DNA from: Brachyspira suanatina
Lineage (GTDB): Bacteria; Spirochaetota; Brachyspiria; Brachyspirales; Brachyspiraceae
Direction of reading: 5' to 3'
NCBI RefSeq assembly: GCF_001049755.1
Contig: NZ_CVLB01000002.1
Span: 357,743-421,742, forward strand
DNA: 64,000 nucleotides
The notes beneath the pieces are model-generated. The model did not search any database. It was not told the origin of the DNA and saw only the letters and a program-made list of their open reading frames with translations. Positions 1 to 64,000 of the stretch are shown one piece after another (within the stretch, counting starts at the first letter, position 1; the number at the start of each line of letters is the position of its first letter). The position numbers and the translations under genes were made by a program.

Positions 1-66
1 TCAGCTATGTGAGAATTTATCGGCAGTTATTATGATTACTTTACATAATTTTTTTAAATATTTTTA

Positions 67-1362
67 TTAATTTTCTATATCTATGGATTTTATAGCCTCT
101 AAACAGATATCTCTATATTCAGGCTCAGAATAAGTAAACCAAGCAAGCAAAGCAAGTTTTTTAGCCGCACAAGCTACTGTAATAATATGATCATTATCTT
201 CTAATTCTTTTTCATATACTATACTTTCTATTTTACCGCTTTGAGATTTTATATCTAGCTTTTCCCCTTTATCTTCTCCGGCAATATCTATCTGTTTTAG
301 TACATATTCCATTATTACATCTATCTCTTCATTAGCAAAAGAGTAAACCTGCATAGCTATATATACATTAATATCTTTGAATTCTATTAAAGATTTATCA
401 TTTTTGAATACATTCATACGCATAGGCAGAATAATAGTGAATCCTGCCGCTATAGGATAACGAGCCTTTTCAAGTCTGAATCCTATTTGAAGAGACTGCT
501 GCTGATTAACAGTCTTTTTACTTTCTATAAATTTAGCCAAATTTTCATCATCTAAATAATGAGCAATATCAATAAGTATATCCCAAGGATATTTTAATGA
601 AGCATCCTTTTTATATGATTCCTGAAAAGCATACATAATTTTTTTATACATAGTCTTTTCTTTGTTGTCAATAGCCTCTCTAAATGGGAAATAAAGCCAA
701 ATCATACTAATAAAGCTTTTAAACCAAAATTTAGCATTCATTTCTTCAGTATCCCATATGAAGAAATCTGCTGCTAAGGTTAATCTATCCTCTTCACTAG
801 CATCTATAAAATCAGTAAACCAATTTTTGCCCCAATATCCTAAAGAAGACAAAGCAAAATACTCCTTTTCTATTACAGGGTAATTGTAAGGCATAGATAT
901 CAAGAAATTGCTGAAACCATTATCATGATGAGTTATAAGCATTTTAGCATAATCAGCCAGAGAATTAACAAAAAATTTCTTTAAAGCTTCAAAATCTCTG
1001 CTATTAAAATAACCGCTAGGATCTTTATGAACAGAATCCTCTCTAAATTCTATATCAAGCCTTCTAGCTATTCTATCCAAAACACCTACTATAAATCTAT
1101 GATATCCGGCCCCGAAAGAACCTGTAGTTATAGTTATGAATAAAGTATCTGTTTTAAACTCAAAATATATAGGATCAGCGGAAGGATGAAAAGAATATAT
1201 AAGAGTGCTGCCGTCTTCTATTATAGAAAACTCCGAAATCATAACAAGCGGATTAATATTAACTTCATTTAAAGAAGAAACTATCGCTTTAAATAATCTG
1301 TCTTGGTTAGGAATAACCCTTCTATTATCAAATGTCGCTGACAGCAAAAATTCTACATTCAT
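67..1362 (-). CDS. Conserved hypothetical protein, 431 aa
   Basis: I do not recognise this family. The protein is soluble-looking: no signal peptide and no clear membrane segment. It starts MNVEFLLSATFDNRR and carries several aromatic-rich stretches (for example WFKSFISMIWLYFPF near residue 215) and a mixed alpha/beta C-terminal third. It lies divergently from the tRNA-Val gene with about 195 bp of AT-rich sequence between them, and I see no strong promoter there. The open frame is long, uninterrupted and uses the same A/T-rich codons as its neighbours, so it is very probably a real gene. The end of the window is only 66 bp beyond its stop, so operon membership downstream cannot be judged. 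Function unknown. Confidence 0.75.
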   Translation of the reverse strand: MNVEFLLSATFDNRRVIPNQDRLFKAIVSSLNEVNINPLVMISEFSIIEDGSTLIYSFHPSADPIYFEFKTDTLFITITTGSFGAGYHRFIVGVLDRIARRLDIEFREDSVHKDPSGYFNSRDFEALKKFFVNSLADYAKMLITHHDNGFSNFLISMPYNYPVIEKEYFALSSLGYWGKNWFTDFIDASEEDRLTLAADFFIWDTEEMNAKFWFKSFISMIWLYFPFREAIDNKEKTMYKKIMYAFQESYKKDASLKYPWDILIDIAHYLDDENLAKFIESKKTVNQQQSLQIGFRLEKARYPIAAGFTIILPMRMNVFKNDKSLIEFKDINVYIAMQVYSFANEEIDVIMEYVLKQIDIAGEDKGEKLDIKSQSGKIESIVYEKELEDNDHIITVACAAKKLALLAWFTYSEPEYRDICLEAIKSIDIEN

Positions 1363-1507
1363 TTTAATAAAATTCTACTTATTTTTTTATAATATTTACA
1401 TTATAATATAATAACATTTTTTATTATTTTAGCAATATATATTTGATAAAGTTTTATATATAAATAGTAAAAATATAAAATTTAATACACTTTAACGATA
1501 TAAATAC

Positions 1508-1536
1508 TTGACTTTTTTTTAATGATATGCTATTAT
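1508..1536 (+). promoter_or_regulatory. Sigma-70 type promoter of tRNA-Val
   Basis: TTGACT at 1508-1513 and TATTAT at 1531-1536 are separated by 17 bp and end about 21 bp before the tRNA. Spacing and sequence match the housekeeping consensus. Confidence 0.7.
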
Positions 1537-1557
1537 AAATTAACATTTCAAAAGAAA

Positions 1558-1630
1558 GGGCGATTAGCTCAGCTGGGAGAGCGGGTGCCTTACAAGCACT
1601 AGGTCGGCGGTTCGAGCCCGTCATCGCCCA
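1558..1630 (+). tRNA. tRNA-Val (UAC)
   Basis: A complete 73-nt cloverleaf. The acceptor GGGCGAT pairs with ATCGCCC, the D-arm is GCTC/GAGC, and the anticodon stem GGTGC/GCACT encloses loop CTTACAA with anticodon TAC. The T-arm GGCGG-TTCGAGC-CCGTC and discriminator A follow. The 3' CCA is not encoded (the next bases are ATTTT), so it must be added by a nucleotidyltransferase. It is a single gene, not part of a tRNA cluster. Confidence 0.97.
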
Positions 1631-1776
1631 ATTTTTCCCCTTTACAGATAAATCTTTTTTGATAAAACTTCCTATTAAATATGATTTTTTTAACGATAAT
1701 AAATTTGAATTTAATATTAATACATGTTAATATTATGTAAACAAATAATTTTTTTATAGAGTAATGATAGAATAAT

Positions 1777-2865
1777 ATGACCGTTTTTCAATATGTTTTA
1801 GTAATAACAACTATACTAGTAGTACTAGCACTGATAAGCTTTATAATAAAGGCCGGATCTAAATACAAAATATTTACAATAGCTCTTATGACAGTAATTG
1901 TATCATCTATATCAGCGGTAGGAATTATATATATAAACAATACTAAAGATATAATGTCCGGTTCTGATTTAAAGCAAATTCAGCTTGAAGAAGAGAAAAA
2001 AAGAATAAGAAAAGATATAATAATAAGACCAGGAGCAATAGAAACTATAGCTCTTCATTTAGCTTATTCAAATAGAATATCACCTCCTACTATAAAAAAC
2101 AGGGAACTAGGATTTTATTTAGACGGAATATGGTTTAACTGGGCTAATGGAAAACTTTTAACCGATGAAGATATGACCAATCAGGATAATTATATACCTT
2201 TCGGATTTTATTCTTATACTGTAGACGGAATGCCTGAAGTACAGCAGGAAACCCCTGAAAGAACTAAAGAACTTCAGGAATATTACAAAAGAAGAGTTAA
2301 TAATACAAAATATATCAATAATAAATTCTTAGATACTCTTTATGACGGAACAAGCGAAAGGAGTATGGTAAAGCATATAAGTACAAAAAGTATATTAGGA
2401 TACAAAGTAAGAGTTCATGATTATGTGTATGAACCTCTATCTAATGTAAGTGTAGAAGTGAAACTTATAGCACAAACTAATCAGGAAGTTGAAAATTTCT
2501 TAGATTCTTTGAAAATAGTAAGCGGATATGTTTGGAAAATAATTTCAAAAAGTGCAAGCAGAAGCTATCATAGTTATGGTGTTGCTTTCGATACTTTGCC
2601 TAAAAAAAATAATGGTAAGCAAATATATTGGGCTTGGACTAGAGTTAATAATAAAGCTTGGTATGCTGTGCCTTATGATAAAAGATGGCATCCTCCTAAA
2701 GAAGTTGTAAAAGTATTTGAAAAGTATGGTTTTATATGGGGCGGTAAATGGCATAATTATGACACCATACATTTTGAATATAGGCCGGAACTCATTATAT
2801 ATAACAAAATAAAAAATGATGAAGATGCTACATACGAGCTTATAGAAAAATACGGCATATTCTAA
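1777..2865 (+). CDS. Membrane-anchored M15-family D-Ala-D-Ala carboxypeptidase-like protein
   Basis: The 362-aa protein has two hydrophobic segments at the N-terminus (about residues 5-26 and 30-53) and then a periplasmic part. The last 110 residues match the zinc peptidase family M15 (VanY/M15C type): SYHSYGVAFD near residue 262 supplies the His and Asp of the SxHxxGxAxD motif, and WHNYDTIHFEY near residue 325 supplies the catalytic/zinc-binding end of the domain. Known members cut D-Ala-D-Ala or other peptidoglycan stem bonds, so a cell-wall role is likely. It is followed after 24 bp by the DUF115 gene on the same strand, so the two may be cotranscribed. The central region (about 60-240) is not recognised. 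Confidence 0.8.
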   Translation: MTVFQYVLVITTILVVLALISFIIKAGSKYKIFTIALMTVIVSSISAVGIIYINNTKDIMSGSDLKQIQLEEEKKRIRKDIIIRPGAIETIALHLAYSNRISPPTIKNRELGFYLDGIWFNWANGKLLTDEDMTNQDNYIPFGFYSYTVDGMPEVQQETPERTKELQEYYKRRVNNTKYINNKFLDTLYDGTSERSMVKHISTKSILGYKVRVHDYVYEPLSNVSVEVKLIAQTNQEVENFLDSLKIVSGYVWKIISKSASRSYHSYGVAFDTLPKKNNGKQIYWAWTRVNNKAWYAVPYDKRWHPPKEVVKVFEKYGFIWGGKWHNYDTIHFEYRPELIIYNKIKNDEDATYELIEKYGIF

Positions 2866-2889
2866 AATTAATCTGCAGAGAAATATAAA

Positions 2890-4587
2890 ATGGATAATAC
2901 TATATTCACTAAAAATATAGAGCTTTTAAATAAAAATAAATATAATTTCAGGGCTGTAAAAAAATTAATAGAATATAATGCATCTAATAATAAATATCAA
3001 TTAAAGCAGGCTAAAAATGATTTGTTTGCTGTTATGTATAATAATAAGCCTTTGACTTCTCTATATAATCCTATGGAAGAAGCTAAAAGATTAATATCTC
3101 AATTCATAACAAATAACAATGAACATATAGGCATATTTTTATCTATTGCATCATTCTTTCATATAGAATATTTTTTATCTTTAAATGAAAATAACAAAGC
3201 AATAATAATAGAAAAAGATATAGAAATAGTTAAGATTATTTTAGAAAATTTAAAGCCTTCAAATGAAAATATATTAAAGAATACCATACTCATTTTGAAT
3301 GAAGATTTAGAAAATATATTGGCATTCTTTAATTTTTATATGAATGATAATGATTCTAAAAAAATAGTTTATATAAGACATATAAGAGCTTCAAATATAG
3401 ATGATGAAACAAGAGAATATTATGACAATATTAATATATCGCTTGCCAACAGTATAAAAGAAAAATTAATGTCATTAACATCTAATTATTATTTTGCTCC
3501 TGTATGGGCTAGAAATACATTATATAATATGCATTTCAATGAAGGATACTCTATAAAAACATTCTATAATATATTAAAAAGAGAAACGCCTGTTTTATTA
3601 GTATCTGCAGGTGCCTCAGCTGATGATTATATAGAAAACATTAAAGAACTATCAAAAACACATTTTGTTATAGTATTATCGCATGCTTTTAATAGCTTAA
3701 TAAAAAATAATATAAAGCCTGATGCTGTTGTATCTACTGACGGCGGTTTTTATTCGTCGATACATTTAAAAGAACTTATTAAAAAAGAAAATGAAAATAT
3801 AAATATATTCACTACGCATACAGCATATCCTTTTCCTCTCACTCATATAGAAAACAAAAGAATATTTTATTTCTCACATGATGAAAGTTTCGAAAAGATA
3901 TTATATCCTATAAATGATGATGATAATAACAATATATATTTCTATATGGAAGGAAGCGTTATAATGCCTGCTTTAAGAATAGCATATATGCTCAATCCTA
4001 AATATATATTGCTTGCAGGATGTGATTTTTGTCATATTGATGATAAAACGCATTCTAAATATTCAAATGCTTCAGCCCATGATTATATTAACAGTAGTAA
4101 ATTAAAAACTTTTGAATCTGCTAAATATAAAAGGCTTAATGATAATCAAAAAATAAAATGCTACGATAATGTTTATAGAAATACTTCTTCATCACTTTTG
4201 AGTTATAAAAATCATTTTGAATCTTTAATTCAGGAGATTTCTGAAACTACTGATATTTTCACTTTAACAGTACAATCTGCAAGCATAAAAAATGTAAAAA
4301 TATACAATAATAACAATATAAATTCTAACAATAAAAATATAGAAATTAAAAACTATTTAAAAGAGAATATAGATAAAGAAAAATTAGTGAAAGAAATAGA
4401 TAATTTTATAAATAACCTCAATAAAGAAAATATGAGTAAAGAAAATTTTAATAACAATATGAAAAATATTGCTGATATAATATCACCTTGGCATGTTGAA
4501 AAATTTGAGAAGTCTGTTATAAGCTATGAAGAGTTAAAAAACTATATGAATAAATGGTACAATGATATAAAATTGCTTATTTATTAA
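2890..4587 (+). CDS. DUF115 / Maf-type motility accessory factor family protein
   Basis: A 565-aa cytoplasmic protein. Residues about 235-420 carry the DUF115 (MAF_flag10/MptE-like) signature: PVLLVSAGASADDYI, then SHAFNSLIKNNIKPDAVVST, then YILLAGCDFCHID. In Campylobacter, Helicobacter and Clostridium, members of this family (Maf/PseD) take part in glycosylation of flagellin with nonulosonic acids. The N-terminal 230 residues are the usual variable extension and the C-terminal 100 are rich in Asn and Lys. The flagellin gene lies about 4 kb away on the other strand, which fits but does not prove a role in flagellin modification. It probably shares a transcript with the M15 peptidase upstream (24 bp gap). 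Confidence 0.78.
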   Translation: MDNTIFTKNIELLNKNKYNFRAVKKLIEYNASNNKYQLKQAKNDLFAVMYNNKPLTSLYNPMEEAKRLISQFITNNNEHIGIFLSIASFFHIEYFLSLNENNKAIIIEKDIEIVKIILENLKPSNENILKNTILILNEDLENILAFFNFYMNDNDSKKIVYIRHIRASNIDDETREYYDNINISLANSIKEKLMSLTSNYYFAPVWARNTLYNMHFNEGYSIKTFYNILKRETPVLLVSAGASADDYIENIKELSKTHFVIVLSHAFNSLIKNNIKPDAVVSTDGGFYSSIHLKELIKKENENINIFTTHTAYPFPLTHIENKRIFYFSHDESFEKILYPINDDDNNNIYFYMEGSVIMPALRIAYMLNPKYILLAGCDFCHIDDKTHSKYSNASAHDYINSSKLKTFESAKYKRLNDNQKIKCYDNVYRNTSSSLLSYKNHFESLIQEISETTDIFTLTVQSASIKNVKIYNNNNINSNNKNIEIKNYLKENIDKEKLVKEIDNFINNLNKENMSKENFNNNMKNIADIISPWHVEKFEKSVISYEELKNYMNKWYNDIKLLIY

Positions 4588-4704
4588 AATAATAATAATT
4601 TTTTTATTTCTAATACTTTACAAAAAATTAACGAGAATTATAATTAGTAAACATAATATATAGTTGAATAAAATTAATAAAAATACAGGAGAAGTAAAAA
4701 ACAT

Positions 4705-5247
4705 ATGAAAAAAATTGTATTTGTGTTTATAACATTATTAACAATATCAATACAGGCATTCTCTGCTGCTGTAACAACACATTATAATAATTGGAAAATA
4801 AGAAGAATAACATATAACAATACTGATACAAAAACTGTTACAATGACTATAAAAAACAATAATAGTTTAGAGGTATATATAGCAGCTAGAAATAATCAAG
4901 TTAGTGTAAGCATAAACTGGTATAAAGATAAAGTAGATGAAAATACTCCTGTAGTAGAATATAGTTTCAATAATTCACCTTATAAATCTGTAGAGCCTTT
5001 TATGAGATCTTCAAGTGATAATTTCGATATATTATACACAATATCACCTGCTTTTGGAATCATACAGGAAAAAGAAGTTATTGAGTTCTTAAGCAGATTA
5101 ATAAACAGTAAAACTCTATCAATAAAACCTAGTAGTAATAGTCAGGCATATACTATTGATATTACAGGATTAAAAGAGGCAATGCAGAAAACTGATTTCT
5201 CTGGAACTCTATTGGAAAAATATAAGAGTCAGATATTACAACAATAA
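4705..5247 (+). CDS. Small secreted protein, paralogue of the 58.8 kb protein
   Basis: The 180-aa protein starts with a clear Sec signal peptide, MKKIVFVFITLLTISIQAFSA, probably cleaved after AFSA. The mature part has no recognised domain. Its C-terminus, DFSGTLLEKYKSQILQQ, closely matches the end of the folded part of the secreted protein at 58795-59526 (DFSGTILENYKSEFE), and both have a short segment with a -L(K)- then DFSGT pattern, so I infer a shared family. A Shine-Dalgarno (AGGAG, 4688-4692) lies about 12 bp before the ATG. Location is periplasm or outside; function unknown. Confidence 0.75.
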   Translation: MKKIVFVFITLLTISIQAFSAAVTTHYNNWKIRRITYNNTDTKTVTMTIKNNNSLEVYIAARNNQVSVSINWYKDKVDENTPVVEYSFNNSPYKSVEPFMRSSSDNFDILYTISPAFGIIQEKEVIEFLSRLINSKTLSIKPSSNSQAYTIDITGLKEAMQKTDFSGTLLEKYKSQILQQ

Positions 5248-5270
5248 ATATTAAAAATTTTGCTTTTATT

Positions 5271-5705
5271 ACGCACTCAAAGCAAAACTAAAAATATAAT
5301 TTTAATAATAATTCAAATTTTATTATATTATAAAATTAAGTTCATCGTGCGTTAAATAGATTATAAATCTAATTAACACTTGGGCGGGAACTAAAATTTC
5401 TAATGAGGCTATAAATATAATTAAGATAAAAACTCAGAATAAAGCTATAAATTTTGAAGTGCGGGGTATGTAAGTAATTTTTTAATTTATTTACCCACCG
5501 CACGCAGAACAAAACTAATAATATAATTTTAATAACAATTCAAATTTTATTATATCATAAAATTTAGTTCATCGTGCGTTAAATAGATTATAGATCTAAT
5601 TAAAACTTGGGCGGGAACTAAAATTTCTAATGAAGCTATAAAGATAATTAATATAAAAACTCAGGATAAAGCAGAAAATTATAAAGGGCAGGATATATAA
5701 ATAAA
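5271..5705. repeat. Two tandem copies of the ACGCACG/CTTGGGCGGG intergenic repeat
   Basis: Two direct copies of the Brachyspira-type repeat described under findings, offset by 227 bp. Boxes in copy 1: ACGCAC 5271, CGTGCGTT 5346-5353, CTTGGGCGGG 5379-5388, GCGGGGTATGTAA 5461-5473. Boxes in copy 2: CGCACGCAG 5499, CGTGCGTT 5573-5580, CTTGGGCGGG 5606-5615, GGGCAGGATATATAA 5686. By eye the copies are about 90% identical, so the duplication is recent. The 560 bp between the secreted protein and the LUD gene holds nothing else I can support. Confidence 0.85.
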
Positions 5706-5808
5706 TTTTTAAACTTATTTTTTATATTTAAAACCTATAAATACATTAAAGTTATACTGTGCATAATAAATATTTTTTATAAGCACAATATAACTTTTAA
5801 ATAGAAAA

Positions 5809-6441
5809 TTAAAATCCTAATTCTTCATCTATAAATATAATATGTATTCTGTCTTTTATATGGCATTTATTAACTATAATAGTATAGGCACATAATCTTT
5901 TTTCTATATCGCAATTTGCTTCATCGCAAACCATATTTCCTGTACAGCAAGGATTATCTACCTTAAATCTTACAGAATTTTCACCAGCAGCAATACTTCT
6001 TACTCTTTTTACAGCATCTTCAACTGTATTACAAACCTTATTCCTTCCAACAATTAAAAATACTTTTTTAGGTCCGTAAATAGTAGCAGCAACTCTGTTT
6101 CCGCCACCGTCTGTTGATACTATATCACCATTCTTTGTTATTGCATTAGCTGAACATAAATAAACATCACTGCTAAATGCTTTAATCTCTGCTTCAGCTT
6201 TTAATTCTTTATTATTTCTATCTACAAAATTCTTATAGTTTTTTAAATCTTCTAATATTCCCATTTGATTGACTGATGTGCTTCCTCCGAAAGTAATAGT
6301 ATCATCTTCTTTAATAAGAGATAAAATAAATTTCTTTGCTTCTTCTTTATTTGAAAAACTATCGAAAGCAAAACCTTTTTTATTGAATTTATCTTTTAAA
6401 ACTAAAGATAATTTTTGAAAATATTCTTCCTGTACTGTCAT
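5809..6441 (-). CDS. LUD-domain protein (LutC/YkgG-like)
   Basis: A 210-aa single-domain LUD (formerly DUF162) protein. Visible signatures are TITFGGSTSVNQMGI (about residue 47), DVYLCSANAITKNGDIVSTDG (about 85) and GPKKVFLIVGRNKV (about 121), followed by a Cys-rich tail with PCCTGNMVCDEANCDIEKRLC. The last four or five Cys residues are typical of stand-alone YkgG-like members in anaerobes. The LutC relatives belong to the LutABC iron-sulfur lactate oxidation complex, but no lutA or lutB lies nearby, so a lactate role is not supported here. It is a single-gene unit flanked by repeat elements on both sides. Confidence 0.85.
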   Translation of the reverse strand: MTVQEEYFQKLSLVLKDKFNKKGFAFDSFSNKEEAKKFILSLIKEDDTITFGGSTSVNQMGILEDLKNYKNFVDRNNKELKAEAEIKAFSSDVYLCSANAITKNGDIVSTDGGGNRVAATIYGPKKVFLIVGRNKVCNTVEDAVKRVRSIAAGENSVRFKVDNPCCTGNMVCDEANCDIEKRLCAYTIIVNKCHIKDRIHIIFIDEELGF

Positions 6442-6518
6442 AAAAAATCCCTCACTTATTTTAAACTTTGATTTAGTATAGTATAAGTAATATTTTTTTC
6501 AAGTAAATAAAATTTTAT

Positions 6519-6835
6519 TCTAATCCCCCGCCATCTATATTTTATTATTTAATTCATACATTTTAATTTATTATATTTACTAATTCAATTAAAAATTTTA
6601 ACGCCCGCCCAAGATTTTTTAAATTTCTTACTCTATTACCGCACGCAGAATAAAACTAAAAATATAATTCAAATTTTATTATTTTTTTAATTTCATTTAC
6701 CGTACGTTAAATAGATTTTAAATTTAATCATCACTTGGGCGGGAATGCTTTTTTATTTTGCATTAAAAAATATTTAAGGGTTATAAAATGAAATAAAAGC
6801 AATATAGTATAGGGGCGGGATATGTAAAATAAATT
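6519..6835. repeat. Complete palindromic copy of the intergenic repeat
   Basis: Boxes in order: CCCCCGCC 6525, CGCCCGCCCAAG 6602-6613, CGCACGCAG 6640, CCGTACGTT 6700-6708, CTTGGGCGGG 6734-6743, GGGGCGGGATATGTAA 6812-6827. The left two boxes are the reverse complement of the right two, so the whole ~315-bp unit is symmetrical around the ACGCACG/CGTACGT core. Confidence 0.85.
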
Positions 6836-6906
6836 TTAAGTAAAATACATTGACATAAGTTATTTTTTTTACAATATCTATATCAGTTTTTATTTAGGTT
6901 ATTATT

Positions 6907-7734
6907 ATGAAAATAGTATTATCAATTATATTAATTTTATTTAATATTAACATTTTATATTCAATAAGTATTTCTCCAGAAATTGGTATATTTATGAATA
7001 TAGGCGGTTCAAAAATTTTTACTAAAACAGAAGTAAATCAGAATGAATATTCATACCTAGTTGATTTCAAAACAATAAAAGGCGATATATTTGTAGATTT
7101 TGAAGCTATTTTTCAATTAGGTGTAAAAAACAATATTAATAATAATATAGTTCTGGCTTAACTTCTCTTTTAGAAATAGGATACAGCCCATATATAATAA
7201 GTACAACATATAAAGGTAATGATAAATATAAAGATTATACTTTTACAGATATAGTTTATCTTTATAATTTAGTTTTAGGTGCTTTAGAAAAAATAGTTTT
7301 TAACAATTTTTCTATAGGTATAGGAGCAGGTGTATTATTTCCAATATCTGGTTATGGTATTTCAAATAATCCTGAGAATGTAATAACATCTGTACTTATG
7401 CCAATAAGAAATGCCTCAATGATTTCACCTTATAGTAAGGAATTAGATTATGCATATATAAAAAAGATATTTAAAGTCCTGTTGCACCATATATAAAGAT
7501 AACTGCTGAGTATGCATTAAGACCTTATAAAATGGATAATGCTGAAATGGATTTCGTACTTGGAGTATATTTGAATATAACTTTGGTATGAAGTATGATA
7601 CTTCTGTATTAAATAGTATTATACCAGAATTACATAACTATTATGTTCCTAGCGGCGGAATGTTATATAAATATGATTATTCCAATTTAGATTTTGGGTT
7701 TACATTTGGTGTTTCTTTTAGAGCTTTAGAATAA
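6907..7734 (+). pseudogene. Frameshifted secreted/outer-membrane-type protein
   Basis: The gene starts with a signal peptide (MKIVLSIILILFNINILYS) and a glycine-rich, beta-strand-like sequence ending ...FGFTFGVSFRALE, which suggests an outer-membrane barrel. The frame is broken three times. Adding one T near 7151 (restoring VSGLT), one G near 7476 (restoring KGPVAPY) and one T near 7571 (restoring YFEYNFGMKYD) gives one continuous frame of about 276 codons. All three defects are single-base losses in short homopolymers (TTT, GG, TTTT), so they may be sequencing errors instead of real decay. A TTGACA at 6850-6855 with an AT-rich -10 near 6873 is a plausible promoter. Confidence 0.75.
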
Positions 7735-7800
7735 TTTAATATTTAATAAAAACTGTCATGATAATAAATATATTATGGCGGTTTTTAATTTTATTATAAT

Positions 7801-8115
7801 TACCACCCTTTATATTCTATTATTTTTATTTGAGTTTTTTAATTTTATTATCCTTATCACTTAATAAGAAATTTCAGCATCCACCCTAGCTTTTTTAAAT
7901 TTAAAAATACTCGTTACGCACGCAGAGCCGAATTTAAAATATAAACTAAATTATCAATTCAACTAAAATAAAATATAAGAATGCATTCACCGTGCGTTAA
8001 ATATAGATTATAAATTTAATCAACACTTGGGCGGGCATGTTTTTTCTTTTTTATTTATTAAAGAAAATGAAAATAAATGAATGTAATTAGATTAACAAAT
8101 ATATATGGCGGGATT
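7801..8115. repeat. Complete palindromic copy of the intergenic repeat
   Basis: Boxes in order: CCACCCTTTAT 7803, CCACCCTAG 7881, ACGCACGCAG 7916-7925, CCGTGCGTT 7990-7998, CTTGGGCGGG 8026-8035, ATGGCGGGATT 8105-8115. The unit has the same symmetrical layout and the same length (about 315 bp) as the copy at 6519. Confidence 0.85.
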
Positions 8116-8134
8116 TAGTAAAAACTATAAAATA

Positions 8135-8177
8135 AAAAATAGCCAGTCCCATTATAAAAATGAGACCAGCTATTTTT
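8135..8177. terminator. Bidirectional terminator downstream of flaB
   Basis: AAAAATAGC...GCTATTTTT is a long interrupted hairpin with inner pairs GTC/GAC and CAT/ATG, and it has T-runs on both sides. It lies 28 bp beyond the flaB stop. Confidence 0.8.
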
Positions 8178-8204
8178 AAATTAGTATGCTATAAACGTAC
8201 TATA

Positions 8205-9062
8205 TCACTGAACTAAACGTAAAGCGCCTTGGTTCATAGTATTAGCTTGAGCCAACATAGCTAAATTAGCCTGACTTAAGATTTGGTCTTTAGCAAATTT
8301 AACAGAAGTTTCAGCCATATCAGTATCTCTTATTCTGCTTTCAGAAGCTGCAGTGTTCTCATAAGCGATCATCAAGCCTTGAGCAGTAAGCTCTAATCTG
8401 TTTTGATAAGCACCAAGATTAGATCTTTGTTTAGAAACTTTCATTAAAGCTTCATCAACTATACCTATAGCACTGTTAGCTTTGTCTATAGAAGAAATAG
8501 AAATACCAGTACCTTCAGCAGTTTGTAAACCTAAAGCAGCAGCAGTCATAGTTCCTATATAAATTCTTCTTCTTTCATCCATGTTTGCACCCATATGAAA
8601 CCACATAGAAGCAACTGGAGCTCCGCCTTCATTAGGGTTAGAGAATCTTCCAGTTAACATGTTAAGAGTATTGAACTGAGCTTGGCTAGCAATACGGTTA
8701 ACTTCGTCTACTAATTGAGAAACTTCAACTTGAATAAGCATTCTGTCAGCATCAGTATAAATACCGTTAGCAGATTGTACAGATAATTCACGTATTCTTT
8801 GTAAGATGTCTTGGCTCTCTTGAAGATATCCTTCAGTAGTTTGAATGAAAGATATACCATCTTGAGTATTTCTTTCAGCCTGACGTAAACCGCGAATTTG
8901 TGTTCTCATTTTTTCAGATACTGCTAATCCAGAAGCATCGTCGCCAGCTCTGTTGATTCTCATTCCAGAAGAAAGAGCAGCCATATCTTTAGAAAGGTCT
9001 ACGTTTCTAAATTTTAAAGTACGTTGTGCATTTATAGCACTAATGTTGTTATTGATGATCAT
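8205..9062 (-). CDS. flaB: Periplasmic flagellar core protein, flagellin FlaB
   Basis: The 285-aa flagellin forms the core of the spirochaete periplasmic flagellum. The conserved N-terminal D0/D1 region ([17 protein letters not shown]... through [18 protein letters not shown] and RTQIRGL) and the C-terminal D1/D0 region ([14 protein letters not shown]...[20 protein letters not shown]) are both intact, with only a short spirochaete-type centre between them. An ATG at 9068 is in frame, but GGAGG at 9069-9073 touches it. The next ATG at 9060-9062 has the right 6-nt spacing and gives the family-typical MIIN start, so I place the start there. FlaB is exported by the flagellar type III system. Expression is likely sigma-28 driven with a long leader (separate entries). 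It is monocistronic. Confidence 0.95.
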
Positions 9063-9310
9063 CGTCATCCTCCATGATATTTATTCAAAAAGGCATCCGT
9101 GCCTAATTGGCAAAAAATATTAAAGAGAATTTAAGGTATTCCGACAATCTAATTAACTATATGAAGTTGCCAAAATACCATTAAATCCTATATAAAGAAT
9201 ATATTATAACGCCAATAAATATATTCTTAATAAATTATATGGTATCAACTAAGCAAATAGGGAGTTCGAGACCGCCAAATACTTGAACTCTCATTTTGCT
9301 ATACAATAAT
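9063..9310 (-). promoter_or_regulatory. Long structured 5' leader of flaB
   Basis: Read on the minus strand, four successive stem-loops fill the roughly 250-nt leader. (1) GAGTTC/GAACTC around 9262-9290. (2) An 11-bp perfect stem AAGAATATATT/AATATATTCTT, 9195-9228. (3) A 13-bp stem GGTATTTTGGCAA/TTGTCGGAATACC including G-U pairs, 9135-9179. (4) AGGCA-CGGA-TGCCT, 9091-9104, followed by TTTTT and then the GGAGG ribosome site at 9069-9073. Hairpin 4 shows GGA in its tetraloop, and the ribosome site contains GAGGATG, the pattern bound by CsrA. CsrA/FliW control of flagellin translation is known in Bacillus and Borrelia; here it is inferred. Confidence 0.6.
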
Positions 9311-9318
9311 TTTCGGCC

Positions 9319-9346
9319 CTGTCGGCATAAAGTTTAATTTGGTTTA
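9319..9346 (-). promoter_or_regulatory. Sigma-28 (FliA)-like promoter of flaB
   Basis: On the minus strand TAAA (9343-9346) and GCCGACAG (9319-9326) are separated by 16 bp, close to the flagellar class-3 consensus TAAA-N15-GCCGATAA. The predicted transcript begins near 9310. Confidence 0.6.
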
Positions 9347-9579
9347 GCATTTTTTTCTCTTTTTTAATAAAAAAAATCTAAAAAACATACTGTATTATAC
9401 ATATCTTACATATGATGCGAAAAAATTATAAAAACATCGTTATTCTCACAAAAAATACCTAAATATAATCATAAAAATCATAAAAATTATATCTATTTTA
9501 TCAATTTTTTGATTTTTTAAGCATTATATTTTTTAATCTTTAATAATTTTATTAATTTTTTTTATAAATTTTTCTCTAA

Positions 9580-9900
9580 TTCCCTACCCTATAATTTTTT
9601 TAACTGTTTATAATACATTAATTACATTTTATTTTTAATTATCTTATTATTTTAGATTTAAAGCCTAATATTTTTTAATTTTTTATTCTTATACCTCACT
9701 CTAAGTAAAATTAAAAATATATTTGAAATTCAAATATAATTAATATCAAAAATTCTATTAACCGTGTGCATAGAACATTTTTAATATAAATAAAGCTTGG
9801 GTGGGGATTAAAATTTCTGTATTGGCATTGAAGAAAATGAAGAAAAGTAAAATAATAATTTTATGCCAAAATACAAAAGAATAAATGGCGGTGTATGTAA
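9580..9900. repeat. Degenerate copy of the intergenic repeat
   Basis: Diverged boxes: CCCTACCCTAT 9583, CTCACTCTAAG 9697, CCGTGTGC 9761, GCTTGGGTGGGG 9806-9817, GGCGGTGTATGTAA 9888-9901. It has the same order as the intact copies but with several substitutions, so it is an old copy. The rest of the 9347-10157 interval is AT-rich with nothing else I can support. Confidence 0.7.
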
Positions 9901-10157
9901 ATAATTTTTTTAATTTATTTTAATTATATTACTCTAAAAATGATAAATTTTAATAAAAATTTCCAATTTTATTCTAATTTTCATAGCAAAATATCGTATT
10001 TACAGTCAATTTTATAGTATTTGTAAATATATTTTACATTTATTCTTGACATACTATCTATTTGTGTATTATATGTATTATAATACCGTATTTTATTTAA
10101 TTTTTGTAAATTTATTGTAAATTATTCGTAAATAAATATTGCTTAATTTTTACATTC

Positions 10158-10166
10158 TGCTATAAT
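10158..10166 (+). promoter_or_regulatory. Extended -10 promoter of the PepSY-like gene
   Basis: TGCTATAAT is a perfect extended -10 element, placed 48 bp before the start codon. A second candidate (TTGACA at 10046-10051) lies further upstream. An AAGGAG ribosome site at 10201-10206 precedes the ATG. Confidence 0.6.
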
Positions 10167-10213
10167 TATAAATGTAAAGAGATTTTACAATATACGCTAT
10201 AAGGAGATACAAT

Positions 10214-10594
10214 ATGACTAACAGCTTAAACCTTTTTATTAAAATTACACCTAGCCAATTACCTGAGAATATTAGAAGATTTATAGCTTCTAATTACAGC
10301 AAAGCTAAAATCGTTTATATCGATAAAGTGAAAGATCAATATGAAATTAAATTAAGTAATGGTATTTATATCAACTTTGACAAAAACGGTTCTTGGAACT
10401 ATATAAGCAGCGATGACAAATTATCTGAAAATATACTTCCAAAAACTATAGCAAGTAAAATTAAAAACATAATGAAAAAATACAATAATACTTATATATT
10501 TGAAATCAATAAAAGAATAGAGTTCTATAGAGTAAGATTAACTAATTCTTTAGAAATCTGCATAAGAAACAATGGTCAATTAATAATGGCATAA
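10214..10594 (+). CDS. PepSY-like (DUF2874) domain protein without signal peptide
   Basis: A 126-aa protein with two repeats of about 55 residues, each with the helix-then-beta pattern of PepSY-like/DUF2874 domains: LPENIRRFIASNYSKAKIVYIDKVKDQYEIKLSNG...FDKNGSW, and LPKTIASKIKNIMKKYNNTYIFEI...YRVRLTNSLEICIRNNG. Most family members are secreted; this one lacks a signal peptide and is predicted cytoplasmic. It has its own promoter and terminator, so it is a single-gene unit. It is flanked by flaB (divergent) and a decayed DUF554 gene (convergent). The precise function of the family is not established. Confidence 0.75.
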   Translation: MTNSLNLFIKITPSQLPENIRRFIASNYSKAKIVYIDKVKDQYEIKLSNGIYINFDKNGSWNYISSDDKLSENILPKTIASKIKNIMKKYNNTYIFEINKRIEFYRVRLTNSLEICIRNNGQLIMA

Positions 10595-10635
10595 CTTTTA
10601 TCATTTTGTATCTCTCTAAAGTAATTAATATATAT

Positions 10636-10667
10636 AAGGCTTGAGTCTTTAATCAGATTCAAGCCTT
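10636..10667. terminator. Terminator between the PepSY-like gene and the DUF554 pseudogene
   Basis: AAGGCTTGA...TCAAGCCTT with inner GTCT/AGAT forms a 13-bp hairpin followed by an AT-rich tail. It is suited to stop transcription from either side. Confidence 0.75.
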
Positions 10668-10690
10668 AAATATTTTTAAACATAATATTT

Positions 10691-11398
10691 TTATCCTATA
10701 AATAAACTAAACAAATAAGAACTATGCAATATCAATAATAATGATGGAAGTAAATTAACTGCACTTATCTGTTTTATCTGAGCTATACTCAAACCAAGTA
10801 CAAAAGTTAAAAGTACACCTATAGCCACAAAATCATTAAGCATTGTAGTTGATATAAAAGGCATGAAAAATTTAGCTATATAAAAACATATACTAAGTAT
10901 TATAAACTGAGGTATTATAATTAAATTCATTGCAGTACCTAAAATTGTAGCAAATATAGTTGCCTCAAATATATTCATAATAGCCTTAGATAAAAGTATG
11001 CTGTAATCTCCTGTTATAGCTTAATTAATAGCTCCAAAAATATTAGTTCCGCTTGTACAGAATGTAACTACCACTATTAAATAAAAAGCCATATAATAAT
11101 CTTTATTTCCATGTATTTTAAAATTAAGTTTTTCAATAGCATTATGAAATATATGTTTTACCTTTGAATCTAAATCAATAATCTCACCTATCAATGCTCC
11201 CAAAATTAAAGCTAATATTATAGCAGCTAAAGAAGGAAATTTTATGACAGAAGCCATACCTATAGCCATAGCGGAAAGTCAAAATACTACATTCATAGGA
11301 TTTTTTATTTTATTAGGTATTCTATTTTTTATTATACTTCCCAAATTAGTACCAATAAATACACATATACAATCTATTATTATTCATTTAGGTATCAT
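10691..11398 (-). pseudogene. DUF554 membrane protein with three in-frame stop codons
   Basis: One continuous 236-codon frame on the minus strand encodes a protein with the length and segment order of DUF554 (YdfK-like) inner-membrane proteins: a Gly-rich N-terminus (FIGTNLGSIIKNRIP), LILGALIGEIIDLDSKV, a central TCSGTNIFGAI-like region and LSIAQIKQISAVNLLPSLLL near the end. It is interrupted by TGA at 11384-11386, TGA at 11279-11281 and TAA at 11021-11023, with no frameshift. The longest open pieces are 82 and 95 codons. Several hydrophobic helices remain readable. Loss of function is the simplest reading. The ATG at 11396-11398 is chosen because it gives the family's usual length. Confidence 0.8.
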
Positions 11399-11538
11399 AT
11401 GAATTCTACAATTTTTGAACGAAGTTCATTAACATGTAAAAATAAAATGTAAAGTTTAATTCATTTAATTTAATTAAAAAAATAAAATAAAGGTATATAG
11501 GGTATTGACAAAAAACTGTTATATAATAAAATAATAAA

Positions 11539-11612
11539 AACTAAGAGAATATATGAAAAAAAGTAAACAAAAATGCAATCGCTTCAATTTTGGGTGATTG
11601 CATTTTTGTTTT
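11539..11612 (+). ncRNA. Short orphan transcript with a 14-codon ORF and its own terminator
   Basis: A promoter TTGACA (11505-11510)-N16-TAAAAT (11527-11532) is followed about 20 bp later by ATG at 11553, a 14-codon frame (MKKSKQKCNRFNFG) ending in TGA at 11595-11597, and a perfect 12-bp hairpin AAAAATGCAATC/GATTGCATTTTT (11569-11607) with a T-rich tail. The stop codon lies inside the hairpin. No gene follows on this strand for 1.8 kb, so the transcript (about 75 nt) seems complete in itself. It could be a small RNA, a leader left behind by a lost gene, or a peptide gene; the ribosome site is weak, which favours RNA. Confidence 0.45.
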
Positions 11613-11620
11613 ATTATTTT

Positions 11621-12047
11621 TACGCACGCTAAAAAAATCATAAATAGAAACTAATTATCAATCAAATTCAAATTATATATCAAATTAAGTTAAACGTGCG
11701 TTATATAAATTTTTTAAATCTAATAACATTTGGGCGGGTACTGAAAATTTCTATTAGGCAAAAGCTTCAAATAAAATTTTAATTGAAAAATAAGTTTATA
11801 AAACATAAAGGTCTGGGTATGTAAATAAAGTTTTTAAACTTAAATTACATTTGCCAACCCTTAGGCTTTTTATATTCATTAGTTATTTTTGTGTTATATT
11901 TCTTTTTAGTTTTGCTTTGTTATTTTAACACCAACCCTAGATTTATTTAAATTTAGAAAATATTTACCGCATGAATAATGAAATTATAAATATTTGCTTA
12001 TTCTAAAAATAAATTCAATTACTTATAAAATCTTCACACCATGCGTA
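11621..12047. repeat. Two inverted copies of the intergenic repeat sharing their outer boxes
   Basis: Boxes in order: ACGCACGC 11622, CGTGCGTT 11695-11702, TTTGGGCGGG 11729-11738, GTCTGGGTATGTAA 11810-11823, then the inverse strand CCAACCCTTAGGC 11854, CCAACCCTAG 11932, CCGCATGAAT 11967 and CCATGCGTAA 12037. The second half is degenerate. The arrangement is head-to-head with the same half-unit spacing as other copies. Confidence 0.75.
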
Positions 12048-12064
12048 AACCAATATAAAGTTAA

Positions 12065-13066
12065 TTACATAGATATTATTATTTTTCCATCTGTATGTTT
12101 TTGTAAAATGCATTTTAAAGCTTCTGATGCATTATCAATATTAAATACAGTGGAATATATTTTAGGTTTTATATTTTTATCTTCTACAATTTTTGTAATT
12201 TTACGAAGCTGTTCTCCGTCAGCACGCACAAACATAAAACGGTATTCTTTTTGCTCCTTCATTGCTTTTTTATCATATTTAGAACCGGCAAGAGAAAATA
12301 ATAATTTTTTGAAGAAAGGAAATTTATTGTCTTCAGCAAATTTTTTATTAGGACTGGTTCTCAAACTTAAAAGACGTCCTCCTTTTTTTAATACTGATAA
12401 TTCTCTGTCAAATTCATTTGCTCCAAGCGTATCTATAACATGATCCACATTTGAAACTAATTCTGAGTAATTTTCTTTATTATAACTAATATATTTATCA
12501 GCACCTAAATTAATGAAATGTTCTTTTAATCTTTCACTTCCAGAAACTATAACATTTAAACCTAAATATTTAGCAATTGGAACAGCAAGTTCACCAAAAC
12601 TTCCAGAACCTCCAGTTATTAAAACAGTTTGTCCGGATTTTGCCTCCAATTCTTCTGTAAATGCTTGATATGCAGTAAGAGCAGTTAAAGGTATCGCAGC
12701 CGATGTAATAAAATCATAATCCTTAGGCATAAGAGATATAAACTTACCGTCCACTGCTACATACTCGGCAAAAGCACCTATCTTTGATATAGGCAAGCGA
12801 GTATAAACTTTATCTCCTTTCTTAAAATCGGTTACATTCTTACCTACACTTTCAACTACTCCAGAACATTCATTACCTAATGTTAAAGGCATTTTATAAT
12901 CTTGTATAAGTCTTACTGCCCCTGTTAATATTAACATTTCAAGAGGGTTTACTGCTGCAGCCTTTACCTTAATTAATACATCATTATCAGAAATCTCCGG
13001 TATTGGAATATCTGCAATATCTATATCTATTTCCTTTGAATATTTTTTTATTTGAATAGCTTTCAT
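12065..13066 (-). CDS. Zinc-independent MDR-family NADPH:quinone oxidoreductase / enoyl reductase-like
   Basis: A 333-aa medium-chain dehydrogenase/reductase. The N-terminal GroES-like fold shows LGNECSGVVESVGKNV, KVKAAAVNPLEM and KKGDKVYTRLP. The Rossmann fold has VLITGGSGSFGELAVPIAKYLG (about residue 147), the GxGxxG-type nucleotide-binding site, followed by VIVSGSERLKEHFINLGAD, where Ser-Arg/Lys residues suggest NADPH. The structural and catalytic zinc Cys/His residues are absent, which puts it with quinone oxidoreductases rather than alcohol dehydrogenases. The C-terminal half holds a short insertion with KKLLFSLAGSKYDKKAMKEQKE. It is a single gene beside repeat elements. The substrate cannot be told from sequence. 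Confidence 0.85.
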   Translation of the reverse strand: MKAIQIKKYSKEIDIDIADIPIPEISDNDVLIKVKAAAVNPLEMLILTGAVRLIQDYKMPLTLGNECSGVVESVGKNVTDFKKGDKVYTRLPISKIGAFAEYVAVDGKFISLMPKDYDFITSAAIPLTALTAYQAFTEELEAKSGQTVLITGGSGSFGELAVPIAKYLGLNVIVSGSERLKEHFINLGADKYISYNKENYSELVSNVDHVIDTLGANEFDRELSVLKKGGRLLSLRTSPNKKFAEDNKFPFFKKLLFSLAGSKYDKKAMKEQKEYRFMFVRADGEQLRKITKIVEDKNIKPKIYSTVFNIDNASEALKCILQKHTDGKIIISM

Positions 13067-13363
13067 AATATCTCCATTTTTTGTTTTTTATAAAAATATA
13101 TTTATGTGAAATATAAATCAATATAAAAATTCTGCTCATTTGGAAATTTTGTTGTAATAACGATAGTATTTCTATATATAGAAATGTAATAATGATACAT
13201 ACAACACATATATTGCCTATATTAGAAATTAATAAAAAATTAATGAATAAGTTTTATCTTAGAATTAAAGTTATTTTACTATGTTATTTTAAAGTTATTA
13301 TATATTTATTAATATTAAAAAAATCTGCACAACGTACGTAATTCAACAAACATATATACCGTA

Positions 13364-13391
13364 TTGACAAAAAAACTATATACATTAGAAT
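13364..13391 (+). promoter_or_regulatory. Sigma-70 promoter of the 13.4 kb membrane protein
   Basis: TTGACA 13364-13369, N16, TAGAAT 13386-13391, 48 bp before the ATG. The 45 bp around the -35 are nearly the same as the promoter at 14424, so the two are duplicates. Between 13067 and 13363 I see nothing but AT-rich sequence. Confidence 0.65.
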
Positions 13392-13439
13392 TGAAAAACT
13401 ATATATGATAAAAAATAATTTTAATTAAAGAGTAGTTAA

Positions 13440-14015
13440 ATGAAAATTAAAAAGAAAAAAAATGACAGCAAAGATAATGTAATAGTTTTAATAATATATC
13501 TCTTCTTATCTTTAATTATACCGTCCACTGCAATATCATTTTTTGCTATGGCTGATAAAAATATACAAGAAAAAAAAGAAATAATATATAATGATAAAGA
13601 AATAATAGATAATAATAAACAAACTAATGCAGCAAATTTTGACAAAGAAGAAGTACTTCAAAAAATAATAACATCATTATTATTAAAAGGAAATTCATCA
13701 TCTAAATATAGCGGCTCAAAAGTGGATTTAAAAATTCTTGGTATAAGAGTATTAATTGTATATGGACTGACTTATATATTATCGCTTGCAATTACCGCAA
13801 TTATAGCCCAAAAATATTATCATGAAGATATAAAAATAAAAGAAGATATTAGAGAGACTATAGGAACAATATTAGTAGGGTTGATTACTCTGGCATTAAT
13901 TGCATTCATTTTAATAGTAGCAGTAATAAATATGGAAAGTAATAGAGAATATTTAGCTTTCAGCGGAGTGATTTTCGGTTTTATAGCCTGTATTATCATT
14001 AGAAAAATATCATAA
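13440..14015 (+). CDS. Small multi-pass membrane protein, unknown family
   Basis: The 191-aa protein has an N-terminal hydrophobic segment after a Lys-rich start (about residues 12-36), a polar loop of about 65 residues (KNIQEKKEIIYNDKEIIDNN...), and three further helices at about 100-122, 140-162 and 167-187, ending in the positively charged IIIRKIS. No domain is recognised. It is the first of a set of small AT-rich membrane-protein genes lying between dispersed repeats up to 17.2 kb. Its promoter is duplicated in front of the frameshifted gene at 14609, whose repaired C-terminus (a hydrophobic helix ending HKIKKKD) resembles the C-terminus here, so the two are probably related. Function unknown. 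Confidence 0.65.
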   Translation: MKIKKKKNDSKDNVIVLIIYLFLSLIIPSTAISFFAMADKNIQEKKEIIYNDKEIIDNNKQTNAANFDKEEVLQKIITSLLLKGNSSSKYSGSKVDLKILGIRVLIVYGLTYILSLAITAIIAQKYYHEDIKIKEDIRETIGTILVGLITLALIAFILIVAVINMESNREYLAFSGVIFGFIACIIIRKIS

Positions 14016-14024
14016 ATTTATTAG

Positions 14025-14130
14025 TATATACCTAAACAACTATATTTTGTCAAAAATAAATTTATATTTTTAATTTTATATCTGGGGCTTTGCCCCAGAC
14101 CCCACTTCTTTTGGTGCCCCAAAGAAGCAA
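14025..14130 (+). repeat. Dispersed repeat B, copy 1 (TATACCTAAACAACTATATTTT...)
   Basis: The sequence begins with TATATACCTAAACAACTATA, runs through TTTGTCAAAAATAAATTTAT and ends in a GC-rich hairpin (GGGGCTTTGCCCC at 14084-14096) and CCACTTCTTTTGGTG. It closely matches 35367-35460 and, inverted, 28918-29045. A short second piece of its 5' end sits at 14353-14381. Confidence 0.8.
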
Positions 14131-14218
14131 AAAGACTACATTTGGACTTTAATTTAATAAATTATATTACATGTAAGACATTTTTAGTATGATTTAGTAC
14201 TAATTTTTACACTTGCAC

Positions 14219-14320
14219 TTTCACGAAGCGTATCCGAGCTTGCCGAGGATATAAGGTTCTTTGACGCTATCCGCTGCGACCGAAGGAAGTACATTTAGGT
14301 AGGCGTGCGGCGGGAAAAAG
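14219..14320. repeat. GC-rich dispersed repeat C, copy 1
   Basis: TTTCACGAAGCGTATCCGAG followed by GAGGATATAAGGTTCTTTG and a CGTGCGGCGGG end. It shares its first 20 bases (one mismatch) and the later GGATATA...TTCTTTG block with 17408-17540. It is GC-rich against an AT-rich surround and non-coding. Confidence 0.65.
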
Positions 14321-14423
14321 AACAATAAAAAATTGACAAAGTTAAAAATTTTTAGTATATACCTAAACAACTATATTTTTTGTTTTATATTCAGTCAATA
14401 ATTCAATAAACATCTATACTGTA

Positions 14424-14451
14424 TTGACAAAAAAAGCATATATAATAAAAT
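14424..14451 (+). promoter_or_regulatory. Sigma-70 promoter, duplicate of the one at 13364
   Basis: TTGACA 14424-14429, N16, TAAAAT 14446-14451. The flanking sequence (ATTCAATAAACATCTATACT before the -35) is a near copy of 13341-13360. The start codon of the following gene is 158 bp downstream, so the leader is long. Confidence 0.6.
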
Positions 14452-14608
14452 CATTATGAGGATTATGAAAAATAAAATGCTATTTAATTAGACATTTATT
14501 AATTTACACAATACAGTTTTATTTCCTATATAAAAGTCTATATTATAATAAAAAGTATTGTCTTTAATTTTTCTAATCATAATATCTATAAAGGCTTAAA
14601 AGTCAGTT

Positions 14609-14942
14609 ATGATAAAAAAACATAAAGAAGAAAATATTTATATAAGAGCTATTATTTTTATTGTACCTACTATGGCAATAATGATATTGTTGATACTATT
14701 TATTATTAATGCACCTACAATAGTAACTAAGCATGATGTAGTAAATAATAAATCAGAAACAATGTATAAATATTCTAAAAAACATGATTTACTTAATTCA
14801 ATTATAAGTTTTATAACTCCAAGCCGTATTCACTATAGGAAATTTGAATGTATTCCTGGGAGTTACGATTATGTTTTTTCTTAGCTTTGCATCGGCTCTG
14901 TTTTGTAATTTAGCAATTCATAAAATAAAAAAGAAGGATTAA
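14609..14942 (+). pseudogene. Frameshifted small membrane protein
   Basis: The first 91 codons give a basic N-terminus, one strong membrane helix (IRAIIFIVPTMAIMILLILF) and a polar loop, then run out at a TAG at 14882-14884. If one C is removed at 14855-14856 the frame continues as LGVTIMFFLSFASALFCNLA and HKIKKKD to a TAA at 14940-14942, giving a second membrane helix and a charged end like the neighbouring protein at 13440. The break is at a CC dinucleotide, so it could be a recent indel or a base-calling error. A ribosome site is weak. Function unknown. Confidence 0.55.
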
Positions 14943-15013
14943 ATAAACAGGAATTACAGTTGGTTTACTACTCGCAAAGATATTTAAGAATTAAGGAGAT
15001 ATTATAAATATCT

Positions 15014-15646
15014 ATGAAAGATATTATTTTTAATTTAATATACAAAATCAATATACCAGAAAATGATTTATTTAGAATGTCGGCATTATTTTTATGCTCT
15101 TTTATAATAGTGTTTTTAATATTAGTATTAATTAAAGGAGATTTTAGCTTTAATGAGTTCATTGGTGATAGTAATGGTATAGGTTTGGGAATAATTATAA
15201 TATTAATAATAGGATTTTTTGGAGTATCAGGATTTTTTATAATAAAATACATTGAAAATACTTATGAATATATATTTATAACCATTGGTATTATAACGGC
15301 ATTATTCAATATAAACGAAGATAATACAAAAAAGACATTAATTGTAACTTTGATATTTTTTCTTATACTTTTATATGCATCATTTTTTCATGCTACATCC
15401 ACTATAAATGATGTATCTATGAACAATCAAACTATTACAAATAATTATACTAATGATTTGAAATCTACCTTATCTACTCAAAAAGGTATTGCTGACTTAT
15501 TATTAGGATATAACAATCTTTTTGCTTCGGTTTTATTTGGTGATATTACATTAAAAGATTATATCATTATAGGATTAATTTTCATTTTATCTGCAACTGT
15601 AATTATTTATATAATTAAAAGAATTGAAAAGAAAAAATCAAAATAA
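15014..15646 (+). CDS. Multi-pass membrane protein, unknown family
   Basis: The 210-aa protein has four or five hydrophobic helices (about residues 22-42, 55-78, 83-100, 108-126 and 184-203), with one long polar loop at about 128-182 (STINDVSMNNQTITNNYTND...) and a Lys-rich C-terminus (IIKRIEKKKSK). AAGGAG at 14993-14998 precedes the start, 15 nt from the ATG. No conserved motif is recognised. It is one of the small membrane-protein genes of this region, but I see no direct sequence match to the others. The 15 kb area has no hallmark phage or secretion genes, so I do not call it a holin. Confidence 0.6.
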   Translation: MKDIIFNLIYKINIPENDLFRMSALFLCSFIIVFLILVLIKGDFSFNEFIGDSNGIGLGIIIILIIGFFGVSGFFIIKYIENTYEYIFITIGIITALFNINEDNTKKTLIVTLIFFLILLYASFFHATSTINDVSMNNQTITNNYTNDLKSTLSTQKGIADLLLGYNNLFASVLFGDITLKDYIIIGLIFILSATVIIYIIKRIEKKKSK

Positions 15647-15786
15647 ATATAATGACAAAAATATACTTTCTTAATCTTTGTATGTGTAATAGATTTTATT
15701 TTATCAACTTCTATTTTTATACACACATAAAAAAAGAATCTAAGAAAAGTTTCTGCATTAGTTATACAAGCATGAAATCTTTATAA

Positions 15787-16356
15787 TTATTCATTATTTT
15801 TTTTACTATCTTTAGCCTTAATGTATTTACTAATTAACAATCCTATAAATGATATTACACCGCCTCCAAAGAAGGTTAATAATTCTATTATGCTATCTAT
15901 ACTTCCAGCCATATTAAAAATAGCTAAGTTTTCATGTATTTTATAAATAATAACAGAACTTATTACAAGAATTATTGTAAGTAGAATAATATAAAATTTA
16001 TAAGAGTAGTTTCTAAAAAAGATTATCTCTATTAAAACACCTATAATAGCACATCCCATCATAAATATTATTATTAATCTAACATATAAATCTTTTGAAT
16101 CCTCTTCAAAATCTACGTTAAGATGCTCTTTATCTCTCCATCTGAGGTAGTTGCGGCGAATTTCTTTAATTTCTATATTACTATTAAAATCATAACTATT
16201 TTCTAAAATAATATTATTATCACTTACTATATAGTTTCCATTATAAATGTTGTTTTCTTCAATTTCTTCTATTACATTATATTTATGTTTTGTAATTTCA
16301 TTATAAAATATAAAAGAAAGGATAATCACTACAACCGCTAATATACTAATCTTCAT
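15787..16356 (-). CDS. Small membrane protein, paralogue of the 16.7 kb gene
   Basis: A 189-aa protein with an N-terminal helix (ISILAVVVIILSFIFYNE), a polar domain of about 75 residues, and three further helices (about 92-112, 119-137 and 148-176). The stretch from residue 17 to 70 matches the protein at 16696-17178: FYNE then K, NIYNGNYIVSDNNIILENSY, then IRR. Both are on the same strand with about 340 bp between them, including a repeat copy. Tandem duplication followed by divergence is the simple explanation. The paired NYIV.DN.II motifs may form a short repeated beta element. Function unknown. Confidence 0.65.
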   Translation of the reverse strand: MKISILAVVVIILSFIFYNEITKHKYNVIEEIEENNIYNGNYIVSDNNIILENSYDFNSNIEIKEIRRNYLRWRDKEHLNVDFEEDSKDLYVRLIIIFMMGCAIIGVLIEIIFFRNYSYKFYIILLTIILVISSVIIYKIHENLAIFNMAGSIDSIIELLTFFGGGVISFIGLLISKYIKAKDSKKNNE

Positions 16357-16471
16357 ATAAACCTCTTAAAAAATACTTACTGCAAATTAATACATATTTA
16401 TCATAAATTGATTTTTATTTCAAGTTATTTGTTAGTACCTACATAATGTATTAATAAAATTAGAATAAATT

Positions 16472-16670
16472 TAACGCACGCAGAACAAAGCTAAAAACAT
16501 AAATTTAATTATAATTCAAATCTTATTAACTATAAAATTTTATTCACCGTGCGGTTAGTAAATTTTAAATAAAGCTTGGGCGGGGGCCAAAAAGAATATA
16601 TTAATTTTTATTATAAATAAAGTTTGATAGAAAAAGAGATTAACAATTATTAAAGGGCGGGGAATTAGAA
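16472..16670. repeat. Half copy of the intergenic repeat
   Basis: AACGCACGCAG 16473, CCGTGCGGTT 16547-16556, GCTTGGGCGGGGG 16574-16586, AAAGGGCGGGGAATTAG 16652-16668. This is the forward half only. It separates the two paralogous membrane-protein genes. Confidence 0.8.
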
Positions 16671-16695
16671 TAAAATTTAAACAAATATATTATTT

Positions 16696-17178
16696 TTATT
16701 TAAATAATAATCTTCCCAATACAAAGCCTATTATAAAGCCTATAGGTAAAGATAAATACTCCAATATGTTTTTTATATTCTCATAATTTATAAAAATAAT
16801 TAGCCCTGTAATTATAACAGATACAATGAGTATTATTTTGGCAGCAATTAATTCTTTTTTAGGTAAGCTATTTTTTAATAATAATATAAAACTAAGTAAA
16901 AGACCTATAATAAGAGAGCCTATGAACATAATAAACACTCTGTCTTCTTCAAGGTCAAGATCAACATCACTTCTGTATCTTCTTATGTTTTGATACTTAA
17001 TATCAGAGTCTGTATTATAATTATCTTCTATTATATAGTTATCTTCTACTATATAATTTAAATTATAAATGTTAATTTCTTTATTGTTATTATTTTTTAT
17101 AAAGTCATTATAAAATATGTAAGAAATTATAATGAATATTAGTATAATAGTTAATCTATTTCTTTTTAAGAATTTCAT
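16696..17178 (-). CDS. Small membrane protein, paralogue of the 15.8 kb gene
   Basis: A 160-aa protein with a basic start and a first helix (LTIILIFIIISYIFYND), a polar stretch with NIYNLNYIVEDNYIIEDNY and RRYRSDVDLDLEED, and three more helices (about 83-101, 110-130 and 138-158). It shares the FYN(D/E), NIYN.NYIV.DN.II and IRR features with the protein at 15787, but is shorter and diverges after residue 70. No recognised domain. The gene reads towards its paralogue and has a weak ribosome site. Function unknown. Confidence 0.65.
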   Translation of the reverse strand: MKFLKRNRLTIILIFIIISYIFYNDFIKNNNNKEINIYNLNYIVEDNYIIEDNYNTDSDIKYQNIRRYRSDVDLDLEEDRVFIMFIGSLIIGLLLSFILLLKNSLPKKELIAAKIILIVSVIITGLIIFINYENIKNILEYLSLPIGFIIGFVLGRLLFK

Positions 17179-17407
17179 TTTATTTCCTGAATATGACTAA
17201 CAAATATAGTTTTACTATAATTTAAAACAAGTATTATTTCAATACTAAAAGATAATTGAGATAAAAATATATATTTTACATCCTTGAATAATAAGCGATT
17301 TTATTATATAATGATTTCTCATATTAACATATTTTTTATTTTGGTAAATAAAAATAGTGAATAGACATTATTATAAATTATTTATCATAAAATTGATAAA
17401 TTGCAGT

Positions 17408-17540
17408 CTTTCGCGAAGCGTATCCGAGCCTATTTAGGATATAGCTTCTTTGGCCAATAGCACAGCCACTTCCTTTGGTCGCAAAAGAAGTTGGGTGCTG
17501 CGTAAGCACACAGCGTGGTGGGCAAAGCCCTGCAATTTCA
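17408..17540. repeat. GC-rich dispersed repeat C, copy 2
   Basis: TTTCGCGAAGCGTATCCGAG at 17408-17427, then AGGATATAGCTTCTTTGG, then a segment with CACTTCCTTTGGTCGC and GCTGCGTAAGCACACAGCGTG. It is related to 14219-14320. Such GC-rich islands also occur near 28640-28860 and 42085-42330 in more diverged form. Confidence 0.65.
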
Positions 17541-17580
17541 CTTAATGAAAACTAATATTCAATAAGAGGTAAATAACTAA

Positions 17581-20500
17581 ATGGCAAAACTTTCGCATCT
17601 GGAAAAAGAGTACATCAAAGCTAATTATAAAAATAAAAGCATTGATGAACTTACAAAAAAATTAGAAAAAGACAGAGAGTTAATAGAAGAATATATTAAT
17701 AATCTGCAAAATAGTCAAAAAAATAATACAAAAACTAAAAAAGAAAAAGTAAATAAAGAAAACGGCGGAAATATACTTTCTAAATTATTCTCTAAGAAAG
17801 AAAATCAGGAACCTATTTATAAGAGATATGAAATAAAGCCTTATCATCTTTCTAAAATAGATGCTATATTTGCTGCTGTTGCTTTTCTTTTCACATTCTT
17901 TTTGTATTTATTTACATTAACTCCTTCACTTTCAGCAGGTGATAACGGAGAGCTTACAACCGCTGCTTATTTCTTGGGAGTAGGGCATGCTCCGGGATAT
18001 CCTTTCTATACTTTGATGTCCAAATTATTTACTTATATACCTTTTGGAAATATTGCTTGGAGAACAAATTTATTCTCAGGTACTTGTGCTGCAATAGCAA
18101 TGATTTTCTTCTATCTTATTATGGTAAAAGTATTAGGACAAAACAGAGTTGAAAGAGGATTCTCTCCTATAGTACAGATACCTGCACTTTTTGCGAGCAT
18201 TGCTTTTACTATATCTGATAATATGTGGGCACAGGCTACAATGGCCGAGGTTTACAGCTTGAATATACTTCAAATAGCTTCTATGCTTTTAATACTTGTT
18301 TACTGGTTTGAAAGCGTTTGGAAGCATGCTAATGATGAAGTACCTTATTATGGAAATAAATTTTTAATGGCTTTCGGCTTTCTTTATGGTGTGGCACTTG
18401 CAAATCACCATGTAACTTTGCCTTTCGCTTTTGCTCCTCTTTTGTTTATAGCCGTTGTTTTATTTTTGGTACATAAAGACAGATATATCAATCATATAGA
18501 AACTTCATTTATATCAATATTTGTATTTTTGGTGTTGTTATTTATAGGCGGTTTCGGATACTATAGATTTATTATGAATTATGAGGCTTATTTATATTTC
18601 CCTCCTGGAGTAGCTTCAAATGATTCAATATTCTCTATAATATTCAAGCCTTTCGCTGATATGAATATAATGAGCGATATATTTACAGCACTTGCTAACG
18701 GTTCTTATTTAAGACCTGATATGATACAGAATTTAAAGTCGCCATTCTATCCTACTTTATATAAAGGTATGTTCTTAGTATTTTGGCCTTTATTTTTAGT
18801 AGTTGTTTGGTGCTTAGTATATAGATATTTCTTATGCAAGATAGATAAATTCAATAATGATAATGACTTTATCACAGGAATATCAATATCATATTATAAA
18901 ATGCTTTTAATGCTTGCAGTAGGCGTTATGATATATGCATACATGCCTATAAGAGCCAGAGCATTGCCTCCTCTAAACTGGGGACAATTAAATGAACCTT
19001 CAGGCTGGGAGAATTTAAGTTATTTATTTAGTATGATACATAGAAAACAGTATGGAGCTTCAGGAAATGATATTGCTGCAGCCTTCATACTTCACCCAGA
19101 ACAGATATCTGCTTTAATAAATATATTTAAAACTCAATTAACAGTATTAGGTTTGTTATTCTTAATACCCGGATTATTCCAAATATTCAAGAAAAATAAG
19201 TTTATAGGTATATTCTCAGTATTTGGTCTTTTGAGTTTTGCCGTGTCTTTAATGGCATATACTAATCCGCCTCCAAGTGTAAGAACTTTATCATTCGTTG
19301 AAGTTTTCTTTTTGCCAGCAACTTTATATATGCTTGTAATAATAGGATTTGGTATTCAATGGTATATGGAATATTTCAATACTAATATAAAAAATGTATT
19401 AAAGCCGGCATCAGAAGAAACAGCAGATACAGTATTAAAGCCTTATCATGCTATATCACTTGCTGCAATACTTTTGATAATGATACCTATATTCGTTATG
19501 AATTTAAGCCGTAACAATAACTCAAAAGATTACAGTAACCATGACTATTCATACAATATGATGAACTCACTTCCGGACAATGCTATATTTGCCACAGAGG
19601 GAGGAGATAACCAAGTATTCGGACTTGTATATTATACTATGGTAGAAAGAAGAAGACCGGATTTGAAAATATATGACCAAAAAGGTAATGTATTTGAAAG
19701 AATATACGGTAACCTTATGAAAACAGACGGCAGATGGCTTGGAGATATTAGTGATGCTGTTGATAAAGACTTTATAGAATCAGGCAGACCTTATTATATG
19801 GCTTGGAGAAGAGACGGACTTTACAGACTTGGAGATTATTATTTCAAGGCTTATGGTTTGGTATTCAAAGTTCAGCCTATTAAATATGCTTTAGTTGATG
19901 AATTAGAGTTCTTTAAAGTTCTTACTGTTAATGATTATAAAGATATTGCTAAAGAGCATTTAAAAAGAGATTATGAGAATGACAAATTAGCAGCTGACTT
20001 AAATGCATTATTAGATGAGGGTTTAATTTCGGTTGCAAGAAAAAATATATATGACGGAAATGAAGAGATAACTTTCGTGAAAATGTATGAACTTCCTTTC
20101 CCTCAATTCAAAACAGAAGAAGATTATTGGAACAGCTATACTATGCAGGGAACTGCTGAAGAAATATCACATTATGACTTCCTAACAAGAGAGATATTCG
20201 TTAGTTCTTATTCTTTAGCTAGAATAGATTTATATAATAGAAGAATAAAAACTTATCAGAAATTACTCGGCTTTATGGGTAATGGCGATGTTGCTAAAAA
20301 TGGTATAACAAGAGCAGAGGCTAATCAAAAAATAGCAGAGTTTCAGGATTTAAAGAAACAAGAAGAAGACAGAATGCTTACTATAGGCTTTGATATGTCT
20401 AATGTATATTTTGCAGTAGGAAATCAGGCTATTATGGACGGCAATTATGAAAGAGCTGCTATGATGTTTGAAGAGCTTATAAAGTTAGAAAAACTTATTT

Positions 20501-21306
20501 ATCCTGCATATTTCAATTTGACTGCTTCTTATGAATATTTAGCACGTTCAAAAGATACTCCTTATGATAAAGAGGCAGAATATTTAAATAAAGCTAAAGA
20601 AACTCTTGAAAGAGCAGAAAAAACTTTCCATAGAGGAAAAGATATGGGAGATGCTGCAAGAGAACAGAATCAAACTTATCAGCAAATAAAACAATTTATG
20701 GCTAGAATAGATGCGCAGCTTAAAACTACAAGACAGCAGGCTGATAATCTTAAAGCTCAGGCTATGAAAGAAGATACTTTTGAAAGCTATTCTTCTTATG
20801 CTAATTATATATATCAAAACAGACAAGATATAGAAGAAACTTTATGGGCTAAATTGGAAGCTAAGAAGAGAGCTATAAGCAAAGATCATATAATAGGTGT
20901 TAATAAAGATATATCAATACTTTATGCTAATTTAGGCGACACAGCAAGTTCTATAAGCATATTGAACGATACTTTAAAAATGCCTGATTTGACTAGAGAT
21001 GAAAGAAGAGGACTAGAGTTTGATTTAGCTAATATTTATCTAAACAATAAAATGTATGATCAAGCTATAAGTACATATTCAAAATATACTAATGATCTTA
21101 CTCAAGACGGTGCATTTGCTTTATATGCTATAGGACATATATACATAGAGCAAAATAAAATTGTAGAGGCATTAAATATTTATAATGACTTCAGAAGAAT
21201 AATGTCTCCTTTAGCTGCAAGTAATGATGTTATAGCTAATTTAGATAAAGATGTTGAAAGCAGAAGACTTCAGATAATGCAGTATTTAGGTACTATGGGA
21301 CAATAA
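17581..21306 (+). CDS. DUF2723 (protein O-mannosyltransferase-like) membrane protein with TPR C-terminus
   Basis: A 1241-aa protein. Residues 1-95 are cytoplasmic and charged. About 98-640 carry a dozen or so membrane helices, with the DUF2723 signature at the first loop (LTPSLSAGDNGELTTAAYFLGVGHAPGYP, quoted here in part: SAGDNGELTTAAYFLGVGHA). The acidic residue after SAGD is the equivalent of the catalytic Asp in GT-C glycosyltransferases. A soluble region follows (about 640-940), and then TPR-like helical repeats (about 935-1200: NYERAAMMFEELIKLEK, MYDQAISTYSKYTND). DUF2723 proteins are proposed glycosyltransferases acting on the outer face of the membrane; human TMEM260 is an O-mannosyltransferase. 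The TPR fusion suggests protein substrates. It is a single gene with its own terminator. Confidence 0.8.
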   Translation: MAKLSHLEKEYIKANYKNKSIDELTKKLEKDRELIEEYINNLQNSQKNNTKTKKEKVNKENGGNILSKLFSKKENQEPIYKRYEIKPYHLSKIDAIFAAVAFLFTFFLYLFTLTPSLSAGDNGELTTAAYFLGVGHAPGYPFYTLMSKLFTYIPFGNIAWRTNLFSGTCAAIAMIFFYLIMVKVLGQNRVERGFSPIVQIPALFASIAFTISDNMWAQATMAEVYSLNILQIASMLLILVYWFESVWKHANDEVPYYGNKFLMAFGFLYGVALANHHVTLPFAFAPLLFIAVVLFLVHKDRYINHIETSFISIFVFLVLLFIGGFGYYRFIMNYEAYLYFPPGVASNDSIFSIIFKPFADMNIMSDIFTALANGSYLRPDMIQNLKSPFYPTLYKGMFLVFWPLFLVVVWCLVYRYFLCKIDKFNNDNDFITGISISYYKMLLMLAVGVMIYAYMPIRARALPPLNWGQLNEPSGWENLSYLFSMIHRKQYGASGNDIAAAFILHPEQISALINIFKTQLTVLGLLFLIPGLFQIFKKNKFIGIFSVFGLLSFAVSLMAYTNPPPSVRTLSFVEVFFLPATLYMLVIIGFGIQWYMEYFNTNIKNVLKPASEETADTVLKPYHAISLAAILLIMIPIFVMNLSRNNNSKDYSNHDYSYNMMNSLPDNAIFATEGGDNQVFGLVYYTMVERRRPDLKIYDQKGNVFERIYGNLMKTDGRWLGDISDAVDKDFIESGRPYYMAWRRDGLYRLGDYYFKAYGLVFKVQPIKYALVDELEFFKVLTVNDYKDIAKEHLKRDYENDKLAADLNALLDEGLISVARKNIYDGNEEITFVKMYELPFPQFKTEEDYWNSYTMQGTAEEISHYDFLTREIFVSSYSLARIDLYNRRIKTYQKLLGFMGNGDVAKNGITRAEANQKIAEFQDLKKQEEDRMLTIGFDMSNVYFAVGNQAIMDGNYERAAMMFEELIKLEKLIYPAYFNLTASYEYLARSKDTPYDKEAEYLNKAKETLERAEKTFHRGKDMGDAAREQNQTYQQIKQFMARIDAQLKTTRQQADNLKAQAMKEDTFESYSSYANYIYQNRQDIEETLWAKLEAKKRAISKDHIIGVNKDISILYANLGDTASSISILNDTLKMPDLTRDERRGLEFDLANIYLNNKMYDQAISTYSKYTNDLTQDGAFALYAIGHIYIEQNKIVEALNIYNDFRRIMSPLAASNDVIANLDKDVESRRLQIMQYLGTMGQ

Positions 21307-21331
21307 TTCATTATTAATAATAATTAAAAAT

Positions 21332-21367
21332 AAAGGCTTGCTATTATAAGCAAGCCTTTATTTTTTT
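21332..21367. terminator. Terminator between the DUF2723 gene and metX
   Basis: A 10-bp hairpin AAAGGCTTGC/GCAAGCCTTT with loop TATTATA is followed by TATTTTTTT on the plus strand. A-rich sequence before it makes it usable from the minus strand too. Confidence 0.85.
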
Positions 21368-21383
21368 ATATAATATTAAAATA

Positions 21384-22487
21384 TTAATTATTTAAAAAAT
21401 TTTTTATATATTTAGTTTGTTCGCTATTTTTCAGCAAAAAGGCATCATGTCCGTAATTAGATTCTATTTCCTGAAATGTTGTATCTATATTAGAATGCTG
21501 ATAAGCAGCAACTATCTCTGCAGACTGTGTACTTGGATAAAGCCAATCTGATATAAAAGATATTACTAGAACTTTTTCTAAATTAATATTCTTTTTATGT
21601 TTTATTTTTTTTATTTCATCTTTAACGTCAAAAAAATCCATAGCTTTAGTAAGATATAAAAAACTATTAGCATCGAATCTTGCTGTAAATTTTTCTCCAT
21701 TATAATGAAGATAATTTTCTACTTCAAAAGAAGGTGTAAAATATTTAACAGCTGTTTTTCTCTTTCTTCCGAATTTCTTTCTCATATACTCTTCACTCAT
21801 GTATGTTATATGTCCAAGCATTCTAGCTAACGCAAGACCTCTGTCAGGAGATGACATACCATAATACTTTCCGCCGTACCATTCAGTATCTTCTGTTATC
21901 GCCTGTCTTGATATTTCATTCAAAGCTATCTGCATAGGAGAATGGCTCATAGAACTAGCTATTACTATTGCTTTTTCCATCATTTGAGGATAAGTTGCAG
22001 TCCATTGTAATACCTGCATTCCTCCCATAGAACCGCCGGCCACGCAATAAAGTTTATTTATTCCTAAGCTATCAATTAATATTTTTTGAACTTTTACTAT
22101 ATCTTTAATTGTGAAAGTTGGGAAGTCTGTACCATAATATGAATGGCTATTTGGTTTTTTGGAAGAAGGCCCTGTTGTTCCGCTGCAGCCTCCTAATACA
22201 TTTGAACATATTACAAAATATTTATCTGTATCTATAGCCTTTTTCTTACCAACAAAATTATCCCACCAAGCAAGAACATCAGCATCTCCTGTAAAAGCAT
22301 GGCATACTAAAATAGCATTATCCTTATTTACATTTAAATGTCCGTTTACAGTATATGCTATAGTTAATTCATTTATTGAAGCTCCGTTTTCAAATTTGAA
22401 AGGCTTCTCATAATTAAAATATTTAACTTCTGTTTTTCCTTGTTCATTGTTTTCTTTTTCTTTTTTATTTTTTATAATATTCTTCAT
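21384..22487 (-). CDS. metX: Homoserine O-acetyltransferase MetX
   Basis: The 367-aa alpha/beta-hydrolase-fold enzyme transfers acetyl from acetyl-CoA to homoserine, the first committed step to methionine through O-acetylhomoserine. The nucleophile elbow is GGSMGGMQVLQW (Ser near residue 152). The Asp is in FISDWLYPS and the His in NYGHDAFLL near the C-terminus. NAILVCHAFTGDADV and PSSKKPNSHSYYGTDFP are family-typical. An extra Lys/Glu-rich tail of about 20 residues lies at the N-terminus. The gene lies 61 bp downstream of metY on the same strand, with a hairpin between them, so it is read from the metY promoter and shares its attenuator. Confidence 0.95.
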   Translation of the reverse strand: MKNIIKNKKEKENNEQGKTEVKYFNYEKPFKFENGASINELTIAYTVNGHLNVNKDNAILVCHAFTGDADVLAWWDNFVGKKKAIDTDKYFVICSNVLGGCSGTTGPSSKKPNSHSYYGTDFPTFTIKDIVKVQKILIDSLGINKLYCVAGGSMGGMQVLQWTATYPQMMEKAIVIASSMSHSPMQIALNEISRQAITEDTEWYGGKYYGMSSPDRGLALARMLGHITYMSEEYMRKKFGRKRKTAVKYFTPSFEVENYLHYNGEKFTARFDANSFLYLTKAMDFFDVKDEIKKIKHKKNINLEKVLVISFISDWLYPSTQSAEIVAAYQHSNIDTTFQEIESNYGHDAFLLKNSEQTKYIKNFLNN

Positions 22488-22506
22488 AAAATAATCCTCT
22501 TATTAA

Positions 22507-22528
22507 AACAGGAGTAATTACCCCTGTT
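22507..22528 (-). terminator. Hairpin between metY and metX
   Basis: AACAGGGGT-AATT-ACTCCTGTT, a 9-bp stem with one G-U pair, followed on the minus strand by only TTTT then AATAAG and the metX ribosome site AGAGGA. It could be a weak terminator that lowers metX relative to metY, or an mRNA stabilising structure. Confidence 0.5.
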
Positions 22529-22548
22529 TTTTATATTTAAATTATTTA

Positions 22549-23844
22549 TTATTTATTTGCTATAGTTAAAGCCTCATCTAAATAATAAAGTATATCATCA
22601 ATATGTTCTATACCTATTGAAAGTCTTATAAAGTTTTTGCTTATTCCTCCCTTTTTCAATTCATCTTCAGATAATTGTGAATGAGTAGTGGAAGCAGGAT
22701 GTGCAACTAAACTCTTAACATCTCCTACATTCACCAAATGAGAGAATAATTTTATATTGTCTATAAATTTAACTGCAGCTTCATATCCGCCTTTTATACC
22801 GAATACAACCATACCTCCGAATTTATCTTTTAAATATTTGCTTGCTGTAGCATAAGACGGATCATTTTTAAGTCCAGGATATCTTACCCATTCAACTCTA
22901 TCATCTTTTTCTAAAAACTCAGCAACTTTTAAAGCATTAGAGCAATGTCTGTCCATTCTCACTGCCAAAGACTCTGTTCCCTGAATGAATATCCAAGAGT
23001 TATCAGGAGAAAGACAAGCCCCCAAATTTCTAAGAGGTACAGTTCTTACTCTCAAAGCAAATGCTATATTTTTAAGTTCATCAGGCAAATCATAAGCCCA
23101 TCTTAATCCATGATAATTTGCATCCGGTTTTGAAAATAGAGGGAATTTATCGCTTTGCCAATTAAAGTTACCGCCGTCAGTGATTATTCCTCCTACAGCA
23201 CTTCCATGTCCGCCTATCCATTTTGTAAGCGAGTTTATTACAATATCGGCACCATGTTTAATAGTTTGCAAAAGATAAGGAGTTGTAAAAGTTCCATCTA
23301 TAACTAATGGTATTCCGGCATTATGTGCTATTTTAGCAACTGCTTCAATATCTGTAAAATCTAATGAAGGATTTGAAATTGTTTCTATAAATATTAATTT
23401 AGTTTTATCAGTTATAGCTTTAGCAAAATTCTCTGGATCTTTAGCATCTACAAATTTTGTGTTAATTCCTAGTTTAGGAAGTATTGCTCCAAATTGTGAA
23501 TATGTTCCTCCATACACATTGAATGCAGAAACTATTTCATCTCCAGCCTCACATATAGTGATTATAGTATAAAAAATAGCATTTGTTCCTGAAGATACTG
23601 CAATAGATGCCTTACCGCCTTCCATAGCTGTAATTCTTTTTTCTAATACATCTGCTGTAGGATCTCCTAGTCTTGTATAAATATAACCGAGTTCTTTCAA
23701 ATCAAATAAGTCAGCAGCATGTTTTGAATCTCTAAATAAATATGAAGTAGTTTTGTATACCGGCACTCCTCTGCTTCCGAATGTATCATTATAATCCTGT
23801 CCTGCATGTGCAGCTAATGTTTCAAATTTCAATTCTCTTGACAT
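22549..23844 (-). CDS. metY: O-acetylhomoserine aminocarboxypropyltransferase (sulfhydrylase) MetY
   Basis: The 431-aa PLP enzyme of the Cys/Met metabolism family uses O-acetylhomoserine with sulfide or methanethiol to make homocysteine or methionine. The PLP lysine is in VINSLTKWIGGHGSAVGG (about residue 206). SGTNAIFYTIITICEAGDEI, SNPSLDFTDIEAVAKIAH and the C-terminal LVAHPASTTHSQLSEDEL with the alpha-carboxylate-binding Arg in IRLSIGIEHIDDI are all present. The length of about 430 residues fits O-acetylhomoserine sulfhydrylases better than cystathionine synthases (about 380). The ribosome site AAGGAG lies 9 bp before the ATG, right after the leader terminator. It is the first structural gene of the metY-metX operon. 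Confidence 0.95.
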   Translation of the reverse strand: MSRELKFETLAAHAGQDYNDTFGSRGVPVYKTTSYLFRDSKHAADLFDLKELGYIYTRLGDPTADVLEKRITAMEGGKASIAVSSGTNAIFYTIITICEAGDEIVSAFNVYGGTYSQFGAILPKLGINTKFVDAKDPENFAKAITDKTKLIFIETISNPSLDFTDIEAVAKIAHNAGIPLVIDGTFTTPYLLQTIKHGADIVINSLTKWIGGHGSAVGGIITDGGNFNWQSDKFPLFSKPDANYHGLRWAYDLPDELKNIAFALRVRTVPLRNLGACLSPDNSWIFIQGTESLAVRMDRHCSNALKVAEFLEKDDRVEWVRYPGLKNDPSYATASKYLKDKFGGMVVFGIKGGYEAAVKFIDNIKLFSHLVNVGDVKSLVAHPASTTHSQLSEDELKKGGISKNFIRLSIGIEHIDDILYYLDEALTIANK

Positions 23845-23872
23845 CTTTAATACTCCTTTATATTAATAGATT

Positions 23873-23909
23873 AAAATAAAAAAAGCCGCCAAATAACTTT
23901 GACGGCTTT
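23873..23909 (-). terminator. Rho-independent terminator in the metY leader (attenuator)
   Basis: On the minus strand AAAGCCGTCAAA-GTTA-TTTGGCGGCTTT (23909-23882) forms a 12-bp stem with one G-U pair, followed by TTTTATTTT. It ends about 28 bp before the metY start. Its left arm (AGCCGTCA, 23907-23900) can instead pair with TGATGGCT (23950-23943) in the leader ORF, which would prevent the terminator from forming. Confidence 0.8.
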
Positions 23910-23934
23910 AAAGTACAAAATAAAAAATAAATTA

Positions 23935-24012
23935 TTATTTACAGCCATCATTATTAAACATACACATTTGCATGAGGCAAAACATTTTGTTCATAACGAT
24001 GATTGTCTTCAT
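23935..24012 (-). CDS. Met/Cys-rich leader peptide of the metY-metX operon, 25 aa
   Basis: A short ORF between the operon promoter and the leader terminator. It starts at ATG 24012-24010 and ends at TAA 23937-23935. The peptide has Met at positions 1, 7, 10, 14, 16 and 18 and Cys at 12, 17 and 24: nine of 25 residues, six of them in positions 10-18 (MFCLMQMCM). AGGA at 24023-24026 is a modest ribosome site, 10 bp before the ATG. Codons 22-24 (GAT GGC TGT) form the strand that can pair with the terminator's left arm. In trp, his, thr and ilv leaders, runs of codons for the end product make the ribosome stall and so expose such an antiterminator. Here the sensed charged tRNAs would be tRNA-Met and/or tRNA-Cys. 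The architecture is seen; the regulation is inferred. Confidence 0.75.
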   Translation of the reverse strand: MKTIIVMNKMFCLMQMCMFNNDGCK

Positions 24013-24054
24013 TTACAATATTTCCTAATATATTTATTTAATAATTAACTATAG

Positions 24055-24083
24055 ATTATATATCAATATAAAATTATTGTCAA
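24055..24083 (-). promoter_or_regulatory. Consensus sigma-70 promoter of the metY-metX operon
   Basis: On the minus strand, TTGACA (24083-24078)-N17-TATAAT (24060-24055) is a perfect consensus. Transcription should begin near 24048, about 36 nt before the leader ORF and about 200 nt before metY. A perfect constitutive promoter fits an operon controlled after initiation. Confidence 0.85.
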
Positions 24084-24241
24084 TAGTAATTAATTTTATT
24101 TTTCTTAGATACTATCATTACACTTTACAATCTTTTGATTCTAATTTGCTTAAAAATAATTTAATAAGTATAAATGCTTGGTATGTGATTAAAATTTTAA
24201 ACCTGATTAGAAATTCTTTTATAATAAAAAATTATATAGTA

Positions 24242-24275
24242 TTGACAAAAAATTAATTTGGTATTATAGTACCAA
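24242..24275 (+). promoter_or_regulatory. Promoter and palindromic operator of the Rrf2-hcp operon
   Basis: TTGACA at 24242-24247 with a -10 near 24264-24270 (TTATAGT). A perfect inverted repeat TTGGTA-N6-TACCAA (24258-24275) covers the -10. A regulator bound there would block RNA polymerase, which fits autoregulation by the Rrf2 protein encoded next (start 22 bp downstream). Confidence 0.65.
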
Positions 24276-24297
24276 TATACTAAATAAGGGGACTAGA

Positions 24298-24735
24298 ATG
24301 ATTCAAATATCAGAAGCTTCAGCTATAGCATTACATTCTGTTGTATATATATCTATAAAAGATTTTGCATCTCTAAAGGATATAGCAGATAGATTTGATG
24401 TATCTTCAAATCATTTATCAAAAGTACTTCAAATGCTTGTAAAGGCTGGATATATTACTTCTTCAAAAGGTCCGGCCGGAGGATTTAGAATAGCTGAAGG
24501 AAAAGAAAATACTTCATTTCTTGAAATATATGAAACTATAGAAGGCAAGAATTGGGAAAGAAGCTGTTTGTTTCATTCTAAATGTGACAAATATTGTTCA
24601 AGCTGTATAATGGGTGATTTAGTTAATGATATAAATAGAAAATTCAAAAATTATATGGAAAGCCATACTATAAAAGATCATTATCTGTTAGATAAAGATT
24701 TTAAAATAAATAAAAAAACAAATGATAAAAAATAA
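24298..24735 (+). CDS. Rrf2-family transcriptional regulator with a four-Cys cluster motif
   Basis: The 145-aa winged-helix protein is of the Rrf2 family. The N-terminal half has the family helix-turn-helix (ISIKDFASLKDIADRFDVSSN) and the beta wing (GYITSSKGPAGGFRIAEG). The C-terminal half has C-x5-C-x3-C-x2-C (CLFHSKCDKYCSSC, about residues 92-105), a likely site for an iron-sulfur cluster, as in NsrR and IscR. It lies 35 bp before hcp and the pair share one promoter with a palindromic operator. By analogy with NsrR/HcpR circuits, sensing of nitric oxide or redox stress and control of hcp is the best inference. The ribosome site GGGG near 24287 is weak. Confidence 0.88.
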   Translation: MIQISEASAIALHSVVYISIKDFASLKDIADRFDVSSNHLSKVLQMLVKAGYITSSKGPAGGFRIAEGKENTSFLEIYETIEGKNWERSCLFHSKCDKYCSSCIMGDLVNDINRKFKNYMESHTIKDHYLLDKDFKINKKTNDKK

Positions 24736-24770
24736 AAACAATAATAAACAAATAGAGGAGTAATTATTAT

Positions 24771-26420
24771 ATGGATAATAAAATGTTTTGTTATCAATGT
24801 CAGGAAACAATGAATAATACAGGCTGTGTTATATCAGGAGTATGCGGTAAAAAGCCAGATTTAGCATATTTAGAAGATTTACTTGTACATGTAACTAAAG
24901 GACTTTCTAATATAACAACTGCTATAAGAAAAGAAGGTGGAAAAGTAGATAAAAAAATTAATCATGATATAACATTCAATTTATTTACCACAATAACAAA
25001 TGCCAACTTTGATAAAGAAGTTTTTTATAAAAGAATAGAATATACTTCAAAACTTTGTAATGAATTAGCAAATCAGGTAAAGGATAAATCATTAATACTT
25101 GAAGAATCTTTATGGACACCTAAAAGTAAAGAAGATATATATGCTAAATCAAAAACTGTGGGAATACTAGAAGAAAAAAATGAAGATATAAGAAGTTTAA
25201 AAGAAACAGTTGTATATGGAGTTAAGGGATTAAGTGCTTATATAAGGCATGCCAATATGCTTGATTATGAGAATGAAAATGTAGATGCATTCATACAAAG
25301 AGCTTTAAATGAAACATTAAGAAATGATATAAATGCTGATGAGCTTTTGTCATTGGTGCTTGAAACAGGAAAAAATGGAGTTGATGGAATGGCTTTACTT
25401 GATAAAGCTAATACATCTACTTACGGCAATCCAGAAATTACAAAGGTAAATATAGGTGTTGGTACAAATCCTGGTATATTAGTTTCAGGACATGATTTAA
25501 AGGACATAGAAATATTATTAAAGCAGACAGAGGGTACAGGAGTAGATGTATATACTCATTCAGAAATGCTTCCTGCTCACTATTATCCGGAATTAAAAAA
25601 ATATAAACATTTTGTAGGAAATTATGGCGGAGCTTGGTGGGATCAAAGAAAAGATTTTGAAAACTTTAATGGTCCGATACTTATGACTACAAACTGTATA
25701 GTACCGCCTTTAGAAAGTTATAAAGATAGAGTATATACAACAGGTGCTGCTGGTTATGAAGGATTGAAACATATAGAAAGTCATACTGATAAAGAAAATG
25801 ATAAAGACTTTACTCCTATAATAGAGCATGCAAAAAAATGTAAAGCCCCTAAAGAAATAGAAAGCGGTTTTATAGTGGGAGGATTTGCACATAATCAGGT
25901 ATTATCTCTTAAAGATAAAATAGCTGAAGCCGTTAAATCTGGAGCTATAAAAAGATTCATTGTAATGGGCGGTTGTGATGGAAGACATAAAGAAAGAGAA
26001 TATTATACTGAGTTTGCTAAAAAACTTCCTAAAGATACTATAATATTAACAGCAGGATGTGCTAAATACAGATATAATAAATTGGATTTAGGGGATATTA
26101 ACGGTATACCTAGAGTATTAGATGCAGGTCAGTGCAATGATTCTTATTCATTAGCAGTTATTGCTTTGGGACTTAAAGATTTATTTGGTTTAGAAGATAT
26201 TAATGATTTACCTATAGTTTATAATATAGCTTGGTATGAACAGAAAGCTGTAATAGTTTTACTTGCTCTTTTATATTTAGGAGTTAAAAATATACATCTT
26301 GGACCTACAGTACCTGGCTTCTTATCGCCTAATGTAGTTAATATATTAGTTTCAAAATTTGGAATATCTGGAATAACTAATGTTGATGAAGATTTGAAAA
26401 AATTTAATTTAACAGCATAA
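24771..26420 (+). CDS. hcp: Hybrid cluster protein (hydroxylamine reductase family)
   Basis: The 549-aa hybrid cluster protein reduces hydroxylamine in vitro and nitric oxide in vivo, protecting against nitrosative stress. The N-terminal motif C7-x2-C10-x8-C19-x5-C25 binds the cubane cluster and is of the strict-anaerobe spacing. The hybrid 4Fe-2S-2O cluster ligands are visible: GHDL His, NCIVPP Cys, GGCDG Cys, [10 protein letters not shown] Cys, GQCNDSY Cys, WYEQKAV Glu and Lys. Length fits the short anaerobe class, which lacks the E. coli-type insertion. No hcr reductase gene is present; anaerobes often use other ferredoxin donors. It is regulated with the Rrf2 gene upstream. A good ribosome site, GAGGAG, ends 10 bp before the ATG. 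Confidence 0.95.
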
Positions 26421-26430
26421 ACTAAATAGA

Positions 26431-26464
26431 AACACAACCCAGATTTTATTCTGAGTTGTGTTTT
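26431..26464. terminator. Bidirectional terminator between hcp and the nuclease gene
   Basis: AACACAAC/GTTGTGTT with inner CAGA/TCTG forms a 12-bp interrupted hairpin followed by TTTT. It lies between two converging genes. Confidence 0.8.
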
Positions 26465-26490
26465 ATACAGAAAAGTAATAATTAAAAATA

Positions 26491-27420
26491 TTATCTGTTC
26501 TCGCTTCTGAATTTGGCTGGATCTGTGAATGGGCGTCTACCTTGAAATTTCGATAAATAAACTATATTGCTTGCTATATTTACAAATCCGTTATCTCCGT
26601 ATTTCATTATGGTTTCTTTGGCTTGCTTGTCTTTCATCATAGAATATGCTAATGGAGTATCATCTATAAATAAATGACATAGTATACGCCCAAAAGCATC
26701 ATAAGAGCCTACGAGCATGCTAACATTTGAAGCATTATTAATTTTGTTTTCAACATAGTCTTTAACATTGGTTCCATAGTTCTGTTTTAATTCAGGTGCA
26801 TCAAGTCCTATAAATCTGTAATAATTATCTTTGTATTTTATAGTATCGCCGTCTACCACTCTTATAGAATTTTTATCGAGGGCTTTTAAATATTTTGACA
26901 GCTCTTTATTGTAGTTGGAATCTATATTATAAAAATCTTTATTTGTAAATGATAGAAAAAGTTTTGTATTGTAAGAATCTTTTAGAGTTAAATATTCATC
27001 GCTGTTTATATAGTTAATATCTAAAACTACATGGCTATAATGAATTTTAAAAAATCTAAGTTTATCAATCAGCTTATCATCGCTAGCATAAAACATAATT
27101 TTGTCTTTGAAAAATAAAGTATAAAAAATTAGTTTGAACTTGCATATAAATTTTATGCTTGGAAAATGAGTTTTTATATATTTTTTATCATCATTTCCAG
27201 CATACAATACATAAACTTTATCTCTGTTTTTTATATAATCATATATAATGCTTGCTTTATTATTTTCTATCATGCTTATTATTGATTTTGAGTCAATGAT
27301 TAAATCTTTGCTTTCTTTAAGATTAGAAGTTTTTATAATAAAAATAAAAGCAAATATTATAATGACAGTATAAATACAAGCCTTTATAATCTTTTCATTT
27401 TTTTGATTAGAAGTTCGCAT
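26491..27420 (-). CDS. Membrane-anchored thermonuclease (SNase)-like protein
   Basis: A 309-aa protein. One N-terminal helix (residues 13-27, CIYTVIIIFAFIFII) anchors or exports it. Residues about 40-185 are a domain I do not recognise. Residues about 185-290 are a staphylococcal-nuclease-like domain with SIRVVDGDTIKY, YRFIGLDAPELKQNYG and SYDAFGRILCHLFIDD; the Arg-Glu pair (RFIGLDAPE) and the later Arg (FGR) equal the catalytic R35/E43/R87. It is likely a periplasmic or surface nuclease. The start overlaps the thiE 3' end by 37 bp, so the two genes are cotranscribed. No later start codon would keep the membrane helix, so this start is kept. Confidence 0.8.
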   Translation of the reverse strand: MRTSNQKNEKIIKACIYTVIIIFAFIFIIKTSNLKESKDLIIDSKSIISMIENNKASIIYDYIKNRDKVYVLYAGNDDKKYIKTHFPSIKFICKFKLIFYTLFFKDKIMFYASDDKLIDKLRFFKIHYSHVVLDINYINSDEYLTLKDSYNTKLFLSFTNKDFYNIDSNYNKELSKYLKALDKNSIRVVDGDTIKYKDNYYRFIGLDAPELKQNYGTNVKDYVENKINNASNVSMLVGSYDAFGRILCHLFIDDTPLAYSMMKDKQAKETIMKYGDNGFVNIASNIVYLSKFQGRRPFTDPAKFRSENR

Positions 27421-28085
27421 TTAGCTTTTATATCCTCAGAAGATACTATCTCTGTAAGCATGCATAAACTCATAGCTTTATGTTCTATAAGCAAATCCAT
27501 ATTATTTAATTTTATTCCGCCTATACAAACGAAAGGAATATCTAAATTTTTAACTACATAATCAAGATAATCAATACCAGTAGCTTCATTAGCATCAGGT
27601 TTAGTATTAGTTGAAAATATAGGTCCTATTCCAATATAATCAGCACTTGTATGAATGGCTTTTTCTGCCTGTTTTTCATTAGTGGTAGAAAGACCAACTA
27701 TTTTATCGTATCCTACAATTTTTCTTACTACTTCGATAGGCATATCTTTTTGTCCTATATGAACTCCGTCAGCTTCAACTGCAATTGCCAAATCAGCATA
27801 ATCATCTATTATAAACAAAGCATCATACTCTTTCGTAAGCTCTCTAATCTTTAAGCATTCTTCATACTTTTCACGCATATATTTATTAGGGTTGTCTTTT
27901 TCTCTGTACTGAATGATTTTAATTCCGGATTCAAGCATTGATTTTACAACTTCAATATTATTTCTGCCGTTAGAGAAATCTTCTGCTGTTACGCAGTATA
28001 TTGAATCTTTAAAATATTTCTCTTTTAATATCTCTCTTCTTTTATTTATATCTTTTGTATTTATTATATCTTGTATACTTTTCAT
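27384..28085 (-). CDS. thiE: Thiamine-phosphate synthase ThiE
   Basis: The 233-aa TIM-barrel enzyme couples HMP-PP with HET-P to give thiamine phosphate. Signatures: GIKIIQYREKDNP (phosphate/pyrophosphate binding), LFIIDDYADLAIAVEADGVH with the following IGQKDMP, VGLSTTNEKQAEKA, DYIGIGPIFSTNTKPDA and VCIGGI. A 20-residue N-terminal extension precedes the barrel. No other thi gene and no TPP riboswitch is visible, so this gene may serve salvage. Its 3' end overlaps the nuclease gene. The 5' flank is a repeat-filled region. Confidence 0.93.
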   Translation of the reverse strand: MKSIQDIINTKDINKRREILKEKYFKDSIYCVTAEDFSNGRNNIEVVKSMLESGIKIIQYREKDNPNKYMREKYEECLKIRELTKEYDALFIIDDYADLAIAVEADGVHIGQKDMPIEVVRKIVGYDKIVGLSTTNEKQAEKAIHTSADYIGIGPIFSTNTKPDANEATGIDYLDYVVKNLDIPFVCIGGIKLNNMDLLIEHKAMSLCMLTEIVSSEDIKAKCELLIKKMKRL

Positions 28086-28153
28086 AAATAATTCCTAAAA
28101 TTTATTTATTACATTTTATATTTTTTCAAATATTAAGTAAAGTATAAAATTAT

Positions 28154-28590
28154 TCGCACGCAGATCATAGTAATAAATATTAATAGATTAACATTCATAT
28201 TTTTTTATCAATAAAGAGAAATTGATTAACCGTGCGTTAAATAAATTTTAAATTTAATTAACACTTGGGCGGGTGCTGGAAATTCTGATTATGGTAATAA
28301 AGTAAATAAAAGTTAAAATATAAAAATAAAGTAATTAAGAATAAAGGGCGTGGTATATGAATAAAGTTTTAAAACTTAATTACATTTGCCCACCCTCTAG
28401 GCTTTTTAATTTTTTCTGATATTTTTGTATTACTTTTCTTTTAAACTTTCAATAGTTATTTTAGCTGCCCACCCAAGTTGTATTTAAATTTATTGTATAC
28501 TCACCGCACGCAGAATGAAGTTTATGAATATGAATTAATTAGTAATGGCATGATAATTATATAAAAGATTTTGTTTACCGTGCGTTGAGG
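28154..28590. repeat. Inverted pair of intergenic repeat units
   Basis: Forward half: CGCACGCAG 28155, CCGTGCGTT 28233, CTTGGGCGGG 28264-28273, GGGCGTGGTATATGAATAA 28347. Then the reverse half: TTGCCCACCCTCTAGGC 28387, GCCCACCCAAG 28468, CCGCACGCAG 28503 and CCGTGCGTT 28579. The two cores face each other with a TAAA/TTTA-rich centre. A degenerate extra core (CCATGTGTTAAAT) lies at 28756. GC-rich bits at 28645-28670 and 28806-28835 belong to repeat C-like material. Confidence 0.82.
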
Positions 28591-28917
28591 AAATTCTAAT
28601 ATAATAAAAAATAGAAATTAATATTTATTTTTATATCAACTTTTCCCGTGGCAAAAGTTGCAAAAGCACATATTATTTTAATTTTTTATTTTGAATTATA
28701 TTTATAATATAAATTGATGATAATAACATTTAAATTATATATAAAATGTAGCTTACCATGTGTTAAATAAAATTTTAAATTTTGTCAATTTTTTTATTCA
28801 ACTTTTTCCCGCCGCATACGCTCTGCGTACTTCGTCAAAGTTTCAAAAAATGCAAAAGATTTATCTTCGTTGTTTGGAATATGTATTGACTATAAAATAA
28901 TACTTGTATTTTAGGTA

Positions 28918-29045
28918 AAAAATGCAGTTCTTTTGGTTCTTTTATACCAATAAAAGAACTGGGGGTGTGGGGGCTAGTCCCCACAAATAATAAAAATAAT
29001 AAAATAATTTTTAACAAAATATAGTTGTTTAGGTATATATAAAAA
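28918..29045 (-). repeat. Dispersed repeat B, inverted copy left of the TPR genes
   Basis: Read on the minus strand it starts ATATATACCTAAACAACTAT, has a GTGGGGACTAGCCCCCAC hairpin (28968-28985 region) and then GTTCTTTTATTGGTATAAAA. These blocks match the forward copy at 35367-35525, on the other side of the three TPR genes. Confidence 0.8.
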
Positions 29046-29118
29046 TAATCAGTTTTTGCGACATTTTTTGTCATAGCATTACTTTATAATATAAATAAAG
29101 AGTTAATTAATAGGGCTA

Positions 29119-30699
29119 ATGATTATGTATAAAACTATAAAAGAAAAAATTAAAGAAGCAAAAGAAATATTATCAAATGAATCAGAAAATAAAGAAGCAT
29201 TAAAAACACTATACACATCATATATGCAGATTGAAAACTATAAAAAATCAAAAATATATTTAGAGAAATATTTGGAGATAGAAAAAAATAATTATAATGC
29301 TTGGAAAATATTAGGTAATTACTTGGATATGTATGGTAATTTTAAAGAAGCTGAAAAAGCATATTTGAAGGCTCTTGAAATTAATGATAAAGATATAAGA
29401 GTATTTGCTAATTTAGCAAGAACTTATATTGAATTAGATGATAAAGATAATGCCTATAAAACTATACAAAAAGCTATTGAATTAAAAAGCAGCGATGAAA
29501 CAATTACAATAGAAATATCAAATATTCTATGTTCGATAAATAAATATGATGAAGCTATTAATCTGCTTGAAAATTTTTATCAAAACTGTTATTCAAAATC
29601 TTTAACTGAACAATTAGCATATATTTATGAAACAGTACATAGTTATGATAATGCTGTAGAGTTATATAAATTATTATATGATGAAAAATCACTTTTAAAT
29701 ATATATCTATACTCAACAAATCAATTCAAAGAAGCAGCAAAAATTTGCAGAAAAAATATATACAGGGATTATTACGATTACGGATATGAATTAGCTGATA
29801 TATATTTATTTCTAGGATACAGTAAAAAAGCAATAAAAATACTGAAATTGGCGAAAGATAATGATAAACATTTTTATATGCTAGCTTATATGGAAAGATT
29901 AGCTAAAATTTATGAGTCTATTAAAAAATATTCCAAAGCAGCATATATGAGAGAAAAAATGGCTGATATTGATCCTGATGAAGAAATAAACTGGGCTTAT
30001 TTATCAAAATACAGATTTTTATCTAATGATTATGACAGAGCAATAGAAGCAGCAAAAGAAGCATTAAAAATAGATAAAGACTATATAGTTCCTTTATATT
30101 ATCTTGCTGCAAGTTATAAAAAACAGGGAAAAGATAAAAAGGCTTATAAAATATATAATAAATTAATAAGTAATTTTGAAAACAGAGCGGAAATATTAAA
30201 AAACTTTTATTATAAAAATATGTATAAGTACTGTGAAACAGAAGAAGAAAAAGAAGATTTTCATAATACTGATTGGAAATATGAAAGAGTTAGTAAAGAA
30301 GAATTATTATACACATTATTAAGCTATAAAGATTTAGTAGAATATCAAAAAATAAAAGAAGTTTTTAATGATTACATATACAGAGAAAAAGATAATAATA
30401 AAAAAGATATACATTTTTTTGAAAGTAAAAATATAAAAACATACATGAATGAATTTCATTATAATGATGGTTATATAACTTCTATTGAAATTGGAGAAAT
30501 ATTTGAAGAATTAGAAATGTATGAAGAAGCTTTATTTATATATTTTGATGTTCTAAATAAATATTCTTATGATGAAAAAATAGGCATTTATCATAGACTT
30601 TACAGCTGTTATAAAAAATTAAATAAAGATGATTTGGCAAAAGAAATATTGAACATAGCAAAAGACATAGGAATTAATACAAATAATTTTGATGAATAA
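29119..30699 (+). CDS. TPR-repeat protein (first of three)
   Basis: The 526-aa cytoplasmic protein is made almost wholly of tetratricopeptide-type helical hairpins; the clearest are NYNAWKILGNYLDMYGNFKEAEKAYLKALEIN (from about residue 58), DNAYKTIQKAIELK, YDRAIEAAKEALKIDKDYIVPLYYLAASYK (about 315) and MYEEALFIYFDVLNKY near the end. No signal peptide, membrane helix or catalytic domain. TPR arrays bind other proteins; the partner is unknown. ATG at 29119 is followed by a second ATG two codons on; either could be used, and GGGC at 29113 is a poor ribosome site. Brachyspira genomes are rich in such proteins. The gene is not a close copy of the two that follow. Confidence 0.85.
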   Translation: MIMYKTIKEKIKEAKEILSNESENKEALKTLYTSYMQIENYKKSKIYLEKYLEIEKNNYNAWKILGNYLDMYGNFKEAEKAYLKALEINDKDIRVFANLARTYIELDDKDNAYKTIQKAIELKSSDETITIEISNILCSINKYDEAINLLENFYQNCYSKSLTEQLAYIYETVHSYDNAVELYKLLYDEKSLLNIYLYSTNQFKEAAKICRKNIYRDYYDYGYELADIYLFLGYSKKAIKILKLAKDNDKHFYMLAYMERLAKIYESIKKYSKAAYMREKMADIDPDEEINWAYLSKYRFLSNDYDRAIEAAKEALKIDKDYIVPLYYLAASYKKQGKDKKAYKIYNKLISNFENRAEILKNFYYKNMYKYCETEEEKEDFHNTDWKYERVSKEELLYTLLSYKDLVEYQKIKEVFNDYIYREKDNNKKDIHFFESKNIKTYMNEFHYNDGYITSIEIGEIFEELEMYEEALFIYFDVLNKYSYDEKIGIYHRLYSCYKKLNKDDLAKEILNIAKDIGINTNNFDE

Positions 30700-30741
30700 T
30701 AAAGTTATAAATTAATTTTTTAGAAAAAATAGGAGGATAAA

Positions 30742-32997
30742 ATGCTAGATAATAAAAAAAATTACACAATAGAAGAAATAAAAGAATTAATAAATAAAAA
30801 AATAAATAATGAAGAACTTGAATATGATGATGTACTTTACTATAAAGAAGCTCAAGAAATATTAAATAATCATTTAAAAAATGATCCTAATAATAAAGAA
30901 TTATTATTTTTATTAGCTCTGGTGCAGTATGAGGATTCATATTTTAATAATAAATATAAAAAATTAAGAATAACATTAAAAAAACTTTTAAATCTTAATT
31001 ATAAAAAAGATAAAGTATTATACTATTTAGCAGCATCATATTATTATGACAGATATTATTATGATAATAATAAAAAAATACAAAAAGAAATTATTGAATT
31101 ATTAGAAAATACTATTGAATTAAATAATAAAGATTCTGAATATTGGTATTTACTTGGAACAGTACATTTCTTTGTTATAAAAGATTATGATAAAGCTATA
31201 GAGTTTCATAAAAAAGCAGCTGAAATAAATTATACAGAAACAATTTGTAACAATAAAGAATATTATTATTATAGATTAGGACAAATAAATTTATATTTAG
31301 GAAAAAGCCAAGAGGCTATAGAAAATTTTAAAAAAGCTATAGAAGATTCGATAGATTGTTTTAATGATTTTTATAAAGCATCTGATTATTGGCATTATTT
31401 AGGCTTAAGCTATGAAAAAAACGGACAGTATGATGAAGCTTTGAAAAGTTATAAAATGGCATTAGATATAGATGTAAGAAGCGAGTTAGATGATTATTTT
31501 TATGATTGTTTAAAGGCATTAAAATCATTGTATGATTTATATAAAAAACTCGGTAAAAATGATGATGCTTTGTACGCCTTGAAAGACAGTATAGAAAAAG
31601 ATATATCAGCACCATTTATGATTATAACTTTTGGTGATAAGGATTTTAAAGGAAGCGAAACTTATAATGATATAGTTCAGGCATACACTGATATTATAGA
31701 TGGTAGTTGGCATTATTGTCAGTCAAATGCATGCCGTGAAGAGCTTGCAGATCTTTATAGAAGATATGGAGAATATGATAAAGCTATAGAATTATATAAT
31801 CAAATATCTATAGAAAATTATAAAAATATAGCTGAAACATATATAAAAGCAAAAAATTATAAAAAGGCAATAGATACATATAAAATTATTATAAAAATGT
31901 ATCCTGATAATGAATTGAATTATTATATTGATATTGCCCGTACTTATGAAGAGGCAGAAAATTATAATGAGGCTATTGATTATTACAATAAAGCTATAGA
32001 AATTGACAGTGAAAATTCGGACTATTATATTAATATTGCTGAAATATATAAAAAATTAGAAAACTATGAAGAAGCTGTTAATTATTATAATAAAGCTATA
32101 GAAATTTTAAATGAGCCATGCGAATATCATGAAAAATTAGCAGAATGTTATGAAAGTCTTGAAAAATACAATAATTCTATAGAAGCATATAAAGAATATT
32201 TAAAAATAGATTATAAACCATTCTTATATGATATATATACAAATGGCAGCAGTAAACTTGATACATTAAAAAAGATTGCTTCTTTATATGATAAACTTAA
32301 TGATATAGAAAATAGAAATTTATATTATGAAAAAGCCATAAAAAAATGCAGAAAACTTATAAAAAAAGATAAGAGAAACAAAAAAAGATATTTAAAAGAA
32401 ATAGCATATATTTATATAAAAATAGGAAATAAAGAAAAAGCCTTTGAAATATATAATGACTTAATAAAAAACTATAATAAAAAAATATCAAGAAATAAAA
32501 ATAATTATGGGCTTTTTGAAAAACAGGCTAATTTATATTTGAAAATTGATGATAAAGAAAGTACATTAGAAACATACAATAAAGCTATAGAAGTATGCCT
32601 TAAAAATATAAAAAGTTTTGAAAATAAAAAAATATCGATTTCAGATAATGATGATAAAAATAAAATAAGTTCTTATATGGAAGGTTTATCATATTTAGCA
32701 TTTTTCTATCAAAAAGTTTCAAAACCAGAAAACTGTATTAATATTTATGAAAAACTTATAAAAATATATGAAGAAAATATAACAGATGATGAAGAGAGTA
32801 CATTTTACTTAGAATCTATTGCAGAGCTTTATATAAAATTAAATCAAAAAGATAATGCTTTAAAAACATATAAAAGGATTTTAGAAATAGATAAAGATAA
32901 TAATGAAGCAAAAGAAAAAATAAAAGATATAGAATCAGGAAAAGAGGTAGAAACAGCAGACATTTTTGAATTATGGAATAGGAAGTATAAACAATAG
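30742..32997 (+). CDS. TPR-repeat protein, tandem paralogue A
   Basis: The 751-aa protein has a conserved N-terminal segment (NYTIEEIKELINKKINNEEL) followed by some 15 TPR-like units, for example DYDKAIEFHKKAAEIN, QYDEALKSYKMALDID, NYNEAIDYYNKAIEID and NYEEAVNYYNKAIEIL. No signal peptide. It ends with a short conserved tail, GKEVETADIFELWNRKY. The AGGAGG ribosome site lies 5 bp before the ATG. It is very similar to the next gene, including the 30 bp upstream of the start, and is cotranscribed with or just downstream of the first TPR gene (42 bp gap). It is probably a protein-interaction scaffold; target unknown. Confidence 0.85.
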   Translation: MLDNKKNYTIEEIKELINKKINNEELEYDDVLYYKEAQEILNNHLKNDPNNKELLFLLALVQYEDSYFNNKYKKLRITLKKLLNLNYKKDKVLYYLAASYYYDRYYYDNNKKIQKEIIELLENTIELNNKDSEYWYLLGTVHFFVIKDYDKAIEFHKKAAEINYTETICNNKEYYYYRLGQINLYLGKSQEAIENFKKAIEDSIDCFNDFYKASDYWHYLGLSYEKNGQYDEALKSYKMALDIDVRSELDDYFYDCLKALKSLYDLYKKLGKNDDALYALKDSIEKDISAPFMIITFGDKDFKGSETYNDIVQAYTDIIDGSWHYCQSNACREELADLYRRYGEYDKAIELYNQISIENYKNIAETYIKAKNYKKAIDTYKIIIKMYPDNELNYYIDIARTYEEAENYNEAIDYYNKAIEIDSENSDYYINIAEIYKKLENYEEAVNYYNKAIEILNEPCEYHEKLAECYESLEKYNNSIEAYKEYLKIDYKPFLYDIYTNGSSKLDTLKKIASLYDKLNDIENRNLYYEKAIKKCRKLIKKDKRNKKRYLKEIAYIYIKIGNKEKAFEIYNDLIKNYNKKISRNKNNYGLFEKQANLYLKIDDKESTLETYNKAIEVCLKNIKSFENKKISISDNDDKNKISSYMEGLSYLAFFYQKVSKPENCINIYEKLIKIYEENITDDEESTFYLESIAELYIKLNQKDNALKTYKRILEIDKDNNEAKEKIKDIESGKEVETADIFELWNRKYKQ

Positions 32998-33026
32998 GAG
33001 AAAAGATAAATAGTATTTAAATAATA

Positions 33027-33065
33027 AAAGCCTAATATGTTTTTATTTATCATACTAGGCTTTAT
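33027..33065 (+). terminator. Hairpin between the two TPR paralogues
   Basis: AAAGCCTA/TAGGCTTT with inner ATATG/CATAC forms a stem of about 12 bp with a T-rich loop, ending TTTATTAG. A close relative of this hairpin follows the second paralogue at 35579-35613, so the terminator was duplicated with the gene. Confidence 0.7.
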
Positions 33066-33102
33066 TAGCTAATTAATTTTTTAGAAAAAATAGGAGAATA
33101 AA

Positions 33103-35367
33103 ATGTCTGATAATAAAAAAAATTACACAATAGAAGAAATAAAAGAATTAATAAATAAAAAAATAAATAATGAAGAACTTGAAGATGACGATGTGCTTTA
33201 CTATGAAGAAGCTCAAGAAATATTAAAGAAGCATTTAAAAAATGATCCTAATAATAAAGAATTATTATTTTTATTAGCTCTGGTGCAGTATGAGGATTCA
33301 TATATTAATGATGAATATAAAAAAGTAATAACAACATTAGAAAAACTTTTAAATCTTAATTATAAAAAAGATAAAGTTTTATATTATTTAGCATCATCAT
33401 ATTATAGGTATTGCTATTACAATGATTATGAAAAAATTATTCAATTATTAGAAAATGCAATTGAATTAAATAATGAAGATTCTGAGTATTGGTATTCATT
33501 AGGAGATGTACATTTTAATATAAAAAAAGATTATAATAAAGCTCTATACTATTATAAAAAAGCAGCTGAAATAAATTATACGGAAACAATTCATAACCAT
33601 AAAAAAGATTATTATTATAGATTAGGACAAATAAATTTATATTTAGGAAACAGCAAAGAGGCTATAGAAAATTTTACAAAATCTATAAATATTTCATCTG
33701 AAGAATATTTTCTATCTCAAATACTGCATTATTTAGGCTTAAGCTATGAAAAAAACGGACAGTATGATGAAGCTTTGAAAAGTTATAAAAAGGCATTAGA
33801 TATAAATGTAAGAAGTGAGTTAGATGATTATTTTTACAAAAAATTTTATACAATAAAGTCATTGTATGATTTATATAAAAGACTCGGTAAAAATGATGAT
33901 GCTTTGTACGCCTTGAAAGATAGTATAGAAAAAGATATATCAGCACCATTTATGATTATACCAGATGATGATAAAAATTTTAAAAGCGAAACTTATAATG
34001 ATATAGTTCATGCATACACTGATATAATAAAATATTGTTATTATTCAAAATATACATTTGTTAATGAATTATCAGACTTATATAAAGAAGCTGCATACCG
34101 TGAAATGTTAGCATACTTATATAAAAGATATGGAGAATATTATAAAGCTATAGAATTATATAATCAAATATCTATTGAAAATTATAAAAATATTGCTGAA
34201 ACATATAGAGAATGTAAAAATTATGATAAGGCAATAGATATATATAAAATGCTTATAGAAATATATCCGGATAATAAATTAAATTATTATATTGATATTG
34301 CTCATATTTATGAAGAGGCAAAAAATTATGAGGAAGTTATTAATTATTATAATGAGGCTATAGAAATTTGTGATACTATATACTATTTTAAAGAGATTGC
34401 TTATGCCTATGAAAAGTTAGAAAAATATGATGAAGCTATTAAATTTTATAAGAAACAGATAGAAATTATTGAAAGTTATGGTATAGATGGAACAGATAAA
34501 TTGCATGAAGAATTAATGAATAGTTATATGAAATTAGGAGATAAGCAAAAAGTAATAGAAACTATAAAAAATAGGAATTTAATTTCTTTTGACAATATTA
34601 GTATTTATTATAAAAAAATAATTGATGCTTATGCAAAACTAGGAGATAGGCAAAAAGCAATAGAAACATATAATTCTATGATAGAGTGCTATGAAAAAAA
34701 TACAGATGAAGATAAAGATTACTATCAATTTCTAAAATATTTAAGGGATTTATATTTAAAATTTGATGATAAAGAAAAATCAGCAGAAACATATAATTTT
34801 ATAATAGAGTGCTATGAAAAAAATATAGATGAAGATAAAGATTATTATCAATTTCTAAAACATTTAGGGGATTTACATTTAAAATTTGATGATAAAGAAA
34901 ATGCATTAAAAACATACAATAAATCAATAGAATTATGTATTAAAAAAATAGAAGATTTAAAAAATGAAAATGCATTAGATACGATTGAAAAATATAAAGA
35001 TTGTTATATGAAAGATTTATCATATTTGGCATTATTATATCAACAAGTTTCAAAACCAGATAAAAGTATTCCGATTTATGAAGAGCTTATAAAAATATAT
35101 AAAAGCCTAATAACTGACAAAAATGATTTATCAGACATATTTTATTTGAGTTCTATTGCAGAGTTATATATAAAGTTAGAAAATAAAAATGAAGCTTTAG
35201 AAACATATAAAAGAGTATTAGAAATATATACAAATAAGAGTCAAGATACTAAAGACGAAAAAGAAAGAAATATTGAATTAGTAGAAAAAAGAATAAATGA
35301 TATAGAATTAGGCAAAGAAGTAGAAACAGCATGTATATTCACACTATCATCTAGGAGATATTCATAA
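33103..35367 (+). CDS. TPR-repeat protein, tandem paralogue B
   Basis: The 754-aa protein is a near copy of the preceding one. The first 100 residues are about 85% identical by eye (DNKKNYTIEEIKELINKKIN and ENGQYDEALKSYKKALDINV shared). The middle has diverged and contains an internal duplication of about 42 residues (KNTDEDKDYYQFLKYLRDLY at 545 repeated as KNIDEDKDYYQFLKHLGDLH at 587). The tail GKEVETACIFTLSSRRYS matches paralogue A up to the final residues. The shared 5' flank (AATTAATTTTTTAGAAAAAA then TAGGAG) shows that the duplicated unit starts about 30 bp upstream of the coding region. Function unknown. Confidence 0.85.
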   Translation: MSDNKKNYTIEEIKELINKKINNEELEDDDVLYYEEAQEILKKHLKNDPNNKELLFLLALVQYEDSYINDEYKKVITTLEKLLNLNYKKDKVLYYLASSYYRYCYYNDYEKIIQLLENAIELNNEDSEYWYSLGDVHFNIKKDYNKALYYYKKAAEINYTETIHNHKKDYYYRLGQINLYLGNSKEAIENFTKSINISSEEYFLSQILHYLGLSYEKNGQYDEALKSYKKALDINVRSELDDYFYKKFYTIKSLYDLYKRLGKNDDALYALKDSIEKDISAPFMIIPDDDKNFKSETYNDIVHAYTDIIKYCYYSKYTFVNELSDLYKEAAYREMLAYLYKRYGEYYKAIELYNQISIENYKNIAETYRECKNYDKAIDIYKMLIEIYPDNKLNYYIDIAHIYEEAKNYEEVINYYNEAIEICDTIYYFKEIAYAYEKLEKYDEAIKFYKKQIEIIESYGIDGTDKLHEELMNSYMKLGDKQKVIETIKNRNLISFDNISIYYKKIIDAYAKLGDRQKAIETYNSMIECYEKNTDEDKDYYQFLKYLRDLYLKFDDKEKSAETYNFIIECYEKNIDEDKDYYQFLKHLGDLHLKFDDKENALKTYNKSIELCIKKIEDLKNENALDTIEKYKDCYMKDLSYLALLYQQVSKPDKSIPIYEELIKIYKSLITDKNDLSDIFYLSSIAELYIKLENKNEALETYKRVLEIYTNKSQDTKDEKERNIELVEKRINDIELGKEVETACIFTLSSRRYS

Positions 35368-35525
35368 TATATACCTAAACAACTATATTTTGTCAAAAAT
35401 AAATTTATATTTTTGTTTTTATATCTGGGGCTTTGCCCCATACACCAGTTCTTTTATTGGTATAAAAGAACTGTGGGGTTACGAAGTACGCAGAGCGGTG
35501 GGGCTAGTCCCCACAAATAACCTAA
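35367..35525 (+). repeat. Dispersed repeat B, copy right of the TPR genes
   Basis: ATATACCTAAACAACTATAT then TTTGTCAAAAATAAATTTAT, a GGGGCTTTGCCCC hairpin (35428-35440), CAGTTCTTTTATTGGTATAA, and GGTGGGGCTAGTCCCCAC (35495-35512). It begins at the stop codon of TPR paralogue B and is the inverted partner of 28918-29045. Confidence 0.8.
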
Positions 35526-35578
35526 ATTTAAAATTGTATTTTTTGACAAACTCTAAAATGATAATATTATAAAAAAAT

Positions 35579-35613
35579 AAAAGCCTAATATCTTTTACCA
35601 CACTAGGCTTTAT
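35579..35613. terminator. Terminator between the TPR region and lgt
   Basis: AAAGCCTA/TAGGCTTT hairpin with TATTATT tail; A-rich on the other side. It is placed between converging genes. Confidence 0.75.
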
Positions 35614-35636
35614 TATTAAGTTGATTGTTAATCAAT

Positions 35637-36578
35637 TTATTTCTTTTTATTCTTTTTTGCTTCTTTTGTATTTACTTCAAGTGCAGGATTATAATCTTTT
35701 CTTGTGTAAATATAAACAAGCATAACAATACCGATTAACATCATAGGCATAGAATAAATAGCACCTGCTGTGATTGGGCCTACAGTCCATTCTGTAATGT
35801 CCCTTGCAAACTGTTCTATTAAAGTTCTGAAAAGTCCGTAAAGGAAAATCCAAACCCAAAGCCTTGTACCTGGTCTTATATTTTTATTCTTTTCGCTTAA
35901 ATAACCTATTAAAAAAGATACCAAAGCAAGAACAATACCTTCAAGAAATGCTTCATATAATTGTGAAGGGTGTCTTAATTCTGTATATGGTCTTATTGCT
36001 GGAAACATTGAAGCCCATCTATCATAACCGCCTACTGCATCATATAATGGAAATTTCATTCCTAAAAAAGAATCTGTAACTCTTCCGTAAAGTTCAGCAT
36101 TCATAAAATTTCCAATTCTCCCAAAGAATAAACATAAACTAGCAGGAAGTGTGCCGTTATCTGTGATATTATAAAAATCATATTTGTACTTTTTGCTGAA
36201 TATAAATAATGCCATAAACATTCCTATAAATCCACCATGAAATGACATTCCAGCAAAACCAGTAAAAGTAAATCCATTATCAAGATTAATACCTATTATT
36301 TCCCAAGGTGTTAAAAAACTTTTTGGCGAATAGAAAAGAAAATAACCAATTCTAGCCCCAACTATAGCCCCAACTGCGGCATAGAATACCATGTCATATA
36401 TACCGCCGTTTTTTTCATCAAGATTGAATTTTATCCAGCCTCTTTTTTTAACAAAATATAGAATTATGCATGAAGTTAGAATACCAACTATATACATAAG
36501 TCCGTACCATCTTATAGCACCTAATATTGGTATGCTAGGCGGAAATACATAAGGAGTAAAAAATTCAGGATATGTCAT
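35637..36578 (-). CDS. lgt: Prolipoprotein diacylglyceryl transferase Lgt
   Basis: The 313-aa inner-membrane enzyme transfers diacylglycerol from phosphatidylglycerol to the lipobox Cys of prolipoproteins. Family signatures: MSFHGGFIGMFMALFIF (catalytic His region), LFFGRIGNFMNAELYGR (the Lgt signature; the usual NGE is NAE here) and LRHPSQLYEAFLEG. Seven membrane helices are readable. The Lys-rich C-terminus (KEAKKNKKK) is cytoplasmic. The window encodes several lipobox proteins that would be its substrates (42.5, 45.6 and 47.4 kb). AAGGAAAATAT before the ATG is the ribosome site. It is a single gene. Confidence 0.95.
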   Translation of the reverse strand: MTYPEFFTPYVFPPSIPILGAIRWYGLMYIVGILTSCIILYFVKKRGWIKFNLDEKNGGIYDMVFYAAVGAIVGARIGYFLFYSPKSFLTPWEIIGINLDNGFTFTGFAGMSFHGGFIGMFMALFIFSKKYKYDFYNITDNGTLPASLCLFFGRIGNFMNAELYGRVTDSFLGMKFPLYDAVGGYDRWASMFPAIRPYTELRHPSQLYEAFLEGIVLALVSFLIGYLSEKNKNIRPGTRLWVWIFLYGLFRTLIEQFARDITEWTVGPITAGAIYSMPMMLIGIVMLVYIYTRKDYNPALEVNTKEAKKNKKK

Positions 36579-36705
36579 ATATTTTCCTTAAAAAATTTAT
36601 TAATTATTTTTATATACTAATTATTTTTTATAATAGCAGATTTTTAATATAAGATAATACATTGAAATTATTAATCTATCAAGTGTTTATATGTTGGATA
36701 ATTTT

Positions 36706-37434
36706 CTATTTAGTTTTTTTGTTTAGTATAGACAAAGACCTTTTAGCTTCCAATGATAAAATATTTTCCTCATTATCTATGAATATATTTAATATGTTTT
36801 TAGATTTTTCAAGATTAAATGATGATAAACAAGTGAGGCATTTCCATATAAGAAGTTTATCATCTTTATATTTATTCATTAATTTTATTATATATTCAAG
36901 ATTTTTTTCGTTTTGTAAAGTTTTATTATAAAAACATATATATCCAAAAGCATCTATAGCTTCATAAATTTTTATTAAATTATTACTTTTTAGTATTTTT
37001 ATTAAGGCAGGTATAATACTTATATCCATTTTAGATAAAGTTCTTGCTATTATATCTCTTGGCAAAGGATATGATTTTTTTGATGATATTTTTTTAGGCA
37101 ATTTTTTATATTGATTATTTCCTATTATGCCAAGATATTCAGTCATTTTTTCTGCAGTGTCAATATTTCCACATTGAAGAGTTTCACATATTGCTATTTT
37201 AGTATATAAACTTTTTTCTATAGATAATTGCATTAATAACTCATTTTGTACATTATCTTCACATATATAATACTTCAAATTGATAGAAGCCGATGTTCTT
37301 ATTACAGCATTATCATCATTCAAACAATGTATAAGATCTTCTGAAGACTTATCTTTCATTGTATTGATATCATCTTCTAATGCCATTCCCCTATTTTCCA
37401 ATTTGTCTAAATCGGATTTTAAATCATGTTTCAT
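36706..37434 (-). CDS. HEAT-repeat-like hypothetical protein
   Basis: A 242-aa cytoplasmic protein made of alpha-helical repeats resembling HEAT units: DLIHCLNDDNAVIRTSASINLKYY (about residue 33, quoted in part: DDNAVIRTSASINLKYY), KSLYTKIAICETLQCGNIDTAEKM and ISIIPALIKILKSNNLIKIYEA. No catalytic motif, no signal peptide. It is divergent from the secreted protein gene at 37565 with about 130 bp between, where a promoter for the latter is seen. Proteins of this shape act as binding scaffolds; the partner is unknown. Confidence 0.7.
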   Translation of the reverse strand: MKHDLKSDLDKLENRGMALEDDINTMKDKSSEDLIHCLNDDNAVIRTSASINLKYYICEDNVQNELLMQLSIEKSLYTKIAICETLQCGNIDTAEKMTEYLGIIGNNQYKKLPKKISSKKSYPLPRDIIARTLSKMDISIIPALIKILKSNNLIKIYEAIDAFGYICFYNKTLQNEKNLEYIIKLMNKYKDDKLLIWKCLTCLSSFNLEKSKNILNIFIDNEENILSLEAKRSLSILNKKTK

Positions 37435-37506
37435 ACATTAATAATATTATTTTTTTTATATTATGCAACAATTATATTTTATTGATAATAATAAAAAATA
37501 AATGTA

Positions 37507-37534
37507 TTGACAAATTAATTGATGACGATAATAA
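37507..37534 (+). promoter_or_regulatory. Sigma-70 promoter of the 37.6 kb secreted protein
   Basis: TTGACA 37507-37512, N16, TAATAA 37529-37534, about 30 bp before the ATG. Confidence 0.6.
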
Positions 37535-37564
37535 ATAAAACGAAATTATACTGGAATATATTTT

Positions 37565-38140
37565 ATGAAGAAAATTTATTTGTTATTAGTTTTATTTAGT
37601 GTTATATCCATTAATGCCTATAGTCAGGATAATGCAGCATCTATGATAAAGTCTATGCAAATAGAAGATGTAGCAGATATATCCATTTCAGATGAAAATT
37701 CCACTATGACATTTCAGCAATTAGCAGAAAATTATGCCGCTATCATTATGAATAAAAATGCTACCCCAGAACAATTGGAAGCTTTAGGGAGTATAATAAA
37801 ATTATGGATGGATACTTTAGCAGCTAATTATACAAAAGATGAGATGTTCAATGAATACAGCAGAGTAACATCTACTTTATCATGTATGTCTATACATCTA
37901 ATATTAAGAATAGCAATAAAAGATAATAATATTCCTACAAAATCAGCACAAGATAATATATACAATTCTATTAATAATAAATTTATACCATCATTTGCCG
38001 AATTTAAAAATGACGGTTGGAAGACAGAATTTAATTTTTATGTTATTAATATGTCAGCAGCTGTATGCAAATGGTATGAAGATAAATCCAAGAAATTGGA
38101 CTATCCAGACTTTAAAGTTTGGAGAGACGGCAGCTTCTAA
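37565..38140 (+). CDS. Secreted hypothetical protein
   Basis: A 191-aa protein with a Sec signal peptide (MKKIYLLLVLFSVISINAYS, cleavage likely before QDNAAS). The mature part is helical, with no lipobox and no recognised domain; TFQQLAENYAAIIMNKNATP and KNDGWKTEFNFYVINMSAAV are its most distinctive stretches. It has its own promoter 30 bp upstream and no visible strong ribosome site. It is followed after 29 bp by a 33-residue ORF with a strong ribosome site, then a terminator, so the two form a transcription unit. Function unknown; location periplasm. Confidence 0.75.
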   Translation: MKKIYLLLVLFSVISINAYSQDNAASMIKSMQIEDVADISISDENSTMTFQQLAENYAAIIMNKNATPEQLEALGSIIKLWMDTLAANYTKDEMFNEYSRVTSTLSCMSIHLILRIAIKDNNIPTKSAQDNIYNSINNKFIPSFAEFKNDGWKTEFNFYVINMSAAVCKWYEDKSKKLDYPDFKVWRDGSF

Positions 38141-38169
38141 AAAATCATTATTCAAGGAGGAATTAAATA

Positions 38170-38271
38170 ATGACACAAACAGAAGATAAGGTAAAAAAAG
38201 ACCTTAAAAGCCTAATATCTAAATATAAGGAGCAGGCTACTGTAGTAATAAGAAAAAGCAAGGCTGTTTGA
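38170..38271 (+). CDS. 33-residue small protein with a strong ribosome site
   Basis: ATG at 38170 preceded by a perfect AAGGAGG at 38154-38160 (9 bp spacing); stop TGA at 38269-38271. The peptide begins MTQTEDKVKKDLKSLISKYK, is rich in Lys and Glu, and ends EQATVVIRKSKAV. The pattern predicts one amphipathic helix and a short basic tail. No membrane segment. The strongest ribosome site in this part of the window sits in front of it and a strong terminator follows at 38336, which argues for real translation. I do not recognise the peptide; it could be a small regulatory or membrane-associated protein. Confidence 0.6.
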   Translation: MTQTEDKVKKDLKSLISKYKEQATVVIRKSKAV

Positions 38272-38335
38272 TTTTATTATTTTAGTATTATATTTAGAAA
38301 ATTATTTTATTTATTTTTAATAAATAAAATTTGAG

Positions 38336-38370
38336 AATCCCTCCTAAAAGTTTTAGGGGGGATTTTTTAT
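38336..38370 (+). terminator. Terminator after the small protein gene
   Basis: AATCCCTCCTAAAA/TTTTAGGGGGGATT gives a stem of about 12 bp with one G-U pair, followed by TTTTTTAT. It lies upstream of the cysS promoter, so it ends the preceding unit. Confidence 0.9.
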
Positions 38371-38421
38371 ATTATTAATACTGTATAAAAAATCATTTTG
38401 TAAAAAATGAATAATAGCACC

Positions 38422-38449
38422 TTGACAAATAAAGTCTTTTAAGTAAAAT
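38422..38449 (+). promoter_or_regulatory. Sigma-70 promoter of cysS
   Basis: TTGACA 38422-38427, N16, TAAAAT 38444-38449, about 30 bp before the cysS ATG. The short leader leaves no room for a T-box. Confidence 0.7.
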
Positions 38450-38480
38450 GTTAATTATATTTTAAGGAATAAAATTTAAT

Positions 38481-39899
38481 ATGAAAGATATAGTATTTTA
38501 TAATTCACTAACCAGAGAAAAAGAAGTATTCAAACCTATTAATGCAAATGAAGTTGGTATGTATTCATGCGGACCTACAGTATATAATTATGCCCATATA
38601 GGTAATTTTAGAGCATATATATTCAGCGACTTACTTAGAAGAGTATTAGAAGATTACGGATACAATGTTAAGCTTGTAATGAATTTGACAGATGTTGATG
38701 ATAAGACTATAAAAAATTCTAAAGAAAATCATATATCTTTGAATGATTATACAAAGAAATATAAAGAAGCATTTTTTGAAGATATAAAAACATTAGGAAT
38801 AAAAAAAGCTACAGTAAATCCTGCAGCAACAGACCATATAAAAGAGATGATAGAGATTATAGAGCTTCTTAAAAAAAATGGACATACTTATGAGTCAGAC
38901 GGTTCTGTTTATTTTAAAATAAGCACATTCCCGCAATATGGCGAATTAGCTAATTTGGATAAACAGGAATTATTAGACGGGGCTTCCGGACGAGTTCTTA
39001 ATGATGAATATGATAAAGAAAATGCAAGCGACTTTGTACTTTGGAAGGCATACACAGAAGATGATGGTGAAGTTTATTGGGATTCTCCTTTCGGAAAGGG
39101 AAGACCTGGATGGCATATAGAATGTTCTGCTATGAGCTGCAAATATTTAGGAAAGCATTTCGATATACATACTGGAGGAGTTGATAACAAATTCCCTCAT
39201 CATGAAAATGAAATAGCACAGAATGAAGCTGCTTTTGATGAGAAATTCGTTAATTATTGGCTTCACTGCGAGCATTTGATAGTTGATGGCGAGAAAATGT
39301 CTAAATCTAAAGGTAATTTCTACACTTTAAGAGATTTGCTTAATAAAGGACTTTCTCCTGAGGCTATAAGATACTCGCTTATTAATTCTCATTATAGAAA
39401 ACAGCTGAACTTTACTATTGAAGGTATTAAACAGTCTCAAAGTGCTATTGATAGGGTTAATGATTTGATATTCAGACTCAAAGATATAAATAATACCGAA
39501 TCTAATGAAGTTAATCAAAATTTATTAAAAGAGTTAGAAGTTTCTAATGAAAAGTTTTCAGACTCTATTTATAATGATTTAAATATATCAGAGGCACTTG
39601 GTATATTATTTACTTTGGTGAAAACTGTAAATACATCTTTTGATTCTATTAATGTGAGTACAAGAGATGCTATATTAAAATTTATAGAGAGAGTAAATAA
39701 TATTATAAATTGTTTTAATATAGGCGATACTGATAAAAAAGCAGATAATGAAGATGAGATAAATAAATTAATAGAAGAAAGAACTCTTGCTAAGAAAGAA
39801 AAAAATTATCAAAAAGCAGATGAGATAAGAAATCAGTTATTATCTATGGGAATAGAGATAATGGATACGCCTCAAGGTGTTAAGTGGAAAAGAAAATAA
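38481..39899 (+). CDS. cysS: Cysteinyl-tRNA synthetase
   Basis: The 472-aa class-I aminoacyl-tRNA synthetase charges tRNA-Cys. The HIGH-type motif is AHIGNFRAYIF (about residue 36) and the KMSKS motif is EKMSKSKGNF (about residue 274). The zinc-binding set is present: Cys in MYSCGPTVY, Cys in HIECSAMS, and the His/Glu in PHHENEIAQ. The C-terminal anticodon-binding part ends in KNYQKADEIRNQLLSMGIEIMDTPQGVKWK, quoted in part (QLLSMGIEIMDTPQGVKWK), which is typical. It is followed after 15 bp by the YprB-like gene, so the two are probably cotranscribed. It is the enzyme that would make one of the charged tRNAs sensed by the proposed metY attenuator. Confidence 0.96.
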   Translation: MKDIVFYNSLTREKEVFKPINANEVGMYSCGPTVYNYAHIGNFRAYIFSDLLRRVLEDYGYNVKLVMNLTDVDDKTIKNSKENHISLNDYTKKYKEAFFEDIKTLGIKKATVNPAATDHIKEMIEIIELLKKNGHTYESDGSVYFKISTFPQYGELANLDKQELLDGASGRVLNDEYDKENASDFVLWKAYTEDDGEVYWDSPFGKGRPGWHIECSAMSCKYLGKHFDIHTGGVDNKFPHHENEIAQNEAAFDEKFVNYWLHCEHLIVDGEKMSKSKGNFYTLRDLLNKGLSPEAIRYSLINSHYRKQLNFTIEGIKQSQSAIDRVNDLIFRLKDINNTESNEVNQNLLKELEVSNEKFSDSIYNDLNISEALGILFTLVKTVNTSFDSINVSTRDAILKFIERVNNIINCFNIGDTDKKADNEDEINKLIEERTLAKKEKNYQKADEIRNQLLSMGIEIMDTPQGVKWKRK

Positions 39900-39914
39900 A
39901 TATAAAGGAATTGT

Positions 39915-40778
39915 GTGGATTTAATAAAAAAAACATTTCAGCATATAGAAGGTATAGGACCTAAAAAGGAAACTCTTTTATGGGAAGAAGGTGCTGTTGA
40001 TTGGGAAGATACTTTAAAGAATATAAATTATTATGCTATGCCAAGTAGCATGAGAGAGGCTTTAAAAAATGAGCTTCCTAAATCTATTTATAATTATAAT
40101 TCAAAAAATTATGGTTATTTTTTAAAAAGGTTTCCTGATTCTATAATATACAGACTTTATCCTATTTTTATGGATAAGACTGTATTTTTGGATATAGAAA
40201 CTACAGGTATAAAACCGTCCAAAGCACATGTTACAGTTATAGGATGTTATGACGGAAAAGAGATGAAAGTTTTTGTGCATGGCAGAAATGAGCATGAATT
40301 TTTAGATTATATAAAGAATTATTCTATCATTGTAACTTTTAATGGTTCTTGTTTTGATATACCATTTTTAGAGAGATATTTTGCTACAACTATAAAATCT
40401 GCTCAAATAGATTTGCGTTTTGTACTTAAAGATTTAGGATATACAGGCGGATTAAAAAAGATAGAACAAGATGTAGGTATTTCCAGAGGAGATGATATGG
40501 AAGGTGTTAATGGATATACTGCTGTTTTACTATGGAATTATTATCAAGATACGAAAGATGAAACAGCTATAGATTCATTGATACATTATAATCTATTGGA
40601 TACTATTAATTTAGAGCATTTGCTTCGTTTAGCATATAATAAATATGCAGAAAGTTATAATTGCCAGCTTTTAGAATATAAAACTTTACCTTCTGTAAAT
40701 CATTATAAACCTAATAAAAAATTAATAGATGCTTTACACAAAAAGCCTTATAAATATGCTCCTAAAAGTGAAGATTAA
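39915..40778 (+). CDS. YprB-like ribonuclease-H-fold exonuclease
   Basis: A 287-aa protein with an RNase H-like (RNase_H_2, YprB) 3'-5' exonuclease domain at about residues 90-250. Acidic motifs: VFLDIETTG (DxE), TFNGSCFDIPFLERYF (the second Asp), and the later HYNLLDTINLEHLLRLAY with the final Asp. The N-terminal 90 residues begin with a KKTFQHIEGIGPKKETLLWE segment that looks like a helix-hairpin-helix. The start is GTG at 39915 with AAAGGA 5 bp upstream; no ATG lies near. Such proteins are predicted to trim DNA or RNA; the substrate is not known. It is downstream of cysS by 15 bp and its stop overlaps the convergent ADH-like gene. Confidence 0.85.
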   Translation: MDLIKKTFQHIEGIGPKKETLLWEEGAVDWEDTLKNINYYAMPSSMREALKNELPKSIYNYNSKNYGYFLKRFPDSIIYRLYPIFMDKTVFLDIETTGIKPSKAHVTVIGCYDGKEMKVFVHGRNEHEFLDYIKNYSIIVTFNGSCFDIPFLERYFATTIKSAQIDLRFVLKDLGYTGGLKKIEQDVGISRGDDMEGVNGYTAVLLWNYYQDTKDETAIDSLIHYNLLDTINLEHLLRLAYNKYAESYNCQLLEYKTLPSVNHYKPNKKLIDALHKKPYKYAPKSED

Positions 40779-41926
40779 TAAGCCTGATCCAATATTGTCA
40801 TTATTGAATCAAAATTCATAGTTCTAGGAAGCTGATCCATTCCAGGATATTTTAATGCCAATTCGGCAACTTTATCGAATTTACTTCTGTCTATATTTAT
40901 TTCATTAAGTCTTGTAGGCAAATTTATATTATGAAGAAACTGCTTTATATGCTGTGCAGATTGGTTAGCAATTTCAAAAGGTGTCATTTCAGGATCTATT
41001 CCATCTATAACATTTGAAAGTACAACATATTTATTAGGAGCAACAGTAATATAATATTCCATAATATGAGGAAGTAATATAGAACATACCATAGATTTGT
41101 TAACGGCATATACACTGTTTATAGCTATAGATAAAGCTCTTATAGCTCCTAAAGAGCTATGACATGCTGAAGTAGCACATAACATATTGGCAGTTGCCAA
41201 AGTTGTTATATTATCTATATTATTACTGTCAGCTATAAGCTTTTTTAAGCCCTGCATACTTATCTTCATAGCATGCACTATTAAAGGCTCTGTTATGCTT
41301 GTAAGAGTATTACTCATATATATATCGAATGATAATGCAAATACAGATAAAGCACTGCTTATAGTATATTTAACAGGTACTGTTGCATATAAAGTTGGGT
41401 CTATAATACAATTAGATGAATAAACATTAGATTCATTATTTTGCTTATTCACTTCTTCATATTTATCATATAAGCACATTCCTGTAGATATTTCAGATAA
41501 AGAACCCAATATTGTAGGCACAGCTATAATAGGCAAAGGTTTATGGTATACAGGCTGACCATTGATATAGTCTGAAGCTTCTCCGCTGTTTGTTACTACA
41601 ATTGCAGCACCTTTAGCAGTATTTTGTATTTTAAAGCCTCCTACTGCAACTATAGATTCTGCTCTACTATATCTTACTAAATTGGCAATGATATCTGCAG
41701 CATCGCTTGTGCTTGTAGAATTTATATCAGAATAAACCATTACATTGATAAAATTATCATTAAGTTTACTCACTATTTGATCTATTAATCCGGTTTGATT
41801 AAATGATGCTCCGTCTGTAACTAATACAGTTCTTCCGCCGTATTTCTTTATTGCATCTGGTAAGCAGTCAAGAGAATCAACTCCGAATGTTATTTTTGTT
41901 GGTATATTAAATTCTATTATAGCCAT
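40775..41926 (-). CDS. Iron-ADH-fold protein lacking the metal ligands (probable pseudoenzyme)
   Basis: The 383-aa protein has the fold and length of group-III (iron-containing) alcohol dehydrogenases: IEFNIPTKITFGVDSLDCLP at the start, PIIAVPTILGSLSEISTGMC in the nucleotide-binding half and SILLPHIMEYYITVAPNKY. The residues that bind the metal are all changed. The usual DALTHAIE helix reads FALSFDIY (Asp and first His lost), LVHAxAHxLG reads AIRALSIAIN (His lost) and the PHG motif reads NKS (last His lost). The GGGSxxDxAK loop reads GGFKIQNTAK. So no metal-dependent dehydrogenation is expected. Yet the frame is intact and well conserved elsewhere, so a structural or regulatory role is likely. 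It overlaps the YprB-like gene by 4 bp, tail to tail. Confidence 0.85.
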   Translation of the reverse strand: MAIIEFNIPTKITFGVDSLDCLPDAIKKYGGRTVLVTDGASFNQTGLIDQIVSKLNDNFINVMVYSDINSTSTSDAADIIANLVRYSRAESIVAVGGFKIQNTAKGAAIVVTNSGEASDYINGQPVYHKPLPIIAVPTILGSLSEISTGMCLYDKYEEVNKQNNESNVYSSNCIIDPTLYATVPVKYTISSALSVFALSFDIYMSNTLTSITEPLIVHAMKISMQGLKKLIADSNNIDNITTLATANMLCATSACHSSLGAIRALSIAINSVYAVNKSMVCSILLPHIMEYYITVAPNKYVVLSNVIDGIDPEMTPFEIANQSAQHIKQFLHNINLPTRLNEINIDRSKFDKVAELALKYPGMDQLPRTMNFDSIMTILDQAY

Positions 41927-41959
41927 AGTCTTCTTCTATTATATATATTTTTATATTTC

Positions 41960-42540
41960 TTATTATATATTTTCGGAAATATTAACCTTAATTTTTAATG
42001 TTAACCGTCAATTAATTTTATACATTTTACAATATTTACATATGCCAGCCAATTTTCTTTACTGTTTTTTTATACAAATTTATTGCTATGCTCGTCGACG
42101 AAGTCCACCTAGGCAGGTGTCGCCTACAATAAGCTAGTGAATAAACTCACTAGCTGCTACGACTCGCTTTTATATTTTTATTCTGATATTTCAAAATTAT
42201 TATTTATTATTATTGTTATGCCCGTATACGCCTAAAGTCTTAACCTAATAAATTAAGTTACACGCCTGTATCCCTGATGGAATGGCTTCAGTTCGCTTTT
42301 TGTATTTTATATACTATAATACTATAATATTTTTATTATCAATAATAAAAAATTAAATATTAGTGATGTTATAAGTTTTAGAGTGATAAAGAAGCAGCTG
42401 ATAACTGACGAATGAAGTTGTTCTCTAACAATATTTAAAATAAAAATTGTGAGCCTCTGGCAAGTTTATTTTACAGAGCCTTTGCATATCGAGCGAACAA
42501 TTTTTATTATTAATAATAAGTTTATCGCTAGCAATAATAA
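41960..42540. other. Non-coding interval with GC-rich hairpin islands
   Basis: The interval holds no gene. It has a 9-bp perfect hairpin AGCTAGTGA/TCACTAGCT (42132-42155), two related GC-rich blocks beginning GCTATGCTCGTCGACG (about 42087) and GTTATGCCCGTATACG (about 42216) and both ending TTCGCTTTT or CTCGCTTTT, and a 12-bp inverted repeat AATAAAAATTGT/ACAATTTTTATT (42439-42450 and 42497-42508) framing a GC-richer 46-bp loop. The blocks look like old copies of a dispersed element related to repeat C. Confidence 0.5.
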
Positions 42541-42544
42541 AAAA

Positions 42545-43786
42545 TTATTCTATTATGTATAGATATTCATCTTTTATGAACGGTCTAATTTCATCAAAGT
42601 CAAAAACTATTTCTGTTTCACCATAAACATAAGCTGTTATAGTATATATAGGCCATACGAAATGTATTCCGTCAGCATAAATGTAAAAAGATGTATCAGC
42701 TAAAGTTATTTCATCTAAAGGGACTAAGTAACTTTCTTCATCTCTATCTTCTATCGATAAAAGTTTATCTCTCATAATGCTTCTTAATTCACTATCATCA
42801 AAATCTTTTATCAGATCAGTAACTTCTATTTTTTCACCTGTTTCTAATGAATATACTAAATTGTAATTATTGTACACCCCATGTGCTCCGCCTAAATATA
42901 ATGTTGAAGTTCTTCTTATTGATATACTTTTATCATTAAAATAAGTTATACTAATAGATTTACTTGATTCATAACTGTCAGCTGAATTGGTTAACCATTC
43001 ATCATAAGGATCACTCATATCATTTTCAAATAATTTTGATATGCTTCCCTTTTTATCCTCAAATTCTAAATTTTCATTTCTTTTTAGATTATTTAGATTG
43101 AAACCTTCATTTATATCAAAAGAAATTTTATCATATATTTCTAATTTGTTAGTGTCATCAGGTATAAGCAAAAATATAGAATCTTTATATGAGAATGTTG
43201 ATGCACTTCCATATTCATTAGTTTCAGAAACATCTGAATATGCATAGTTATATACTGCTGCTTTTAATGATGAAGTTGTATTTATTTCTTTTGATGAACT
43301 ATTTAATGATTTGGAAGTCATTTTAAATGATGTAATATTTGAATATGTACTTTCTATACTGTCGCCGTTTTCAGCTTCTGCATATATTCTATTATTTGTT
43401 ATATCAAGAATGCTGTTTTTATCATAGAATTGGTATATATCATTTAAATTTTTATAATTAAAAGCTGCCTTTATTTTTTCATAATTTGGCATTAATTCAG
43501 AGTTATTTTCAGGCCATCTGTCATTTAAATAAACTGAAAAGAAATCTCCTTCATCATTTTTCATATAATAGTGATGAGATATCCATTCTATATTTTTTGG
43601 TGTATTAGAACTATCATTTTTTGTATTATTATTGTTTGATTCTTCGGCTTGTTTTAATTCATTTGTTTTTGTTTCATTGGTTTGAGTTTCTATTGCATTA
43701 GTATTGGTTTGATTATTATTAATGTTATTATTTGAACATGATATTATTAAAAGTATAAAAGATAATGCAAGAATATTTCTAATCAT
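42545..43786 (-). CDS. DUF3298 (RsiV-like) lipoprotein
   Basis: The 413-aa lipoprotein has signal peptide MIRNILALSFILLIISC, lipobox IISC (Cys 17), then an Asn/Thr/Glu-rich linker of about 45 residues. The C-terminal 130 residues carry the DUF3298 signature: STLYLGGAHGVYNNYNLVYS (GGAHG motif), TGEKIEVTDLI and FYIYADGIHFVWPIYTITAY. DUF3298 occurs in RsiV, which binds lysozyme, and in polysaccharide deacetylase-linked PdaC, so a cell-envelope binding role is possible. No sigma factor gene lies beside it. Likely attached to the outer or inner membrane through the lipid. Confidence 0.8.
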   Translation of the reverse strand: MIRNILALSFILLIISCSNNNINNNQTNTNAIETQTNETKTNELKQAEESNNNNTKNDSSNTPKNIEWISHHYYMKNDEGDFFSVYLNDRWPENNSELMPNYEKIKAAFNYKNLNDIYQFYDKNSILDITNNRIYAEAENGDSIESTYSNITSFKMTSKSLNSSSKEINTTSSLKAAVYNYAYSDVSETNEYGSASTFSYKDSIFLLIPDDTNKLEIYDKISFDINEGFNLNNLKRNENLEFEDKKGSISKLFENDMSDPYDEWLTNSADSYESSKSISITYFNDKSISIRRTSTLYLGGAHGVYNNYNLVYSLETGEKIEVTDLIKDFDDSELRSIMRDKLLSIEDRDEESYLVPLDEITLADTSFYIYADGIHFVWPIYTITAYVYGETEIVFDFDEIRPFIKDEYLYIIE

Positions 43787-43949
43787 AATTGTTTTTCCTA
43801 AATTTTAAAAATCTAGTAAACATAATATTTTATATTATTTATTTTGTCAATATAGAAAAATATTACTATATAAAGAAGTTTTTTATTGACATTATGAAGT
43901 TTATGATATAACATAAATAAAATTTATATAATATATTTAAGGGCTTATT

Positions 43950-45557
43950 ATGAAAAGAATATTGATTGTTTTTTTGATGATGTTTTTGGTTATAGTATCA
44001 TGCACTAAAAAATCATAAACAAGTACTGAGTCAGTTCCATCTATATCTATAAATTTGGGACCTGAACCTAAGACTATGGATCCTACACTAAATTCTATCA
44101 ATGTTGTATCATCTTATATACTTCATGCTTTTGAAGGCTTAACAAAGATAGATTCAAATAATAATGTAAGACCAGGTATGGCAGAAACTTGGGATATATC
44201 AGATGATGGTTTGGTATATACATTCCATATAAGAAAGAATGCAAAATGGTCTGATGGTAAACCTGTAACAGCTCATGATTTTGAATATTCTTGGAAAAGG
44301 GCTATTGATCCAAATACTGCAGCTGAGTATTCATATATGATGGAAATAGTAAAAAATGCTAAAGAAATTAATGCAGGCAATATGGATTATAATAGTTTAG
44401 GTGTAAGAGCTATTGATGATTATACATTTGAAGTACAGCTTGAAAATCCTGCTATTTATTTTATAGACTTCATAGCTTCTACAGTAGTATTTATGCCTGT
44501 TAGAAAAGATATTATAGAACAATATGGAGATAAATGGACTTTAACTCCTGAAACATATATAGGAAATGGCCCTTATAAGATGAAAGAAAGGGTAATAGAT
44601 GAGAAAATAGTTTTTGATATTAATACTAACTATTACGATGCTGATAAGCAAATAGCTAAACAGATTAATTTTGTACTTATGAGCGATCCTAATACTGCTA
44701 TAGCCGGTATAAGAGGCGGTACAATAGATTTTTCTGCATTAGAGCCTCCTTCTGCTGAAATAGAAAAATTAAATAATGAGGGTTATATAGTAGCAAATAA
44801 TGCTATAGGTACTTATTACATAGAATTAAATATCACTAATAAAGCTTTTGAAGATAAAAGAGTAAGACAGGCTTTATCTCTTGCAATAGACAGAAACTAT
44901 TTAGTAAAGAATGTTACTAAAGGCGGACAGGTTCCTGCAGGAGCTTTTGTTCCTACTGAAGTAAAAGGATTAAACAGCACATTTAGAAAAGAAAATAAAG
45001 AATATATAAATGTTAATGATTATGAGAATAATGTAAAAAAAGCAAAAGCATTAATGGCTGAGGCTGGTTATCCTGACGGTGCAAATTATCCTGTAATAGA
45101 ATTAAAAGTTTCTCCTGGTATTTATGTATTAGTTGGAGAGGCTTTGCAGCAGATGTGGAAAGAGAATTTAAATGTTAATGTATCTTTAGTACAGGAAGAG
45201 TTTCCTATAACACTTCAAACTTTGGTAGAAAAAGATTATCAAATGGCTAGAATGGGCTGGACTGGCGATTATAATGATCCTATGACTATGCTTGATGTGA
45301 TGACAAGCGGCGGCGGAGTAAATCATACAGGATTTGCTAATAAAGAATATGATGATAATTTATTAACAGCAAAACAAACTGAAGATAATAATATAAGAAT
45401 GACTGCTATGGCTAAAGCTGAAAATATACTTATGGAAGAAATGCCTATTATACCTTTATATTATAGAGCAGATTCTTTTATGAAAAATCCTAAATTGCAG
45501 GGTGTAGTATTAAATCCTTTGGGAAGACATAAATTCAATTATTCGTATATTAGATAA
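43950..45557 (+). pseudogene. oppA: Oligopeptide ABC transporter substrate-binding lipoprotein with an early stop codon
   Basis: The full frame (43950-45557, 536 codons) is a peptide-binding SBP family 5 protein, but a TAA at 44016-44018 interrupts it right after the lipoprotein signal (MKRILIVFLMMFLVIVSC, then TKKS, then stop). Downstream the frame is intact for about 510 codons (PEPKTMDPTLNSINVVSSYI, RVRQALSLAIDRNYLV-like, QMWKENLNVNV). Translation could restart at ATG 44076 or another internal site, but the product would lack the signal peptide and stay in the cytoplasm. Closely similar to the next two genes. A TTGACA at 43886-43891 is its promoter. A sequencing error or a recent nonsense change are both possible. 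Confidence 0.8.
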
Positions 45558-45578
45558 TAAAATGTTAGGAGAAAAAAT

Positions 45579-47177
45579 ATGAAAAAAATAATTACTTTAT
45601 TTTTAATGGCTGCTTCATTATTTGTTCTGTCATGCGGCGGAAGCGGAAGAAATAATAATGATACTATAGTAATTAATATGGGGGCAGAACCTAGAACTAT
45701 AGACCCTAGTTTAAATAGTTTGAATGTTGTTTCTGCTATGTTGTATCATCCATTTGAAAGTTTAACAAAAATAGGAGCTGACGGAAAACTTACAGGTGGT
45801 ATGGCAGAAAACTGGGATATATCAGAGGACGGAAAGACATATACTTTTCATTTAAGAACTAATGCTTTATGGTCTGACGGTAAACCTGTAACAGCATACG
45901 ATTTTGAATATGCATGGAAAAGAGTTGTTAATCCTGATGTTGCAGCACAATATGCTTCTTTATTAGAAATAATAAAAAATGCTAAAGAGATTAATGCAGG
46001 TAATATGGATTATAATGAACTTGGCGTAAAAGCTATAGATGATCATACTTTCCAAGTAGAGCTTGTTGATCCTGCTGCTTACTTCTTGGAGTTTATGACT
46101 ACAGTTTCTGTTTTCGCACCTGTTAGAAAAGATATTATAGAGCAGTATGGAGATGATTGGACTTTATCTCCTGAAACTTATATTTGTAATGGTCCTTATC
46201 AAATGACTGAAAGAGTAATGGATGAGTATATCACTTTTGAAGCTAGAACTAATTATTATAATGATGAAACAGTTGCTAAGAAATTAAAATTTATTTCTAT
46301 GGCTGATCCTAATACAGCTATTGCTGGAATTAGAGGAGGCACTATACATTTTTCAGCATTAGAACCTCCTTCTAGTGAAATAGAAAAATTAAAAGCAGAA
46401 AATTATATTGCTCTTAAAGACGGAGTAGGTACTTTCTATTTATCTCTTAATATTACAAATAATGCTTTGAAAGATAAAAGAGTAAGACAGGCTTTATCTT
46501 TGGCTATTGATAGAAATTATTTAGTATCTAATGTTACTATGGGAGGACAGGTAGCAGCTCAGGGTTTTGTTCCTCCTTCTATGGACGGTATTAATGGCCC
46601 TTATAGAGAAGAAGCAGGAATACTTATAGACACTGACAACTATACAGAAAATGTAGAAAAAGCTAAAGCTTTGATGGCTGAAGCTGGATATGCTAACGGA
46701 GATGGTTTTCCTGTATTAGAGATAAGAGTTTCTCCTGGACTTCATATAATAGTTGCAGAGGCTATACAGCAGATGTGGAAAGAGAATTTAAATATAGATG
46801 TAACATTAAAGAATGATGAATATCCTTTAGTTCTCCAATATTTATTAGAGAGAAACTTTGATATTGGTTCTATGGCTTGGAATGCAGATTACAGAGATCC
46901 TATGACTATGCTTGAGATTATGGTAAAAGGCAATACATTCAACTATGGTTTATATGATAATGCAGCTTATAATACTTTAATTAACAATGCTAGAAAAACT
47001 GCTGATCCTGCTGTTAGAATGAAATATATGATGGATGCAGAAAAACTCTTGATTGATGATATGCCTTTTATACCTCTTTATCATAGATCATATACTTTGA
47101 TGGTTAGTCCTAAATTAAAAAATGTTGTGTACAATGCTTTAGGAAAACATAAATTCAATTACTGTTACATAGAATAA
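45579..47177 (+). CDS. oppA: Oligopeptide ABC transporter substrate-binding lipoprotein (OppA family)
   Basis: A 532-aa lipoprotein. Signal peptide MKKIITLFLMAASLFVLSC with lipobox VLSC (Cys 19). The mature protein is a family-5 solute-binding protein: GAEPRTIDPSLNSLNVVSAM, TYTFHLRTNALWSDGKPVTA, TYICNGPYQMTERV, KRVRQALSLAIDRNYLV-like segment at about residue 300 (VRQALSLAIDRNYLVSNVT) and VLEIRVSPGLHIIVAEAIQQ. It binds peptides in the periplasm for an Opp permease; no permease or ATPase genes lie in the window, so these binding proteins are orphan copies that share a transporter. It lies 21 bp downstream of the interrupted copy with ribosome site AGGAG, so it is cotranscribed and ends at a terminator at 47211. 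Confidence 0.93.
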   Translation: MKKIITLFLMAASLFVLSCGGSGRNNNDTIVINMGAEPRTIDPSLNSLNVVSAMLYHPFESLTKIGADGKLTGGMAENWDISEDGKTYTFHLRTNALWSDGKPVTAYDFEYAWKRVVNPDVAAQYASLLEIIKNAKEINAGNMDYNELGVKAIDDHTFQVELVDPAAYFLEFMTTVSVFAPVRKDIIEQYGDDWTLSPETYICNGPYQMTERVMDEYITFEARTNYYNDETVAKKLKFISMADPNTAIAGIRGGTIHFSALEPPSSEIEKLKAENYIALKDGVGTFYLSLNITNNALKDKRVRQALSLAIDRNYLVSNVTMGGQVAAQGFVPPSMDGINGPYREEAGILIDTDNYTENVEKAKALMAEAGYANGDGFPVLEIRVSPGLHIIVAEAIQQMWKENLNIDVTLKNDEYPLVLQYLLERNFDIGSMAWNADYRDPMTMLEIMVKGNTFNYGLYDNAAYNTLINNARKTADPAVRMKYMMDAEKLLIDDMPFIPLYHRSYTLMVSPKLKNVVYNALGKHKFNYCYIE

Positions 47178-47210
47178 TCAATAAAATAATAATTGATAAT
47201 TACTAATTTA

Positions 47211-47240
47211 AAAGGGGCTTTATTATAAGCCTCTTTTTTT
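47211..47240 (+). terminator. Terminator after the second oppA
   Basis: AAAGGGGCTT/AAGCCTCTTT hairpin (one G-U pair) followed by seven Ts. Confidence 0.88.
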
Positions 47241-47335
47241 ATTTTAATAAATCAACATTCTTTAAATAAAATTCACTATTTTTTTATCAATTTATAATTT
47301 ATATAGCAGCTAATTAAATTTTAATTAATTAGTTA

Positions 47336-47363
47336 TTGACAAATATTTATATTAGGATATAAA
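47336..47363 (+). promoter_or_regulatory. Sigma-70 promoter of the third oppA
   Basis: TTGACA 47336-47341, N16, TATAAA 47358-47363. The start codon follows 41 bp later. Confidence 0.7.
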
Positions 47364-47404
47364 TAATATGTTAACATAGTAAATTAATATATTGGATAAG
47401 TTCT

Positions 47405-48994
47405 ATGAAAAAAATAATTTGTTTATTAATCACAGTTTGTTTATTATTGATATCATGCGGTAATGATCAGGATGGCGTTGAAACTATAAGAGTAAGTATT
47501 GGGGCAGAACCTCAAAGTATAGATCCTTCATTTTTGTCAGCAATAGACAGTATGATTTATGCAGTACATGTATTTGAAGGACTTACATCAAAAGATGAAA
47601 ATGGAAATATAATAGGAGGAGTTGCTGAAAGTTGGGATATATCTGAAGACGGACTCACTATTACATTTCATTTAAGAGATAATGCTAAATGGTCTGATGG
47701 AAAGAATGTTGTTGCCGATGAATTTGTATATTCTTTTAGAAGATTAGCAGATCCTAATACAGCATCAGCATACAGCTTTTTAATAACTCCTGTAAAAAAT
47801 GCTGGTAAAATACTCAAAGGAGAACTTCCTGTAGAAGAGCTAGGAATAAAAGCATTAGACGACAAAACCTTAGAAGTATATTTTGAAAGCCCTACAGCAT
47901 ACTTTTTAGAATTAGCAGCTATACCTATATTCTCACCTCTTAGAGAAGAATTCATAAGTGATGATTGGACTTTCTCTACCAATACATACATAGGTAATGG
48001 TCCATATAGAATGATAAAAAGAAAACCGGATGAAATAATATCTTTAGAATTGAATACCAATTACTGGAATAAAGATGCTATGATAGCTAAAAGAATAGAC
48101 TTTATAATGTTCTCTGATGTATCTACTGCTTATGCTGCTTTGAAAGAAGGATCTATTTTATATTCATATAAAATACCTACTACAGATATAGATTTGCTAA
48201 GAGAGGAAGGCTATTTAGTTACAACACCTTCTCTAGGAACAGCTTACTATGCTTTGAATAATACAAATGAAGTTTTAAAAGATAAAAGAGTAAGAAGAGC
48301 ATTAGCTTTAGCTATAGATAGAAACTACATAGTAGAAAATATTACAAAAGGCGGAGAGATACCTGCGGCTGCTTTCATACCTTATGGTTTAAAAGATGTA
48401 AAAGGTGATTTCAGAGAAAATGGAGGCGGATATTACAGTGTTAAAAAAGAAGATTATCAAGCTAATATAGAAGAAGCCAAAAAACTTTTAGAAGAAGCAG
48501 GATATACTAATGGAGAAAATTTCCCTGTACTAGAGTTTAAAACAAATCCTGGAACAGGCATTACAATAGCAGAAGCTGTTCAGCAAATGTGGAAAGAGAA
48601 TCTAAATATAGATATGACTATCACTCAGGAAGAATGGTCAGTATTTCAAAAGAACAGACAAACAAGAAATTATGTGGTATGCAGAGCCGATTGGATAGGA
48701 GATTATCTTGATCCTATGACTTTTGCTGATCTATTTATAAGTACAAGTGCTGGAAATAGAGTGGGATACAATGATCCTGAATATGACAGACTTATATTAG
48801 AAGCTAAAAACACTATTGATAATAATATAAGAATGACTAATATGCATAAGGCTGAAGATAAACTTATAGGGGAAGATATGGCTTTTATACCTATTTATCA
48901 TTATACATCTTGTTCAATGCAAAGTCCTAAATTAAAAAATGTTTTAGTTGATACTTTGGAAATAAGAAGATTTTTTTATTCATATTTAGAATAA
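47405..48994 (+). CDS. oppA: Oligopeptide ABC transporter substrate-binding lipoprotein (OppA family)
   Basis: A 529-aa lipoprotein with signal peptide MKKIICLLITVCLLLISC (lipobox LISC, Cys 18). The mature part has GAEPQSIDPSFLSAIDSMIY, TFHLRDNAKWSDGKNVVADE, TYIGNGPYRMIKRK and VRRALALAIDRNYIVENITK. It is the most diverged of the three peptide-binding proteins in the row (for example the loop YKIPTTDIDLLREEGYLV replaces the LEPPSSEIEKL segment of the other two), so ligand preference probably differs. It has its own promoter and ends at the hairpin at 49049. Confidence 0.92.
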   Translation: MKKIICLLITVCLLLISCGNDQDGVETIRVSIGAEPQSIDPSFLSAIDSMIYAVHVFEGLTSKDENGNIIGGVAESWDISEDGLTITFHLRDNAKWSDGKNVVADEFVYSFRRLADPNTASAYSFLITPVKNAGKILKGELPVEELGIKALDDKTLEVYFESPTAYFLELAAIPIFSPLREEFISDDWTFSTNTYIGNGPYRMIKRKPDEIISLELNTNYWNKDAMIAKRIDFIMFSDVSTAYAALKEGSILYSYKIPTTDIDLLREEGYLVTTPSLGTAYYALNNTNEVLKDKRVRRALALAIDRNYIVENITKGGEIPAAAFIPYGLKDVKGDFRENGGGYYSVKKEDYQANIEEAKKLLEEAGYTNGENFPVLEFKTNPGTGITIAEAVQQMWKENLNIDMTITQEEWSVFQKNRQTRNYVVCRADWIGDYLDPMTFADLFISTSAGNRVGYNDPEYDRLILEAKNTIDNNIRMTNMHKAEDKLIGEDMAFIPIYHYTSCSMQSPKLKNVLVDTLEIRRFFYSYLE

Positions 48995-49048
48995 AAATTA
49001 TATTTTATACATATTTTTTCGATTATTAAATTAAAGCATAATAATAAA

Positions 49049-49083
49049 AAAAGTTAGTATTTGATTTTTTGAATACTAACTTT
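49049..49083. terminator. Bidirectional terminator between oppA and the rhodanese gene
   Basis: A 12-bp hairpin AAAGTTAGTATT/AATACTAACTTT with A-runs before and T-runs after, between converging genes. Confidence 0.88.
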
Positions 49084-49113
49084 CTTTATTATTTTCTAAT
49101 CATTTTTTATTAA

Positions 49114-49440
49114 TTATTTTGCTAAGGCCATTGCTAATTGACTGTGTCCGGCGTAAATTAAATAATAGATTTCATTAAATCCGTTCCTATCCATATAATT
49201 AGCTAATGCTTCAGATCTTGCCCCTGTAGCGCAATATAAAAGATATTTTTCAGATTTATCCAAGCCATTAACTAAATTTTCAGCTTTTGGATCATTTAAA
49301 TCTATTAATATGCTTCCTTCTATTGCTCCTGTCATATTAACTTCCATTTTGCTTCTTACATCTAATAACTTTATATCATTACCTGACTTTATTAAATCAG
49401 CAGCCTCTTGAACATTTAAAGATTTTAACATTATAAACAC
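49114..49440 (-). CDS. Single-domain rhodanese-like protein
   Basis: A 108-aa rhodanese domain. Conserved points: IKLLDVRSKMEVNMTGAIEGS near the start and the active-site loop YCATGARSEAL, with the Cys that carries persulfide sulfur. Small single-domain rhodaneses move sulfur to various acceptors or detoxify cyanide or sulfide. The active-site loop CATGARS has the six-residue size of sulfur transferases rather than Cdc25-type phosphatases. No signal peptide; cytoplasmic. It is a single gene, next to oppA and the GerMN gene. Confidence 0.9.
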   Translation of the reverse strand: MFIMLKSLNVQEAADLIKSGNDIKLLDVRSKMEVNMTGAIEGSILIDLNDPKAENLVNGLDKSEKYLLYCATGARSEALANYMDRNGFNEIYYLIYAGHSQLAMALAK

Positions 49441-49514
49441 CTATTTTTTATATACACACTATAGGTATATGATAACATAAATATATATAAAATCAATATA
49501 ACTTTTATTAAATT

Positions 49515-51407
49515 TTACTCGAATCTGGTGAAAGGCATATTCTCTATAGCACCTTCCGCACCTATAGTTTCATTTAATTGTCCATTTATAAGGAATATGA
49601 CATTATCTATACCTTCAAATTGAGTTGCTGTATATACCAACTGATAAATCTGCACCATAGTTCCTTCATTTCCAAGAGGATTAAATTCAAAATTCTCATT
49701 GAAGTTTAAATATACTGTATTATTCTCAATGAATATATCAAGCAATTCTGTATCTTTAGGTATGCAGCTTATTATATTTCTGTTATTTTCTTCATCAGTA
49801 GCACCAATCAATAATTCTTTTATAGCTTCCTCTACAGAAGATTTATTATTAAATTTTCTTTCTCTAAATATCAATGTAATAGAGCCTGTAGATTCACTAT
49901 ATTCAACTAAATATATTCCTTCATTACTATTCTCTTTAAGCTTTCTCTCTTTTAAATCTCTAGTAATATTATTATTAGCTTTTTTGATATTGTAATTATT
50001 AATATCATTCTGAGCTTTCTTAATAATTTCTTTTTTATATTCAGTATTATTATTTATTATATTATTATTTTTTAATTCATCAGTTTCTTTTATATTATCT
50101 TTTAATTCATTATTTTTTACTATAGTGCTTTCTATACTTTCTTTTGTATTATTTTTCTCATTTGCAGGCTTATTTATTATTGAATTATTATTATTTTCCC
50201 TGCTGTTATTTACTATAGTATTATTTTCCCTTACAGGATTATTATTATTTGGATTAACCAAATCGTTTATTACTCTGTTATAATCAATATTGGGTTTATC
50301 AAAAGAATTAGTCATTGTATAAACAGATGTCTGCATTATATCTTTTCTATTTGGCTTTGTATTATTATTATTTACTATAGTATTGTTTGCAGATTTTTTA
50401 GTATTATCATTTATTGTATTTTCTTTTATATCATTATTTGGCGTATTACTATTAACTTGATTGTTATTTATTACTCTTTCTTTATTTTCATTATTATTCA
50501 AATATTTATCAATATTAAAATCATCATTTGTATTTGAATTATTTTTTTTAGTATTTTCTACATAGCTAGCAGGAGGCTTAGTACTGAAAGTAGTACTTGA
50601 TGCCGGCTTCATAGTTGTAGTTTCTCTTCTGGTAGTATTATCTTTTGGTTTTAGAATATCATCGAATATACTTTTTTGAGTTTCAGTGCTATTTTTTTTA
50701 GCAGTGTTTATATTTGTTTTAATATCTTGAGTATTATTGTCTTGTCTATTTTCTAATATCATTTGCTCAAGATAATTGTATGGTTTTTCTTCTTTCACAG
50801 TATTTTCAATATCTGCAACAATAATATTTTCTTTAGTATTATTTGTAGAATCATTTTCAGGTATTCTATTTAATGTGTTCATACTATTTGAATATATTAT
50901 AGATTCATGATTATTGCCGTAATCTACATATCCGCTGTCATAAAGTATAGAATTACTTACTCCGCTATTATTAAAAAAAGGAAGCAAAGATTCTTTAGTT
51001 ATGATACTTGAATTTGTAATACTATCTGACATAATATCCAAAGAAGTTTCTATTTTTGAATTTGTTTCATAAGCCATTACAGATAGAGTTTCATTTGTAT
51101 CTGTTTTTATAAAGAAATTGAATAATGGCATATTACTTAAGAAGCTCATTTTACTTTGATCTTCTGTTACACCATCACTTTCTAATAATAATGCTTCTTT
51201 ATGATTAATAGAAAAGAAATCTTTTATAGCTATATCTACCATAGGAGAATATTTTTTTACAACCGTAAATATCAAAGCTGCTGCTATGATAAAAGTTATA
51301 GATATTATAATAGGTTTCTTCAAATTTATTTCTTTACTTTCATTTCTAATTTGTCTCGTATATGATATACTTTTAGATTTTGATTTGAGCTGCTCGTATC
51401 TTGGCAC
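49515..51407 (-). CDS. GerMN-domain protein with a long Asn-rich linker
   Basis: The 630-aa protein has one membrane helix at about residues 32-50 (IIISITFIIAAALIFTVV) after a basic cytoplasmic start. It is followed by about 400 residues of low-complexity sequence rich in Asn, Thr, Lys and Glu (NNNTKPNRKDIMQTSVYTMT, INKPANEKNNTKESIESTIV), and a C-terminal GerMN domain at about 500-625 (SSVEEAIKELLIGATDEENN, NTVYLNFNENFEFNPLGNEG, MVQIYQLVYTATQFEGIDNV). GerMN domains occur in spore-germination protein GerM and in envelope proteins of many non-sporing bacteria. The likely topology is inner-membrane anchor, long periplasmic linker, and a domain near the peptidoglycan or outer membrane. Linker length probably varies between strains. 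Confidence 0.8.
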   Translation of the reverse strand: MPRYEQLKSKSKSISYTRQIRNESKEINLKKPIIISITFIIAAALIFTVVKKYSPMVDIAIKDFFSINHKEALLLESDGVTEDQSKMSFLSNMPLFNFFIKTDTNETLSVMAYETNSKIETSLDIMSDSITNSSIITKESLLPFFNNSGVSNSILYDSGYVDYGNNHESIIYSNSMNTLNRIPENDSTNNTKENIIVADIENTVKEEKPYNYLEQMILENRQDNNTQDIKTNINTAKKNSTETQKSIFDDILKPKDNTTRRETTTMKPASSTTFSTKPPASYVENTKKNNSNTNDDFNIDKYLNNNENKERVINNNQVNSNTPNNDIKENTINDNTKKSANNTIVNNNNTKPNRKDIMQTSVYTMTNSFDKPNIDYNRVINDLVNPNNNNPVRENNTIVNNSRENNNNSIINKPANEKNNTKESIESTIVKNNELKDNIKETDELKNNNIINNNTEYKKEIIKKAQNDINNYNIKKANNNITRDLKERKLKENSNEGIYLVEYSESTGSITLIFRERKFNNKSSVEEAIKELLIGATDEENNRNIISCIPKDTELLDIFIENNTVYLNFNENFEFNPLGNEGTMVQIYQLVYTATQFEGIDNVIFLINGQLNETIGAEGAIENMPFTRFE

Positions 51408-51518
51408 TTGTTTACTCCAGAGTATTATATATCATTTAAATTATCGATAAAAAACTGAATGCTATTAGAATTTATTTTGTTGGGATAGAAATTGTATAAT
51501 TGATATTTTTAATAAAAA

Positions 51519-51552
51519 AACCCCTTTTAGAAAAACTGTATTTCTAAAAGGG
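51519..51552 (-). terminator. Terminator of the TPR lipoprotein-like gene
   Basis: On the minus strand ACCCTTTTAGAAA-loop-TTTCTAAAAGGGGT with a run of seven Ts after it. Confidence 0.88.
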
Positions 51553-51575
51553 TAATTAATTCTTATTTAATTAGA

Positions 51576-52871
51576 TTATTGTAAATGAACAGCATTACGT
51601 GATAAGAAATTTTTTCTGTCATTAGCATATTTAGCTTTAGAAGAAGTAGGATATTCAGCTAAATATTGATTATAAGTTTTATAAGCTTTTTCAAAATTTC
51701 TTATATTATTATTGCCTTTTTCGTATATTTCAGCTAGAAGAAGTATAGAATCTCCTCGTTTAGAAAATTTAACATTTTTTTCTAAAGATTTTTCTAACAT
51801 ATCAGCACCGTCAGAAATTCTTCCAAGCTGTTTCAAACTATCAGCCATTTCATAAACAGCATTTCCATACAAAGGAGTTTGAGAATAATTATTCATTACA
51901 TCATTAAAATATACTATAGCTTCATCATGTTTATTTTCAGCTTTTTTCATAACGCCCATAGAATATATAGCTGCTGCTTTTTCATTGTTGCCGCTATTTT
52001 TTAATTTTGAGGCTTCATTATACATATTAAAAGCATTGTTATAATCTTTCTTTTGATTATAAATATCTCCTATTCTAAAATGACTGTATACAGAATATTT
52101 AGAATTTGGATATGAAGTTATAATATTGCTGTAAGCATTGATTGCATTTTCATAATCTTTAACATTTTTTAATTCTTCTGCTGAATTGAATAATGCTATG
52201 ATTTCAGGATTAGTTTCAGTTACTTTAGCAGGCTTATCAGTTTCTTTTTTTATTATTGAAGTTTGAGCATTATTTGCTGCCTGATTAGTCTGATTTGCAT
52301 CATTAGGAACTACATCATTTGTATTAACCATGTTAGTATCTGTATTGTTAGTATCCATCATATCATCAGTCATAACATCATTAGTCATCATCATATCATT
52401 AGTAGACATAGTGTTAGTATCGTTATCAGGATCTAATATAGCATTAGTTTCCATAGCAGCTATACCTTGACTATTAGTTACATTTACAGTATAGAAATAT
52501 TTTCTTATGATACTTTCTTCATTGTCAACTTGGAAATCAAGTTTACCTATACCTGCAGTTAAAGTTCTGAAAGTAAGGAAAGCATTAGTTTTATCTCTTG
52601 TAAATCTTACGAAGTCAAGATTAGTAGAATAGCTTGTTATACGAATATATCTGTCAAAGTTAGTAGCATTCAATTTAATTGAGAAAAGTGTATTTTCAGA
52701 TAAATCTACAGACTTAACCAAATCAGCTTCTATAGGACCATTTTTCACACGAACGGAAGAAGCATTAGTTACAACCTGATCATCCGGCTGTACAGTAATT
52801 GTTTCCTGAGCAAATGCTGCATTGATCACAACAAACATTGCAACAATAGAAGAACATAAAAAAACACGCAT
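51576..52871 (-). CDS. Secreted TPR protein (CpoB/YbgF- or BamD-like helical repeats)
   Basis: A 431-aa protein with signal peptide MRVFLCSSIVAMFVVINAAFA (cleavage before QET). Residues about 30-140 form a beta-rich domain with no name I can give. About 148-205 is a low-complexity Thr/Asn/Asp/Met tract with repeated TND-M/TNT motifs. About 225-425 carry TPR units: YENAINAYSNIITSYPNSKY, DYNNAFNMYNEASKLKNSGN, KHDEAIVYFNDVMNNYSQTP and FEKAYKTYNQYLAEYPTSSK. Spacing and the YPxSxxA endings resemble YbgF/CpoB and BamD, which act at the outer membrane. It is the second gene of an operon with the small membrane protein at 52894 (22 bp gap). Confidence 0.8.
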   Translation of the reverse strand: MRVFLCSSIVAMFVVINAAFAQETITVQPDDQVVTNASSVRVKNGPIEADLVKSVDLSENTLFSIKLNATNFDRYIRITSYSTNLDFVRFTRDKTNAFLTFRTLTAGIGKLDFQVDNEESIIRKYFYTVNVTNSQGIAAMETNAILDPDNDTNTMSTNDMMMTNDVMTDDMMDTNNTDTNMVNTNDVVPNDANQTNQAANNAQTSIIKKETDKPAKVTETNPEIIALFNSAEELKNVKDYENAINAYSNIITSYPNSKYSVYSHFRIGDIYNQKKDYNNAFNMYNEASKLKNSGNNEKAAAIYSMGVMKKAENKHDEAIVYFNDVMNNYSQTPLYGNAVYEMADSLKQLGRISDGADMLEKSLEKNVKFSKRGDSILLLAEIYEKGNNNIRNFEKAYKTYNQYLAEYPTSSKAKYANDRKNFLSRNAVHLQ

Positions 52872-52893
52872 AATTCTCTCCTAAAAGTTAGTA

Positions 52894-53178
52894 TTATTTT
52901 TTTCGGCTTTCTACAAAGTTTCTTGAGTACTCTAAATCTTCAAAATTCAGATTTTCTTTTGTAGATAACATTTCGCCTTTTAAAATTTTTTCCTCATCTT
53001 CTTTAAGAAGATTGATGGCTTTTGAGTTTTCCTCTTCCGGACTTAATGGTATTACTTTAGGTTTTGAGCAAGATCCTATTAATATTCCAGAGAGTATTAC
53101 TAATAATAACCAAACAAATAAAATTATGAAAAATAAAATCTTTTTCGTCCTGTAAAAATCTTTTACTTTTTCAATCAT
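52894..53178 (-). CDS. Small single-helix membrane protein
   Basis: A 94-aa protein. A basic start (MIEKVKDFYRTKK) is followed by one membrane helix (ILFFIILFVWLLLVILSGIL, about residues 14-33) and a charged, helical tail rich in Glu and Lys (EENSKAINLLKEDEEKILKG). Orientation by the positive-inside rule puts the tail in the periplasm. It lies 22 bp upstream of the secreted TPR gene on the same strand, so the two likely act together at the envelope. No family recognised. Confidence 0.7.
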   Translation of the reverse strand: MIEKVKDFYRTKKILFFIILFVWLLLVILSGILIGSCSKPKVIPLSPEEENSKAINLLKEDEEKILKGEMLSTKENLNFEDLEYSRNFVESRKK

Positions 53179-53341
53179 TAAGTTATACCTCTAATCAAAT
53201 TATAAAATATAGTAAAAAAATTGCAATGAATTTATACTCATATATTAAAATTTACAATAAATTTACTAATAAAATTCAGATGCAACTTTTAAAATATATC
53301 GTATGATTAAAATTAATATTTAGCATTTAAATTTTATACAT

Positions 53342-54316
53342 TTAATTTAACTTTTCAATCCATTTAAATACTTTATCCAATATATGTTCACTGTCCATGG
53401 CCTCAAAGAATATGCCATTAACTAAATTATTATGATAAATATTTTTATTATCAAATATAATACACTCAGCTAAGCCGTCATGAAAGCTATTAACCTTATT
53501 AGAAAAATTAATAGAATTATCAACATCGCAAATAGGATCTAACTCTGAATGAACGCATAATACCTTTGTTTTCTCGCTTCCATCTATATGATTATAAGGA
53601 TTAGCCTCTTCCCTATTGTAGCCCTCTTCAAATAATTGATCAAGCATAGGAGTTATTATATCATTAGTACATACATTTAAATCTGTTGGCCCTCCAAGAG
53701 ATACATAGCCTTTAAAAATATTAGAATCCACATTATATTTCTTATGCATTTCTTTATAGTAAACAAGCAAAGCTCCCAAATGTGCACCGGCAGATGAGCC
53801 TATCACTATAATATCAGAATAATCAATATTTTTATTTTTCAAAATTTCCAATGCTTTATTAAATCCTGCAAATACATCTTCTATTTGAGCAGGGTATTTA
53901 TATTTTTTACTTAGTCTGTATCCTAATAAAATAGTATGGAATTTCTCTTTTGCAAATCTTCTTCCAACAAATCTGTATAAATTAGCATTACCCTCTCTCC
54001 AGCCTCCGCCGTATAGATAAACTATAACCTGTTTCTTTGGACTTTCATTTTCTTTTAACTGAGGTGCAAAATATAATATATATTGAGCCTTATTTTTATC
54101 GAATATATACTTTTCAGGCTTTATTTTCTTATCAGCTTTTATAAAATTAACAGCCATACTTGGATAAGTTAGATACTCACCAAGCAAATTTTTTCTTCTT
54201 ATCTTTTCCTCTATTTTTTTCTGTTTTCTCTCCAATTTGGCTTTTTTTTCTTCAAGTTTCCTCTGTTCTTTTTCTTTTTTTATTTGCTCTTTTTCTTCTT
54301 TTTTATTATCTTCCAT
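53342..54316 (-). CDS. Alpha/beta-hydrolase esterase with coiled-coil N-terminus
   Basis: A 324-aa protein. The first 45 residues are a Lys/Glu-rich coiled coil (KEEKEQIKKEKEQRKLEEKK). The rest is an esterase/lipase domain of the BD-FAE type: VYLYGGGWREGN (oxyanion-hole segment, usual HGGGW reads YGGGW), IIVIGSSAGAHLGAL (nucleophile Ser, about residue 174), VLCVHSELDPICDVDNS (Asp) and IYHNNLVNG (His). No signal peptide. It is third in an operon after an acyltransferase-like gene and a zinc-ribbon membrane protein (gaps 29 and 5 bp), which suggests acylation and deacylation of a shared substrate. Confidence 0.85.
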   Translation of the reverse strand: MEDNKKEEKEQIKKEKEQRKLEEKKAKLERKQKKIEEKIRRKNLLGEYLTYPSMAVNFIKADKKIKPEKYIFDKNKAQYILYFAPQLKENESPKKQVIVYLYGGGWREGNANLYRFVGRRFAKEKFHTILLGYRLSKKYKYPAQIEDVFAGFNKALEILKNKNIDYSDIIVIGSSAGAHLGALLVYYKEMHKKYNVDSNIFKGYVSLGGPTDLNVCTNDIITPMLDQLFEEGYNREEANPYNHIDGSEKTKVLCVHSELDPICDVDNSINFSNKVNSFHDGLAECIIFDNKNIYHNNLVNGIFFEAMDSEHILDKVFKWIEKLN

Positions 54317-54345
54317 AAGAATACTCCTTAACTTAAACTTATAAA

Positions 54346-55014
54346 TTATATATGAAAAATCTTTATTGTAGATGAAATAAAATCAATTCTAAATAATATA
54401 AGCATAGCTAAAATAACTATTATTCCTCCTCCCAAAGCTGATAAACTGCTCCAAAATACAAAATTAAATAAAGGCAGAATTATCATCATTATTGATATAA
54501 ATGAAGCAGACATTATATAAGAAACATATTCATTAAAATATTTTCTATCTATAACCGCAATAAAAAACATAGCAATATTTAAACCAAGCGACAAGAAAGG
54601 AATAACATAATTAAATGACCATTTATAAAAACCGGTAAATATATCTATTACAATCACGAGTGGCATAAGTATAAAAAACTCTATAAGTAATTTCTGCCTT
54701 AAATATAAAGTATCCGCTGTAAAACATACATAAGTAAAATAAGAACATAATATTGATATAACAGATATTACAGCCCAATTATATTTTGAATTAGTTGAAA
54801 TATTTACTATTATCAAAGCTATTATTGCTGCTAATGATGAAAGCAAAACTATTTTTTGAGCATTGATTTTTTTCTGCATTTTATAAAACCATTCATAAGA
54901 ATGATATTCTTCATTTATTATAGCATTATCATTATTATTTAATTCTTTCAAACATAAAGGACATATATTTCTATTAGTTTTAATTTTCAATCTGCAGTTA
55001 TTACAATACGCCAT
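54346..55014 (-). CDS. Zinc-ribbon membrane protein of the DUF6320 type
   Basis: A 222-aa protein. It begins with a zinc ribbon, YCNNCRLKIKTNRNICPLCL (two CxxC pairs), then a short cytoplasmic linker, then about six membrane helices (about residues 54-72, 76-93, 108-122, 130-148, 160-180 and 190-210). In Clostridia and other Firmicutes a protein with this build (DUF6320) sits between an alpha/beta hydrolase and an alcohol acetyltransferase-like gene, the same three-gene order as here. The order is seen; the family name is from memory of that arrangement. Function unknown. Confidence 0.7.
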   Translation of the reverse strand: MAYCNNCRLKIKTNRNICPLCLKELNNNDNAIINEEYHSYEWFYKMQKKINAQKIVLLSSLAAIIALIIVNISTNSKYNWAVISVISILCSYFTYVCFTADTLYLRQKLLIEFFILMPLVIVIDIFTGFYKWSFNYVIPFLSLGLNIAMFFIAVIDRKYFNEYVSYIMSASFISIMMIILPLFNFVFWSSLSALGGGIIVILAMLILFRIDFISSTIKIFHI

Positions 55015-55019
55015 TTTAT

Positions 55020-56294
55020 TTATACTCCGTAATCATTAGAATAAATTTCCACTTCTGTAATATTAGATATATATCTAAAAAAATATTTTATTATATCAGT
55101 TTCTATTACCGTTCTATTAAATGTAATTGATAATTTATCACCGAAACTGCATAAGCCGCAATTTAAAGGACTGTTTATTGTAGGATATACAACAGCTTCA
55201 AAATGACTTATATAATCTTTCATATCATCGGGCAAAGATATATTACCAAAATTTGATACTGTCATAGTTTTCAATTTATCTTCAAAAAGTTCAAATGCTA
55301 AATTAACAACAAAATTTTTAATAACTAAAGGTATAAATTTTGCAAATATATTATTTTCTAATTTCGTATTCTCATATATAAAATTCTGAAGTTTTTCCTT
55401 ACTGATTTTATATTTCATCTCTCTGTTTGTGATCATTATAATATCATCAAAAGTTAATTCCTTATCTGTGGGAATCAATATATTAGCAACACCAAAGAAA
55501 TTTTTTAAAGATATTGAAGGAAATATACTTCTTAAATTAACAGGCACACACATCACTATATTTTTTCCGTCAAGTCTGTTTTTTATTCTAGTTTCATAAA
55601 TTGAATAAACCAAAGCTGACAATATATAAGATGTGATTGTGGTATTATGTTTTTTACTCTCTTCCTTTATGCTTTTCAAACTTATCATTCCATGCACAAC
55701 ATTATCGCCGTAAAATTTCAAAGGCTTTCCTTTAATTAAGTAAACATTCTTTATCTTTTTTTCTTTTTTAGTTTCTATTTTATCCTTTGTATGCACAGAA
55801 AAGCTGTCATCATAGTCTGCAATAATAGGAACAGTATCTTTAAATATATCATCATTTTTATCATCAATATTTTTTCCTAACAAAACAAAATAATGATATA
55901 GCAAAGATTTTAAAAAACTTATTAAAGCCGTAGCATCAGCAAGAGAGTGATAAACTTCAGTAAAAATTCTATATTTATAATAGCCTACTCTCAAAAGATA
56001 GCCATTATTTAATTTGCTGTTTATATTATAGCAGGGATAATATTTATCTTCCTCTACGATCAATCTTCTATGATTTTCTTCAAAGTAATTCCAAAATAAT
56101 CCTTTCTTTATCATAAGCGAAAGTGTTGGAAATCTTTTTATTGTAATGTCTAATGCATTCTGAAGTATATCAGGATTAACTTCTTCATTATTAAGTACAA
56201 CTGACACTCTGAATATTGGTATATTTTTTTTATTTTTTATAGAAACAAAAAGTTTAGCAGCATTGTCCAATTTATAAAGATGTTTCATACTCAT
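55020..56294 (-). CDS. Condensation/alcohol acetyltransferase-like CoA-dependent acyltransferase
   Basis: A 424-aa protein of the CoA-dependent acyltransferase superfamily (condensation domain, WES/PapA5, alcohol acetyltransferase). The catalytic HxxxD appears as VYHSLADATALISFLKS (about residue 131); the family's usual HHxxxDG has lost the first His and the Gly. The later conserved DFGWG-like region reads TVSNFGNISLPDDMKD. NIVMCVPVNLRSIFPSISLK marks the second chloramphenicol acetyltransferase-like half. It is first in the operon, with 5 bp to the DUF6320-type gene. The substrate is unknown; lipid or sugar O-acylation is a fair guess. Confidence 0.78.
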   Translation of the reverse strand: MSMKHLYKLDNAAKLFVSIKNKKNIPIFRVSVVLNNEEVNPDILQNALDITIKRFPTLSLMIKKGLFWNYFEENHRRLIVEEDKYYPCYNINSKLNNGYLLRVGYYKYRIFTEVYHSLADATALISFLKSLLYHYFVLLGKNIDDKNDDIFKDTVPIIADYDDSFSVHTKDKIETKKEKKIKNVYLIKGKPLKFYGDNVVHGMISLKSIKEESKKHNTTITSYILSALVYSIYETRIKNRLDGKNIVMCVPVNLRSIFPSISLKNFFGVANILIPTDKELTFDDIIMITNREMKYKISKEKLQNFIYENTKLENNIFAKFIPLVIKNFVVNLAFELFEDKLKTMTVSNFGNISLPDDMKDYISHFEAVVYPTINSPLNCGLCSFGDKLSITFNRTVIETDIIKYFFRYISNITEVEIYSNDYGV

Positions 56295-56441
56295 AGCACC
56301 ATAATTTGATATTAATATTTTAAATCATTTGCTTTATTTTTCAATAATTAAATTAAGCATAAAAAATATATTTAGTATATTATAGTTCATATTTTCCTTA
56401 TTTTTTACGTATATCATACAAAACAAATACTATTATTGAAA

Positions 56442-56894
56442 TCAAAATGTTTCCATCAATTCTAATATTATACCATCAGGGTCTTTGAAATATAATGCTT
56501 TGCTCTTTGAAAATCCGTAAGAAGTAAAATCAAATTCCTGAGATGCTGATAGGCATTCCACATTATTATCAATTAAATGTTTATATACTTTTTCTATATC
56601 CTCTACTCTGAAGCAAATCTCTGATGCTGAAATTTTATTTAATTTAGGTTCATCTTTTATAGTTTCAGGACTTACAAACTGCAATAATTCTATAGGAGGA
56701 GCTATTATATTATCACTACCGTTAAGATAAGCAATTTTTACCTTACAATTATTCATGGCAAAAAGTGCATCTGTTTCTTTGCCTTCCATTAAAGCCTCGC
56801 CTATTAATGTTAAGCCTAAAATATCTCTGTAAAAATTAATAGATCTTTCTATATTGCTCACAGTAATACCTATATGCATTACTTCTTTTAACAT
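56442..56894 (-). CDS. VOC-family (glyoxalase-like) protein
   Basis: A 150-aa protein with the two beta-alpha-beta-beta-beta units of the VOC superfamily: VMHIGITVSNIERSINFYRD at the start and ISASEICFRVEDIEKVYKHL in the second half, ending FKDPDGIILELMETF. Of the usual four metal ligands, His 7, Glu in IELLQF and Glu in ILELME are present; the His of the second unit is replaced (SEICF), so activity as a glyoxalase or methylmalonyl-CoA epimerase is uncertain. Single gene. Confidence 0.85.
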   Translation of the reverse strand: MLKEVMHIGITVSNIERSINFYRDILGLTLIGEALMEGKETDALFAMNNCKVKIAYLNGSDNIIAPPIELLQFVSPETIKDEPKLNKISASEICFRVEDIEKVYKHLIDNNVECLSASQEFDFTSYGFSKSKALYFKDPDGIILELMETF

Positions 56895-56980
56895 AAAATT
56901 TACTCCTCATAATTTTCTCAATATAATTCTAACAAAAAATCAAATAATATGAAATATACTTAACAAAATTAAATTTTATT

Positions 56981-57410
56981 AACGCACGGTAAACATATTC
57001 TTATATATATCAAAATTCTATTTTTCAATTAATCTATATTTAAAGCTATGTTATGCGTGCGGTGAATGCAATATAAATTTAAAAAAATCCTGGGTGGGCA
57101 GCTAAAAAAATCTAATTGAAGCAACAAGAAAAAATAATCTTATATTGCAGATTAAAACTGTAAGCCTAGAGGGTGGGCAAATGTAATTAAATTTTAAAAC
57201 TTACATTACATACCCCGCCCTTTATTCTTTATAGCTAAAATTTAAATTTTAGTATTTTTTATATTTAAAGCTTCAATTAGAAATTAAGCCACCCACCCAA
57301 GTGTTATTTAAATATATAATCTGCTTAACGCACGCTTAATGCATTTTAATTTATTATTTAAATTATAATAATAATCAGCTTATATTTTAATTTTATTCTG
57401 CGTGCGGTGA
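56981..57410. repeat. Inverted pair of intergenic repeat units (complete)
   Basis: Boxes in order: AACGCACGGT 56981, GCGTGCGGTGAA 57054, CCTGGGTGGG 57089, AGAGGGTGGGCAAATG 57167, then the inverse: CCCCGCCCTTTATTC 57212, CCCACCCAAGTG 57292, AACGCACGC 57326 and TGCGTGCGGTGA 57399. Left and right halves are reverse complements through a centre AATTTTAAAA at about 57194. It fills the gap between the VOC gene and yebC. Confidence 0.85.
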
Positions 57411-57452
57411 GATAATATAAGTATGGTAATCAATCAAAATATATATTATAAG

Positions 57453-57481
57453 TTGACAATAGTTGTATTTTGATATATAAT
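57453..57481 (+). promoter_or_regulatory. Consensus sigma-70 promoter of yebC-ruvC
   Basis: TTGACA 57453-57458, N17, TATAAT 57476-57481: a perfect consensus, 52 bp before the yebC ATG. Confidence 0.85.
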
Positions 57482-57533
57482 TACGGCGAATAAATAATCT
57501 ATAAATAAAAAATCTAATAAACAGAGGTGTAAT

Positions 57534-58277
57534 ATGTCAGGACACTCCAAGTGGGCTAGTATTAAACATAAAAAAGCCGCAAATGACTCAAAAAAAGGTA
57601 AAATTTGGTCAAAAATAGCAAAAGAAATAACAATCGCAGTAAAAGAAGGCGGAAGCCCAGACCCAGACCAGAATGCAAGATTAAGAATGGTTATAGTAAA
57701 AGCTAAAGGTACTAACATGCCTAATGATAATATAGACAGAGCTATAAAAAGAGGTGCTGGAGCAGGCGAAGGTGCTAATATCGAAGAAATGTCTTATGAA
57801 GGTTATGCTCCAGGCGGAGTAGCTATCATAGTAGACGTTGCTACAGATAATAAAAATAGAACAGCTGCTGAAATAAGATCTATATTCAGTAAAAATGGTG
57901 GAAACTTGGCAGAAAACGGTGCAGTTTCTTGGCAGTTTAAGAAAAAAGCTGTTGTAATGATACCTGCTGCTGGAAATACTGAAGAAAGCTTAATGGATAT
58001 AGTTTTAGATGCTGGTGCCGAAGATATAGAACAAGATGAAGAAGTATTTACTATTACTGGACCTATGGAAACTTTATCATCTATAGTTGATGCTTTAAAA
58101 GCTAAAGGCATAGAGCCTGAAAGTGCTGAAATAGTACGCGTTGCTGATAATACTATGACTATAGCTGAAAATGATGCTAAAAAAGTTATGAAAATAATAG
58201 GTTTATTTGAAGATCATGATGATGTTTCTGCAGTAGCTACTAACTTAGAAATCACTGATAACTTAATAGAAGAATAA
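57534..58277 (+). CDS. yebC: YebC/PmpR-family protein
   Basis: A 247-aa protein with the family N-terminus MSGHSKWASIKHKKAANDSK, then GKIWSKIAKEITIAVKEGG and MPNDNIDRAIKRGAGAGEGA. Full length. YebC proteins bind DNA as regulators in some bacteria and ribosomes in others, where they relieve stalling at proline runs. GAGGTG at 57525-57530 is the ribosome site. It lies upstream of ruvC (42 bp), the same order as in many bacteria, read from one consensus promoter. Confidence 0.96.
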   Translation: MSGHSKWASIKHKKAANDSKKGKIWSKIAKEITIAVKEGGSPDPDQNARLRMVIVKAKGTNMPNDNIDRAIKRGAGAGEGANIEEMSYEGYAPGGVAIIVDVATDNKNRTAAEIRSIFSKNGGNLAENGAVSWQFKKKAVVMIPAAGNTEESLMDIVLDAGAEDIEQDEEVFTITGPMETLSSIVDALKAKGIEPESAEIVRVADNTMTIAENDAKKVMKIIGLFEDHDDVSAVATNLEITDNLIEE

Positions 58278-58319
58278 TAATTATCATAAAATAAACAATT
58301 AAAAGCAATTAATATCTTT

Positions 58320-58802
58320 ATGATAACTTTAGGAATAGACCCGGGATTTGCTAGATGCGGATATGCTTTTATAGAAGCAAAAAACTCCGTATACAAAATA
58401 GTAGATTCCGGGCTTATTGAAACCTTTCAAAATCAAGAATATAATCAAAGACTTTCTTTTATCTATACCCAATTAGATGAACTTATAAAAAAATACAAGC
58501 CTTCTAATGCCGCAATAGAAGAATTATTCTTTTCAAAAAATACTAAAACTGCAATAAAAGTTGCTGAAGCTAGAGGTGTTATAATATTGGCTTTAACACT
58601 TAATAATATTGAATTCTATGAATACAAACCTAAAGAGGTGAAATCTCAAATAACAGGCAACGGAAATGCTAATAAAGATGCTATGATGAAAATGGTTAAC
58701 CTTTTTACCGGTGCCGATATTATTCAAGATGATACAGCCGATGCCGTAGCTATAGCTTTAGCCCATGCTTCAAGAAACCGAATATTTAATAATATTAAAT
58801 GA
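58320..58802 (+). CDS. ruvC: Holliday junction resolvase RuvC
   Basis: The 160-aa endonuclease cuts Holliday junctions together with RuvAB. All four acidic residues are visible: Asp in LGIDPGFARCGYA (residue 7), Glu in AAIEELFFSKNTKTA (about 66), and the Asp pair in IIQDDTADAVAIALAHA (about 140-143). KVAEARGVI is also typical. ruvA and ruvB are not in the window. Its stop overlaps the convergent secreted-protein gene by 8 bp. Confidence 0.95.
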   Translation: MITLGIDPGFARCGYAFIEAKNSVYKIVDSGLIETFQNQEYNQRLSFIYTQLDELIKKYKPSNAAIEELFFSKNTKTAIKVAEARGVIILALTLNNIEFYEYKPKEVKSQITGNGNANKDAMMKMVNLFTGADIIQDDTADAVAIALAHASRNRIFNNIK

Positions 58803-59526
58803 TAGGATTTTTATAGTTAATATCATCTATCAAATAGATATTATCTTTATGATTTGTTTTAGGAGTTTCAGTTTCTTCTGATGTTTCTGAATTTTCTGAT
58901 CTTTCTGTATCTTGAGAACTTTTATCTTCAGATCTTTGATTTTCAAGTATAGATTCAAATTCTGATTTATAATTCTCTAATATAGTACCGCTGAAATCAG
59001 CATATAATAAGATATCTTTTAATCCTTCTAAATCATAAACATAAGTATATGTATACTTTGCACTGCCTAAAGTTTCTAAAGCTCTAACTGCAAAAGTATT
59101 ATGATGTAATAATTCTTTAAGAAGCATTATACTTTTCTGACTTGCCATTTGAGAATTGGTTAATGAATAAAATTCAGTTTCTCCGTATTTATTTAATGAT
59201 GTATTTCTAGGTTCGTTTTTGCCTAATCTATATACGATATCTATTTTATCATTATCATTAAAACGTTGTTTAAAAAGCAGAGAAGGAGTATATAAATTTA
59301 TATTTATGGAATTGCTGTTTACTTTTATCATTAATGTATTGAAGTTTAAACTATTTTCTTCCTGTTTTTTTATGAATATAGAAATTTCTTTTTCATCTGT
59401 TATAGGGTCTATTTTCTCAACTAAATGCCATTCACCTATTGCATAATACTGTGAATACAATATAGAAGAACTGATAAAAATCATAGCAATAATAATTTGT
59501 TTTATTATTTTCATAAGCAACTCCAT
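58795..59526 (-). CDS. Secreted protein with acidic Ser/Thr-rich tail, paralogue of the 4.7 kb protein
   Basis: The 243-aa protein has signal peptide KIIKQIIIAMIFISSSILYS after a short start (cleavage before QYY). A second start, ATG at residue 5, would give the more usual signal length. The middle ends YADFSGTILENYKSEFE, matching the C-terminus of the protein at 4705-5247 (TDFSGTLLEKYKS). It continues with a low-complexity Ser/Glu/Thr tail of about 45 residues (SSQDTERSENSETSEETETP). No recognised domain. The paralogue lacks this tail. Expected in the periplasm or at the surface. Function unknown. Confidence 0.75.
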   Translation of the reverse strand: MELLMKIIKQIIIAMIFISSSILYSQYYAIGEWHLVEKIDPITDEKEISIFIKKQEENSLNFNTLMIKVNSNSININLYTPSLLFKQRFNDNDKIDIVYRLGKNEPRNTSLNKYGETEFYSLTNSQMASQKSIMLLKELLHHNTFAVRALETLGSAKYTYTYVYDLEGLKDILLYADFSGTILENYKSEFESILENQRSEDKSSQDTERSENSETSEETETPKTNHKDNIYLIDDINYKNPII

Positions 59527-59630
59527 TTAGTTTTCTATATTATATTATGATAGTTTTATCAATTAAAATCAACAATAAATACAAAATTAAAAAAAATTTT
59601 TGATGATTTTAGTTTACATATTGAAATAAA

Positions 59631-59665
59631 AACAGCAGAAAACTAAAAAATTAGCCTTCTGCTGC
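59631..59665 (-). terminator. Terminator downstream of fruK
   Basis: On the minus strand CAGCAGAA/TTCTGCTG with inner CTAA/TTAG, followed by TTTTTATTT. It is 30 bp beyond the stop. Confidence 0.85.
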
Positions 59666-59694
59666 AATAAAAAAGAATATAACAAATAAAATTT

Positions 59695-60624
59695 TTATTT
59701 TAAATTTATGCTTTTAACTTCAACTTTATCAAGTAAATTATTCATATCTTCAAATGTCGTAAGCCCCTCACTGAAAGCAGTAGCAGTACCTGAAGCTATA
59801 GCGTATTTATAAGAATCTAGTATACTTAAATTTTTGCTTATTCCATATACAATACCAGCCACCATGGCATCCCCTGCACCTACAGAACTTACAAGTTTTC
59901 CTTCAGGGGCATTTCCTATATAAGATCCTTCCTTAGTAACCAATGCAGAACCATCTTTTCCTAATGATACTAAAACATTATCACTTCCATCTTCCACTAA
60001 TTGTTTAGCATAGGTTATGATATCATAAACAGTTTTTATATCTCTTCCAAAATATTCAGATAATTCTTTTCTATTTGGCTTTGTAAGAAATACATTTTCT
60101 TTAACTGCTATTTTAAAAGCATTCTCTCTGGAATCTAGTATTATTTTTACATTATTTTTTAATTTTGTTTTTTGTATAATATCTTTATAAATATCTTCTT
60201 TTACTGAACTAGGCACGCTTCCTGAAAGTACTAATATATCATTATCCTGAATATTATTATCTATAATAGAAAGCAGCTGATCTATATTCTCCTGCAATAT
60301 TTTAGGAGATTTACCCATTATTTCAGTTTCTTTTTTTTCTGTTTTTATTTTTACATTGATTCTAGTATTTTGTGAAAGAGAGATAAAATTATCTTTTATT
60401 CCGTATTTATTTAAATCTGATTTTATATACTCCCCTGTAAAGCCTCCGCAAAATCCCAAGGCAACAGATTCAATGCCAAAATTTTTTAATACTTTAGAAA
60501 CGTTTATTCCTTTTCCGCCTGCCAAAGTATATGAAGTATTTACTTTATTTAATTCTCCTTCTTCTAATTTATTCATATCAATATAATAGTCTACTGCAGG
60601 ATTTAGTGTTAAAGTGTAAATCAT
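59695..60624 (-). CDS. fruK: 1-phosphofructokinase (PfkB family)
   Basis: The 309-aa PfkB-family sugar kinase is most like FruK, which converts fructose 1-phosphate to fructose 1,6-bisphosphate. Signatures: YTLTLNPAVDYYIDM at the start, YTLAGGKGINVSKVLKNFG (sugar binding), VLVSLGKDGSALVTKEG, and the catalytic GAGDAMVAGIVYG near residue 250 (Asp is the base). LacC-type tagatose-6-phosphate kinase is a close alternative. No fructose PTS gene is adjacent. It is divergent from galE with about 195 bp between. GAGGAG-like sequence lies just before the ATG. Confidence 0.9.
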   Translation of the reverse strand: MIYTLTLNPAVDYYIDMNKLEEGELNKVNTSYTLAGGKGINVSKVLKNFGIESVALGFCGGFTGEYIKSDLNKYGIKDNFISLSQNTRINVKIKTEKKETEIMGKSPKILQENIDQLLSIIDNNIQDNDILVLSGSVPSSVKEDIYKDIIQKTKLKNNVKIILDSRENAFKIAVKENVFLTKPNRKELSEYFGRDIKTVYDIITYAKQLVEDGSDNVLVSLGKDGSALVTKEGSYIGNAPEGKLVSSVGAGDAMVAGIVYGISKNLSILDSYKYAIASGTATAFSEGLTTFEDMNNLLDKVEVKSINLK

Positions 60625-60753
60625 ATAAACTCCTCGATTTCTATTGTTTAGTAAATAATATTAATACATATAAATGAGTATATATGAAAAAAGAAAAAAA
60701 TAAAATATTAATTATAATCAAAAGCTTACATTTTATTTTATCAAAATAATTCT

Positions 60754-60781
60754 TTGACTTTTTTTATAATTTAATTATACT
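60754..60781 (+). promoter_or_regulatory. Sigma-70 promoter of galE
   Basis: TTGACT 60754-60759, N16, TATACT 60776-60781, 39 bp before the galE ATG (ribosome site GGAG at 60811). Confidence 0.65.
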
Positions 60782-60820
60782 TTACTTATAATAATAAAAC
60801 TTTTAATTTGGAGTGTTAAT

Positions 60821-61813
60821 ATGGCTGTTTTAGTATGCGGAGGAGCCGGATATATAGGCTCACATGTAGTTAATGAACTTTTAAAACAGAATATAGAAAC
60901 TGTTATAATAGATTCATTAGAATATGGGCATAAAGATGCTATCAAAGACTGTAAGAATTTTTATCATGGAAATATAGGAGATAGTGATTTACTTGATAAA
61001 ATTTTTAAAAGTCATGATATAGATTCTGTAATGCATTTATGCGCATATATAGAAGTAGGAGAAAGTGTACAAAATCCTGCTAAATATTATCACAATAATG
61101 TATCCAATTCTATTAATCTTCTTAATGCAATGCTCAAAGCCAAAGTAAAGAATTTTATATTTTCTTCTACTGCTGCTGTTTATGGGGAACCTGAAAAAAT
61201 TCCTTTGGAAGAAGATTGCAGAAAAGAACCTACAAACCCTTACGGAGACAGTAAATTAGCATTAGAAAAAATACTTTCTTGGTATAGTAAAGCTTATGAT
61301 TTTAATTATGTAGCTTTGAGATATTTTAATGCTTCAGGTGCTCACCCAGACGGACATATTGGAGAAGATCATAAACCTGAATCACATTTGATACCATTAA
61401 TACTTCAAGTACCGCTTGGAAAAAGAGAGTCTATAAAAATATTCGGTGATGACTACCCTACTCCTGATGGAACTTGTTTAAGAGATTATATACATGTATG
61501 CGATTTAGCTTTGGCTCATATTGCTGCTATGAATTACTTAAAGAAAGGCGGAAAAAGTGTTTCATGTAATTTAGGTAATGGAAATGGATTTAGTGTAAAA
61601 GAGGTTATTGAAGTAGCTAGAAAGGTAACAGGACACCCTATACCAGCAGAAGTTTGTCCTAGAAGAGCGGGAGATTCATCAGAGCTTATAGCAAGCAGTA
61701 AGAGGGCAAAAGAAATTTTAGGCTGGACTCCTACTATAGACTCATTAGAAACTATAGTACAAACTGCTTGGAATTGGCATAAGAATCACCCTAACGGATA
61801 TAATGACAGATAA
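60821..61813 (+). CDS. galE: UDP-glucose 4-epimerase GalE
   Basis: The 330-aa short-chain dehydrogenase/reductase-fold enzyme interconverts UDP-glucose and UDP-galactose. The NAD-binding GGAGYIGSHVV is at residue 7. SSTAAVYGEPEKIPLEED has the catalytic Ser/Thr, and the YxxxK motif is NPYGDSKLALEKIL. RDYIHVCDLALAHIAA and PRRAGDSSELIASSKRAKEI are family-typical. It supplies UDP-galactose for lipooligosaccharide or glycoprotein sugars. It is monocistronic, ending at the hairpin 61850-61879. Confidence 0.95.
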   Translation: MAVLVCGGAGYIGSHVVNELLKQNIETVIIDSLEYGHKDAIKDCKNFYHGNIGDSDLLDKIFKSHDIDSVMHLCAYIEVGESVQNPAKYYHNNVSNSINLLNAMLKAKVKNFIFSSTAAVYGEPEKIPLEEDCRKEPTNPYGDSKLALEKILSWYSKAYDFNYVALRYFNASGAHPDGHIGEDHKPESHLIPLILQVPLGKRESIKIFGDDYPTPDGTCLRDYIHVCDLALAHIAAMNYLKKGGKSVSCNLGNGNGFSVKEVIEVARKVTGHPIPAEVCPRRAGDSSELIASSKRAKEILGWTPTIDSLETIVQTAWNWHKNHPNGYNDR

Positions 61814-61849
61814 TATTTAATAATATTCATAGTAAATGTAAAATAAATA

Positions 61850-61879
61850 AAGAGGTTCTATTTTTCAGAGCCTCTTTTT
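61850..61879 (+). terminator. Terminator after galE
   Basis: AAAGAGG/CCTCTTT with inner TCT/AGA and a run of five Ts. The next gene starts 26 bp later, so it must have its own promoter or be read by leakage. Confidence 0.85.
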
Positions 61880-61904
61880 GTATAATAAGTTATGGAGTTA
61901 TATT

Positions 61905-63647
61905 ATGTATAATAAAATTAAAGAAGATATTTCACAAGAATATTATACAAAAACTTTTCCTAATGATGGACAGCGTTTTATAGCATGGTATCTTAGAAAT
62001 ATATTTAATTTAGATGAGTATGAAACAAAAGATTGTATTACAGATGGAGCAGGTGATAAACAGATAGATGCAGTTTATATAAATAACCAAAACTCAACTA
62101 TTTATATTATTCAAGGAAAATTTCATGAAAAAGAAAATATAGATTCTAAACCTTTAAGAGAAGTATTATCATCATGGATTCAAATTCAAAATTTAGAAGA
62201 ATTACAGCATAATGCTAATGAAAAACTTAAAGTAAAAATTACTGAAATTGCATCTGCACTTGATGATGACTATAGTATATGTTTTGAATTAATTACAACA
62301 TCTGAATTAACAGATTCTGCAAAAAATGATTTAGAAATATTTCAAAAAACTATTTCTGAAAATGATAAATTTAATGCTAATCTCATAGTTGTAGATAATG
62401 AAACTTTACAAACACGATACAATGAAGCATTAAATATGAATAGACCTTATATTAATCATAATTTCAGTGTTGAATCAAACAAGTATATGGAAATGTATAT
62501 TGGTAATAAAAAAGCTGTTATAGCAGCAATACCTTTAAAAGAATGTATTAAAATTCCTGGTATTAAAGATGGTAGTTTATTTAGAAAAAATGTACGTCAG
62601 TCTTTGGGTATGGATAATAAAGTGAATAAAGGCATAGCCCATACATTAAGGAGTGACCCGGAAAAATTTTTTTTCCTTCATAATGGTATAACTGCTATTT
62701 GTTCGTCAATAAATATTGATAATGGTATTATAAGCGTAAAAGAACTTAATGTAGTAAATGGTTGCCAATCATTAAATACTATATTTAACTGCAGTCAATC
62801 AATACGCAATACTGACAATGCGTATATAATGTTCCGTTTTTATGAGATAAATGATGCTCAATATGCTGATAATATTAGTACATCAACTAATTCTCAAAGT
62901 ACTGTAAAAGCTAGAGATCTTAGAAGTAATGATAAAAATGTACTTATGATGAAAAAAGATTATGAACAGTATTTTTCAGATGGATATTTTATTACTAAAC
63001 GCGGAGAATTCGCTGATCCGCTTAAATATAATACGGCTCATATCGTAGATTTAACATTATTAGGAAAGCAGCTAATAGCTTGGCATTCTCAAAGACCTAC
63101 TATTTCATATAGCGAAAGTAAAATTTTCGATAAATATTTTGATCAATTATTTCATAGAGAATACAAAGCAGAAAATATACAAGCATTGCATGAGTTATAT
63201 GATAACATTTTAAAAAATTGGAATAATAAAAATCCATTAAGACTAAATGAAGCCCTACTTGCTATGAAAGCATATATACCATTTCATCATTTATATGCCA
63301 TTTCTCTATTATTTTGTGAAGTAAATCAAATGCATGATTTAGTACCAAATCCTTATATAGTGTTAGAAAAATTAAAAAATAATAATTTACTTAATACAGT
63401 AATAAAATTTACTGCTCAATCTTTAAATATAGCATTTGAAATAGCGAGAGAAGAAGCTATTAATAATAACAAAGTATTTAGCCCTCAAAACTGGAGTAAA
63501 GCAAAAGCTTCATTAAAAGATATACGTAATGCTGTAAAAGGTCAATATAGTACTTTAGAATTGAGTAATAAAGACTTTTTTGATACAATAGATAACTCAT
63601 TACAACTTGAAAAAGATAATTTTGAATCACGCTGGGCTGCTGACTAA
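61905..63647 (+). CDS. AIPR-family abortive-infection/phage-resistance protein with nuclease-like N-terminus
   Basis: A 580-aa protein. Residues about 1-75 carry a PD-(D/E)xK-like nuclease core: Asp in DKQIDAVYIN (residue 55) and Q-x-K in IYIIQGKFHEK (70-72). About 215-500 hold the AIPR domain, with KFFFLHNGITAICSSI, LNVVNGCQSLNTI, STSTNSQSTVKARDLRSND and YFITKRGEF. AIPR proteins are named for abortive phage resistance and cause growth arrest or cell death on infection. The ATG at 61905 is chosen because GGAG at 61894-61897 lies 7 bp upstream; an in-frame TTG at 61878 is inside the galE terminator. No methylase or antitoxin gene adjoins, so it seems a single-gene system. A promoter is not obvious. 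Confidence 0.85.
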   Translation: MYNKIKEDISQEYYTKTFPNDGQRFIAWYLRNIFNLDEYETKDCITDGAGDKQIDAVYINNQNSTIYIIQGKFHEKENIDSKPLREVLSSWIQIQNLEELQHNANEKLKVKITEIASALDDDYSICFELITTSELTDSAKNDLEIFQKTISENDKFNANLIVVDNETLQTRYNEALNMNRPYINHNFSVESNKYMEMYIGNKKAVIAAIPLKECIKIPGIKDGSLFRKNVRQSLGMDNKVNKGIAHTLRSDPEKFFFLHNGITAICSSINIDNGIISVKELNVVNGCQSLNTIFNCSQSIRNTDNAYIMFRFYEINDAQYADNISTSTNSQSTVKARDLRSNDKNVLMMKKDYEQYFSDGYFITKRGEFADPLKYNTAHIVDLTLLGKQLIAWHSQRPTISYSESKIFDKYFDQLFHREYKAENIQALHELYDNILKNWNNKNPLRLNEALLAMKAYIPFHHLYAISLLFCEVNQMHDLVPNPYIVLEKLKNNNLLNTVIKFTAQSLNIAFEIAREEAINNNKVFSPQNWSKAKASLKDIRNAVKGQYSTLELSNKDFFDTIDNSLQLEKDNFESRWAAD

Positions 63648-63673
63648 ATACATTATTTACTTTGTTATTTATA

Positions 63674-63706
63674 AAAAAAGGGGCTTAAATTAAGTCCCTT
63701 TTTTAT
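63674..63706 (+). terminator. Terminator of the AIPR gene
   Basis: AAAAAAGGGGCTTAA/TTAAGTCCCTTTTTT hairpin followed by ATAGC. It lies 27 bp after the stop. Confidence 0.82.
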
Positions 63707-63718
63707 AGCTTTATTCTA

Positions 63719-64000
63719 ATTCCCCGCCCTCTATGCTTTTCAATTAATTTATAAAATTTTTGTTTTTATTTCCTTTACGGCTATAATTAAAAAAACATGC
63801 CCGCCCTAGCTTATTTTAAATATATAGATTTCCAATACGCACGTTTAGCAATTCTAAATATGTAAATTAATTAATCATTCAAATTTAAATTATATAATAA
63901 AAATCTTCTCCCGTGCGTTGAGATAGTCAAAAAATCTAATCAAAAGCTTGGGTGGGTTATGCTTTTTTGTATTGAGTTAAAAAAAATAAAGAATATAAAT
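63719..64000. repeat. Copy of the intergenic repeat running into the window edge
   Basis: CCCCGCCCTCTATGC 63722, GCCCGCCCTAGC 63800, ACGCACGTTTAG 63837, CCGTGCGTTGAG 63911 and AGCTTGGGTGGG 63944, with the last outer box beyond the window. It has the same order as the complete copies at 6519 and 7801. Confidence 0.8.

Follow-up and report, generated by a model that had tools for sequence, protein, structure and literature searches.

The stretch of DNA analysed here, referred to as the window, comprises 64,000 nucleotides of the genome of Brachyspira suanatina (G000; 3.26 Mb) and contains a flagellin gene, flaB, at positions 8205–9062 of the minus strand. The gene encodes a protein of 285 amino acids with the Pfam domains Flagellin_N and Flagellin_C, and within the collection searched its product is 99% identical to that of the nearest named relative, B. 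innocens. Translation is likely to start at the ATG at 9062, six bases past the GGAGG of the ribosome site (SD), rather than at the ATG at 9068, because the upstream codon overlaps the SD. The window flaB is one of two sigma-28 flaB genes in this genome; in B. hyodysenteriae, flaB1 and flaB2 are sigma-28 genes according to the literature. Divergent from flaB, a gene at 10214–10594 of the plus strand encodes a PepSY-like protein of 126 amino acids (Pfam PF11396), and the long gap between the two genes is AT-rich.

An earlier note on this DNA had placed a sigma-28-like promoter about 285 bp before the start codon. The promoter itself was confirmed as a match to the consensus only, with TAAACTTT-N11-GCCGAAAA (9310–9336, minus strand) satisfying the sigma-28 pattern TAAAGTTT-N11-GCCGATAA, but the distance was not, the -35/-10 pair lying 274–248 nt before the ATG. 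Its spacing is constant across Brachyspira, and a similar element is found at the corresponding position in the sister genus. Transcription is predicted from this promoter to start near 9303, and therefore a leader of about 240 nt is implied. A second TAAAC and a second CCGA, paired as TAAACCAA-N12-GCCGACAG at approximately 9346–9320 of the minus strand, overlap the sigma-28 promoter some 10 bp upstream; they are present in both the window and its relatives, and represent either a tandem promoter or chance.

Fold and conservation of the leader

The folding of the flaB leader is real and exceeds chance. Its computed energy is -67.7 kcal/mol (z -2.75), a value equalled by 2 of 200 shuffled sequences, and z ranged from -2.9 to -5.6 in the orthologous leaders of all 22 Brachyspira species whose upstream sequence was complete, each leader folding better than its own shuffles; two further orthologues were cut by contig ends. 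The four hairpins described earlier were each recovered within the implied length, and are named P1, P2, P3 and BS1 in 5' to 3' order. P1 (9250–9301, minus strand) is present in 22/22 species and has a covarying stem, with compensatory changes at 10 of its 15 pair positions, while its apical sequence, UUUGGCGGUCUCGA, is near-invariant. P2 (9195–9228, minus strand) varies in both length and sequence; a stem of 5–17 bp is present in 22/22 species, and these stems differ greatly from one another (e.g., AAGAAUAUAUU, GGGAUAUAUUUA, AAAUGUAUUUA, AGGUAUUUUUAU, and CGGCA). The sequence alignment misplaced it; its stems were aligned by eye, without a covariation score. P3 (9126–9189, minus strand) is a long hairpin of 9 + 13 bp with a covarying stem, compensatory changes being found at 7 of 24 pair positions, and its 3' arm, UUAAAUUCU, shares bases with a strand that could pair with the SD as well.

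Applied to the plain sequence alignment, RNAalifold recovered P1, P3 and the GGA hairpin, with nine pairs changed on both sides. Within the named helices, 98.7% of cells are paired and the covariation score is 0.350, compared to 0.195 in shuffles (0/500 as high) and to no more than 0.081 when the partner strand was slid. The species fall into a few deep groups of relatives (the main group, the B. pilosicoli group, L027, and L028), and these values thus represent a handful of independent changes per helix. Stem covariation among Brachyspira flaB leaders, on which the earlier note had staked the fold beforehand, was therefore found in P1 and P3. No further copies of the leader were found elsewhere in the genome. 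A loop–loop contact linking UGGC, the tetraloop of P1, to a GCCA preceding BS1 was considered by eye and rejected; loop changes in L018 and L019 are unmatched, as are the downstream changes in L013 and L025.

The paired GGA hairpins as a predicted CsrA operator

The last hairpin had been described as presenting GGA in a tetraloop. The GGA is indeed in the loop, but the hairpin, BS1 (9091–9104, minus strand), is better written with a hexaloop of the CsrA type, AGGC-ACGGAU-GCCU, and it constitutes a putative high-affinity CsrA site. The pattern AGGC-ANGGAU-GCCU occurs exactly once per genome in 24 of 26 genomes, the remaining two (G003 and G024) being fragmented assemblies in which the flaB ortholog was not found. 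Only the N of the loop varies, being C in all but G018 (T) and G001 (A); the stem is invariant within Brachyspira, so that the evidence for its pairing comes from relatives and not from within the genus. The proposal of a CsrA-like GGA at the ribosome site also held, since the SD lies within a second hexaloop hairpin, BS2 (UAUC-AUGGAG-GAUG; 9066–9079, minus strand), which makes the better second site. BS2 is likewise conserved except for its N, a T that is replaced by C in L019 and by G in the B. pilosicoli group and L028. Taken alone, this SD hairpin is weak, at -1.2 kcal/mol, and it competes with other pairings in the predicted folds.

The varying N of BS1 and BS2 corresponds to the degenerate position of the CsrA hexaloop; SELEX identified the CsrA site as RUACARGGAUGU presented in a hexaloop (PMC7652899). 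The two GGA motifs are separated by 22 nt here and by 22–24 nt across the genus, within the published range for bridging of 10–63 nt, best above 18 nt (PMC7652899), and the 22-nt spacing would suit a single CsrA dimer. Hexaloops of the form ANGGAN on stems of at least 4 bp number seven in the 128 kb made up by both strands of the window, BS1 and BS2 being two of them. The 69-nt block at the 3' end of the leader is 94–96% identical in L027 and L028, compared to 48% and 74% at four-fold coding sites. As a candidate for an additional CsrA site, the GGA of P3 (UCGGAA) was rejected; it takes part in base pairing, and the sister genus has UCGGUA in its place.

Both csrA and fliW, which the earlier note had listed for checking, are present in this genome, where they adjoin each other downstream of a flgL-like gene. 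The encoded CsrA is 81 amino acids long with R44 retained and a C-terminal extension, and fliW was found in 29/29 genomes of the family. A search of the literature found no work on CsrA in the genus Brachyspira.

In the other sigma-28 flaB of the genus, the leader is short, at about 60 nt, and has a covarying ANGGA hairpin, for example TATGTGTTC-ANGGAA-GAATACATA (also TATGTGTTC-ANGGAA-GAACACATA), TAGTTC-AAGGAY-GGACTA, and GTCC-AAGGAA-GGAC; the GGA spacing in these paralogue leaders is mostly 22 nt, as in the window flaB. Of 62 flaB loci drawn from the collection, almost all of them bearing the label Spirochaetota, 39 had a hexaloop hairpin with a stem of 4 bp or more upstream and 36 had one at the SD, compared to 1.25% of equally long control windows taken from flaB loci. 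A separate selection by spacing, in which a GGA was required 19–25 nt before that of the SD and no stem was required, gave 38 distinct spirochaete flaB leaders. The first position of the loop is A in 32 of these, and the flanking positions pair in 71–95% of them, compared to 37–62% when the arms were dealt among leaders. The sigma-28 paralogue and most of the flaB genes sampled in the Spirochaetota thus show this paired arrangement on stems of their own, and the paired-hexaloop CsrA design recurs in this way across the flaB genes of the phylum.

Long leaders occur elsewhere in the phylum as well. The generalization that most flagellin genes have short leaders does not extend to the whole phylum, since conserved motifs were found far 5' of the CsrA hairpin in at least 14 further flaB leaders of spirochaetes. 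A long leader of a different kind is common to the flaB genes of other Spirochaetota at L066, L071, L074, L075, L078, L082, L085, L090, L099, L100, L101, L104, L106, and L113; it consists of CTGCAAGCAT...ATGGTTGCAG, GGTATTCCCT, and AACCTGGTATTA, followed by a CsrA hairpin, CCTGAT-ANGGAG-ATCAGG. The motif ACCTGG[CT]A is present in 12/60 flaB leaders and in 0.34% of control windows. At 14 related loci, Rfam gave no match at threshold in the flaB leader, its sole hit (L082) lying after the gene. In L003 and L144–L160, a conserved hairpin of varying stem, CTGTTT-TGTAGGGGATGACT-AAACAG, precedes the SD of a sigma-70 flaB3-like gene by roughly 80–100 nt and may be another CsrA-type site. L172 and L173 (genomes G029 and G030, of the same order and another family) carry GTAAC-CUGGCA-GUUAC and UUUCGGUGUUGUG, or a similar sequence, before the CsrA hairpin, elements that are possibly a distant counterpart of P3.

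The reading preferred here is that the 3' third of the flaB leader functions as a two-site CsrA operator within CsrA/FliW control, with P1–P3 most likely acting to protect the mRNA and assist its folding; as a prediction from sequence, it is assigned a probability of roughly 0.78. A CsrA dimer would dock on BS1 and bridge from there to the SD hairpin, thereby keeping the 30S subunit off the message and leaving flaB untranslated. Export of flagellin would free FliW to inactivate CsrA and permit translation, and the build-up of flagellin in the cell would then take up FliW and restore repression. The conserved paired hexaloops, the presence of csrA and fliW, and the recurrence of the design in the paralogue and the phylum all argue for the CsrA control that had been proposed earlier. 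The direction of the effect is less firm. The CsrA of Leptospira binds flaB leader RNA, and in L. interrogans raised CsrA accompanied higher, not lower, flaB transcripts (PMC8668096), so that the sign in Brachyspira could differ; given that the effect on flaB varies in direction between species, repression in Brachyspira is likely rather than certain.

By means of the leader, the cell probably matches flagellin synthesis to filament assembly, and the leader supplies a testable operator for setting flagellin amounts post-transcriptionally. Spirochaete filaments are made of several flagellins. With P1–P3 present on one sigma-28 flaB and not on the other, the two genes could respond differently.

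The 5' domain P1–P3

P1–P3 falls outside what CsrA explains. This 5' domain of about 175 nt is the novel part of the leader, as judged by its conservation in Brachyspira, the recognisable counterpart in the sister genus and its absence from Rfam, no family of which, riboswitch or other cis-regulatory element, reached its gathering score on the flaB leader. A covariance model built on the full leader found matches in 22 Brachyspira genomes and scored 38.4 bits (E 3e-6) and 36.9 bits (E 8e-6) in the sister genus, in which a P1-like hairpin containing GAUUGGxGUC is readable by eye; a match of 47 bits in G030, from another family of the same order, rests partly on the CsrA/SD end.

The role of P1–P3 is most likely a combined one of stability and folding; as a conserved domain of the flaB transcript, it would shield the flagellin mRNA from decay and would also prevent misfolding of the CsrA/SD region. 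That it serves solely as a 5' stability element, with stable hairpins near the 5' end guarding an abundant mRNA from decay, is given slightly less than even odds. A stable hairpin does start a few nucleotides from the predicted transcription start, the P2 stem is kept while its sequence is not, and flagellin is a structural protein produced in bulk; however, the near-invariant apex of P1 and the conserved AUUGUCGG and UUCUCUUUA segments exceed the needs of a generic hairpin.

A second, doubtful alternative is that P1–P3 is a switch lying upstream of the CsrA operator. The AUUCUCU at 9124–9130 (minus strand), a possible anti-SD strand that is invariant in the genus and statistically weak, is common to P3 and to an alternative pairing with GGAGGAU. 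Held in P3, AUUCUC would leave the SD open, and paired with the GGAGGAU of the SD it would close it, the choice being influenced by a protein or ligand that would read P1. AUUCUC can pair either way in every species (probabilities of 0.00–0.89 with the SD and 0.07–0.98 upstream), its complement in P3 is kept even though the 5' arm changes (AGGAU, AGAAU, GAGAGU, GAGAU), and the apical sequence of P1 is nearly invariant on a covarying stem. Nevertheless, chance alone would give about 1.3 7-nt complements of the SD in such a leader, and the three observed were reached by 12% of shuffles; because complements of that length are expected, sequestration of the SD by AUUCUCU counts as a rival only. 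Pairing with the SD is also almost absent from the B. pilosicoli group (0.00–0.03), conservation of the anti-SD strand is not evident in the sister genus (L117), and neither a ligand nor an Rfam match was found. The fuller form of this proposal, in which P1–P3 would define a new class among structured cis-regulatory RNAs, one of the Brachyspiraceae whose P1 apex senses a protein or metabolite while P3/AUUCUC sets access to the SD for both ribosome and CsrA, is viewed with the same low expectation. If true, the switch would form a second layer of flagellin control above CsrA/FliW.

Attenuation of transcription by the last hairpin and its TTTTT, which the earlier note had also allowed for, appears very improbable; comparison supports the CsrA reading well and attenuation poorly. 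The element was listed by a terminator scan, and its U-run does not vary in Brachyspira and hardly does in the sister genus; however, the stem is of only 4–5 bp (-4.9 kcal/mol), against 19 pairs in the terminator that follows flaB, the U-run is missing from the homologous CsrA hairpins of the paralogue and other spirochaetes, and no conserved antiterminator pairing was found in the leader. A regulatory leader peptide, MRVQVFGGLELPICLVDTI, was rejected as the least credible alternative because, despite a frame that is open in the target and most close relatives, its start codon is unconserved (ACG in the B. pilosicoli group and L015, GTG in L017, TTG in L028), and it is without a ribosome site, varies in length and stop, and is absent in L117.

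Comparison with known systems

CsrA-type control of flaB in Brachyspira would belong to a type of system already known, its proposed logic being that of Bacillus hag and Campylobacter flaA. There is also a resemblance to the TwoAYGGAY RNA of Rfam (RF01731), the AYGGAY loops of which gave a sub-threshold match over the 3' part of the leader; at 17.2 bits (E = 4.6), far below the gathering score of 43, the leader is not a member of that family. In the Hag-FliW-CsrA system of Bacillus subtilis, hag likewise has two CsrA sites, one of them over the SD, and fliW is found beside csrA (PMC7652899, PMC6529632). A domain like P1–P3 is not described there, and hag is known here from these papers rather than by comparison of leaders. 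Among spirochaetes, flaB1 and flaB2 of Treponema denticola and flaB of Leptospira have CsrA-like sites at the SD, and the gene order flgN-flgK-flgL-fliW-csrA (PMC9481697, PMC8668096); the literature names the SD-proximal site, whereas the upstream ANGGAN hairpin as its phylum-wide partner was computed in the present analysis.

The flaA mRNA of Campylobacter jejuni, also that of a flagellin, carries two ANGGA stem-loops, the second covering the ribosome site, and both binding and repression by CsrA were shown (PMC4894983). Compensatory changes in the stems, a sigma-28 promoter, and the presence of csrA and fliW extend the likeness (PMC4894983). Its untranslated region, however, is 45 nt long, whereas the Brachyspira leader is predicted to span about 240 nt; it has three conserved hairpins more, and its CsrA sites are predicted ones. 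It is this additional conserved 5' domain that sets the Brachyspira flaB leader apart from the known short ones.
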